Position numbers and translations under genes: made by a program | DNA from: Candidatus Komeilibacteria bacterium RIFCSPHIGHO2_01_FULL_52_14 | Lineage (GTDB): Bacteria; Patescibacteriota; Patescibacteriia; UBA1558; 2-01-FULL-52-15 | Reading direction: 5' to 3' | DNA length: 40,569 bases | Assembly (NCBI GenBank): GCA_001818365.1 | Contig: MHKK01000022.1 | Span: 5,636-46,204, forward strand | Notes under the pieces: model-generated | Seen by the model: only the letters and a program-made list of their open reading frames with translations | What the model was told of the DNA's origin: nothing | Databases searched by the model: none | Shown: positions 1-40,569 of the stretch, piece after piece | Position numbering within the stretch: the stretch's first letter is position 1 | Layout of the letters: every line of letters begins with the position of its first letter

Positions 1-29
1 TGTATGTCTTCGGGAGCTGGTACGATACC

Positions 30-368
30 GTGTATCGTCAATACGTCGAGAAAAGATTCCGTTCAAGCGGCGCTTTGGATAAACGGAACGGCGTGCGCTT
101 GCTGTGTTTTCAGAACTACCCGAATCTCGATAAAGGCGCGAGTTGCAACGTGGATCCGCCGAGCAGTCGCATGAGCAGACAAGACCTGACCGATCCATTG
201 CATCTGTTCGTCGGGCCAACCGATCTGACTTTCGCAACGACGACCGTCGGCTCGGGATCGGCCGTGGAGTCCCTCCTGAACATCCGGTACCGCGGAGGAT
301 CGTCGCTTAATTTCGGTATTGCGACCGTCACGGCGAGTACAACGGCTCTATTCCAGGTAACCCCATGA
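30..368 (+). CDS. C-terminal part of a type IV pilin-like / prepilin-like protein (start probably upstream of the window)
   Basis: ORF directly upstream of and overlapping a PilX-like ORF; secreted-type composition; no convincing start inside the window. Confidence 0.45.
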   Translation: MYRQYVEKRFRSSGALDKRNGVRLLCFQNYPNLDKGASCNVDPPSSRMSRQDLTDPLHLFVGPTDLTFATTTVGSGSAVESLLNIRYRGGSSLNFGIATVTASTTALFQVTP

Positions 369-781
369 ACACGCAACATCAATCGGAGAAGGGAATCATC
401 GCGATTACGCTGGTTTTGATCGTGGCGTCGATCATAACGGTGTTCGGTTTGTCGGTAGCGCTCATGGCAATCGACGAGACACGAACGGCGACGACGCAGC
501 TCTCCGCGTCCCAGTCGGCGGCGTACGATGACGCATGCGTTACCAATGCGCTGAGCGTGCTTATCAATAATAATTCCTATACCGGGAATGCGAATATTTC
601 CGTCGGAAACGTCAACTGTATCGCCGTCATCGCGAACCCCGGCGGTAACGTGCGCTCGATTAAGACCAGCGCGACCGCAACCGATGCTTTTGCGCGCAGC
701 ATCGTTGATCGTTCGTTCGTGAACGTGAATATCGCAACGAATCCATTTACCGTTCTGTATTATAAGGATATACTGGATTAA
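365..781 (+). CDS. PilX-like / pilus assembly protein with N-terminal hydrophobic helix
   Basis: N-terminus EKGIIAITLVLIVASIITVFGLSVALMAIDE resembles a pilin-type helix; ATG overlaps the upstream stop; followed by a PilM-like gene. Confidence 0.55.
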   Translation: MNTQHQSEKGIIAITLVLIVASIITVFGLSVALMAIDETRTATTQLSASQSAAYDDACVTNALSVLINNNSYTGNANISVGNVNCIAVIANPGGNVRSIKTSATATDAFARSIVDRSFVNVNIATNPFTVLYYKDILD

Positions 782-789
782 CCTCCGCT

Positions 790-2655
790 ATGAAACGAAC
801 CGTTGCCATCAATTTTTCCGACTACTCGATCGAAGCGCTGGAGCTTGACCAGGAAAAGCGCCAGCTCATCGTCAAGGCGCAGAGCCGCATTACGTTAGCA
901 CCAGGTATCATTGAGAACGGCAAGATCATTCAGTATGACATTTGTGCGGCCGCGGTGCAGCAGCTCCTCGCGAACGCGCAGCCGTCGCCGGTCGAAGGCC
1001 ATGACATCGCCATAACGATCCCCGAGTCGCGTATGTTCGCGCAAACATTCTCGCTTCCGAGGTCGATACCGCAACAGCAGGTGCCGTCGGCGTTGTTCTC
1101 GGAGGCGCGCGAATCGATGCCGCTCGACGTCAAGGCCGTCGCGGCGGATTTCCGTCTGACGGGAAGAACCGATACAGCCGATCAATACTTGTTCGCAGCA
1201 ACCTACGATGAGCTCGTCAAGGAGTATGTCTTGTTTTTTCAGAAACTGCGGCTGAAAGTCACACTCATAACGATGGAATCGCTCGCGCTGGGCGCGGCGG
1301 TGCTTGACGAAACGGTTGACGAGACCGTCTTACTGCTCGATATCGGTGCCCGGACCACGATCGCGTCCATTTTTCAGAAAGGGGAGTTGCGGGAATCGAT
1401 CAACATAAATATCGCCGGGAATGCCATTACGGCCGCACTGGCCGAAAAGTTGCGCCTTGCCCTGGAGGAAGCGGAACAGCGAAAAATTACTATGGGACTT
1501 ACGCCCGGCACGGACGGCGGCGCCGAGATGCTCGTGATCCAGGGTCAGTTGCAACCGCTCAAAGACGAGCTTGCGACATTCATCCGTTATTATGAGCAGC
1601 GGAGCGGGGACCTGGTTGACAGGATCATGCTTTCCGGCGGCACGGCGTCGATGGTCGGGCTTTCCGATTATTTTGCGGCAAATCTGAACCGGCCGACTGT
1701 TGCGGCGGAAGCGCTTCCGCTGTTCGCCGTTGATCGCGACCGTACGATGCTGCCAAAATTCTTGGTCGTATTGGGGCTCGCTCGAATCGCCATGGGCGGC
1801 CGTCAGGAGCGCATTAATTTTTTGGAACATAAAGAGAAGGATTGGCAACCGACAAAAAAAGCCATCCGCGGAACCGTTGCGACCGGATCTGTCGGCTCCG
1901 CGGTATCGAAGCGGGCCATGCCGTCCAGGAAGCGTCTGCTTTTACTTGCGGCGGTATTGGTTCTCGCCGGAGGGCTCGTGGGATTTTTATGGTGGCTGCG
2001 CTCAAGTTCGTCGGTGAAATTCCCGGTAGCGAACCTCCCGGAATCAGAATCGGCGCCGCAGGTCGTTATTGTTGCCCGGCCGTTTGCAGAGGTGACCAAC
2101 GGACGCCAGGTATCGTTCACGTTCTGGGCATCGTTGCAACCCGATCCGGCGCACCCCGGCGACATCCCGGGGAGAATCGAGAACCTTTCGCCGCGAGCGA
2201 CCGTCGCGTATGACGACGCAATACTTGATTACGTTCGCCGGACGCTGACTGCCGCGGGAACGACAGTGACCGACGATGCTCTGCAACAAGGCCTCCGGGA
2301 ATATCTTTCCGATCAGGTGTGGCAGGAAAAACAGGCGTTACTCCAGCAGACCGCACGGAACGAGGGGCTGCGGGTTTTGGATGATTATGCCTCAAAGGAA
2401 ATTGTAACCGCCGAAGCCCTCACGGAGACAAAGGCGGACGGCAGCACGGTGCGCCAGCTTAACTTTTCTCTCGTTTTTCGCGCGTTGCTTGTGAAGGAAT
2501 CGGCATTTGCTCCGCTCGAGCAGCAGCAGGTCGCCGATTTTCAGGAACTGAATCCGGGGTGGGTGCCCACGAGGAGACAATACCGCATGAAACTGGAGGA
2601 AGGATCGACGCGCGTGCTTGTTTCTGCACTGTATACGTTTTTGCAGCAACCATAA
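790..2655 (+). CDS. PilM-like type IV pilus assembly ATPase fused to a TM segment and extracytoplasmic domain
   Basis: Actin-fold PilM-type N-terminus (VAINFSDYSIEALEL; VLLLDIGARTTIASIF; IMLSGGTASMVGL), then a TM helix LLLLAAVLVLAGGLVGFLWWL and about 200 further residues. Confidence 0.8.
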   Translation: MKRTVAINFSDYSIEALELDQEKRQLIVKAQSRITLAPGIIENGKIIQYDICAAAVQQLLANAQPSPVEGHDIAITIPESRMFAQTFSLPRSIPQQQVPSALFSEARESMPLDVKAVAADFRLTGRTDTADQYLFAATYDELVKEYVLFFQKLRLKVTLITMESLALGAAVLDETVDETVLLLDIGARTTIASIFQKGELRESININIAGNAITAALAEKLRLALEEAEQRKITMGLTPGTDGGAEMLVIQGQLQPLKDELATFIRYYEQRSGDLVDRIMLSGGTASMVGLSDYFAANLNRPTVAAEALPLFAVDRDRTMLPKFLVVLGLARIAMGGRQERINFLEHKEKDWQPTKKAIRGTVATGSVGSAVSKRAMPSRKRLLLLAAVLVLAGGLVGFLWWLRSSSSVKFPVANLPESESAPQVVIVARPFAEVTNGRQVSFTFWASLQPDPAHPGDIPGRIENLSPRATVAYDDAILDYVRRTLTAAGTTVTDDALQQGLREYLSDQVWQEKQALLQQTARNEGLRVLDDYASKEIVTAEALTETKADGSTVRQLNFSLVFRALLVKESAFAPLEQQQVADFQELNPGWVPTRRQYRMKLEEGSTRVLVSALYTFLQQP

Positions 2656-2659
2656 GATC

Positions 2660-4153
2660 ATGTCCTATTTCTTAAAAGCTTTAAAGCTCGACGTCGAAAC
2701 CGGTTCGCCGAAAATTGCGCTTTTGAATGAGAAAGAAGCGTGGCATTACGGTATCCACGCGGGAGACCATCTCAAACTGACGCTGAACGGCAAACCGCTG
2801 TACGTATCGGCGAATACGAGCAAGCAGCGCGTAAAGCCAGGCAGGATAGGGCTCTATAAGGACATCTGGGAAAAGACCAGGATAACGAACGGCGACATCG
2901 TGCAAGTCGCTTTTCAGGAAAGCGCCCATTCGATACAGGCGATAAAGCGGCGTCTTTTGGGGAAGCGTCTGAAGTATGAGGAGATCTATTCCATTATTTC
3001 TGATATTGCGACTGATCAATTGAGCAAAGTTCAGATAACCTATTTTGTCGCATCCGGCTTCATGCACGATTATACGAACGAAGAATTGTATTTCCTGACG
3101 AAAGCGATGGCCGAGACGGGGGACATGTTGCATTTCCCGGGGCTCGTGGCCGACAAGCATTCTGTCGGCGGCCTTGCAGGTAACCGAACAACGATGATCG
3201 TCGTCCCGATTCTTGCCGCGCTCGGCATCAAAATCCCCAAGACGTCGTCCCGGGCGATAACGTCGCCTGCCGGCACCGCGGACACGATGGAAGTTCTGGC
3301 ACCGGTGACCTTTACCGTCGATGAGATAAAAAAAATCGTCGGAAAGACGAACGGATGCCTGGTGTGGGGCGGCGGGCTTTCGCTGGCGCCGGCCGATGAC
3401 AAGATTTTACAGGTAAGCTATCCGATGTCACTTGAGCCGTACAGCAAGATGATCGTGTCCATTATGGCCAAGAAAGTGGCGACCGGCGTCAATCATTTAA
3501 TCATTGATATGCCCGTGGGTCCCACCACAAAGATACCGGACATGGAAACGGCCCGCATGCTTGAAAAAAAGTTTCAGTACGTTGCCGCGAAATTCAGCAT
3601 CAAGCTCAAGGTCAGTATGATTAAAACAAGCGATCCGGTCGGCTTCGGCGTGGGGCCTGCTCTTGAAGCACGGGACGTGTTGCGCGTGTTGCAGCAAAAA
3701 AAAGAACGCCCGGGGGATTTAAGCAGAAAAGCCGTCCATCTTGCAGGCCAGCTTTTGGAGCTTGTTGACTATTGTAAGCCGGGAGCGGGCGCTACGATAG
3801 CGTGGAAAGTTCTTGATTCCGGCCGTGCGTGGCGGAAGATGCGCGAGATCATCAAGGCGCAGGGCGGCGACCCGAACATTGATTCCGAGCAGATTACGCT
3901 GGGTGCCTACAAAAAGTATTACACGGCGGCAAAGACCGGGCAGATCGTATTTACCGACAATAAGTCGCTGAACCTCGTGTGCCGGACGCTTGGAGCACCG
4001 TCGGTGAAACTTGCCGGCGTCTACCTGAATAAGGAATACGGCGTGAGCGTACGAAAAGGAGAGCGCTTGTTTACGATCTATGCGGAGAACAAGGAGCGTC
4101 TTAATTTGGCCTCAAAAGCCCTGGAGAAACTGCGTATATTTCATATCAAGTGA
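2660..4153 (+). CDS. deoA: AMP phosphorylase (archaeal-type thymidine phosphorylase family)
   Basis: About 85-aa N-terminal extension followed by the family motif DKHSVGGLAGNRTTMIVVPILAALGIKIPKTSSRAITSPAGTADTMEVLAPV; ATG at 2660, 5 nt after the upstream stop. Confidence 0.9.
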   Translation: MSYFLKALKLDVETGSPKIALLNEKEAWHYGIHAGDHLKLTLNGKPLYVSANTSKQRVKPGRIGLYKDIWEKTRITNGDIVQVAFQESAHSIQAIKRRLLGKRLKYEEIYSIISDIATDQLSKVQITYFVASGFMHDYTNEELYFLTKAMAETGDMLHFPGLVADKHSVGGLAGNRTTMIVVPILAALGIKIPKTSSRAITSPAGTADTMEVLAPVTFTVDEIKKIVGKTNGCLVWGGGLSLAPADDKILQVSYPMSLEPYSKMIVSIMAKKVATGVNHLIIDMPVGPTTKIPDMETARMLEKKFQYVAAKFSIKLKVSMIKTSDPVGFGVGPALEARDVLRVLQQKKERPGDLSRKAVHLAGQLLELVDYCKPGAGATIAWKVLDSGRAWRKMREIIKAQGGDPNIDSEQITLGAYKKYYTAAKTGQIVFTDNKSLNLVCRTLGAPSVKLAGVYLNKEYGVSVRKGERLFTIYAENKERLNLASKALEKLRIFHIK

Positions 4154-4273
4154 GTTTTGTGTTGATGCTGGAGCTTTCTTTAAAAAAGTGGTATCCTTAT
4201 TACAAGCTAAATTCACAATTAAGATATGATTTCAATATCATAATAATAAAAATAACTAAGATTAGGCAAAAAT

Positions 4274-4822
4274 ATGCATGCTGACATACAAAAAGGGATA
4301 CGTTTTGGGAAGCAGGTCTTTATTACTATCGTCTCAGGTTTTCTGGTGGGCATGTTATCAGTGTACGCGGCAACAACCATCAGTAATAATATTGTGACCG
4401 GGGGCACGCTTGATGTCACCGGTGTCACAACACTTACAACGATGACGAGCACGCAGGCAACCTCGTCAACATCTTTTTGGATAGGCAGCGGCGGAACCGC
4501 AACATGGCTGAATCTTGCCGGAGGCGATTTGTTTGTGCAGGATGATCTGCAGCTCGGTGACCGGTTAACAGTCGGTGGCACTGCATCCTCAACGGCGCTG
4601 ATTGTTGGCGGAACAGCGACATCAACCAATTTAACGATTGGCGAACGGGCGGCTGCCAATGCGACCACAACGCTTACCCTTGGCGATCTTGTGGCAGAAG
4701 CGGCAACGTGCATTAAGATGCGAACCACAGCGGGTGAATGGGTCTATGCGTATGCAACTTCTTCGAGCGCAATGACTGCTCCCGGCTGGGGTCTGCGGTG
4801 GACCGCCACAAGCTGTGAGTAA
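4274..4822 (+). CDS. Secreted/surface protein, Ser/Thr/Gly-rich with GTATST-type repeats
   Basis: Signal-anchor FITIVSGFLVGMLSVYAATT, low-complexity repeats such as VGGTASSTALIVGGTATSTNLTIG. Confidence 0.6.
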   Translation: MHADIQKGIRFGKQVFITIVSGFLVGMLSVYAATTISNNIVTGGTLDVTGVTTLTTMTSTQATSSTSFWIGSGGTATWLNLAGGDLFVQDDLQLGDRLTVGGTASSTALIVGGTATSTNLTIGERAAANATTTLTLGDLVAEAATCIKMRTTAGEWVYAYATSSSAMTAPGWGLRWTATSCE

Positions 4823-4843
4823 TCGCACAGCTATTCATAGCGT

Positions 4844-5998
4844 ATGATCATGAAACGTTTAATCGGCATAGTAGCGGTTGCTCTTTCTCTAGTCGCTGTC
4901 CCGGACCTGCTTAAGGCGCAGGATGTGCAGCTAACGGCAGGGGCGACAATTGAAATCACCCTGACGAGCCCATCGGTCACCTATACCTTGAGTTCGACAA
5001 CAGGCATCAACGCTCTTGCGGTGAGCGACAGCACTCTGACCTTGACGCTTGATGCTGGCGATACCATCACGGTAACGCAGAACAATGGTTACGTGATTGA
5101 TAATAACTTAGGTGTTGGCACCAGTTGTATTGGCGCAATTACCCGTGCAACTTTTACCGCCAGCGTCATTATAACGTCAGGAGCAACGGCACAAGGCTGC
5201 CAGACCGGTGGGTCGGGGAGCCCTATTAGTGACGCGAGTATACGGATTAACAATGGGGCTTCGCAAACATCATCGAGAAATGTGACACTGAGCCTTCAGG
5301 CCGGCAATGCGAAGCAGATGATACTCTCGCACCTGGTTAATTTTGCTGATGCACAGTGGGAGCCGTACGCTGAAGCAAAAGCATGGACGCTGACGGACGG
5401 TTTAGGAGAAAAAAGAGTATACGTAAATTACTTGAGCACTGGAGGAGAGCAGTCGCAGCCAATGAGTGCGGTGATAACACTTACAGAGGGAGTAACTGCC
5501 GCTCCGGCACCAGACGGGTCGGTACCGTCATCACAACCCCAAGCAACTCAGACACCTGTGCTGCAACAGACGGGTGTTCCGTCGGAAGGTGCGCTGGTTA
5601 AATTACTCAATGATCCAAGAGTCTATCTCATCTCTCAGGGGTTGAAACGATGGATTCAAGATGAACAAGCATTTACACAGCAAGGGTATAGCTGGAGTAA
5701 TATCGTCGTGGTTTCTGATACAGCCTTGCAGCAGTATTGGGATGGACCGAGGATAGAGAGCGCGGTAGCAGCCGCTGCTTACAAATTTACGAGATATCTG
5801 GCGTCTGGCTCAGTGGGTACGGAAGTTAGTGCATTACAGAAGATCCTGAAGGCGTTGGGGTTCTTTCCGCAGCAGGTTAAGGAAACGGGATACTACGGAA
5901 CGACGACTCGGAGTGCTGTCATCGCTTTCCAAAAGGCACGAGGGATTACGCCTCTCGGCGTTGTCGGACCTCAGACCCGAGCAGCTTTAAATCGATAG
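4844..5998 (+). CDS. Secreted protein with C-terminal peptidoglycan-binding (PG_binding_1-like) domain
   Basis: Signal peptide; middle domain IRINNGASQTSSRNVTLSLQAGNAKQMILS...WTLTDGLGEKRVYVNYL; C-terminus GTEVSALQKILKALGFFP...GYYGTTTRSAVIAFQKARGITPLGVVGPQTRAALN. Confidence 0.85.
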   Translation: MIMKRLIGIVAVALSLVAVPDLLKAQDVQLTAGATIEITLTSPSVTYTLSSTTGINALAVSDSTLTLTLDAGDTITVTQNNGYVIDNNLGVGTSCIGAITRATFTASVIITSGATAQGCQTGGSGSPISDASIRINNGASQTSSRNVTLSLQAGNAKQMILSHLVNFADAQWEPYAEAKAWTLTDGLGEKRVYVNYLSTGGEQSQPMSAVITLTEGVTAAPAPDGSVPSSQPQATQTPVLQQTGVPSEGALVKLLNDPRVYLISQGLKRWIQDEQAFTQQGYSWSNIVVVSDTALQQYWDGPRIESAVAAAAYKFTRYLASGSVGTEVSALQKILKALGFFPQQVKETGYYGTTTRSAVIAFQKARGITPLGVVGPQTRAALNR

Positions 5999-6153
5999 TG
6001 CTGAAGTGAGCAAATAACGCATCGCGCAGCCATTTTTTATATTAGAATAGTTGCATTGAAGTAATTGAAAGTATTGGAGAGAATCGGAATTTTTGCATCT
6101 CGTGAGCTTGTGGAGCGGCGAAAGCTCTGGTATAACAAAGCTCCTTTTTGTAT

Positions 6154-7221
6154 ATGAAAAAAAGGAAAAAAATTGTCGTTGGCCTGTCCGGAGGCGTCGA
6201 CAGCGCCGTGGCCGCCTATCTGCTTCAGAAGCAGGGGTACGCGGTTCGTGCGGTCTTCATGAAAAATTTTTCGGAGAGAGTCGCACGCGCGTACGAATGT
6301 CCCTGGCGCGAGGATCGTTTGTCCGCATACCGTGTAGCGGCTTTTTTGGGTATTCCCATCGTCACGTGGAATTTTGAACGCGAGTACCGCGATCGGGTAC
6401 TCAAGTACCTGTTTCGCGAATACGGTGCGGGGCGAACCCCGAATCCGGATGTGATGTGCAATAAGGAGATAAAATTTTCCGTTTTTTTGCGGCGTGCGAA
6501 AGCGATGGGTATACCGAGAATTGCTACTGGACATTACGCCCGTATTCGACGGAGTGCCGACGGAGTGTCTCACCTGCTGAAAGCGAACGACGCTACCAAG
6601 GATCAGTCGTATTTTCTCGCTGCGCTGAATCAACGGCAGCTCGCGGCTGTCTCGTTTCCGGTCGGAGGAATGACGAAGAAACAGGTACGTGCGCTGGCGC
6701 GGAGGATCGGGCTCCCGAATGCGGAGCGGCCCGATAGCCAAGGTATCTGTTTCGTCGGTCCCGTCACGATGAAGGCTTTTTTGAAGACGCGCATCAAGCC
6801 GAAGCCCGGCGACATCGTTACGACGAAGGGGGTTCTCATCGGCCGCCATGACGGCGTGCACTACTACACGATCGGGCAGCGCCGGGGTATCAATCTGGGC
6901 GGCGGTCCCGCATTATACGTTATCGGCAAAGACATGAGACGCAATCGGCTTATCGTCGGGACAAAGAATCAGCTGGAGCTTTTTACGAACACCGTGAAAC
7001 TGGGATCGTGGCATTGGGTTGCGTCTCCGCACAAATTTCCTTTGCGGTGCACCGCAAAGATACGGTACCGGCAGCGCGACGAGCGAGTCATCATCAGACG
7101 AACGGACAAAAACGGAATTGTTGCGCACTTCAGCCGCCGGCAACGTGCCGTGGCGCCGGGACAGACCTTTGCCGCCTATCAAGGCAGTGAGCTTATCGGG
7201 AGCGCTACCATTGTCGAATAG
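6154..7221 (+). CDS. mnmA: tRNA-specific 2-thiouridylase MnmA
   Basis: SGGVDSAVAAYLL PP-loop, TPNPDVMCNKEIKF, ATGHYARI, KDQSYFL, DSQGICFVG motifs; ATG at 6154. Confidence 0.93.
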   Translation: MKKRKKIVVGLSGGVDSAVAAYLLQKQGYAVRAVFMKNFSERVARAYECPWREDRLSAYRVAAFLGIPIVTWNFEREYRDRVLKYLFREYGAGRTPNPDVMCNKEIKFSVFLRRAKAMGIPRIATGHYARIRRSADGVSHLLKANDATKDQSYFLAALNQRQLAAVSFPVGGMTKKQVRALARRIGLPNAERPDSQGICFVGPVTMKAFLKTRIKPKPGDIVTTKGVLIGRHDGVHYYTIGQRRGINLGGGPALYVIGKDMRRNRLIVGTKNQLELFTNTVKLGSWHWVASPHKFPLRCTAKIRYRQRDERVIIRRTDKNGIVAHFSRRQRAVAPGQTFAAYQGSELIGSATIVE

Positions 7222-7250
7222 GACGATTTTCAGTATAGTTGATACTGCTC

Positions 7251-7333
7251 GGTTAATCCCCGAGCGTGTCGAGGGGTTAACCGGTTTATGTCAATTAAAA
7301 TTTATCCTTCGACAAGCTCAGGAAATAAATTTT
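7251..7333. repeat. Two adjacent palindromic repeats with core GAGC-x(2-3)-GTCGA in opposite orientations
   Basis: ggttaatccc-cgagcgtgtcga-ggggttaacc (7251-7282) and aaaatttatcc-ttcgacaagctca-ggaaataaatttt (7297-7333). Confidence 0.75.
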
Positions 7334-7349
7334 CATTGTTCTGCTTTCT

Positions 7350-9155
7350 ATGACTTCAAAACAGCTTAAGCATTTATACTTCAAATTCTTTCAGGATCGC
7401 GGCCACAAGCTGATCCCGTCGGCATCCCTGGTGCCGGAAAACGATCCGACGGTTTTGTTTACTCCTGCGGGTATGCACCCGTTGACGCCTTTTCTGATGG
7501 GTGAGAAGCATCCGCAGGGCACGCGGCTTGTTGATGCGCAGAAATGCATCCGTACCAGCGATATCGATGACGTGGGAGATGCGTCGCACCTGACTTTTTT
7601 TGAAATGCTGGGCAACTGGTCTTTAGGCGATTATTTCAAGAAAGAATCGATCGCGTGGAGCTACGAGTTTTTGACCGACAAAAAATATCTGGGATTTGAT
7701 CCGTCAAAGCTCTGGGTAACGGTATTTGCCGGCGAAGACGCCGTGTCTGGCCAGCCTGGCCGGCAGGCAGGCGGCAGGCAGGGGATTCCTCGCGACGAGG
7801 AATCGGCCGGCATATGGAAGTCGCTCGGTATTCCTGTCGAACGTGTCTTGTATTTTCCCCGTAAGGATAATTTTTGGGGGCCGGTCGGAGAAACCGGGCC
7901 GTGTGGTCCGGATACGGAGATTTTCGTCGATACCGGGAAAGATCCCTGCGGTCCGAACTGCGGGCCCGGATGCGGGTGCGGCAAATACTTTGAGGTGTGG
8001 AACAATGTATTTATGGAGTTCGAGCGGACGAAGGATGGGAGATACATACCGCTGAAGCAGAAGAACGTCGATACCGGCATGGGTGTCGAGCGTACCGTTG
8101 CCATGCTGGACGGTGCAAAGACGGTGTATGAAATAGATACGTTTCAGCCGCTCGTCAAAATGGTTCGCGAGCGCTCTGCGCAGTTTAACGAAAAATCGAT
8201 GCACATCATCGTGGATCATGTCCGCGCAGCCGTTTTTCTGCTCGCCGATGAACGCGGTGTCAAGCCCTCCAACGTCGATCAGGGATATGTTCTGCGACGC
8301 CTGATCCGCCGCATGATACGTCATGCGAAAATGATCGGCTTCGATCTGGACAATCTTCCCGAGCTCGCAAAAATCGTCATTCGCGAGTATCACGTGGACT
8401 ACCCTGAACTGGTCCGTAACGTTCGGGTTGTCGAAGAGGAGCTGATTAAGGAGAAAGACAAATTCCTGAAAACGCTTGAGCAGGGTATCAAGGCATTCGA
8501 AAAATCGACACGAAGCGGATCCATTTCCGGCAAGGACGCTTTCGTGTTGTTCTCGAGTTATGGATTCCCGCTTGAAATGGTTCAGGAGCTCGCCGCGGAG
8601 AAAAAGATCTCAGTCGATGTTGGCGGTTTCCAGCGGTTATTCGAGGAGCATCAGGAAAAATCACGTACTGCCGCAGCCGGAAAATTCAAAGGCGGTTTGG
8701 CCGATCACGGCGAGATGACGACGAAGTATCATACGGCGAACCATATGATGCTCGAAGCTCTGAAGCGCGTTCTCGGGCGGGACGTCGTCAATCAGAAGGG
8801 GAGCAATATTACCGCCGAGCGGCTTAGGTTCGATTTCACCTACCCGGGAAAAATGACAGCGGAGCAGATCAGGCAGGTCGAGGACATTGTGAACGGCGAG
8901 ATTAAAAAAAATCATCCCGTGCATTTTGAAGAGATGAGTGTTGCAGCAGCAAAACAGATTGGCGCAACTGGCGTCTTTGAACATAAATACAGCGATACGG
9001 TAAAGGTGTATTTTGTCGGCGACTACAGCACTGAGATTTGCGGCGGACCGCACGTTCAGAACACGAAAGGAATGGGGCTTCTTAAGATTGTAAAAGAAGA
9101 GGCAAGCTCCGCGGGCGTCAGGAGGATTAAGGCGGTCCTTACGCCGGACAAGTAA
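7350..9155 (+). CDS. alaS: Alanyl-tRNA synthetase, short form without C-Ala domain
   Basis: Class II motifs (FTPAGMHPLTPFLMGEKHP, RTSDIDDVGDASHLTFFEMLGNWSLGDYFK), editing-domain motif YHTANHMMLEAL and CGGPHVQNT; ends at about 601 aa. Confidence 0.95.
   Translation: MTSKQLKHLYFKFFQDRGHKLIPSASLVPENDPTVLFTPAGMHPLTPFLMGEKHPQGTRLVDAQKCIRTSDIDDVGDASHLTFFEMLGNWSLGDYFKKESIAWSYEFLTDKKYLGFDPSKLWVTVFAGEDAVSGQPGRQAGGRQGIPRDEESAGIWKSLGIPVERVLYFPRKDNFWGPVGETGPCGPDTEIFVDTGKDPCGPNCGPGCGCGKYFEVWNNVFMEFERTKDGRYIPLKQKNVDTGMGVERTVAMLDGAKTVYEIDTFQPLVKMVRERSAQFNEKSMHIIVDHVRAAVFLLADERGVKPSNVDQGYVLRRLIRRMIRHAKMIGFDLDNLPELAKIVIREYHVDYPELVRNVRVVEEELIKEKDKFLKTLEQGIKAFEKSTRSGSISGKDAFVLFSSYGFPLEMVQELAAEKKISVDVGGFQRLFEEHQEKSRTAAAGKFKGGLADHGEMTTKYHTANHMMLEALKRVLGRDVVNQKGSNITAERLRFDFTYPGKMTAEQIRQVEDIVNGEIKKNHPVHFEEMSVAAAKQIGATGVFEHKYSDTVKVYFVGDYSTEICGGPHVQNTKGMGLLKIVKEEASSAGVRRIKAVLTPDK
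7746..7783 (+). repeat. GC-rich palindromic repeat inserted in frame within alaS
   Basis: tctggccagcctggccggcaggcaggcggcaggcaggg encodes SGQPGRQAGGRQG; related to the intergenic palindrome cctgcctgccggcaggcagg at 38734-38753. Confidence 0.7.
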
Positions 9156-9165
9156 CGTATCGGAA

Positions 9166-9404
9166 ATGAAAGAGGGCGATGCGCACCGGCGCATCGCCCG
9201 AAAGTTGTCGTGAGTACGGTGTTACACGAGCGATCTCCTTTTCATTGGTTGTTGGTGCACGACGAAGTTCTTCGTTGAATCGATAGCGAGCCCTGAGGCA
9301 TCGCGCTGTAGCTTCGAGGAGTGCATCCGCTTAACCGCCCCGCATAGGAGGAGGTTGGTACCATTTCGCTGCAAGTTCCAGAAAACACTGTCATTTGTAG
9401 CGAA
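9166..9404 (-). ncRNA. Candidate standalone structured ncRNA, about 235 nt, family unassigned
   Basis: Minus-strand TTGACA-17-TATTAT promoter (9439-9434 / 9416-9411), several stem-loops, intrinsic terminator; no supported CDS. Confidence 0.65.
9172..9197 (-). terminator. Rho-independent terminator for the minus-strand transcript
   Basis: gggcgatgcgc-accg-gcgcatcgccc, perfect 11-bp stem; minus-strand tail tctttcattt. Confidence 0.85.
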
Positions 9405-9410
9405 TGTGCA

Positions 9411-9439
9411 ATAATAGCATATTGCTTTTTATTTGTCAA
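9411..9439 (-). promoter_or_regulatory. Near-consensus sigma70-type promoter of the candidate ncRNA
   Basis: Minus strand: ttgaca aataaaaagcaatatgc tattat (17-nt spacer). Confidence 0.8.
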
Positions 9440-9533
9440 TATTCATATTTTGCTAATATTAAGGGAAAAATTGTGCCTTTTTTATATATTCAGCCAAATG
9501 CGATGAAAGTGCATCCTTTTCAACCGTTGTTTC

Positions 9534-9561
9534 TTGACACGGAAAGATAAAACTGTATAAT
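9534..9561 (+). promoter_or_regulatory. Promoter of the infA ribosomal protein operon
   Basis: ttgaca (9534-9539), 16-nt spacer, tataat (9556-9561). Confidence 0.8.
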
Positions 9562-9623
9562 TATGGCCAGTTTATTATGCCGAAAGCTCATAGCTTTGCG
9601 GCTTTCATGTCTAAAAGCACTGA

Positions 9624-9857
9624 ATGGCAGTACAGCCAGAAGATCAGTCAAAGGGGTTTATTGAGATGGAAGGTGTTGTCGCGGAGCTTTTGCCGAGCGC
9701 AACATTCCGTGTCACCCTCGACAACGGTCACGAGATACTCGCACATCTGTCCGGGAAGATGCGATTGAACCGCATCCGTTTGTTACCCGGCGATCATGTG
9801 CGTCTTGAGATCAGTCCGTACGATTTAACGAAAGGCAGAATAGTGTATCGCAGATAA
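9624..9857 (+). CDS. infA: Translation initiation factor IF-1
   Basis: [66 protein letters not shown]. Confidence 0.97.
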
Positions 9858-9859
9858 CC

Positions 9860-9973
9860 ATGAAGGTTCGTGCATCGGTCAAAAAGATATGCGCAAAATG
9901 TCAGATCGTCCGGAGAAAGGGACGAGTTGTTAATATCTGCGAGAATCCCAAACACAAACAGCGTCAAGGATAG
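9860..9973 (+). CDS. rpmJ: 50S ribosomal protein L36
   Basis: Own translation: [37 protein letters not shown] (37 aa); CxxC...C...H Zn ligands; below the ORF-track length cut-off. Confidence 0.97.
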
Positions 9974-10046
9974 ATAACTGTTAACCATTTGCCGTTAACA
10001 GTTACAAAAATCGTTACATGTTAAAAGTTAATAGCTAAGAGTTAAG

Positions 10047-10436
10047 ATGGCACGCATTGCAGGAGTAAATATTCCGTCAGAAAAGCGCGTTGAGATCGCG
10101 CTCACATATATTTTTGGCATCGGCCTACCGACGTCGAAGAAAATTCTTGTCCAGCTTTCCATCAATCCGGATACGCGCGTCAAGGATCTCACCGATGACG
10201 ACGTCAACCGTCTGCGACGAATCATCGAAGATACGTTTAAGGTTGAGGGAGATCTGCGACGCGAGGTCCTGACCAATATCAAACGGCTGAAGGAGATTAA
10301 CTGTTATCGTGGTACCCGACATGCCAAGCATCTGCCGGCGCGAGGCCAGCGAACAAAGACGAATACACGAACGGTTCGTGGCAACGTCCGTAAGACCATG
10401 GGCAGCGGTCGTAAATCGGCGGCACAAAAGACATAA
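10047..10436 (+). CDS. rpsM: 30S ribosomal protein S13
   Basis: [26 protein letters not shown]...[25 protein letters not shown]. Confidence 0.97.
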
Positions 10437-10437
10437 T

Positions 10438-10869
10438 ATGGCATCCGAAGAACAGGCAAAAAAGCCGACTACCGAAGGCGCGGCTGAACCCAAGGCAAAG
10501 GTCCGCAAAAAAAAGAAGCGGATCGTACCCCGTGGCTGCGCATACGTTCAGGCGACGTATAATAATACGATCGTCACGCTCACCGATCTTGAGGGCAATG
10601 TTTTGTCATGGTCGTCAGCCGGAAGAAATGGATTCCGCGGACCGAAAAAAGCGACTCCCTACGCAGCGGGCATTATCTCCCGCACGGCCGTTGAACGGGC
10701 GCGAGAATACGGGCTCCGGGAAGTCGACGTATTCGTCAAAGGCGTCGGATCCGGTCGCGAGGCGGCGGTGCGAGGGCTGCACGGTAACGGCCTCGAAGTC
10801 CTTTCAATAAAGGATGTTACGCCGATCCCGCACAACGGACCGCGTTCTAAGAAACCACGTCGCGTATAA
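10438..10869 (+). CDS. rpsK: 30S ribosomal protein S11
   Basis: GCAYVQATYNNTIVTLTDLEGNVLSWSSAGRNGFRGPKKATPYAA; ATG at 10438, downstream of the ORF-track start at 10309. Confidence 0.96.
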   Translation: MASEEQAKKPTTEGAAEPKAKVRKKKKRIVPRGCAYVQATYNNTIVTLTDLEGNVLSWSSAGRNGFRGPKKATPYAAGIISRTAVERAREYGLREVDVFVKGVGSGREAAVRGLHGNGLEVLSIKDVTPIPHNGPRSKKPRRV

Positions 10870-10948
10870 ATTAAAATAATGAATGATGAATAAGGAAAGA
10901 GGAAGGAAACTCTTAATTCATAATTCCTAATTCTTCATTCACTACACT

Positions 10949-11563
10949 ATGGCACGCAAGATCGGACCAAAGCATAAACTCTGCAGAACGCTCGGCGTCA
11001 AGCTGTGCGACAGTTTTAAATGTCCCGTGACAAAGCGGAACTATCCGCCGGGGCAGCATGGTCCGCGCAAAATGCGAACAAAACTTTCGAACTACGGAAA
11101 ACAGCAGCGCGAAAAGCAGAAGGCAAAATTTATCTACGGTTTGCTGGAGCGGCAGTTTCACACCACGTTCGAACGCGCCCGAAGATTGCCCGGAAGCACC
11201 GGCACGAACCTTTTGGTCTTGCTCGAAAAGCGTCTCGATAACGTCGTGTATCGATCGGGTTTGGCGACGACCAAGCAGGCCGCGCGTCAGCTCGTCAATC
11301 ACGGACACTTTGCCGTCAACGGAAAGAACCTGGACATCCCGTCCTATACGGTTCGCGTTGGCGATACGATTGCGGTTAAGGAGACAAAGCGGAACTCCGG
11401 TTACTGGAAGAGCGTACTCGAGAATACGAAGAAGACGGAGATCCCGGGCTGGCTGACCGTTGACCCGAAGGCGCTGTCGATCAGAATCGTTTCCGAGCCG
11501 AAACCGGAAGAGCTGCCTCAGAATATCGAATTGAGTTTGATCGTTGAATTTTACTCGCGTTAA
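10949..11563 (+). CDS. rpsD: 30S ribosomal protein S4
   Basis: MARKIGPKHKLCRTLGVKLC...RLDNVVYRSGLATTKQAARQLVNHGHFAVNGK. Confidence 0.97.
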   Translation: MARKIGPKHKLCRTLGVKLCDSFKCPVTKRNYPPGQHGPRKMRTKLSNYGKQQREKQKAKFIYGLLERQFHTTFERARRLPGSTGTNLLVLLEKRLDNVVYRSGLATTKQAARQLVNHGHFAVNGKNLDIPSYTVRVGDTIAVKETKRNSGYWKSVLENTKKTEIPGWLTVDPKALSIRIVSEPKPEELPQNIELSLIVEFYSR

Positions 11564-11589
11564 TTTTAATTTTTTAAAACAAATCTCGT

Positions 11590-12375
11590 ATGGCCAGTAT
11601 CTCTGTACCGTCGAACATTACGTATCGTGAAATCAAGGCGAATCTGACCGAGGTCACGATAGAGCCGTGCTATCCGGGGTACGGGACGACAATCGGCAAC
11701 GGGCTACGCCGCGTTCTTCTCTCGTCACTTGCGGGGAGCGCCGTGTCCGCGGTAAAGATCGAGGGTATCCAGCACGAGTACGACACGATCGAGAACATGA
11801 AGGAAGATATCGTGGAGATAATGATGAACCTCAAGAAGCTTCGTGTTGTATCGCACTCAGACGAACCGGTTGTTTTGGAACTTCACGCGAAAGGCGAAAA
11901 GGAAGTGACCGCGGGCGATATCAAGAAGAATTCCGACGTTGACGTCGTCAACAAAGATCTCGTCATCGCAACGCTCACCGACAAGAAAGCTGAACTGAAT
12001 ATGGAGATCACGGTCAAAAAGGGTATCGGGTATGAGCCGATCGAGGAGCGTACGGTGGATAAAAAAGAGATCGGTCTGATGCAGATCGATTCCATTTTCA
12101 GCCCCATCCAGAATGTCGGGTTTAACATCGAGAGTGTCCGCGTCGGACAGCGTACCGATTATGAGAAGATCGTCCTGACGATCACGACCGACGGGTCCAT
12201 GACCGCCGAGGCAGCGGTTGCAGCCGCCGTCGTGATTTTGCAGGATCAATTTGCAGCCATCACCACGGCAGAGGTGAATAAAGAGAGTGCCAAAGAGAGC
12301 AAGAAAAAGGCAAAAGCGGCAGCGGCTGAAGCCGCGGAGAAGGCGGAAGAAGCATCCGAAGCCGCACAGGCATAA
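11590..12375 (+). CDS. rpoA: RNA polymerase alpha subunit, N-terminal domain only
   Basis: EPCYPGYGTTIGNGLRRVLLSSLAGSAVSAVKIEG...; ends at 261 aa in an Ala/Lys/Glu tail. Confidence 0.95.
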   Translation: MASISVPSNITYREIKANLTEVTIEPCYPGYGTTIGNGLRRVLLSSLAGSAVSAVKIEGIQHEYDTIENMKEDIVEIMMNLKKLRVVSHSDEPVVLELHAKGEKEVTAGDIKKNSDVDVVNKDLVIATLTDKKAELNMEITVKKGIGYEPIEERTVDKKEIGLMQIDSIFSPIQNVGFNIESVRVGQRTDYEKIVLTITTDGSMTAEAAVAAAVVILQDQFAAITTAEVNKESAKESKKKAKAAAAEAAEKAEEASEAAQA

Positions 12376-12387
12376 TCGATTCATCGC

Positions 12388-12738
12388 ATGCGTCATCGAA
12401 AAAAAAGAGTAAAGCTGGGACGGGAATCGGGACCGCGGAGAGCGCTGCTCAAGAATCTGGCGACGCAGGTTATTTTGTATGAAAAAGTACGGACGACGCA
12501 GGCAAAGGCAAAAGCAATACGACCGATCGTCGAAAAAATTATTACCCGGGGCAAGGTGAAAAGCGTGCACACCAAACGCATGATCGGCCGGTATATCCGT
12601 CAGCCAAAAGCAGTCATGAAGGTTTTGGATGTCTTGGGCCCGCGCTATAAGGATCGAAAAGGCGGATACACGCGCATCATCAAAATGGGGCAGCGGGCGG
12701 GCGACGGAGCACCGATGGTTTCCATAGAATTTGTATAA
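12388..12738 (+). CDS. rplQ: 50S ribosomal protein L17
   Basis: MRHRKKRVKLGRESGPRRALLKNLATQVILYEKVRTTQAKAKAIRPIVEKIIT. Confidence 0.97.
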   Translation: MRHRKKRVKLGRESGPRRALLKNLATQVILYEKVRTTQAKAKAIRPIVEKIITRGKVKSVHTKRMIGRYIRQPKAVMKVLDVLGPRYKDRKGGYTRIIKMGQRAGDGAPMVSIEFV

Positions 12739-12739
12739 T

Positions 12740-13099
12740 ATGCAGAGAAACACACATACCCTTGATGCAAGCGGTAAGATCGCAGGGCGGTTTGCCAGCA
12801 GCATTGCCGTGCTTTTGCAGGGTAAGCATAAACCCAGCTATCAGGCGCACACCGATTGCGGCGATCTCGTGGAAGTTTCCAACGTCGGAAAGATGGCCTT
12901 TTCGGGCCGCAAGCTGACGCGGAAATTTTATCACCGTTTTACCGGATACCCGGGCGGTATCAGGAGCGTTCGGCTCGACGAGCTGTTCCAGAAGAAACCG
13001 GATCTGCTTCTCAAAAAAATGGTTTTCAATATGCTGCCCAAGAATAAGCTTCGGGCAAAGATGCTGAAGCGTTTACGCTTTGTACAGGATAAAAAGTAA
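12740..13099 (+). CDS. rplM: 50S ribosomal protein L13
   Basis: LDASGKIAGRFASSIAVLLQGKHKPSYQAHTDCGDLVEVSN; ATG at 12740. Confidence 0.96.
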   Translation: MQRNTHTLDASGKIAGRFASSIAVLLQGKHKPSYQAHTDCGDLVEVSNVGKMAFSGRKLTRKFYHRFTGYPGGIRSVRLDELFQKKPDLLLKKMVFNMLPKNKLRAKMLKRLRFVQDKK

Positions 13100-13102
13100 G
13101 TT

Positions 13103-13507
13103 ATGGTCAAAAAACACGATTATATATCGGCAGTCGGTCGCCGCAAATCGGCGATAGCGCGTGTGCGGCTTTCAGCGAAGGAAGCGGACGGGCTTAAAAT
13201 TACTGTCAACGGGCGCGACATGAAGGATTTTTTCATGTATCAGGAATGGCAGAACGTGGTGACAAGCCCCTTGACGCTGACCGGAAATCTGAAGCGGGAG
13301 GTATCGGTGCTGGTGCGGGGCGGAGGAACCAACGGACAAGCGGAAGCGATCCGTCACGGTATTTCACGCGCACTCGTTTCGCTCGACGAGACGTTAAAGG
13401 CAACTCTTCGTAAGGCGGGTTATTTGACTCGCGATCCTCGCGCAAAGGAACGGAAGAAGCCTGGGCTCAAGCGCGCGCGCAGAGCCCCGCAGTGGAGCAA
13501 GCGGTAA
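13103..13507 (+). CDS. rpsI: 30S ribosomal protein S9
   Basis: [17 protein letters not shown]...[13 protein letters not shown]...[27 protein letters not shown]. Confidence 0.97.
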
Positions 13508-13606
13508 CGCTTGCGACACCCTGAGCGAGCGAAGCGAGCCGAAGGGTGGTCGAAGCGCTAGCGTAGACCCGCCGAAGCTTTACGCGAAGGCGGGAGTAGC
13601 GTTAGT
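13508..13606. repeat. Two tandem long hairpin repeats directly after rpsI
   Basis: gcttgcgacaccct-gagcgagcgaagcgagccga-agggtggtcgaagc and ctagcgtagacccgcc-gaagctttacgcgaa-ggcgggagtagcgttag. Confidence 0.75.
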
Positions 13607-13664
13607 TTTAGAGTGAGGTCTTGCGGCGAACACCAAACCGTTCTTTACATTAGGGAGCGTGCTT

Positions 13665-13952
13665 ATGCGTTTTCAGGTGATCGACTACGACGCGGAGGCC
13701 AGTGCATTCTTCGGTCCGATCACGTTCAGCATTATGTTGCTCGTGGGAAAGATATTGCTCGGCTGCATCGATGTTTGGAAGTTCGACTACACAGTGCGAC
13801 AGGCTGTCGTCGAGTTCATCTGGTTCGCGGGGATTCTATTTTCGCTCATCGCACTTACGGCGATACTGCGCTTTCTATACCTCGTCGCTGTCAAGGCGCC
13901 TCGTCTCCGGAAGGAAATTATGAGGGCTGAGTCCTCACGCGCGGACATGTAA
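13665..13952 (+). CDS. Small two-TM hypothetical membrane protein
   Basis: SD-like gggag upstream of ATG 13665; two hydrophobic segments; intrinsic terminator downstream. Confidence 0.65.
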   Translation: MRFQVIDYDAEASAFFGPITFSIMLLVGKILLGCIDVWKFDYTVRQAVVEFIWFAGILFSLIALTAILRFLYLVAVKAPRLRKEIMRAESSRADM

Positions 13953-13984
13953 ACAGCTTGGGGTTTCACGCCCCGATCCTTAAG

Positions 13985-14018
13985 ACGCCATCGGGCATCG
14001 ACCGACGGCGTTTTACTT
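13985..14018 (+). terminator. Rho-independent terminator
   Basis: acgccatcgg-gcatcga-ccgacggcgt followed by tttactt. Confidence 0.7.
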
Positions 14019-14039
14019 TATGTAGAATTTAGAAGTTTG

Positions 14040-14069
14040 AATTTAGAATGGCATTCCAGATTCTAAATT
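14040..14069. repeat. AT-rich inverted repeat
   Basis: aatttagaat-10 nt-attctaaatt, perfect 10-bp arms. Confidence 0.7.
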
Positions 14070-14120
14070 CCAGATTCTGTCTTCTTTTTTGTATCCAGCG
14101 CGCATGTTATACTTATATAA

Positions 14121-15560
14121 ATGACGCTTACGGGGAGCACTATTGCGAGAAACACCTTGTTTTACAGCGCAGCGCTGACGGTGCAAAAGCTGCTCTCTTT
14201 TTTTTATTTTTCGTTCCTGGCTCGCTCTCTGGGTAGTGTTACTACCGGTAAATACTTTTTCGCGCTTTCCGTTGGCGGTATCGTTGCGGGCATCATAGAC
14301 GTCGGCTTGACGCCGGTCCTTGTCAGGGAAACCGCAAAGGACACGCAGCAGGCATCACGGCTCGTAAGCACGATCATCACTTTCAAACTCATACTCGTTT
14401 CGATGCTGACAGTCCTTGCCGTACTTTTTGTCCATCGCTTGTTTCCCGATCCGGTGACGCGTCAGCTTGTTGTCGCGGCGCTTATCATAGCGGTGTTTGA
14501 CAGCTTTGCCATGACTTTTTTTGCGACGATCCGCGCGCATCAAAATCTTTTGTACGAGAGCATCTCGGCCATTCTTTTCTATTGCATCGTGATCGCGCTG
14601 GGAACGTACGCGATTATCCAGCGATATGACGTCCGGGTTATCATTCTTGCCCTGCTTGCCGCGAGCTTCTGGAACATGCTTTTCGGTTATCTGATGCTGA
14701 CGAAAAAGATAGGAACCCGTGTTCGTGTCTTTTGGGAAAGTGTTTCGGCCAAGAGCATCGCCTACGCCGCAATCCCGTTTGCGATCGCTGCCGCGTTCAT
14801 TAAGGTGTATGCGTACCTCGATACGGTCATGCTCAAATATTTTGTCGGAGATGCGGCGGTCGGTATCTACAGCGTACCGTACAAGATTACGTTCGCGTTT
14901 CAATTTATTCCGATGGCGCTTGTCGCGGCGCTGTATCCCGCATTTTCGTATTACTGGAAGCATAACGCGGAGGAGCTGGGCAGAAGTTTCGCCAAATCGT
15001 TCCGGTATTTGCTTATCGTGTCGTTACCGATAGCGGGCGGGTTGTTCGCGGTTGCACCGGCTCTCATTCCCTTCGTGTACTCCGATGCCTATACGTATTC
15101 CATCGCGCCGCTTATGATTCTTCTCGTTTCGTTGCCGTTCCTGTTTATAAATTTTCCCATCGGGTCGCTTCTGAATGCATGCAATCGCCAAACGCGGCAA
15201 ACGATACATTTGGGAGTGACCATGCTTTGTAACGCGGCGCTTAATTACGTGCTTATTCCGCGCTACGGGGTCATCGGTGCCGCGGTTGCATCGACGGTAA
15301 GCACCATTTTCATATTTTTTCTCGGAATGTTCGTTGTCGCAAAACTCGTGCGCGTCGAATGGTCATCCGTTCTGCGTTTTTCCGCGGGCGCGATCGCCGT
15401 AACGCTCGCCATGGTTGCGAGCGTATTCTTTTTTTCCACTATCATGCCGTGGTTTTTGGCGGTCGTACCGGCGGCGATTGTGTATTGCGTAGGATTGTAT
15501 ATACTGCGGGTAGTTACGAAGAATGATGTTGTGGAATTCATGCAACTATTTAAACGATGA
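14121..15560 (+). CDS. Oligosaccharide flippase (Wzx/MATE-like polysaccharide transporter)
   Basis: 479 aa, many TM segments; ARNTLFYSAALTVQKLLSFFYFSFLARSLG...GKYFFALSVG; ...DTVMLKYFVGDAAVGIYSVPYKI. Confidence 0.85.
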   Translation: MTLTGSTIARNTLFYSAALTVQKLLSFFYFSFLARSLGSVTTGKYFFALSVGGIVAGIIDVGLTPVLVRETAKDTQQASRLVSTIITFKLILVSMLTVLAVLFVHRLFPDPVTRQLVVAALIIAVFDSFAMTFFATIRAHQNLLYESISAILFYCIVIALGTYAIIQRYDVRVIILALLAASFWNMLFGYLMLTKKIGTRVRVFWESVSAKSIAYAAIPFAIAAAFIKVYAYLDTVMLKYFVGDAAVGIYSVPYKITFAFQFIPMALVAALYPAFSYYWKHNAEELGRSFAKSFRYLLIVSLPIAGGLFAVAPALIPFVYSDAYTYSIAPLMILLVSLPFLFINFPIGSLLNACNRQTRQTIHLGVTMLCNAALNYVLIPRYGVIGAAVASTVSTIFIFFLGMFVVAKLVRVEWSSVLRFSAGAIAVTLAMVASVFFFSTIMPWFLAVVPAAIVYCVGLYILRVVTKNDVVEFMQLFKR

Positions 15561-15626
15561 ATCTCTCTCGACAAATTCAACTCATATTCAATTGCTTACG
15601 TACAACCTACTATTTTGTCTAACGGG

Positions 15627-16721
15627 ATGAAAAAAACACTTCTCTTAACACATGAGTATTATCCCTACCGCGGCGGTATCGCGCAGTACTGCTATCAGAT
15701 ATTCAGGCGCCTGCCGGCGGACCGGTATGTGGTGCTCACCGATCAGCGCGACGTCGCCCGAAAGCAGCCGGTCATCGTAAAGTCGCTGATCTCGTCGTTC
15801 GTGCGCCCGAGCTGGCTGAAGGGAATTCGCGTTGTCCAGCGGATCGTAAAAAAAGAGGGCATCGAAGTCATCGTGACGCCGCACCTGTTGCCGCTGGGGA
15901 ATATCGCACTGGCAATGCGCCGGCTGCACAAGATCCCGTATATCGTTTCCTTGCATGGGCTTGACGTCAATCTCGCACTCGAGAAAAAAAGGCACCAGGC
16001 CGTCGGTATCCTCACGGCGGCGCAACACGTGATCGCGAATAGCCAGGCCACGCTGTCGGCGGTCCGCGCCGCGTGCGGCGAGATCCCGGCGACCGTCATA
16101 ACGCCCTCCTATGATGCGGAGAAGCTGATAGTTCATGAGCCGTCACGGCAGATGCTCTTGCGTCGCTATGAGGGCCGGCCGGTCATTTTGACCGTGGGAC
16201 GTTTGGTGCGTCGTAAGGGGCAGGATACGGTGATCCGGGCCATGCCGCAGATAGTTCGCAACGTCCCTGATGCGCAGTACGTGATCGTCGGAAATGGTCC
16301 CGATTACGCTTATTTTTCCCAGTTGATTACCGAGCTGCGGTTACGCAGGTTCGTGGACATCGTTACCGACGTTTCCGATACCTCGCTTGGTGCTTATTAT
16401 TCGATAGCATCGATTTTTGCGATGCCCACGCGAGCCATCGGCCCCGACGTGGAAGGATTCGGTATCGTGTATCTTGAAGCGGCGCATTTCAAGCTCCCCA
16501 TTGTTGCAGGCAAGGGCGGAGGAGCGGAGGAAGCGCTGGGCGGTGACAAGAACGGCATCCTGCTTTCGGGAGAAAGCGCCGACGAGGTTGCCGACGCTAT
16601 CGTGAATTTATTGCATGATCGTGAGCTTTCGGCATATCTCGGCTCGCAAGCCCAGAGTCGCCTTGCATCGCTTCCGACATGGGATGACCAGGCACAGCGG
16701 TTCTCCGCTTTGTTAAAATGA
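15627..16721 (+). CDS. Glycosyltransferase, GT4 family
   Basis: LLTHEYYPYRGGIAQYCYQI; VILTVGRLVRRKGQDTVIRAMPQI; EGFGIVYLEAAHFKLPIVAGKGGGAEEAL. Confidence 0.9.
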   Translation: MKKTLLLTHEYYPYRGGIAQYCYQIFRRLPADRYVVLTDQRDVARKQPVIVKSLISSFVRPSWLKGIRVVQRIVKKEGIEVIVTPHLLPLGNIALAMRRLHKIPYIVSLHGLDVNLALEKKRHQAVGILTAAQHVIANSQATLSAVRAACGEIPATVITPSYDAEKLIVHEPSRQMLLRRYEGRPVILTVGRLVRRKGQDTVIRAMPQIVRNVPDAQYVIVGNGPDYAYFSQLITELRLRRFVDIVTDVSDTSLGAYYSIASIFAMPTRAIGPDVEGFGIVYLEAAHFKLPIVAGKGGGAEEALGGDKNGILLSGESADEVADAIVNLLHDRELSAYLGSQAQSRLASLPTWDDQAQRFSALLK

Positions 16722-16739
16722 TTCGACGCAGAAGCACGT

Positions 16740-17906
16740 ATGAAGACATTTGATGTCATTATGGTTAACATGTCCTCGTATGCCGAATGGCAGCGCGGGA
16801 CCAGCAATCGGAACTATCATGTGCTTCGCGAGCTTGCCCATGACAGTCGCGTTGGAAAAATTCTGGCCGTCGATTACCCTCCCCTCACGATAAAGCGCGG
16901 GATACGGAATTATATGGAAAATATTTTTCCCACTCTTTCGGGCGGATCGGTTCTCACGTTCGGCGCCGCCGACAAACTGACGAAACTGGGCGACAAGTTG
17001 TTCGTGTATACGAACAGCGCCTTTTTTCTTTCTCCGGATCGCTTTATCAAACGACTGAAAGCCATGGCGCATATCTGCGGACTCTCGGATTACCTTCTCT
17101 GGTCTTTTTTCCCGCCGGTCATGGAGTACACGCAGACCCTCGGTCAGAAGCTGACGGTCTTCGACGCCGTGGACAACTGGATCGAGCACCCCTCGTACGT
17201 CAAGTTTAAGGAGCGTTTGAAGCGCAATTATCAGTACGTTAAGCAGCACAGCGACGTTATTTTTACCGTCGCGCAGGATTTGATGCGTTTGTTCGACAAT
17301 CAGCCCAACGTGTACTGGATACCGAACGGCGTCGAGCTTTCGCACTATCAGAGCAAGCACATTCTGATCAATCGTGACATCGCGAATATTCCCAAACCGA
17401 TTGTCGGGTACATCGGCGTCATACAGGAACGCGTCGACACGGAGCTCATCGTACAGCTTGCCTCAAAGAACCCCACGAAGTCATTCGTGCTCGTCGGCCC
17501 GGTCTGGCGGGAGGAAGACAAAAAGACGCTGGCGCGCGCTTCGAACATTTTCTTGCTCGGCTACAAGAGCTACGATGAAGCCCCCGCGTACATACAGCAG
17601 TTCGATGTCGCAATGATTCCGCACCGGCGCTCGACGTTCATCGAATCGACGAATCCCATGAAGATGTACGAATACCTGGCATGCGGCAAACCCGTCGTGG
17701 CAACACGCGAATCCGGAGCCGCGCTGTTCAACGAGTTCGTGTATCTCGCGGACGATGCCGAGGATTTTAACCGTAAACTCTACCACGCGTTACAGGAGGA
17801 TTCGCCTGAAAAACAAAAAGCACGCAGGGCCGCGGTTGAAGAGCACTCGTGGCAGAATGTCGTGAAACAGATGCTCGACATTATCGAGAAAAAAATGGGG
17901 TATTAA
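16740..17906 (+). CDS. Glycosyltransferase, GT4-like (TuaH-like)
   Basis: FDAVDNWIEHPSY; DVIFTVAQDLMRLF; IVGYIGVIQERVDTELI; NPMKMYEYLACGKPVVAT. Confidence 0.8.
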   Translation: MKTFDVIMVNMSSYAEWQRGTSNRNYHVLRELAHDSRVGKILAVDYPPLTIKRGIRNYMENIFPTLSGGSVLTFGAADKLTKLGDKLFVYTNSAFFLSPDRFIKRLKAMAHICGLSDYLLWSFFPPVMEYTQTLGQKLTVFDAVDNWIEHPSYVKFKERLKRNYQYVKQHSDVIFTVAQDLMRLFDNQPNVYWIPNGVELSHYQSKHILINRDIANIPKPIVGYIGVIQERVDTELIVQLASKNPTKSFVLVGPVWREEDKKTLARASNIFLLGYKSYDEAPAYIQQFDVAMIPHRRSTFIESTNPMKMYEYLACGKPVVATRESGAALFNEFVYLADDAEDFNRKLYHALQEDSPEKQKARRAAVEEHSWQNVVKQMLDIIEKKMGY

Positions 17907-17907
17907 C

Positions 17908-18768
17908 ATGGATTGTTCGATCATCATCGTGACCTGGAACGTGCGCGAGCTTGTCGATGCCTGTATCCGTTCACTGCGGGATGGCGCAGGCGCTCTTTCG
18001 TATGAGATTATCGTGGTCGATAACGCTTCGTCGGATGGGACCGCGGAGCATGTCCGCAAAACATTTCCGAACGTAATGGTACTGGCGCAGAAACATAATC
18101 TGGGTTTTGCGGCAGCGAATAATCGCGGTTGCGAGCATGCACGCGGCAGGTTTTTTGTTTTTTTGAACCCAGATACGGAAGTCAGGAAGGGTGCGCTTGA
18201 ACGTCTCGTTCGCTTTATGGACGCAGATCAAAAGGTTGCCATTGCCGCTCCGAAGATCGAGAATCCCGACGGTTCTTTTCAGCAGGGATCGATCCGCAGG
18301 GATCCGTCGCTGCCGGCGCTGCTGCTGATTCTCCTGAAGGTTCAGCGCCTGTTTCAGGGGGGCCGTGCGCTTTCCTCGTATTACTACCGGGATTTCGATC
18401 CGGGAAAGACGCAAGACGTTCCGCAGGCGATGGGGGCGTGTCTCTGTGTCCGCGCGGACGTTATGCGGTCGCTGCGGTATTTCGATGAGCGGTTTTTTCT
18501 GTGGTTCGAGGAGGTCGATCTGTGCCGGCGTGTCCGCGCGGCGCAGTACCGCGTCGTCTTCGTTTCGGATGCCGTTGTAATGCATCACGGAGCACAGAGC
18601 TTTCGACAGCAACTCCCGCTCCGCAAACAGCTCGAATATAACCGGAGCGCTTTCCGCTATTTTTATAAGTACCACGGTGCGGGAGCCGCGTTGCTCCTCG
18701 CCTGCACGATGCCGTTTAATCTGCTGATCTCCGTTTGTTATCAGGCGGTAAAAAAATATGCGCATTGA
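17908..18768 (+). CDS. Glycosyltransferase family 2 (rhamnosyltransferase-like)
   Basis: SIIIVTWNVRELVDACIRSL; VVDNASSDGTAE; NLGFAAANNRG; FLNPDTEV; FFLWFEEVDLCRRVR. Confidence 0.9.
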   Translation: MDCSIIIVTWNVRELVDACIRSLRDGAGALSYEIIVVDNASSDGTAEHVRKTFPNVMVLAQKHNLGFAAANNRGCEHARGRFFVFLNPDTEVRKGALERLVRFMDADQKVAIAAPKIENPDGSFQQGSIRRDPSLPALLLILLKVQRLFQGGRALSSYYYRDFDPGKTQDVPQAMGACLCVRADVMRSLRYFDERFFLWFEEVDLCRRVRAAQYRVVFVSDAVVMHHGAQSFRQQLPLRKQLEYNRSAFRYFYKYHGAGAALLLACTMPFNLLISVCYQAVKKYAH

Positions 18769-20224
18769 AGAGCTGGTTCGAACCGATTGGGCCGTCGTAA
18801 CCGGACTCAGTTTAATCCTGCTGGACGTCGTCTCGCTTGCGGCGTATGTTTTTCCTTTCGTCAACTGGGTAGTGCTTCCGGTCATTGTCGTGGCTTACGC
18901 GTGCGCTCTGTATCTGAAACCGAAGGCCGCTCTGGCGGTGCCTTTGGCCGAATTGGCCTGGGGATCTTTTGGCGCATCCCTGGCATGGGACCTGGGCATG
19001 TTTCACGTAACGCTGCGCACCCTGCTTTTTGTATTGACGCTCGGCATGTTCCTGTTCCGTATCCGCTCGTTGTCGTTTCCGCGTTTTTTCCGGTCACAAT
19101 CCGGCGCGATTGCCCTTTCGATAGCGGCTGCGGTCGCCTGGGGGCTCGCGGTAGCTCTTGTTCGCCAGCAACCGTTCAACCAATTGTATCTTGATGTGAA
19201 CGCATACCTCTTTGGGCTGTATGTCCTGCCCTGGGCGGCGGTGCTGAGACGCGAAGATCTGCCGATGCTCGCATCGGTAGTAGTCGGAGCTGCGATGGCG
19301 CTTGCCGGCAAAACTCTTTTTTTGTTTCATGTTTTTGCAAGCGGTTACGAGTTTCTGAACCCCCACTACCTGTACCTGTGGATCCGTGATACGCGGATCG
19401 GAGAAATAACGCTTGCAGGAAGCGTATGGAGGATTTTTATCCAATCGCAGCTCTATATCGGCATCGTGCTTCTTGGAGCGATTCTCGCCGCGGGTTTTTC
19501 ACGGCGGATGTCCTTCAAATATCTTACCGCGGTAAGCATACTTGCGGCGGCGCTCCTTGCGAGCTCGTCCCGTAGTTATTGGCTCGGATTTGCGGTTGCC
19601 CTTGTTTCCATCGCTGCCGTGTCGGCTGTCCTGAAATTGCGAATGTCATATGCGCGGACCGCAGTGGCGCTCGGGTCCTCCTTGGTGTGTGCGATTCTGC
19701 TGCTTGTTGTTCTGGTCCTTCCCTCGGGCGGCAGGGGAGCGGCGATGTTCTTGGCAGGTCGCATTTCACTGAACGATGCAGCCGGCAGTTCCCGGATGCA
19801 GCAGCTTCCGCCGCTTCTGCGTGCGATAGGCAAGCACGTGATAGCCGGAAGCGGTTTCGGGCAGACCGTTACCTTCTCGTCAAGCGATCCGAGGATCCGG
19901 ACTCCACAGAACCCTTCGGGTACCGTGAACACGTACGCGTTCGAGTGGGGGTATCTTGATCAGCTTTTGAAAATGGGGTTCATTGGTTTCGCGGTCTTTG
20001 CGGGCGCGCTCCTGTATCTCGCCTACTGCCTTGCTTCGGCCCTGAAGCGCGCCGGTGATCGTGCGGCACCCATGACCGTTCTTTTCTCCGGTCTCATTTT
20101 TATCGCCGCGGTCCATATGACCAGTCCCTATCTGAATCACCCCCTGGGAATCGGCTACCTGGCGCTTCTGCTGGCGATTCTGTATGCTCGTACTGAAAAC
20201 GCATATGCCCCGAGTCTCCATTAG
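18758..20224 (+). CDS. O-antigen ligase/polymerase-like polytopic membrane protein
   Basis: 488 aa, about 10 or more TM helices, large loop AAGSSRMQQLPPLLRAIGKHVIAGSGFGQTV; inside a glycosyltransferase cluster. Confidence 0.75.
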   Translation: MRIEELVRTDWAVVTGLSLILLDVVSLAAYVFPFVNWVVLPVIVVAYACALYLKPKAALAVPLAELAWGSFGASLAWDLGMFHVTLRTLLFVLTLGMFLFRIRSLSFPRFFRSQSGAIALSIAAAVAWGLAVALVRQQPFNQLYLDVNAYLFGLYVLPWAAVLRREDLPMLASVVVGAAMALAGKTLFLFHVFASGYEFLNPHYLYLWIRDTRIGEITLAGSVWRIFIQSQLYIGIVLLGAILAAGFSRRMSFKYLTAVSILAAALLASSSRSYWLGFAVALVSIAAVSAVLKLRMSYARTAVALGSSLVCAILLLVVLVLPSGGRGAAMFLAGRISLNDAAGSSRMQQLPPLLRAIGKHVIAGSGFGQTVTFSSSDPRIRTPQNPSGTVNTYAFEWGYLDQLLKMGFIGFAVFAGALLYLAYCLASALKRAGDRAAPMTVLFSGLIFIAAVHMTSPYLNHPLGIGYLALLLAILYARTENAYAPSLH

Positions 20225-21203
20225 TTTGGCCACGTACAACAGTGAGCGGTATGCACGGACCTTTTGCCGCAGTTTACTCTCACAAACGTTTACCGATTGG
20301 GAGCTTTTGATCGTTGATAACAATTCATTCGATCATTCCGTTGAGATCATTCAGGAGCTGATTCCCAACGCGCGCATTTTTCGCCAGAAAAAAAATTTGG
20401 GGTTCGCTCGCGCGCATAATCTGGTAATCGGTTGGACCAGCAGCCCGTACGTGTTCGTCGTCAATCACGACATGATATTCGAGCCGGATTGTCTGGAAAA
20501 AATGGTGGCCGCAATGGATCGCGTGGATGACGTCGCGGCGGTGGGCGGCGCGCTTCTGTATTGGGATTTTGAAGAGCACAAGACAACGCGGCAGATCGAC
20601 AGCATGGGGCTTTCAATTATGAAGAGCTACCGGATCGTGGACCGGCTTCAAGGGGAGCAGATGACGCAACGCGAGGCGGAGCAGGTGTTTGGAGTGAGCG
20701 GTGCCATGGTGCTCTTGCGCCGCGCGGCGCTTGATGCGGTCAAGATCCCAGTGCGGAATACGGGCAGTGCACACGGTTTTGAATTTTTTGATGAGGATTT
20801 TTTTTGCTACAAAGAGGACGCGGATCTCGCATGGCGTCTTGCCATTGCCGGCTGGAAAAGTTACGTGGACCCTGTTGCGGTTGCCTATCATCACCGGAAC
20901 GTAACCGGGCAATCAGCCGGATGGCACGACCGGAAGCAGCGCCGCGAGATTAACCGTTACTCGTACCGGAACCACTTACTGATGATCTATAAAAATCATT
21001 TTTGGCCCGTTACGCTCCGTCACCTGCTGGCGATCAAATGGTTCGAGTTCCAAAAATTTTGGTATCTGCTGTTTCTGGACCGGTCAAGTTTGACGGGTTT
21101 GGGCGAAGCGCTGCGTTTCTATCCGAAGATGCGGAGAAAGCGTCGGCAGATACAGGCGAAACGGCGCCTCACGACACGGGAATTTAACGAGTGGTTGCAA
21201 TGA
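20205..21203 (+). CDS. Glycosyltransferase family 2
   Basis: VSISLATYNSERYARTFCRSLLSQTFTDWELLIVDNNSFD; NLGFARAHNL; FEPDCLEKMV; ATG at 20205 overlaps the preceding ORF. Confidence 0.88.
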   Translation: MPRVSISLATYNSERYARTFCRSLLSQTFTDWELLIVDNNSFDHSVEIIQELIPNARIFRQKKNLGFARAHNLVIGWTSSPYVFVVNHDMIFEPDCLEKMVAAMDRVDDVAAVGGALLYWDFEEHKTTRQIDSMGLSIMKSYRIVDRLQGEQMTQREAEQVFGVSGAMVLLRRAALDAVKIPVRNTGSAHGFEFFDEDFFCYKEDADLAWRLAIAGWKSYVDPVAVAYHHRNVTGQSAGWHDRKQRREINRYSYRNHLLMIYKNHFWPVTLRHLLAIKWFEFQKFWYLLFLDRSSLTGLGEALRFYPKMRRKRRQIQAKRRLTTREFNEWLQ

Positions 21204-22015
21204 ACATCGACGTCTCAATTATCGTTTTGAATTATCGGGCTCGCAATCTGATTAAGGAGCAGCTGCGACATTTTTTGTCACAGCAAACGAAGTGCCTATA
21301 CGAAGTGATCGTCGTCGATAACGATTCGGGAGACGGGATACAGGACGTTCTGGCAAAAGATTTCCCGGGCGTAACTTTTATTCAGACCGGGAAGAACCGT
21401 GGCTATGCTGCCGGCAACAACGCCGCTCTTCGGGTCGCAGGGGGGCGGTACTGTCTCATCGTCAATCCCGATATCGTGCTCACTGCCGAAGCCGTTGATC
21501 GTCTTTTTACGTTCATGGAAGCTCATCCGCGCGTGGGGCTTGCGGGACCCATGCTCACCAACGCGGACGGCTCATTGCAATACTCCTGTTTGCGCTTTCC
21601 GACGGTAGTACTTCCGTTCATGCGAAGAACGCCGTTTGCCCGGACCGCGTGGGGGAAGCGATGGCTTGCCTCGTATTTTATGGAGGACTGGGATCATGCG
21701 GCAGCACGGGACGTTGACTGGCTGTTCGGCGCATTCCTGATGGCGCGGCGAAAGGCCGTTGACGAGGTAGGAATGCTCGACGAGCAGTTTTTTCTGTACA
21801 TGGAGGACACGGACTGGTGTCGCCGTTTCTGGCAGCACGGCTGGGCGGTCTACTATGTTCCGGAAGCAAAACTAATACATTTGCTGCGCCGGTCCTCGGA
21901 AGGATCGTTGTGGTCGATCGCCAGTAATCCGCTTGCGCGCGTGCACCTCGGCAGCTTTTTCCGTTACACGAGAAAATATTTTCGGGCGAAAAATCCGCAC
22001 AGCGGAAGCGTTTGA
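21191..22015 (+). CDS. Glycosyltransferase family 2
   Basis: VSIIVLNYRARNLIKEQL; VVDNDSGDGIQDVL; NRGYAAGNNAAL; NPDIVLT; FFLYMEDTDWCRRF. Confidence 0.9.
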   Translation: MVAMNIDVSIIVLNYRARNLIKEQLRHFLSQQTKCLYEVIVVDNDSGDGIQDVLAKDFPGVTFIQTGKNRGYAAGNNAALRVAGGRYCLIVNPDIVLTAEAVDRLFTFMEAHPRVGLAGPMLTNADGSLQYSCLRFPTVVLPFMRRTPFARTAWGKRWLASYFMEDWDHAAARDVDWLFGAFLMARRKAVDEVGMLDEQFFLYMEDTDWCRRFWQHGWAVYYVPEAKLIHLLRRSSEGSLWSIASNPLARVHLGSFFRYTRKYFRAKNPHSGSV

Positions 22016-22033
22016 TTGTGGTATACTTACTCG

Positions 22034-22759
22034 ATGGAACAGCATAAGCGAGCCGGATTCATTCATCACGAAAATTCGCGCATCATGTCGGTTTTGCGCG
22101 AAGTGGTTTTTGGCTCCGAGGACGGCATGGTGTCAACTCTGGGAGCTCTGACGGGGATTGCTGTCGGTACCAGCAATCATTTTACCGTTGTGCTGGCCGG
22201 GTTCGTCATCATTCTGGTCGAATCCATTTCCATGGCCGTCGGCGCGTACTTATCGGAGAAATCGGAAAAAGAGGTTGAACAGCGTAAACTGGACGAGGAA
22301 CGCATCGAGCTCCGCGAAATGCCGGATCACGAACGTGAGGAATTGGTCGAGATGTATGAGCGTGACGGATGGCCGAAGGATCTGTCGAGCAAGATGGCGG
22401 AGGTCGCATCCAAGAACGAGGAGCTTTTTTTGAAGGAAATGGCGTACCGCGAATTGTCGATCGCGCACGGAAAAGAAGAGGCGACGGCGCTTCGCGGCGG
22501 TGTATACATGTTTTTCGCGTACATGATCGGTGGTGCAATCCCGCTGGTACCCTACATTTTTTTGCCGATAGCGACCGCCATGCTTGTCTCCATCGTCGTA
22601 ACGTTCACCGGGTTGTTTCTGCTTGGAGTTGCAACAACGCGTTTCACGCGCCGGGTCTGGTGGCGGGCAGGTTTTGAGATGCTGGTCCTTGCCAGCGCAG
22701 CCGCCATAGCCGGCACGATCATCGGCACGCTCGCTAACAAATATATTGCCGGCGCATGA
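22034..22759 (+). CDS. VIT1/CCC1-family transporter
   Basis: REVVFGSEDGMVSTLGALTGIAVGTSNHFTVVLAGFVIILVESISMAVGAYLSEKSEKE. Confidence 0.85.
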   Translation: MEQHKRAGFIHHENSRIMSVLREVVFGSEDGMVSTLGALTGIAVGTSNHFTVVLAGFVIILVESISMAVGAYLSEKSEKEVEQRKLDEERIELREMPDHEREELVEMYERDGWPKDLSSKMAEVASKNEELFLKEMAYRELSIAHGKEEATALRGGVYMFFAYMIGGAIPLVPYIFLPIATAMLVSIVVTFTGLFLLGVATTRFTRRVWWRAGFEMLVLASAAAIAGTIIGTLANKYIAGA

Positions 22760-23118
22760 ATACGTTTAACGTTCCGAAGAAACGCTCGGTACTCTTTCAG
22801 GCCTGGCTCGCGCTCGGAATTCTTTCATGCTTCGCTTTTTTTATATTTCTCGCGAGCGAATCGGTTTTCTTGCGTTCGAGCTGCTGTTCCTGCCCTCAGA
22901 ACCAGTGGAAACTCGGCTCGGCTGTTTTTGAGGTCGCGTCGCTCGTTTCGTACCCTCCGAATTCATGTTCGGAAGCGCGGTGCAGCCGTTACGGCTGTAC
23001 GTTCGCCCGGAACATTTTTCCCGTCGATCTGTTCGTGACCGCGCTCGTGGCACTGAACGCGGCAACCATACTGCATGCCAGACGAAAGAGGACCGTTGTG
23101 CTGCCGATGAACGGTTGA
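22756..23118 (+). CDS. Two-TM protein with Cys-rich extracytoplasmic loop, unknown function
   Basis: ATG overlaps the upstream stop; TM-loop-TM layout with SSCCSCPQNQ...CSEARCSRYGC between the helices. Confidence 0.55.
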   Translation: MNTFNVPKKRSVLFQAWLALGILSCFAFFIFLASESVFLRSSCCSCPQNQWKLGSAVFEVASLVSYPPNSCSEARCSRYGCTFARNIFPVDLFVTALVALNAATILHARRKRTVVLPMNG

Positions 23119-23166
23119 TTTTTAGGTTCGGTACGGGTATAGTGAACGCTGCAGCGGCCTTTTTTT

Positions 23167-24756
23167 ATGTTTTGGGCATATCGCATGCGCGACGAAATCA
23201 TCGCGCGCTATCAACCGGTTATCAAGAGGGGAGAGCCCCTTATTATTCGTGATGAGAAAACAATGTCCGGCAGGGTCCATATCGGTTCGCTGCGCGGTGT
23301 TGTTATTCACGGGGTCATCTCCGAGGTTTTAAAAGAGAAAAAAATAAAGAATCAGTATCTGTTCGAGATCAATGATTTCGATCCGATGGACGGACTGCCG
23401 GTCTACGTGGATCAGGAGCGCTTTCGCCCTTACATGGGGAAACTGCTCTGTGATGTGCCGTCTCCAGACGGGAAGGCAAAAAACTTTGCGGATTACTGGG
23501 CCAGGGAGTTCCTGGGCATTATTGCAACGCTCGGATTTTCACCAAAGCCGTATTATTCCAGCGACGAATACCGGGCTGGTGCCTATAACGAGACGATTCG
23601 CCTGGCGCTCGATAACGCCGCAGCCATTCGGGCGATCTACAAGGAAGTTTCGGGCTCGGTCAAAGACGCCGATTGGTATCCGCTCCAAGTCGTGTGCGAG
23701 TCGTGCGGCACGGTCGGAACGACAAAGGTTAACGGATGGGACGGGAACAAGGTCACCTATCGGTGTGAAGAAGCCCTTGTGAAGTGGGCGGCTGGTTGCG
23801 GCCATTCCGGCACCGTAAACCCGTTTGACGGTCGCGGAAAACTGCCGTGGAAGGTGGAATGGGCTGCAAAATTCAAGGTGCACGGCGTGCATATCGAAGG
23901 CGGAGGGAAAGACCATTACACGAAGGGCGGCGCCCGACAGATCGCAGCCAGAATTTGCAAAGAAATCTTCAAGTATGAGCCGCCGTACGATATTCCGTAT
24001 AATTTTTTCGTCGTGGGCGGGAAAAAGATGTCATCGTCCAAAGGAATGGGATCAAGTTCCAAAGAGATCGCCGATCTTTTGCCGCCGCGGCTGCTTCGAT
24101 TTTTGATGCTCCGCGAGCCAAGCAAGGAAATCGATTTTGATCCGTACGGCGACACCATACCGATTTTGTACGATACATTCGACACGTATGCACGGGCATT
24201 TTTTGAAAAGAAAGATGATGATTTTGCGGCGTTATTTCCTTATGCGTTTCCCGCCGGTGAACGGGCAAAGCTGAAGAAGATTTTTTTACCGAGGTTTTCC
24301 CAAATCGCCTACTTAAGCCAGATGCCGCACATTACGTTAGACCAGGCCGTTGCGGAAATGAAAGGATCGAAGCTGACGGCGGCCGAGCGAACGGAGATGA
24401 ATGCACGCTTTACCCGGGCGCTTGGTTGGCTCGAGAAATACGGCCCGGAGAAATACAAGCTTACGATACAGACAGAACTGCCGGAACAAACCAAATCGTT
24501 TAGCCCGCTCCAAAAAAAAGCGTTGGCGAGTATCCTGCAGTACATGCGGGAGAACAAGAAGTTTTCTGGAGCGGAGCTTCACGAGAAGATTCACGCGATC
24601 AAATCGGAACTCGGCATCCCTCCGGTGGAACTTTTCTCGGCGCTGTATCTGACATTTTTGGCAAAGACATCGGGCCCGCAGGCAGGATGGTTCTTGACGG
24701 CGCTTCCGCGGGAGTTCGTTCTCAACCGACTTGAGGAAGTATCAAAGCTCAAGTAG
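23167..24756 (+). CDS. lysK: Class I lysyl-tRNA synthetase (archaeal type)
   Basis: HIGSLRG (HIGH-like), KKMSSSKG (KMSKS-like), 529 aa, PYDIPYNFF; class I LysRS layout. Start could be 23185. Confidence 0.92.
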   Translation: MFWAYRMRDEIIARYQPVIKRGEPLIIRDEKTMSGRVHIGSLRGVVIHGVISEVLKEKKIKNQYLFEINDFDPMDGLPVYVDQERFRPYMGKLLCDVPSPDGKAKNFADYWAREFLGIIATLGFSPKPYYSSDEYRAGAYNETIRLALDNAAAIRAIYKEVSGSVKDADWYPLQVVCESCGTVGTTKVNGWDGNKVTYRCEEALVKWAAGCGHSGTVNPFDGRGKLPWKVEWAAKFKVHGVHIEGGGKDHYTKGGARQIAARICKEIFKYEPPYDIPYNFFVVGGKKMSSSKGMGSSSKEIADLLPPRLLRFLMLREPSKEIDFDPYGDTIPILYDTFDTYARAFFEKKDDDFAALFPYAFPAGERAKLKKIFLPRFSQIAYLSQMPHITLDQAVAEMKGSKLTAAERTEMNARFTRALGWLEKYGPEKYKLTIQTELPEQTKSFSPLQKKALASILQYMRENKKFSGAELHEKIHAIKSELGIPPVELFSALYLTFLAKTSGPQAGWFLTALPREFVLNRLEEVSKLK

Positions 24757-24768
24757 TATTAAATAACT

Positions 24769-26031
24769 ATGTTAGACATCAATTTCATCATTGAAAACAA
24801 AAAGAAGGTTGAGGAGGCGATCAGGAACAAGGGCATTAAATGCGATTTGAAGGCCTTGCTTTCCGCCGATAAGGAGCGCCGGTCGCTGCTCCAGAAAGTG
24901 GAGGAGTTGAATCGGAAGCGCAACGAAAACGCGGCATCAATGAAGCCGAAAGGCGCCAAACCCGATCCCCGGCAGATCGAGGAAGGCAAACGAATCAAGG
25001 AGGAACTTGCAAAGCTCGATCCGGCGCTGCGCGAGGTTGAAGCACGGTTTAACGACGTCATGCTCCGCGTGCCGAACGTGTATTCCGATGACACGCCGGT
25101 CGGCAAAGACGATTCCGAAAATAAAGAACTCCGGACCTGGGGAAAAATTCCAAAGTTCGATTTTCCTGCCAAGGATCACCTGCAACTCGGCACCGAGCTT
25201 GATTTGATTGATACCGAACGCGGCACTAAAGTTGTCGGTTTCCGCGGGTACTTCCTTAAAAACGATCTTGCGCGGCTGCACTGGGCAGTCATGACCTATG
25301 CGTTCAACAAAATGATTGCAAAGGGCTATTCGCCTTTCATCACACCGTCACTGGTCAATGAGATCGGGCTCACGGCAACCGGCTGGTTTCCTCTCGTTAA
25401 GGACCAGGTGTATCCGGTAGAGGATAAGTTTTTATCCGGAACTGCGGAAGTTGCGCTCATGGGGTATCGTGCGAATGAGATTATTGAAACCAAGGAGCTT
25501 CCGCTGAAGTATTGCGGATTCTCGCCGTGCTTCCGGCGCGAAGCCGGCAGCTACGGCAAAGACACAAAGGGCCTGTATCGCGTTCACGAATTTTGGAAAG
25601 TTGAGCAGGTTGTTATATGCGAAAACGATCTTTCGGTGTCCCTCGCGTTATTCGAGGAGCTGCTGCACATTGCCGAGGAGATATTGCAGGATTTGGGGCT
25701 TGCATACCGCGTACTCGCCATCTGTACCGGTGATATGGGAGCGGGGAAGTATAAGATGTACGATATCGAGACGTGGATGCCTTCACGGAAGAGCTACGGT
25801 GAAACCCATTCATGTTCTTTGCTGACCGACTGGCAAGCGCGCCGCGCGAATATCCGCTACCGCGCTTCCGACGGTTCCGTCCGTTACCCGCATACCATGA
25901 ATAATACAGTGATCGCATCGCCGCGGATTTTGATTGCGCTTTTGGAAAATTATCAGCAGGCTGACGGCACGATTGCCGTTCCAAAGGTTTTGCAGCCCTT
26001 GATGGGTGGGCAGAAAAGTATCGGAGCTTAA
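24769..26031 (+). CDS. serS: Seryl-tRNA synthetase
   Basis: MLDINFIIENKKKVEEAIRNKGI coiled-coil arm; FRREAGSYGKDTKGLYRVHEFWKVEQ; NNTVIASPRILIALLENYQ. Confidence 0.95.
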   Translation: MLDINFIIENKKKVEEAIRNKGIKCDLKALLSADKERRSLLQKVEELNRKRNENAASMKPKGAKPDPRQIEEGKRIKEELAKLDPALREVEARFNDVMLRVPNVYSDDTPVGKDDSENKELRTWGKIPKFDFPAKDHLQLGTELDLIDTERGTKVVGFRGYFLKNDLARLHWAVMTYAFNKMIAKGYSPFITPSLVNEIGLTATGWFPLVKDQVYPVEDKFLSGTAEVALMGYRANEIIETKELPLKYCGFSPCFRREAGSYGKDTKGLYRVHEFWKVEQVVICENDLSVSLALFEELLHIAEEILQDLGLAYRVLAICTGDMGAGKYKMYDIETWMPSRKSYGETHSCSLLTDWQARRANIRYRASDGSVRYPHTMNNTVIASPRILIALLENYQQADGTIAVPKVLQPLMGGQKSIGA

Positions 26032-26104
26032 GAGACGGCCTATGGCGGCGGGCACGCAGCTCATGTCGGTGCTTATGTCCGGCAGTGTTGCCTAGTTTTC
26101 ACGT

Positions 26105-26944
26105 ATGCGATTTTCAGGATCACAAAAATTGTTTCGTCCAAAAAAAGCACCGTCCTCGCCGGTGTTTACGGCTTCCCGCCGGTCGCTTGTATACCGGGAT
26201 CATTATGCAAACGCGGACAAGAAGCAATTCAGGCGGGCCAAGATCATCATCGGGTGTATTGCGGCGATTTTGCTTATCCAGAGTATTTTTCATATTCCTG
26301 CTTTTCGGCTCAGCGCGATAGACGTGCGCGGGCTGCAGTATCTTTCTGCCGATGAACTTCGTCCGTTTATCGACTCACAACTGATGCGCCGCCGATTCGT
26401 GCTGTTCAGGAACGACAATTATTTTCTCTTTAACGCGAGGTCGCTGGTACAGGAGCTCGAGCAGTCGTATTTCATGAGCATACGCGGCATTCATAAAATA
26501 TTTCCCAACAAGCTCGTTCTTGACGTTCATGAGCAGGTCGGCGGCTTCGTAGTTCAGGAATCCGACGGCTATTTTACGGTTGATCGCAGGGGAGCGAGGA
26601 TAGAGGATACGCCCGCGCCGCCGCAGGGCATGACCGTACTTGCCGATGAACGTGTGGACCGCTCAAAGCCGGTTGCGGTGGCTTATTTGGAGCAGGCCGC
26701 GGCGCTTCATGAGCTATGGAATGAGCGGGTCCCCCGGGGGTTTATCATTGCCGCTTTCAATATGAATGACGAAAACGACCGCATGACACTGACGACGGAC
26801 AAGGGATTCAAGGTGTATTTCAACACGCAGCTTCCGATCGATGTGCAGGTGGACCGGTTCGCTTCGTTCGTCTCGGATGCCAGCTATGAGCAACCGCGGG
26901 AATACGTCGATCTGCGTTTCGGAGAGAGCCTGTATATCCGATAA
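26105..26944 (+). CDS. FtsQ-like protein with POTRA domain
   Basis: Single TM then FRLSAIDVRGLQYLSADELRPFIDSQL (POTRA) and FPNKLVLDVHEQVGGFVVQESDGYFTVDRRG. Confidence 0.75.
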   Translation: MRFSGSQKLFRPKKAPSSPVFTASRRSLVYRDHYANADKKQFRRAKIIIGCIAAILLIQSIFHIPAFRLSAIDVRGLQYLSADELRPFIDSQLMRRRFVLFRNDNYFLFNARSLVQELEQSYFMSIRGIHKIFPNKLVLDVHEQVGGFVVQESDGYFTVDRRGARIEDTPAPPQGMTVLADERVDRSKPVAVAYLEQAAALHELWNERVPRGFIIAAFNMNDENDRMTLTTDKGFKVYFNTQLPIDVQVDRFASFVSDASYEQPREYVDLRFGESLYIR

Positions 26945-27032
26945 ACGCTTACGGTATATCCGGCCCCCGGATAAACGGCATCGGGTTCTTTTTTTTCCGT
27001 ACCTGTGATACGCTACGTCCACAATTTTATCT

Positions 27033-28625
27033 ATGATGAATCGACGCTTTTTTTTCTTCATCATCGGCGCATTTGCAGCCATCCTCTTTTTTGCAGGACG
27101 GCCGGCACTCGCCGATGAGCTTACCCGCGTCCGTTATGCGGGTTCGTTTCTGAGACAGGATTACCAGGGCCGGCTTTTCTACTGGTATGTGGATCCGGTT
27201 ACGCAAAAGCGATTCGCGCTGAGCGATACGAACGCGTTCGCCCGCCTGTTGCGTATTCACTCGGTCGGCATAACCACGCGGAATTTGAACAAGATCCCCG
27301 ATGCGACCGGGTCAACAGCGAAATCGGATGCTGCGCTTATTCAGCGGATGCGCGGATATCTTCTGCTGCAGGTTGACGGTCACGGTAAGACATGGTACGT
27401 CAATCCGCTCAATGACCGACGGTACGCGCTGGAACCGACCGACGCCGGTTTTGACGTCATGAAAACCCTTGCGCTCGATATGCGCGATGATCGTCTCGGT
27501 GACATCCCCGTGACGCTGGAGAACGGATTCAATCTGATGAGTTTCGGCCAGACCTCTGCGGAAGACGCCGATCTGGTTAATGATCAGACCTATGACACCA
27601 TGCTGAACCTCCTGTCGCAATTTCATTTGCACAACGATACATTCTCCCGTCAGGATCTGTTCTACGCATCGTTAACTGGCATGGCTGCGGGTACTCATGA
27701 TCCGTACACGGAGTTCTATACCCCGAAACAGAACCAAAGGCAGAAAGCCGTATTTCAGGGTGATTCGAGTACCATCGAAGGCATTGGCGCGTACATCCAA
27801 TCAAAGGACAAGAGCATTTACGTCGTTTCCGTTATCAGCGGAAGTCCAGCTGAGCAGGCCGGGCTGTTGCCGAAAGATCAGATACTTGCCATCGACGGCC
27901 AGTCGACCGACGGCGTCTCGGTGGACTTCGCGGTTTCTCTGATCAGAGGAGCCGCCAATACGACGGTGCGCCTGTCGATATACCGGCCTTCAAGCGGCGT
28001 TACCCAGGAGTATGTCGTAACGCGGAGGCGCATCGACATCCCGACGGTGGACGCAAGTGTGCTCGATAACTCGATCGCATATCTTAAATTTTCGCTCTTC
28101 AGTGCCGATCTACCAGGTAAATTCAGTGACGCACTGGCGAAGGTTGTGAGTTCCAATACGCAAGGTGTCATCGTCGATCTGCGGAACAATCCGGGCGGCT
28201 TGACGCAATCGGCGGCCCTGGTGGCCGATCTGTGGCTGACGAGCGATCAGGTCATTTATACGGCGCGCGAACGGGGAACGAACACCAGGTACGTCGCATC
28301 CGACGGAAGACAGGTCCCTTTGGTACCGACCGTACTTTTGGTGAACGAAGAAACGGCGTCGGCCGGAGAAATTTTAGCATCGGCACTGCACGAGTATCAC
28401 GCCGCGACGATCATCGGAGCGAGGACCTACGGCAAGGGCACCGGCCAGACGCTTGAAACGTTCGAAGACGGCTCCGGCCTTAAGTTTACGACGTTCGAAT
28501 GGCTGCCGCCGGACGGACAGAGCATTGACGGAAAAGGAATAACGCCGGATATCGCGGTCCAGGACACCGGATCCGGCGACTCGCAGCTTGATCGTGCAAA
28601 GCAGTTTATCCGTTTTGGTTTCTGA
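27033..28625 (+). CDS. S41 family C-terminal processing peptidase (CtpA-like) with PDZ and N-terminal tandem W-Y-V-x-P domain
   Basis: PDZ IGAYIQSKDKSIYVVSVISGSPAEQAGLLPKDQILAIDG; catalytic VNEETASAGEILASALHEY and GARTYGKGTGQ. Confidence 0.92.
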   Translation: MMNRRFFFFIIGAFAAILFFAGRPALADELTRVRYAGSFLRQDYQGRLFYWYVDPVTQKRFALSDTNAFARLLRIHSVGITTRNLNKIPDATGSTAKSDAALIQRMRGYLLLQVDGHGKTWYVNPLNDRRYALEPTDAGFDVMKTLALDMRDDRLGDIPVTLENGFNLMSFGQTSAEDADLVNDQTYDTMLNLLSQFHLHNDTFSRQDLFYASLTGMAAGTHDPYTEFYTPKQNQRQKAVFQGDSSTIEGIGAYIQSKDKSIYVVSVISGSPAEQAGLLPKDQILAIDGQSTDGVSVDFAVSLIRGAANTTVRLSIYRPSSGVTQEYVVTRRRIDIPTVDASVLDNSIAYLKFSLFSADLPGKFSDALAKVVSSNTQGVIVDLRNNPGGLTQSAALVADLWLTSDQVIYTARERGTNTRYVASDGRQVPLVPTVLLVNEETASAGEILASALHEYHAATIIGARTYGKGTGQTLETFEDGSGLKFTTFEWLPPDGQSIDGKGITPDIAVQDTGSGDSQLDRAKQFIRFGF

Positions 28626-28627
28626 CC

Positions 28628-29941
28628 ATGAAAGTAGCGGTTATCGGTACCGGATACGTCGGTTTAACGGTCGGAGCATGTTTTGCCGAAACCGGGCACG
28701 AGGTCATCTGCGTCGATATTGACGATCGGAAGATCAAGGGTCTGAAAAGAGGAAAGTTGCCGATCTATGAGCCGGGGCTTGGCGACCTTGTCGAGCGTAA
28801 TACACGGGAAAAGCGCCTTTCATTCGGCACGGATACCGGGGACGCGATCGAATGGGCCGATGTCGTATTTTCCGCCGTCGGTACCCCACCCGACAAGGAT
28901 CATCGCGCGGATGTTACGGCGATCAAGGACGTTGCCCGGCAGTTCGGGGCGCACTTGAACGGCTATAAAATATTTGTGAATAAATCGACGGTACCGGTCG
29001 GCACCGGAGCCGTCTGTCGGGAGTTGATTGCGACTGAAGTGCGCAAGCGTAACGCTCAGCATGAATTTGACGTGATCTCAAATCCGGAATTCCTGCGCGA
29101 GGGTGTTGCGGTGGCGGACAGTTTGAAGCCGGATCGTATCGTCATCGGTGCCACGTCGGATCGGGCCGTGCAGGTCATGAAAAAATTATATCTTCCGATC
29201 ATTGAGAAAGGATCGTTGTTCTTTGTGACCGATAGTGCAAGCGCCGAGATCATCAAGTACGCGTCAAATGCGCTTCTTGCAACAAAAATATCCTTCATGA
29301 ACGAGATCGCCCAGCTCTGCGAACGCGTCGGAGCTGACATCACCGCGGTCGAAAGGGGAGTGGGACTCGATAATCGCATCGGGCGCAGGTTTTTGCATGC
29401 GGGCATCGGTTTTGGCGGCAGCTGCTTTCCGAAGGACGTCGATGCATTGGCGCAGACGGGAAGGGATAACGGGTACGAGTTTCGCATTGTGCGGGCCGTG
29501 CAGGAGGTGAATGAGCGTCAGAAAGTGCATCTCTACGAAAAACTGGTGCAACATATCCCCGCCATTGACGGCAGCGTCGTTGCTGTTTGGGGCCTTGCAT
29601 TCAAGCCGAAGACCGACGACATGCGGGAAGCGCCTTCGATCGGCATCATACAAAAATTGCTCAAAGCAGGGGCGCGGGTGCAGGTTTTTGATCCGGCCGC
29701 CATGGACGTTGCAAAAAAACACTATTTCCCCAAAATTCGATACGCAAAAAATCCCATGGAAGCTGTTGTGGGTGCCGACGCGCTGCTGCTTTTGACGGAT
29801 TGGGACGAGTTCCGGGGCGTCGATTTCGTCGAAGTGAAGAAGCGCATGCGGGGAACCCTCATCGGCGACGGTCGCAATATCTGGCAACCTGAAGAGGTAC
29901 GTGCAGCCGGATTGGTATATTTTTCGATTGGGAGGCCCTAG
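28628..29941 (+). CDS. ugd: UDP-glucose/GDP-mannose dehydrogenase family (UDP-glucose 6-dehydrogenase)
   Basis: MKVAVIGTGYVGLTVGACFAETGHEV; GFGGSCFPKDVDAL; GLAFKPKTDDMREAPS. Confidence 0.93.
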   Translation: MKVAVIGTGYVGLTVGACFAETGHEVICVDIDDRKIKGLKRGKLPIYEPGLGDLVERNTREKRLSFGTDTGDAIEWADVVFSAVGTPPDKDHRADVTAIKDVARQFGAHLNGYKIFVNKSTVPVGTGAVCRELIATEVRKRNAQHEFDVISNPEFLREGVAVADSLKPDRIVIGATSDRAVQVMKKLYLPIIEKGSLFFVTDSASAEIIKYASNALLATKISFMNEIAQLCERVGADITAVERGVGLDNRIGRRFLHAGIGFGGSCFPKDVDALAQTGRDNGYEFRIVRAVQEVNERQKVHLYEKLVQHIPAIDGSVVAVWGLAFKPKTDDMREAPSIGIIQKLLKAGARVQVFDPAAMDVAKKHYFPKIRYAKNPMEAVVGADALLLLTDWDEFRGVDFVEVKKRMRGTLIGDGRNIWQPEEVRAAGLVYFSIGRP

Positions 29942-30014
29942 CACGGTTCGTCTGTAGCGACGAGCAAATTCATGTTATACTTAGCGGGTATTTTTATAAT
30001 GGTAACAAATTCTT

Positions 30015-32909
30015 ATGGATCAACAACCCATGCCAGTGCCCGGTCGTGAGCCGGTACCGATTATGCCGACGCCGGCGCAACAGCCGGTGCAGTCGTCAAA
30101 GATTACGGCCATGCCCGAACAAACATGGACGGGGGAGCAGGGGAGAGGGGGCATAGGCAAGAAACTTCTTATCATCGGTGCGGTGATTATCCTCGCAGGA
30201 GCCGGGTATGCGGCTGCAGCGTATTTTACGAAACTCTGGCCGTTTCAAACTTCCGGATTCATCGACAAACAGCTTGTATTTGCAGGGCTCTTTGGAAAAA
30301 TACAGGAGATCAATTCCGCAACGTACGCTTCGACGCTCAGCGTGAAGGCCGATGCACGGGAAGCGGGAGCAACACCTTTGACGCTATCCAGCTTTCCGGA
30401 ATTTCAGGCCGAGGAGCAGATGTACGAGCGTGATGCAAACAGATTTCGCGATGTCAACCGCATCCAGGGGGAATTACGTACCTACCGCGACCGCTATAGT
30501 TCGTATCCGGCCCGGTTGGCGGATATCGCCGCACTCGGCATGCTGAGCGTCGCCGAGTATACGTATGTGCCTGATACGCCACGGCAGCAGTATGCGCTCA
30601 CGGTAACGTTTGAAACCGACGAGGCGCTCAAAGCAGCGCAACTTACCGGAAATAAGAACGCAACAAGCACGACGGGAAAAACGGTCACGTTTACCGCCGG
30701 CAGCGGCACTTATTTTTATTTTTCGGCAAAACCGCCGCGCCCGAACTGGGTGAGTTTTTTCGAACAGGGAGAAGCGACCAATTACTTCGACTTTCTTCCT
30801 GCCGATTTTGCCGTTCAGGTGAACGTCGGGGGAACGTCCCAGCGCAATGCCGATGCCAAAGCCGATGCGAGCTTCACCCTGGGAGGGGGTGTTGCTTTCG
30901 GAGATTTTACTGCCGCTGCCAACGTTGAGGTCCGCAAGAAAGGAGATGTGTGGTATGGGATCATTACCAAATTCCCGTCCCTCTTTTTTATGGATCTGGC
31001 CAGTATCAAGAATACATGGGTGCAGATAACGCGTGAGGATCTGCTGTCGTATGGGCAACTGCCGGAGATCGCTTCGTTCGTGGGCGACAAACAGGAGAAG
31101 AACAGGAACGCGCTTGAGCAGATCCAGACCATATTCAAGAGCATGGGTGATGAGAAGGTTTTGGTTCCTGATTTTTCATTACCCGACGAAGTGGTCGCCG
31201 AAGTTCCGATGTATGCATATGCGGTGTCCTACGATGAGAATAGGGTCGTGGGGTGGTATGAGAAACTCTCGGGAGAGCTGAAGAATAAGTACGGAGACGA
31301 TGCGCTCATCAAGCTCGACGAGACATCGTTGAAATACATGAAGACCGCGTCGTTCCAGCAGTTCCTGTCGTACATTAAGAATAATACGGTTTTTAAGATC
31401 CTCGTCGATAAAAAAACGGGATATCCGTCGCAATTCTCGTACCGGTTCCGTCTTGTACCGGCCGCAAACGTCGCCAAATTCAAGGATAAGCAAGTTACCG
31501 TGGAGGTAGTGACAAACCTCACGGATGTGAATCAGCCGGTCGTTGTCGAAGCGCCGAAGGATTTTATGACGTTCGAGGAGGCGCAGGTTGCACTGACCGG
31601 CGTAACACCGGAGCTCTATCGCTTCAATACGCAAGTCAGCCGCATCGCCGCGATCCGGCAGGCGCTTTCTTACTATTACAATTATACGGGTATCTATCCT
31701 GCGACGCTTGATGATCTGACGAAAAAGAGGGGCGAGGTAACCAAGAAAACAACATTCATGCGGTCTCTTTGGAACGGATACATCGCATTCGGTGATTCCG
31801 TTCAGAAACTCTTCGGACTGAGGAAAGCCCAAGCACAGGTATCCCTTGATTTCCCGAACAGCTTCGATAATTATTGGGATTTGCACCCGGAGATCCCGTT
31901 CATTGTCTCGGTACCAAAGGATATCTATTCCGGAAACCCATATGAGTATGCGCAGTCCGGCACGGGCGATTATACGCTTCGCTACACGATGCATCTTCCA
32001 AAACGCATCACGAATGATGACCCTGAATCCGCGCGAGCGAGGAGTGGGCCTGACATGGACAACGTATTGCTTTATGTTGAGGGTCAAAATACGGCGAATG
32101 CAAAAACACTTTCGGTTGAAGGTTCCGCGTCGCTCAAAGTTGATACGGATAGTGACGGTTTGCCCGATACGGCAGAGGCGTACTATGGTTCGGATGCGCG
32201 TGCCGCGGATACCGATCATGACGGTTATTCCGATCTCGAGGAGGCAAAGAACGGGTATGACCCGGCAGGACCCGGACAGCTGCCCTATAACGACAGGTGG
32301 TCTTCGCAGCTTCAGCCGCCGACGGTTCAGCAGCCGAATGCGAGCACATACACGCCGCCGATTCCCACTGAGAGCAATGCTTTGAAGATTCGCGCAGTAA
32401 CTACGAGCGATCACATCCGGGGCACCCAGTCGGCACAGGTTACGCTTATCCAATACAGCGATTTTCAGTGCCCTTTCTGTACCCGTTTCAAGACGACGCT
32501 CGATCAGGTTTTGAAGGACTATGCAGGCAAAGTCCGGCTTGTATATCGGCATTTTCCTTTACGCTCAATTCATCCGCTGGCGCAAAAGGCAGCCGAGGCA
32601 TCCGAATGCGCGGCAGACCAAGGAAAATTTTGGGATATGCACGACGAGCTTTTTGCCCTTAATGATGGCGGTAGTTTGACTCTCGATGCCATCAAAAAAA
32701 CAGCAGGCGATCTTAAGCTCGATACCACGAAGTTCAATGCCTGCCTTGACGGAGGGACGAAAGCGGCAATCGTCGAAGTGGATTATCAGGACGGACTTGC
32801 AGGGGGCGTAAACGGAACACCGGCGACATTCATTAACGGTCAGTATGTTGCCGGCGCGTTGCCATACGAGCAGATAAAGATGGTTATCGATCAACAACTG
32901 GAGCTATGA
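30015..32909 (+). CDS. Membrane-anchored multidomain protein: Pro/Gln-rich cytoplasmic tail, TM, pilin-like segments, TSP3-like Ca-binding repeat, C-terminal DsbA-like thioredoxin fold
   Basis: TM KKLLIIGAVIILAGAGYAAAAYF; DTDSDGLPDTAEAYYGSDARAADTDHDGYSDLEEAKNGYDP; DFQCPFCTRFKTTLDQVLKDYAGKVRLVYRHFPL; GTPATFINGQYVAG. Confidence 0.88.
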   Translation: MDQQPMPVPGREPVPIMPTPAQQPVQSSKITAMPEQTWTGEQGRGGIGKKLLIIGAVIILAGAGYAAAAYFTKLWPFQTSGFIDKQLVFAGLFGKIQEINSATYASTLSVKADAREAGATPLTLSSFPEFQAEEQMYERDANRFRDVNRIQGELRTYRDRYSSYPARLADIAALGMLSVAEYTYVPDTPRQQYALTVTFETDEALKAAQLTGNKNATSTTGKTVTFTAGSGTYFYFSAKPPRPNWVSFFEQGEATNYFDFLPADFAVQVNVGGTSQRNADAKADASFTLGGGVAFGDFTAAANVEVRKKGDVWYGIITKFPSLFFMDLASIKNTWVQITREDLLSYGQLPEIASFVGDKQEKNRNALEQIQTIFKSMGDEKVLVPDFSLPDEVVAEVPMYAYAVSYDENRVVGWYEKLSGELKNKYGDDALIKLDETSLKYMKTASFQQFLSYIKNNTVFKILVDKKTGYPSQFSYRFRLVPAANVAKFKDKQVTVEVVTNLTDVNQPVVVEAPKDFMTFEEAQVALTGVTPELYRFNTQVSRIAAIRQALSYYYNYTGIYPATLDDLTKKRGEVTKKTTFMRSLWNGYIAFGDSVQKLFGLRKAQAQVSLDFPNSFDNYWDLHPEIPFIVSVPKDIYSGNPYEYAQSGTGDYTLRYTMHLPKRITNDDPESARARSGPDMDNVLLYVEGQNTANAKTLSVEGSASLKVDTDSDGLPDTAEAYYGSDARAADTDHDGYSDLEEAKNGYDPAGPGQLPYNDRWSSQLQPPTVQQPNASTYTPPIPTESNALKIRAVTTSDHIRGTQSAQVTLIQYSDFQCPFCTRFKTTLDQVLKDYAGKVRLVYRHFPLRSIHPLAQKAAEASECAADQGKFWDMHDELFALNDGGSLTLDAIKKTAGDLKLDTTKFNACLDGGTKAAIVEVDYQDGLAGGVNGTPATFINGQYVAGALPYEQIKMVIDQQLEL

Positions 32910-33025
32910 TGATGCGGCGGCGTAAGCTGCCCGAAGAAGTAGGGGAGTCCGAGCGTTTGCATTTATCCTGTTTTTTGCTTATCATATAACTGAGTATAAT
33001 ATCCCAAACACTCGGTTTAAGACCT

Positions 33026-34000
33026 ATGAAAAAGCAGGTTAGCGAAAAAGCCCGGGCAGACACCCCTCTCCCCAAAAAGGAGACATTTCTGCGTTTTCTG
33101 CAGAGCAACAACTATTCCGACGAAACGCTGCAGAATTACGAGCGCGACCTCACATCGTTCGAAAACTTTCTGCTGTATCAAAAAACGAGGTTCGAAGGCA
33201 TCATGAAGTCCACTATCGAGGATTACAAGGCCTACCTCTTCTCTATCAACCGCAAGACCGCGAAAGGGGCCAGAGCCATGCAGCGCCTTTCCAGCTTTTC
33301 GGTGAACCGGATGCTTTCTTCGCTGCGTAATTATCTGAAATTCATGATAGACATGGATGAGTTCGTTCCAATCCCGCCGGAGGCCATTAAACTCGTCAGA
33401 ACCGAAAAAAAGCATCCTCGCGTTGCCGAATTCGTGGATCTGGTCAGATTGATAGAATCGCCCGAAAAGCTCGAAAAAAATAAATTCACCGGATGGCGGA
33501 ACCGCGCGATGCTCGAGATGTTGTTTGCAACGGGCATGCGTATCTCGGAGCTCGTCAATTTGCGAAAGGATCAGATCGATTATTCGCACGGCAAGATATT
33601 TATCAGAGGCAAGGGTAAAAAAGAACGGTTCGTGTATCTGACCGAACGGGCTTTACAGCAGCTCGACCGGTATATGAAGGAACGCGGTGAGGACCGACTC
33701 CCCCACTTGTTTATTCCGGCGCGGGGCAGAAATACCGGTAGCATGTTTAAAGGTATTTCGCCGAACTATTTGCAGTCAAAGATAAAAGAATATCGCGAGC
33801 TTTTGAATATCAACGTGCCGACAAGCGCGCATTCGTTGCGGCACGGTTTTGCGACCTATCTTGCCGAATCAGGGGCAAACCCGGCCGCCATTCAGGTTCT
33901 CCTTGGCCATGAGTCGCTCGATACGACGACTCGGTATGTGCATGCGTCCGACCGGTATGCGGCTAAAGAACATCGCAAGTTTCATCCGCTGAAGAAGTGA
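33026..34000 (+). CDS. Tyrosine recombinase (XerC/XerD-like)
   Basis: Catalytic residues in ATGMRISELVNLR, GKGKKERFV, HSLRHGFATYL, LGHESLDTTTRYVH. Confidence 0.92.
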   Translation: MKKQVSEKARADTPLPKKETFLRFLQSNNYSDETLQNYERDLTSFENFLLYQKTRFEGIMKSTIEDYKAYLFSINRKTAKGARAMQRLSSFSVNRMLSSLRNYLKFMIDMDEFVPIPPEAIKLVRTEKKHPRVAEFVDLVRLIESPEKLEKNKFTGWRNRAMLEMLFATGMRISELVNLRKDQIDYSHGKIFIRGKGKKERFVYLTERALQQLDRYMKERGEDRLPHLFIPARGRNTGSMFKGISPNYLQSKIKEYRELLNINVPTSAHSLRHGFATYLAESGANPAAIQVLLGHESLDTTTRYVHASDRYAAKEHRKFHPLKK

Positions 34001-34041
34001 GCGGCCTCTGTTTTACCGGGTGAGCGCTCATCAGTGTATTG

Positions 34042-34590
34042 TTAGTCGGCAATACCTGGAGGGCAATCAGCCGGAAGCCCCGGTTCGTCCGGTGGTAAAT
34101 TGTACGGGTTACTCGGGCACGGAAGCGGCTCAGGATAAAACATATGGCAGTGCTGTGTCCCAACTGCACGCGCGAAAGGTTCAGGCGGACATACTATTGG
34201 TGCACCCTCGCTGTAAATACCGAAATACGCAATCTGCCCGCATGCTCCTCCGGTCGTTTTTTTGAATGTTCTGAATTCGTAGGTGGTCGCCCAGCTCGCG
34301 TTTATAGGATCCTTAGGATTCGTTTTTAAGTATCCTCTGTCCACTAGAAACTGCATAAAGGTACCCGGTGTCTGGAACGAAGCCTGCAGCGACGTGCACG
34401 GAAAGCTTCCATCAGTAGTATGAATATCAATAAGAGCAGATAGAATGTTGCGTGCTGCGGCGGTGCGTTGTATGTCCCGAGCTTTCACCCGCGCGGCTCT
34501 AAGATTGACCAGTATAATTGTTGAGAGAAAACCAATAATAGCAATAATGACAAGCAACTCAACTAACGTAAAACCACCTGCTCGTTTCAT
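34042..34590 (-). CDS. Type IV pilin / PulG-like pseudopilin
   Basis: MKRAGGFTLVELLVIIAIIGFLSTIILVNL class III prepilin signal; Pro-rich C-terminus. Confidence 0.9.
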   Translation of the reverse strand: MKRAGGFTLVELLVIIAIIGFLSTIILVNLRAARVKARDIQRTAAARNILSALIDIHTTDGSFPCTSLQASFQTPGTFMQFLVDRGYLKTNPKDPINASWATTYEFRTFKKTTGGACGQIAYFGIYSEGAPIVCPPEPFARAVGTQHCHMFYPEPLPCPSNPYNLPPDEPGLPADCPPGIAD

Positions 34591-34662
34591 TAATTCAGTA
34601 TACTACTAAATTAACTATTGAGCTGTCTCCCCTCGGTCACCGCTGGCCTGGTCCTTAGTGAT

Positions 34663-34694
34663 TAAAAAAGAAAAGAGACCCGTTTCCGGGTCTC
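34663..34694 (-). terminator. Rho-independent terminator of the 34718-35080 gene
   Basis: Minus strand: gagaccc-ggaaac-gggtctc-ttttctttttt. Confidence 0.88.
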
Positions 34695-34717
34695 CTGTAT
34701 CTCTCCTTTGCCGATCA

Positions 34718-35080
34718 CTACTCCTCTATCGGCCAGGCGTTGGCCTTGCGCATGATGCGTTCGATCTGGGACGTCGTGTGCACCGACTCCGGCACCGATT
34801 CATCACTCCGACTGTACAGAGCGAGAAAGACCCAGGTGCCTCCATCGTTCGTGCCCCGCACGCAACACTGTGCTCGTTCGACGAGCGTCGTGCTGTACGG
34901 CATCCGATATTCCTGGACCGGCAGCTCACTCTCCGGGTTCAGCAGCAGATGCAAGTCGTTCCGCCTACTCGGTGTCGCGTCGCGGATGTGCTGGAGCGCC
35001 CAACTGTTGAGGCCCACGATTGTGATCTGCGGGCCTGGCCTCGAGCCGAGATGCATGGGAGCATCCGTCATTGTCTGCAT
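34718..35080 (-). CDS. Hypothetical protein, 120 aa
   Basis: SD-like aaggag upstream of the start, full ORF, intrinsic terminator directly downstream. Confidence 0.65.
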   Translation of the reverse strand: MQTMTDAPMHLGSRPGPQITIVGLNSWALQHIRDATPSRRNDLHLLLNPESELPVQEYRMPYSTTLVERAQCCVRGTNDGGTWVFLALYSRSDESVPESVHTTSQIERIMRKANAWPIEE

Positions 35081-35192
35081 GGGTAGCTCTCTCTCCTTGA
35101 AAGGGGAATAGCGTTCAATGCATGTAGAGGGCCTGTAATGAACAATCGGAGCAGTTTAGACCCTGCATGGCAAAGTGTCAATATGGTGTCGA

Positions 35193-35223
35193 GGAAACAA
35201 AAAACTCTCCCTTGCCGGAGAGT
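35193..35223 (-). terminator. Rho-independent terminator
   Basis: Minus strand: actctcc-ggcaa-gggagagt-tttttgttt. Confidence 0.85.
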
Positions 35224-35227
35224 GATT

Positions 35228-35397
35228 GCAGTCTCATGCCCTTCGACTTCGCTCAAGGCACTCGATTCGCTGATCACGGTCGAAGGTCGAGGTGTAACAC
35301 CGAGACCGTAGACCACGAGTGAGCCCTAGGCGAGAGCCGAGGGCGAATCGAGTGGTGGGAACAGGCGAGCTGTCAGCTCGAATGCTCGCCTGTTCCC
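35228..35397. repeat. Cluster of hairpin repeats
   Basis: tgccct-tcgacttcgctca-aggca; cactcgattcgc (35259-35270) / gcgaatcgagtg (35343-35354); gggaacaggcgag (35357-35369) / ctcgcctgttccc (35385-35397). Confidence 0.75.
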
Positions 35398-35541
35398 TGT
35401 ATGAAGTCGGACGTTTCTCCAAAGGTCCCTCCGTGGTTTCTCTGGTTTGTGCTGCTCGTGCAGTCGCCCCGGCTGAATTGCCAGGGCCGCATCCGACCTC
35501 ACTTTGAACTTAGCACCGGCGAAATAGTTGTCAAGCAGTAT

Positions 35542-35672
35542 GTCATCGCGAGGTCCAATTCCGCTAGCAGGCGGATATTGGACCGTGGCGATCCCGCCGA
35601 GTAGTCGACTAACCAGCGAGATTGCCGCGTCGTCGCCCTGACTGAAGCGTCGTGGCTTCTCCTCGCAATGAC
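35542..35672. mobile_element. MITE-like element, copy 1
   Basis: gtcatcgcgag ... ctcgcaatgac terminal inverted repeats (one mismatch), internal hairpins. Confidence 0.65.
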
Positions 35673-35680
35673 GGTATAGA

Positions 35681-35712
35681 AAAAACCAGCGGTAGAGCGA
35701 GTCCGCTGGTTG
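35681..35712 (-). terminator. Rho-independent terminator downstream of the 35743-35958 gene
   Basis: Minus strand: aaccagcg-gactcgctctac-cgctggtt-tttt. Confidence 0.85.
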
Positions 35713-35742
35713 TCGAGCGCTGCCCTCCTGCTGCGGTTGCAG

Positions 35743-35958
35743 CTAGTCGGTGACGGTTCTGATGGTCCGCTTGCCCTTATCGGTGTCGATGGACACCGTT
35801 CCCTCCTCCGCATGGGCGACCTTGATGTGGTTCGCCACGATCTGTCCGATGGTGTCGCCGTCAAGGATCGGCATCTCTTTGACAGAGGCATCCTGGATCT
35901 CGGAGTCGAGAGCCCTTTCCCGTCCCCGTTGACGCTCGTCGGTGAACCGTTTCTTCAC
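35743..35958 (-). CDS. Hypothetical protein, 71 aa, GTG start
   Basis: Strong SD aaaggagg upstream of GTG at 35958; terminator downstream. Confidence 0.65.
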   Translation of the reverse strand: MKKRFTDERQRGRERALDSEIQDASVKEMPILDGDTIGQIVANHIKVAHAEEGTVSIDTDKGKRTIRTVTD

Positions 35959-36061
35959 TGCCCCTCCTTTCGTGGTGGGCGTGCGGTTTGGTGTACGTTG
36001 ATTAATAATCTAACAGTTATTTTTGAAATAGGCAATGTGTATTGAAAGCCCACCCGGCACT

Positions 36062-36113
36062 ATTTGACCTCTCGACTTCGTCCCGCTCAGCGGGACTTCG
36101 CTCAAGGTCAAAT
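36062..36113. repeat. Palindromic repeat with interrupted TCGACTTCG-CTCA core
   Basis: atttgacct ... aggtcaaat perfect 9-bp arms; internal gtcccgct-cagcgggac hairpin. Confidence 0.75.
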
Positions 36114-36189
36114 CCCGCTTCAAGGTGTTTGACCCCCTTCGCTTAGCCATTTGGCGGCAGCTTCGGGGATCTGCGGTCGCTGCGCGATC

Positions 36190-36219
36190 TTGACAGGTGA
36201 ACGAACGTTCACCTATACT
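36190..36219 (+). promoter_or_regulatory. lexA promoter with embedded SOS-box-like operator
   Basis: ttgaca (36190-36195), tatact (36214-36219), and aggtgaac-gaac-gttcacct (36195-36214) matching GAACnnnnGTTC. Confidence 0.8.
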
Positions 36220-36225
36220 ATATAT

Positions 36226-36792
36226 ATGAGCACAAAACAGTATGGCAAAATAATGGCTTTTTACGAGCAGCATAGGCGGATGCCCACCTATAGCGAGATC
36301 ATGCGTCTAATGGGCTTTAAATCGAAAAATTCGGCCTATAAGCTGGTGAATACCATGGTTGAAAAAGGCCTTATTCAGAAGGATACAAGCGGCAAGATCG
36401 TCCCCCGCCAGCTGACCTTGCCGGTACGGGTTTTGGGAACGGTCGAGGCCGGGTTCCCCTCCCCTGCCGAAGAAGAACTTTCGGACACCATGACCCTGGA
36501 TGAGTACCTTATCGAAAAGCGCGAGGCAACGTTTCTCTTAAAAGTTTCCGGCGATTCGATGTTTGATGCAGGCATTATGCCGGGTGATCTGGTCTTGGTC
36601 GAGCGAGGCAAAGATCCCAAAGCGGGCGACATCGTGATCGCCGAAGTCGATCATGAGTGGACCATGAAGTATTTCCAGAAAGTGAACGGACAGGTTACCC
36701 TCGTTGCGGCCAACAAAAAGTATCCACCGATCGTGCCGAAAGATGAGCTCAAAATTGCGGCTGTGGTGAAAGCCGTAGTGCGTAAATATTAA
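36226..36792 (+). CDS. lexA: LexA repressor
   Basis: Winged HTH PTYSEIMRLMGFKSKNSAYKLVNTMVEKGLI; cleavage motif VEAGFPSPA; SGDSMFDAGI catalytic Ser; EWTMKYF Lys. Confidence 0.93.
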   Translation: MSTKQYGKIMAFYEQHRRMPTYSEIMRLMGFKSKNSAYKLVNTMVEKGLIQKDTSGKIVPRQLTLPVRVLGTVEAGFPSPAEEELSDTMTLDEYLIEKREATFLLKVSGDSMFDAGIMPGDLVLVERGKDPKAGDIVIAEVDHEWTMKYFQKVNGQVTLVAANKKYPPIVPKDELKIAAVVKAVVRKY

Positions 36793-36802
36793 TAGTAAGT
36801 GT

Positions 36803-37330
36803 ATGTTGTACGATCAAATTTCCAAGACGCTGAATAGTTCCTTGTGTGATAGTGAAAGTACCTACAAGCGATTTTTAAAAAGAGCGGAAGAAGGAGCTCT
36901 GACAAGAGACGAAAATCCCCAAACGCATTTTTGCGTTTATTTTTTGCCGTATAATCCTAAAAATAAAACGTTTTTTATTGTTCACCATAAAAAGTCCGGC
37001 TTATGGCTCTCCCCTGGCGGGCATATCGACAAGGGCGAGGGGATTTTGGAAACGCTGAACAGAGAAATAGAGGAAGAACTCGGTGTAAAAAAATACTTCC
37101 AAGACACTCCCCTGCCTTTCCTGTTTACCATTGTCCCTGTCGACAAAAAAGTTCGGCCTTGCACAATGCATTATGATATGTGGTATCTGATGCGCACCGA
37201 CGGAGCGAACTTTAACGTTGATCCTCGGGAGTTCCACGACACGAAATGGATGACATTGGAAGAGGCACGGAAAATTATTGTTGATCCTGCAAATCTGCGG
37301 GCGTTAGAAATAGTGGCGAGGAAGTATTAA
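36803..37330 (+). CDS. NUDIX hydrolase
   Basis: NUDIX box GGHIDKGEGILETLNREIEEELGV. Confidence 0.88.
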   Translation: MLYDQISKTLNSSLCDSESTYKRFLKRAEEGALTRDENPQTHFCVYFLPYNPKNKTFFIVHHKKSGLWLSPGGHIDKGEGILETLNREIEEELGVKKYFQDTPLPFLFTIVPVDKKVRPCTMHYDMWYLMRTDGANFNVDPREFHDTKWMTLEEARKIIVDPANLRALEIVARKY

Positions 37331-37335
37331 TTTTT

Positions 37336-37668
37336 ATGAAGAAACACCTTCTGTTTGTTTGCAGCGGTAATCTTGATCGCAGTCCTACCGCCGAGGCGCT
37401 TTTTAGCGATTCAAAACAATACATGGCAAGATCAGCCGGTACGCATGAAGAAGCCGTTCGGAGAATAAATCAGGAATTGATTGACTGGGCCGATAGTATT
37501 TTTGTGATGTCGGAAAAAGAAGACGGCCATCTGACATTTCTCAAGACGCACCTTGACCTGAAAGGCAGATCGGTCTATGACCTGGATGTTCCTGATCGAT
37601 GGGATCGCGACGATCCGGAGCTGATTCAGCTGCTTATAAAAAAACTGAGGGCGTATCTGACACTATGA
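37336..37668 (+). CDS. Low-molecular-weight protein tyrosine phosphatase-like protein
   Basis: P-loop VCSGNLDRSPTAEALF; C-terminal LDVPDRWDRDDPELIQLL. Confidence 0.75.
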   Translation: MKKHLLFVCSGNLDRSPTAEALFSDSKQYMARSAGTHEEAVRRINQELIDWADSIFVMSEKEDGHLTFLKTHLDLKGRSVYDLDVPDRWDRDDPELIQLLIKKLRAYLTL

Positions 37669-37766
37669 ATTATTATCGGGGCTTTGTTATTGAGGAAGCT
37701 GTTGATTTTCACTCCTGAGGTTACGCAACGGGAGCGGTAGTACCTTAAAATATTTTACGCGAGCTA

Positions 37767-38036
37767 CTACGCGGCTGAGAGGCCTCGCGCCTCGTCCATA
37801 GTAAGTATGCGTTTTCCAGCAAGAGTGGTTACCAGGCGATTTTGCGTTATGTTGAGATTGCGGAAACCGGAGCGAAGATCAGCGAGATGTGCTTCGACAT
37901 GATCCAGACGACGCCCGTGTTCATCAAGGCGTTGTTCAAGGCGTGCGATATCATCTTTCGTGGCCATGTGGGCAACGACATCATTCTGTATGATGAGAGC
38001 AAGATCTTCGACGGTCATTCGCTTTTTCTTTGGCAT
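37767..38036 (-). CDS. Small coiled-coil hypothetical protein
   Basis: MPKKKRMTVEDLALIIQNDVVAHMATKDDIARLEQRLDEHGRRLDHVEAHLADLR; heptad-like pattern. Confidence 0.6.
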   Translation of the reverse strand: MPKKKRMTVEDLALIIQNDVVAHMATKDDIARLEQRLDEHGRRLDHVEAHLADLRSGFRNLNITQNRLVTTLAGKRILTMDEARGLSAA

Positions 38037-38152
38037 AGTGAGATATAAGCATAACGAACTGGTCAGCATGGTCAAGAGGATTTATGCTCAGGAAAGAGAG
38101 CCGTCTTGTGATGCGACGGCCTTAACCGTTTGTAAGTGACTTCTGCTCTGCT

Positions 38153-38668
38153 CTACGCTGATGCTTTAGTTAACGTAAGCGCTTTGTGTATGATCGCAAC
38201 ACTATCAACCGGATTGAGGAATTTAAGAGCCTCAATCTTATCGAGATCGATCCACTCGGCAATTTTGGCATATGCTTTCTCGGTTTCGTCAAATCCGTCT
38301 GTCGAGAGCCGTCCTTTTACAAGAGTAACGGTATAGTAAATCAGTACGGTGTTTGCGGGTTGCGTGCTCAGTTTTGAGTATTTAGGATAAAAAAATGACG
38401 ATTCGCAGGCGATCAATTGTTGCGGTTGGACAGTGAACCCGGTTTCCTCAAGGAATTCTCGTACAAGACCTTCGTGTACCGTTTCATGCAGTTCCATGCC
38501 GCCACCGGGAAAATCGTACCCGTCCCACTGCGGCGAGAGAAGAATTTTATTATCTTTGATGAGTATGCCGTATACCGAAGGACGGAAGCGCAGTTCGCTG
38601 CTGTCGAATTCGTATGTCTTGCCGTCGATGTCATGGCAAATAACTTTTTTTGAATTTTTTGATGGCAT
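38153..38668 (-). CDS. NUDIX hydrolase
   Basis: NUDIX box GGGMELHETVHEGLVREFLEETGF; ATG at 38668 (MPSKNSKKVIC) rather than the ORF-track start. Confidence 0.85.
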   Translation of the reverse strand: MPSKNSKKVICHDIDGKTYEFDSSELRFRPSVYGILIKDNKILLSPQWDGYDFPGGGMELHETVHEGLVREFLEETGFTVQPQQLIACESSFFYPKYSKLSTQPANTVLIYYTVTLVKGRLSTDGFDETEKAYAKIAEWIDLDKIEALKFLNPVDSVAIIHKALTLTKASA

Positions 38669-38720
38669 GAAGGTATTTTGGCAGATACTGGTTCTTTGGT
38701 CTAGTTCATTGAAATGGTCT

Positions 38721-38826
38721 GTCATTGCGAGCGCCTGCCTGCCGGCAGGCAGGAAGCGAAGCAATCCCGTTGAGATTGCCACGCCCCGCACTACTCGAAC
38801 TCGAGTAGTGCGGGGCTCGCAATGAC
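38721..38826. mobile_element. MITE-like element, copy 2
   Basis: gtcattgcgag (38721-38731) / ctcgcaatgac (38816-38826) perfect 11-bp terminal inverted repeats; internal cctgcctgccggcaggcagg palindrome and 15-bp hairpin ccccgcactactcga/tcgagtagtgcgggg. Confidence 0.75.
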
Positions 38827-38830
38827 GGAA

Positions 38831-38888
38831 TAAAAAACTCCCCGGCTCTCCTCCACTCACGTTGTTCGTGAATGGGATTGAGCCGGGG
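38831..38888 (-). terminator. Rho-independent terminator of the minus-strand small-gene operon
   Basis: Minus strand: ccccggctc ... gagccgggg agttttttatt. Confidence 0.8.
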
Positions 38889-38904
38889 TGGATACCCCGC
38901 GTCC

Positions 38905-39117
38905 TTAACGGACGTTGGGTCGAGCCGGGACGGTCCGCAAGCGGTGGTCGCCCCAGAGCAGGATGTTTGCCGCGATGAGAAACGCGAGGCTGATGCTGCT
39001 CACGGAGTACACCTCGACGGTTGACGTCGCGGAGAATAGGAACAGCAGACTTGCCGAGCCGCACGCTGACATGAGGAACTGCAGAGCGGTCAGATGGCGA
39101 GCGACGAAGCGTCTCAT
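38905..39117 (-). CDS. Small two-TM membrane protein, 70 aa
   Basis: SD gaaaggagacc-ATG; hydrophobic helices; downstream terminator. Confidence 0.65.
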   Translation of the reverse strand: MRRFVARHLTALQFLMSACGSASLLFLFSATSTVEVYSVSSISLAFLIAANILLWGDHRLRTVPARPNVR

Positions 39118-39165
39118 GGTCTCCTTTCTATTGATTGAGCCGGGGTACAGGAGCCCTTGCGAGCG

Positions 39166-39603
39166 TTAATGAACGGTGAGCTTGCCTCTGCCGCCGGCCT
39201 TGCCATCATCTGTGATCGTGACCCAGTAAGGGTCGCGAGCATAGAGTTCATATTCGAGGCGCTTGAAAGGAAGCATCTTGTCGGCTTCGAGATACAATAC
39301 AACTCGAAGCCCTCCTCCTTCCAGCTTGAGGTCCTCGTATACTGCAACCTTGATGGCCGCGCAGGAGAGCACAGATCCGTGCAAGCCCTGGTCCGTGGGC
39401 GGGGTCAGCTGTTCTTTGAAGCAGGCGGTCTTGCCGACGATCTCGCCGAGGTTTTTTGGCAGGCCTGCCTTCCCCAGAATGCGGGCCTGTAGAGCGTCCT
39501 CGAACTCGGTGCCGGTGGGTGGTGGTGCGGGATTGTCCGCCCAGACGATCGCGAATATCGCGGGAACGAGCAGAATGACGGAAAACGTTGCTAACCTCTT
39601 CAT
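39166..39603 (-). CDS. Secreted hypothetical protein with signal peptide, 145 aa
   Basis: SD gaggagaaaccg-ATG at 39603; MKRLATFSVILLVPAIFAIVWADNPAPPP signal peptide. Confidence 0.7.
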   Translation of the reverse strand: MKRLATFSVILLVPAIFAIVWADNPAPPPTGTEFEDALQARILGKAGLPKNLGEIVGKTACFKEQLTPPTDQGLHGSVLSCAAIKVAVYEDLKLEGGGLRVVLYLEADKMLPFKRLEYELYARDPYWVTITDDGKAGGRGKLTVH

Positions 39604-39650
39604 CGGTTTCTCCTCTGTTGAGGGTTGAGTGCGAGTTGGAGTTGATGGCG

Positions 39651-40124
39651 TCAGCTTGTCGCTTGCGCTGACCATTCCTCGGTCACGTCCTTGATGGCCG
39701 ACCAGCGTCGGTGTCCGATCGGCTGGTCGATCGGCATGAAGACCAGGTAGAACTTGTTGTCCCATGTCTTCACGACGCGCCAGTCGAGCGCCAAACTGCA
39801 CCGTACGATCTTCCCTTTGGCCTTGGCGCCGCCGGGGAGTTCGAAATCCATCGTGCAGCCGATCATGCTCTGGCCCATGTAGGTGCCGCTCGCCGCTATC
39901 CCGCAGAACAACTGGTGGAGCGCCCAGCGGTAGCTGGGCAGCTGGCGGTACAGGATGATCAGCAGACCGATGGCCGCAATGAACAGGACGGGATTGTCGT
40001 GCTTGATGCTCAGGCCTGATCCTGCGGCGAAGGTCATGATGGTCACGATGCTCCACCACAGGAACAGCAGGAGTTCCTTGCCGGTCGCGGTGATGGTCTG
40101 CTTCTCGGTGTCGAGTTTTGGCAT
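39651..40124 (-). CDS. Membrane protein, 157 aa, unknown function
   Basis: SD aaaggagggcacc-ATG; two hydrophobic segments TFAAGSGLS... and PVLFIAAIGLLIILY. Confidence 0.7.
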   Translation of the reverse strand: MPKLDTEKQTITATGKELLLFLWWSIVTIMTFAAGSGLSIKHDNPVLFIAAIGLLIILYRQLPSYRWALHQLFCGIAASGTYMGQSMIGCTMDFELPGGAKAKGKIVRCSLALDWRVVKTWDNKFYLVFMPIDQPIGHRRWSAIKDVTEEWSAQATS

Positions 40125-40136
40125 GGTGCCCTCCTT

Positions 40137-40569
40137 TCAGAGTTTCGTTGCGATCTTGTCGCGGTTGATCCACAGCGCCGAAATGCCGTAGAAAATGGTG
40201 AGTGCGACTGCGGCCGGATGCGTGTGCCAGGCCATCCAGAGGCCGACTGCTGCGACCGGTATGACGCCGAACCAAAAGTTGCCTTTGGCGATGTACCAGG
40301 CGACGAAGTGTTTTCCGGTCTGCGTACATACCCACCAGAAGATGAACAGCGTTGCGGCGAGCATAAGGATCCACACAAGGTCCCCGGGCGGCAGATGTGC
40401 CTGCCACCAGAGGTTGTACTTCTGGGAGTACCAGTACGCCGACGGGACAAAGACCCAGTAGATGGCAATGTCCGAGTACAGATCGGCTGCAACGCCGAAC
40501 TGAGTCACGACATTCCATCTGCGTGCGAGCTGTCCGTCAACAACGTCGGTTGCAACGCTCACCATGAAC
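40137..40569 (-). CDS. CDP-alcohol phosphatidyltransferase family protein (5' part missing at window edge)
   Basis: DVVDGQLARRWNVVTQFGVAADLYSD fits DxxDGxxAR...GxxxDxxxD; polytopic. The ORF-track Met at 40565 is probably internal. Confidence 0.85.
   Translation of the reverse strand, partial: FMVSVATDVVDGQLARRWNVVTQFGVAADLYSDIAIYWVFVPSAYWYSQKYNLWWQAHLPPGDLVWILMLAATLFIFWWVCTQTGKHFVAWYIAKGNFWFGVIPVAAVGLWMAWHTHPAAVALTIFYGISALWINRDKIATKL

Follow-up and report, generated by a model that had tools for sequence, protein, structure and literature searches.

A predicted minus-strand gene for a small RNA between alaS and infA, apparently restricted to its lineage

Between alaS and infA, in the very small genome of an uncultured bacterium that is probably a member of the Patescibacteria, the minus strand carries what looks like a complete transcription unit, and the question that this locus raises is what kind of gene, if any, lies there. 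The stretch of DNA analyzed (referred to as the window; 40,569 nucleotides) is part of contig C22 in genome G000, the assembly of which comprises 860 kb and is 80% complete. A first-pass annotation of the window had reported a minus-strand TTGACA-17-TATTAT promoter followed by a perfect 11-bp terminator, and a scan confirmed both signals at the coordinates given there. The elements of the locus are the following.

9166 to 9404, minus strand: predicted noncoding transcript, with a body of ~205 nt plus the terminator (promoter and terminator bounds, codon usage).
9411 to 9439, minus strand: sigma-70-type promoter TTGACA-17-TATTAT with a TGC extended -10 (consensus scan, 11/12 matches); the -35 element TTGACA is at 9439 to 9434, the spacer has 17 nt, and the -10 element TATTAT, preceded by TGC, is at 9416 to 9411.
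9166 to 9199, minus strand: intrinsic terminator with a T-rich tail (scan and folding z score of -4.9); the hairpin, at 9199 to 9174, has a stem of 11 bp without a mismatch and a loop of 4 nt, and the tail reads TCTTTCATTT.
7350 to 9155, plus strand: alaS, the convergent neighbor (Pfam PF01411 and PF07973).
9624 to 9857, plus strand: infA, the divergent neighbor (Pfam PF01176).
9534 to 9561, plus strand: divergent promoter of infA, TTGACA-16-TATAAT (scan, 12/12 matches).

The promoter scan predicts a transcript start near 9404 on the minus strand, and the terminator hairpin begins 211 nt past the -10 element. Both types of signal are scarce in the window: three promoter-like sites with at least 11/12 matches were found on the two strands (0.2 expected), and there was a single terminator with a stem of at least 9 bp and a T tail (0.05 expected). 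When promoters with at least 11/12 matches were paired with terminators with a stem of at least 9 bp at distances of at most 350 nt, the unit at 9439 to 9166 was the only pair in the window, and none was present in 40 simulated windows whose local dinucleotide content was matched to it; it is thus very unlikely that these signals arose by chance. The third strong promoter-like site (36190 to 36219, plus strand, 11/12 matches) lies inside or adjoins the long frame at 36151 to 36792. Since the T-rich side of the terminator is found on the minus strand only, the hairpin, as an intrinsic terminator, serves this strand and not alaS. As to the promoter, blastn matches revealed that the same type precedes unrelated genes and RNAs in relatives, which makes it a strong promoter of general use within the group.

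The gene order mnmA-alaS-infA-rpsM-rpsK-rpsD also occurs in the named relatives of this alaS (Uhrbacteria, Magasanikbacteria, and others) and suggests a placement in the Patescibacteria, probably within the ABY1 group. The alaS stop codon lies 18 bases beyond the terminator hairpin of the minus-strand unit. This alaS is a short form; its 601 amino acids reach little further than the second additional domain, and its matches in relatives are open frames of comparable size. On the minus strand, the ORF list and Pfam revealed no gene downstream of the unit, only the antisense of alaS; a cis-regulatory leader or attenuator, which needs a downstream gene on the same strand, was rejected for this reason.

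Conservation and covariation in relatives, on which the first-pass annotation had staked its proposal of a new RNA, were found neither at the order nor at the class level, as judged from the spacer, blastn, and a covariance model. Blastn searches against 54 genomes returned mainly the promoter, which is a generic motif. For the body, no homologue was found by blastn in 37 genomes of the order; the one short match, in G029, is located inside a coding frame. The covariance model, searched against 384 genomes of the class, retrieved only the sequence itself, bar one borderline match in G361 (E value of 0.0097 per genome, with 384 genomes searched) that covers an open frame's 3' end together with the terminator behind it; built from one sequence and its predicted fold, this model is blunt and could miss a far-diverged homologue. 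The unit is also absent from the alaS-infA spacer of the order relatives in which both genes are adjacent. In one of the order relatives, G016 (L034:3249-3879), the spacer contains another, unlike short open frame with the orientation of the window RNA; the alaS-infA spacer thus seems to accept lineage-specific inserts. The sole other family genome in the set analyzed (67% complete) is a bin with neither alaS nor infA. No plasmid matched the unit, and phages matched the promoter only. Taken together, the lack of homologues in the order and the class and the absence of the unit from the spacer of relatives provide no evidence that the RNA is under selection. To judge from the genomes compared, the unit would be restricted to its lineage.

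The RNA had initially been described as structured on the basis of three helices, which are given below with their pair probabilities in the computed ensemble.

9365 to 9404, minus strand: SL1, a 5' stem-loop UUCGCU...AGCGAA (0.73 to 1.0).
9333 to 9356, minus strand: SL2, AACCUCCUC-CUAUGC-GGGGCGGUU, with CCUCCUCCU at 9354 to 9346 (0.73 to 0.96).
9256 to 9325, minus strand: long arm UGCAC..CGAAG / CUUCG..GUGCA (0.74 to 1.0).

These helices are thus present in the ensemble, as proposed, but a notable structure of the body was not confirmed: without the terminator, the body had a z score of -0.48, and 57 of 200 shuffled sequences folded equally well. The z score of -2.5 obtained for the full transcript is mainly due to the terminator, which none of 200 shuffles equaled (z score of -4.9). 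SL2 (z score of -1.1) and the long arm (about -0.6) folded no better than chance as judged from shuffles. SL1, one of five stretches tested for folding, appears to be the sole body element that stands out a little (z score of -2.4; equaled by 4 of 200 shuffles). The claim of a notably structured RNA is weak, whereas the transcription unit itself is well supported.

We consider it about an even bet (probability of roughly 0.5) that the segment from 9166 to 9439 is a lineage-specific minus-strand gene for a small RNA whose mode of action is base pairing, be it in cis or in trans. The body is richer in G+C (51%) than the rest of the spacer (34%), which also speaks for such a gene. The strong sigma-70-type promoter would start a minus-strand transcript of ~205 to 240 nt, which would end at the intrinsic terminator just past the 3' end of alaS. 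Such an RNA may pair in trans with other messages. Alternatively, it may act in cis, as any alaS message running on toward infA would be its full complement; a scan of the plus strand between alaS and infA detected no terminator-like site, and read-through antisense to the RNA is therefore possible. Among 35 start regions in the window, a rough duplex test identified no convincing trans target (best z score of -3.1), which counts against this reading, as do the chance-level folding of the body and the lack of homologues.

The main rival to a small RNA gene is a transcribed spacer that has no function, which we regard as possible but distinctly less probable. The promoter would be newly arisen or would survive from a lost gene, the sequence between the two signals would be under no selection, and the terminator would shield alaS from antisense transcription. 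Several observations are consistent with this: the body folds at the chance level, neither blastn nor the covariance model retrieved a homologue, and the G+C content of the body (51%) is close to that of alaS (52%), as a lost gene would leave, compared with 34% in the infA-side remainder of the spacer. Near-perfect signals at both ends, on the other hand, are unlike decay, and SL1 stands out slightly from shuffled sequences. Bolder and more doubtful than either reading is the idea that this family has a new structured RNA, expressed at high levels and with a cellular role, for example, as a cis-antisense RNA to alaS-infA read-through or as a stand-in for a lost RNA; we view it as a long shot. 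The locus looks like a genuine transcription unit, ordinary in kind and restricted to its lineage, the structure of which was overstated earlier. Its value is modest: a credible small RNA gene, so far without annotation, in the genome of an uncultured bacterium that probably belongs to the Patescibacteria.

The comparison with known RNA families bears on a further alternative, namely, a housekeeping RNA in divergent form, for example, 6S RNA or signal recognition particle (SRP) RNA. The Rfam scan suggested in the first-pass annotation was run with gathering and relaxed thresholds and retrieved no family for 9166 to 9404 on the minus strand; the best relaxed matches, to SraG (E value of 4.3, opposite strand) and to ftsZ-DE (at the terminator hairpin), were attributed to chance. 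In agreement with the annotation, the RNA is neither tmRNA nor RNase P RNA. ARAGORN identified no tmRNA (RF00023) in the window, and the tmRNA of this genome is on contig C47; likewise, RNase P RNA (RF00010) had no match in the window and is encoded on contig C19. A divergent 6S RNA, which had been put forward as one option, was not borne out: the fold as a whole is not a rod with a central bubble, and RF00013 matched none of 54 genomes (this genome and 53 relatives), although the same searches detected 6S RNA in control genomes. The window RNA also has no match to the models of bacterial SRP RNA (RF00169 and RF01854; model match including domain IV), and neither the small nor the large form of SRP RNA was found in the 19 order genomes searched (G000 to G018) with searches that work in control genomes. 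Since the standard models miss 6S RNA and SRP RNA throughout these sets, unrecognized versions could exist, and the length and the strong promoter of the window RNA would fit. A housekeeping RNA, however, is expected to be conserved across the order, which this one is not, and the hairpin RNA of contig C23, which is described below and occurs class-wide, makes a better candidate here; together with the missing rod and the lack of an Rfam match, this makes a housekeeping RNA at 9166 to 9404 very improbable.

Equally hard to credit is an anti-Shine-Dalgarno regulator, in which CCUCCUCCU would bind the leaders of messages and the downstream gaaaaggaga would compete for it. Both segments do exist in the sequence, but CCUCCUCCU is mostly paired within SL2, and the competition of gaaaaggaga for ccuccuccu that the first-pass annotation had envisaged is not predicted, the summed pair probability of the two segments amounting to 0.04 in the ensemble. 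Targets would be few as well: even a 4-base Shine-Dalgarno-like motif precedes the start of just 7 of the 36 long frames of the window. This switch was hence rejected. Finally, a small protein gene, corresponding to the 65-amino-acid frame at 9242 to 9439 or its 50-amino-acid ATG form, can be dismissed with similar assurance: the frame is open across most of the transcript, but Pfam gives no match for it, the ATG is ~10 nt from the predicted start and has no Shine-Dalgarno site, and the codon score of the ATG form (-0.53 per codon) is at the off-frame mean (-0.52, standard deviation of 0.24), far from that of true coding windows (0.28, standard deviation of 0.13), so that the reading frame was rejected as a gene. 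Codon usage, Rfam, and the pair count thus uphold the earlier description of an orphan minus-strand transcription unit that has neither a coding signal nor an Rfam family.

The promoter matches in relatives led to a second RNA, located outside the window, since some of them preceded a shared noncoding RNA, a hairpin of ~120 nt. A model built from four such RNAs (R2) matched 302 of 384 class genomes, in most cases once per genome. Two matches were seen in many family f4 genomes; 18 of 19 f4 loci checked had a weaker match on the other strand of the hairpin. The copy in the genome studied here is at C23:1136-1255 (L185:1136-1255) on the minus strand, as matched by R2, and further copies are given under L155 to L184 and L187 to L193. 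Common to the copies are a nearly invariant ACGACAAGCAUGGG stretch and, opposite it, a nearly invariant UUCUUG; the copies looked at have their own promoter and terminator. In an alignment of 31 copies, 94.5% of the cells pair, and 40 of 46 pairs changed on both sides, compared with 27.8 (standard deviation of 2.1) in shuffles and 21 to 30 in slid controls; the covariation score was 0.70 versus 0.22. This alignment was fitted to the structure, which favors covariation, but the margin is large nonetheless. With a wider model (R3), 36 of 384 phylum genomes were matched, 31 of them within its order or class and 5 outside the class, the latter with weaker matches. Rfam 15 gave no match at E values up to 1 in twelve loci, and a full-text search of a limited literature collection retrieved no paper on this motif. 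Two long hairpin-like noncoding stretches behind the same promoter type, in two other relatives at L008:1271-1501 and L020:1271-1501 (both on the minus strand), have closing stems followed by T runs and also lack an Rfam match.

Because the SRP and 6S RNA models fail in these genomes, one idea is that the hairpin RNA may be the RNA of a housekeeping ribonucleoprotein, in which case it would be of direct relevance to protein targeting or transcription control in these reduced bacteria. It is the stronger find of the two and matters more than the window RNA. The latter is not a copy of it, as the model has no match at 9166 to 9404 on the minus strand.

Comparison with known systems places the window RNA as follows. 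(i) It is comparable to 6S RNA (RF00013) in length, but 6S RNA forms a rod with a closing stem and a central bubble, and the window RNA has neither such a rod nor a match to the model. (ii) The class-wide RNA (R2 and R3) consists of a single long hairpin whose ACGACAAGCAUGGG-type loop is invariant, unlike the window RNA; the two are alike in promoter type and terminator, both are noncoding, and both are present in the same genome. (iii) The intergenic small RNAs of bacteria differ from the window RNA in that the latter has no family, known target, or homologue, and its transcript is a prediction; with this general kind of RNA, it shares its size, its organization as a stand-alone unit, a strong promoter, an intrinsic terminator, and the lack of a coding signal.

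Follow-up and report, generated by a model that had tools for sequence, protein, structure and literature searches.

A single gene in the 40,569-nucleotide stretch of DNA analysed here (the window) almost certainly encodes one 964-residue protein that joins a membrane anchor, an LprG/LppX-like domain, two pilin-head-like segments, TSP3-type repeats and a DsbA domain. As judged from sequence, the protein is a member of a patchily distributed family of Patescibacteria scaffold proteins with a variable C-terminal part, and the comparison of its DsbA domain with free-standing and fused relatives argues that DsbA was joined to this scaffold more than once, independently, a pattern which gene conversion between paralogues could mimic. 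On balance we favour reading the protein as an extracytoplasmic thiol oxidase module, tethered to the membrane and carried by an LprG-like/pilin-head scaffold. Each of the modules is already known; their combination and its repeated assembly are new to the literature searched (most subscription journals lay outside it), in which we found neither an LprG-like domain, a pilin head and DsbA together, nor repeated assembly of such a protein, nor any pairing of LprG or LolA with a pilin in Patescibacteria. Those Patescibacteria that have been cultivated live on other microbes, to which they attach through a surface that is poorly understood; the protein described here defines a new modular envelope protein family in this group.

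Architecture of the fusion protein

Features of the fusion gene, with window positions and residues of the encoded protein.
Feature	Positions	Strand	Basis
Whole gene, multidomain membrane-anchored protein, 964 aa	30015..32909	+	ORF; near-full-length homologue in genome G027
Single N-terminal TM helix, residues ~51-71, LLIIGAVIILAGAGYAAAAYF	30165..30227	+	Sequence
LprG-like domain, first helix and strand, residues 79-118	30249..30368	+	Alignment; model residues 2-446 (protein residues 79-523) align to LprG
Pilin-head-like segment 1, residues ~132-210, within the LprG-like domain	30408..30644	+	hhalign to pilins; missing in L116-L119
LprG/LppX-like (LolA superfamily) domain, main part, residues 256-523	30780..31583	+	Predicted fold
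Pilin-head-like segment 2, residues ~534-699, insert before Y.Y / Y.L strands	31614..32111	+	hhalign; T2SSG in L100 and L105; short pilin ORFs
TSP3-type calcium-binding repeats, two, residues 710-750	32142..32264	+	TSP3_bac 20.4 bits, below cut-off; relatives above
DsbA/Thioredoxin_4 domain, residues 798-959	32406..32891	+	Pfam; PDB DsbA matches; tree
CPFC active site, residues 819-822	32469..32480	+	Sequence
TPATF cis-proline motif, residues 935-939	32817..32831	+	Sequence

An earlier note on this DNA had proposed a membrane-anchored chain joining pilin-like, TSP3 and DsbA modules, and had named an assembly join as one circumstance that would undo it. The source genome is indeed a draft (860 kb in 62 contigs, 80% complete), which speaks for a join or chimera; nevertheless, we regard this explanation as highly improbable, as the gene is one continuous frame of 964 codons with neither internal stops nor ambiguous bases (N), and its GC3 is even along its length and similar to that of the adjacent genes. 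Furthermore, an independent genome of the same taxonomic order, G027, encodes a 1056-aa homologue (L113:8128-11295) whose domains, DsbA included, follow one another in the same order, by which an assembly join is excluded and the survey for the same architecture elsewhere gave a positive answer. The two proteins are homologous over most of the length of the window protein and run in parallel from the N-terminus over core, pilin head and TSP3 to DsbA; ahead of TSP3 the G027 protein carries another pilin-like stretch, and at the position of segment 1 a head is not obvious. The membrane helix of the window protein is preceded by a tail rich in Pro and Gln, and a lipobox and a GFTLxE pilin signal are both lacking. 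Cysteines occur in the whole chain only at positions 819, 822, 865 and 910, all of them inside the DsbA domain, thus the remainder of the fusion protein is not its own substrate. By eye, two TATAAT-like boxes lie immediately 5' of the gene start (29970-30014), although they are absent from the list of a consensus scan; given these boxes, a short leader is possible.

The long beta-rich region that the earlier note placed between the two pilin segments is real, and we identify it as part of a predicted LprG/LppX-like domain which begins ahead of segment 1 and accounts for more of the chain than any other part. The AF2 model of the core (block pLDDT mostly 80-90) aligned in the PDB to LprG with Z 11.1 over 188 of 205 residues, a match that spans residues 79-523 with pilin head 1 between. 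The model of a relative without the insertion (L118) was cleaner, with a Foldseek E of 9e-7 at probability 1.00 and, against LprG, Z 12.1 over 183 of 205 residues at 15% identity. The six top PDB entries were all LprG, LprF or LppX, followed by LolA, RseB and MucB; on these models the core is a LolA-superfamily, LprG/LppX-like fold. In contrast to the mycobacterial LprG, LppX and LprF lipoproteins, with which this predicted fold is shared, the window protein has a membrane helix instead of a lipobox, carries an inserted pilin head and added C-terminal modules, and has no match to their Pfam family (PF07161 is not among its matches at E<=1). A lipobox is found in the more distant relatives L107 and L111 (LSGC/IVGC), and these two and L130 have weak similarity, below the cut-off, to the NCBIfam lipoprotein family lipo_SCO4651.

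The two pilin-like segments of the earlier note were borne out as homologues at the level of profiles. Against 14 GFTLxE pilins from which the signal helix had been removed, profiles built from relatives gave an hhalign probability of 98.6% (E 6.8e-16) for segment 1 and 97.9% (E 5.1e-13) for segment 2. In L116-L119 segment 1 is missing and the flanking helix and strand and the core are continuous, which marks the segment as an insertion. A profile of core plus segment 2 matches short ORFs (130-210 aa) in other genomes, the majority of them with the GFTLxE signal, and the Pfam cut-off of T2SSG is passed by segment 2 of L100 and L105 and by a third head, located after TSP3, in L097. The window protein itself matches no Pfam pilin family, T2SSG included, at E<=1; N_methyl is likewise absent from its matches, and its membrane helix KKLLIIGAVIILAGAGYAAAAYF is without the GFTLxE-type (class III) motif. 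The structural dissection yielded the LprG-like core fold but no confident pilin fold: AF2 run on six sequences modelled the pilin segments at low confidence and fold searches returned no pilin structure, so that the pilin homology rests on profiles. When the core plus segment 2 profile was compared with PDB sequences, the best hits were to the pseudopilin EpsG at E 0.16, alongside unrelated MMS21 chains, a match that is not significant by itself. The head regions of type IV pilins and GspG-type pseudopilins are thus profile homologues of the segments, whereas the class III signal and the N-terminal helix of such pilins are lacking in the window protein. Taken with its relatives and with the missing pilin signal, its sequence firmly indicates that it carries pilin heads as modules and is not itself a pilin; since the heads are internal, it could not be assembled as one.

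As the earlier note had claimed, the DsbA-like domain is complete, with both motifs in place and nearly full-length matches to Pfam Thioredoxin_4 (PF13462, 1.4e-27, positions 4-164 of 165) and DSBA (PF01323, 4.7e-17, positions 1-188 of 191); DsbA structures in the PDB match as well. The nearest named NCBIfam DsbA family, NF041057, scores 113 bits against a cut-off of 190 and describes the Rcas_1661 thioredoxin-like (seleno)lipoprotein, a single-domain lipoprotein without a scaffold, in contrast to the DsbA of the window, which is part of a scaffold chain. No dimerisation domain of the DsbC/DsbG type was detected in the fusion protein. The proposed TSP3-like repeats stand as two copies of the motif, while the TSP3_bac score of 20.4 bits stays under the Pfam cut-off of 25, which relatives exceed. 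Tandem DxDxDGxxDxxE repeats are shared with bacterial TSP3-repeat surface proteins; in the window protein, however, there are only two copies, which form a spacer ahead of DsbA.

The scaffold family and the origin of its DsbA domains

Searching with the core profile, we found matches in 33 of 380 genomes of the class at E<=1e-3, about 19 of them strong, in 5 to 13 of the 36 genomes of the order, depending on strictness, and in further genomes elsewhere in the phylum. A search with a six-row alignment gave five related loci, whose sources include 'Candidatus Kerfeldbacteria' and 'Patescibacteria group bacterium'; the viral contigs searched gave no relatives. DsbA is present in 4 of the 17 family members with a readable C-terminus, following TSP3 in the window protein and G027 and preceding it in G109 (CPYC) and G055 (CxxC lost). 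The other C-termini carry Calx-beta, a LamG-like domain that scores below cut-off, a third pilin head, a tail that by eye is fibronectin-like or Cys-rich, or nothing at all. In the DsbA of L096:2-2656, possibly non-catalytic, the CxxC is lost and the second Cys pair kept. As most members are without DsbA and one DsbA is dead, oxidation is not the core function of the family and the scaffold must have a function of its own.

Reading and comparing the ORF lists, we saw no evident gene neighbourhood shared by the window, G027 and G109. In two genomes the family gene has another LprG-core-like gene close by (G020 C5:1702-2280 and G028 C48:1914-2489), with none near the gene of the window, and a TSP3-bearing membrane protein is encoded directly upstream of the family gene in G027 (L113:6469-8088), a neighbour that the window lacks. 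Furthermore, other Patescibacteria DsbA domains (L187:1492-3135, L170:982-2007, L174:958-2007 and L159:1495-2481) are fused to different N-terminal parts, among them a long coiled helical protein and a small domain that is HMA-like by eye; fusion of DsbA thus looks recurrent in Patescibacteria.

Relatives of the window DsbA domain occur at E<=1e-10 in 350 of the 380 class genomes. Its identity to the best free-standing class DsbAs of about 250 aa is 53-59%, and to the fused DsbAs of G027, G109 and G055 it is 39%, 40% and 33%, respectively. In the tree it pairs (support 99/97) with a 68% identical 115-aa fragment from its own genome, and the fused DsbA of G027 groups with free DsbAs of G027 (support 100/92 and 100/100). 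The fragment (L056, C47:1-968) is truncated by the end of its contig, which starts inside DsbA and continues with a second DsbA gene (CPAC); it is the closest relative of the fused domain and, being cut, could be a piece of another fused gene. A clade uniting the fused DsbAs of the window and G027 was rejected by the AU test (p 0.0007 with long branches removed, 0.001 with the C47 fragment), for which the groups were picked after the first tree had been viewed. In the tree of the core, the DsbA-bearing members are scattered, requiring at least four changes, and a single clade is rejected (AU p 3e-5). The scaffold is probably old and modular, and a copy of a free-standing DsbA gene may have been the source of the window DsbA in its own lineage, independently of the fusion in G027. 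Separate acquisitions of one enzyme by one scaffold argue for selection of the combination, and they make the idea that the scaffold brings DsbA to its clients directly testable.

Readings of function, redox partners and candidate clients

We infer the function of the protein, its substrates and clients, the outward topology, the direction of oxidation, the lipid pocket and the docking of pilin heads to pili or other partners. In the favoured reading, this Patescibacteria envelope protein would be anchored by its one N-terminal membrane helix with the rest outside. The LprG/LppX-like domain, a fold with a hydrophobic pocket, would lie beside the membrane with a pilin head inserted, and be followed by the second head, a TSP3 spacer stiffened by calcium, a flexible linker and DsbA at the tip. 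DsbA would oxidise Cys pairs of exported proteins, the likeliest clients being pilins and Cys-rich surface proteins, and would be recharged by the DsbB of the genome. A partner search found this DsbB (C27:18293-18685, 5.7e-17), a protein of 143 aa with both Cys pairs (CTLC and CTKNGVSC); no VKOR was found in the 80%-complete genome. The earlier suggestion of an oxidoreductase dedicated to the surface, perhaps for pilus or Cys-rich surface proteins, is plausible: the intact motifs, DsbB and the Cys-bearing pilins agree with it, but oxidation is not the core role of the family, and at the fusion gene we found no genetic linkage to DsbB or to a pilus operon, its neighbours encoding a UDP-sugar dehydrogenase and a Xer recombinase.

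Several other readings draw on the same evidence. It is possible, although doubtful, that the true function resides in the LprG-like domain, in the handling of lipids, lipoglycans or lipoproteins at the envelope, with pilin heads, TSP3 and DsbA providing only stability or positioning. The core is common to all family members, and the LprG-like lipobox and the SCO4651-family similarity of the distant relatives point the same way, yet a common fold is no proof of lipid binding, and the signal sensors RseB and MucB share it too. The variety of C-terminal modules on one scaffold (fibronectin-like, Calx-beta, LamG-like, extra pilin head, DsbA), together with the retention of a DsbA without its CxxC in L096, would also fit a scaffold displaying exchangeable binding domains, with DsbA mostly a binding or chaperone module and catalysis incidental. 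This display role, the main rival to the oxidase reading, we consider unlikely, because the proteins of the window, G027 and G109 keep an intact CxxC and the closeness of the window DsbA to free enzymes suggests that it is still constrained as an enzyme. Since the genome also encodes proteins of the DsbD family (three matches to DsbD_TM), the redox direction could run either way, and the module could instead act as a reductase or isomerase that DsbD/CcdA-family proteins hold in the reduced state, for example repairing wrong disulfides of surface proteins; with a DsbB present, DsbA/MdbA-like nearest free relatives and no dimerisation domain, we give this still less credence. A tentative extension of the favoured oxidase reading is that the scaffold, specific to Patescibacteria, is a docking platform whose pilin heads or LprG pocket hold a client and which has recruited DsbA repeatedly and independently; as a clamp-and-oxidise station it would bring the oxidase to the site at which pilins or lipid-linked clients appear.

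A CPR-enriched MdbA-like oxidoreductase (fam000318) has been proposed for pilin folding (Meheust et al. 2019, PMC6744442). The free-standing DsbAs of about 250 aa may be its counterparts; DsbA/Thioredoxin_4 domain, CPFC or CPYC, T-cisPro and membrane anchor recur in the window protein, where, however, DsbA forms the tip of a 964-aa LprG-like/pilin-head/TSP3 chain instead of sitting on a short stalk. The genome has 15 matches to the pilin signal, and most of the proteins read have even Cys counts (2-10, one 36); PilM is encoded within the window. The protein with 36 body Cys (L209, contig C55) contains CGNG..CDDGN..C repeats; it suggests itself as a candidate client of a surface oxidase. The minus strand of the window encodes, two genes downstream of the fusion gene, a GspG-like, pilin-like protein (34042-34590, -) that has an N-methyl signal and 6 body Cys. 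Moreover, at C22:3161-3226 (L203) and C49:7144-7218 (L206) a pilin signal heads frames of about 1000 codons, that is, giant proteins anchored by a pilin signal.
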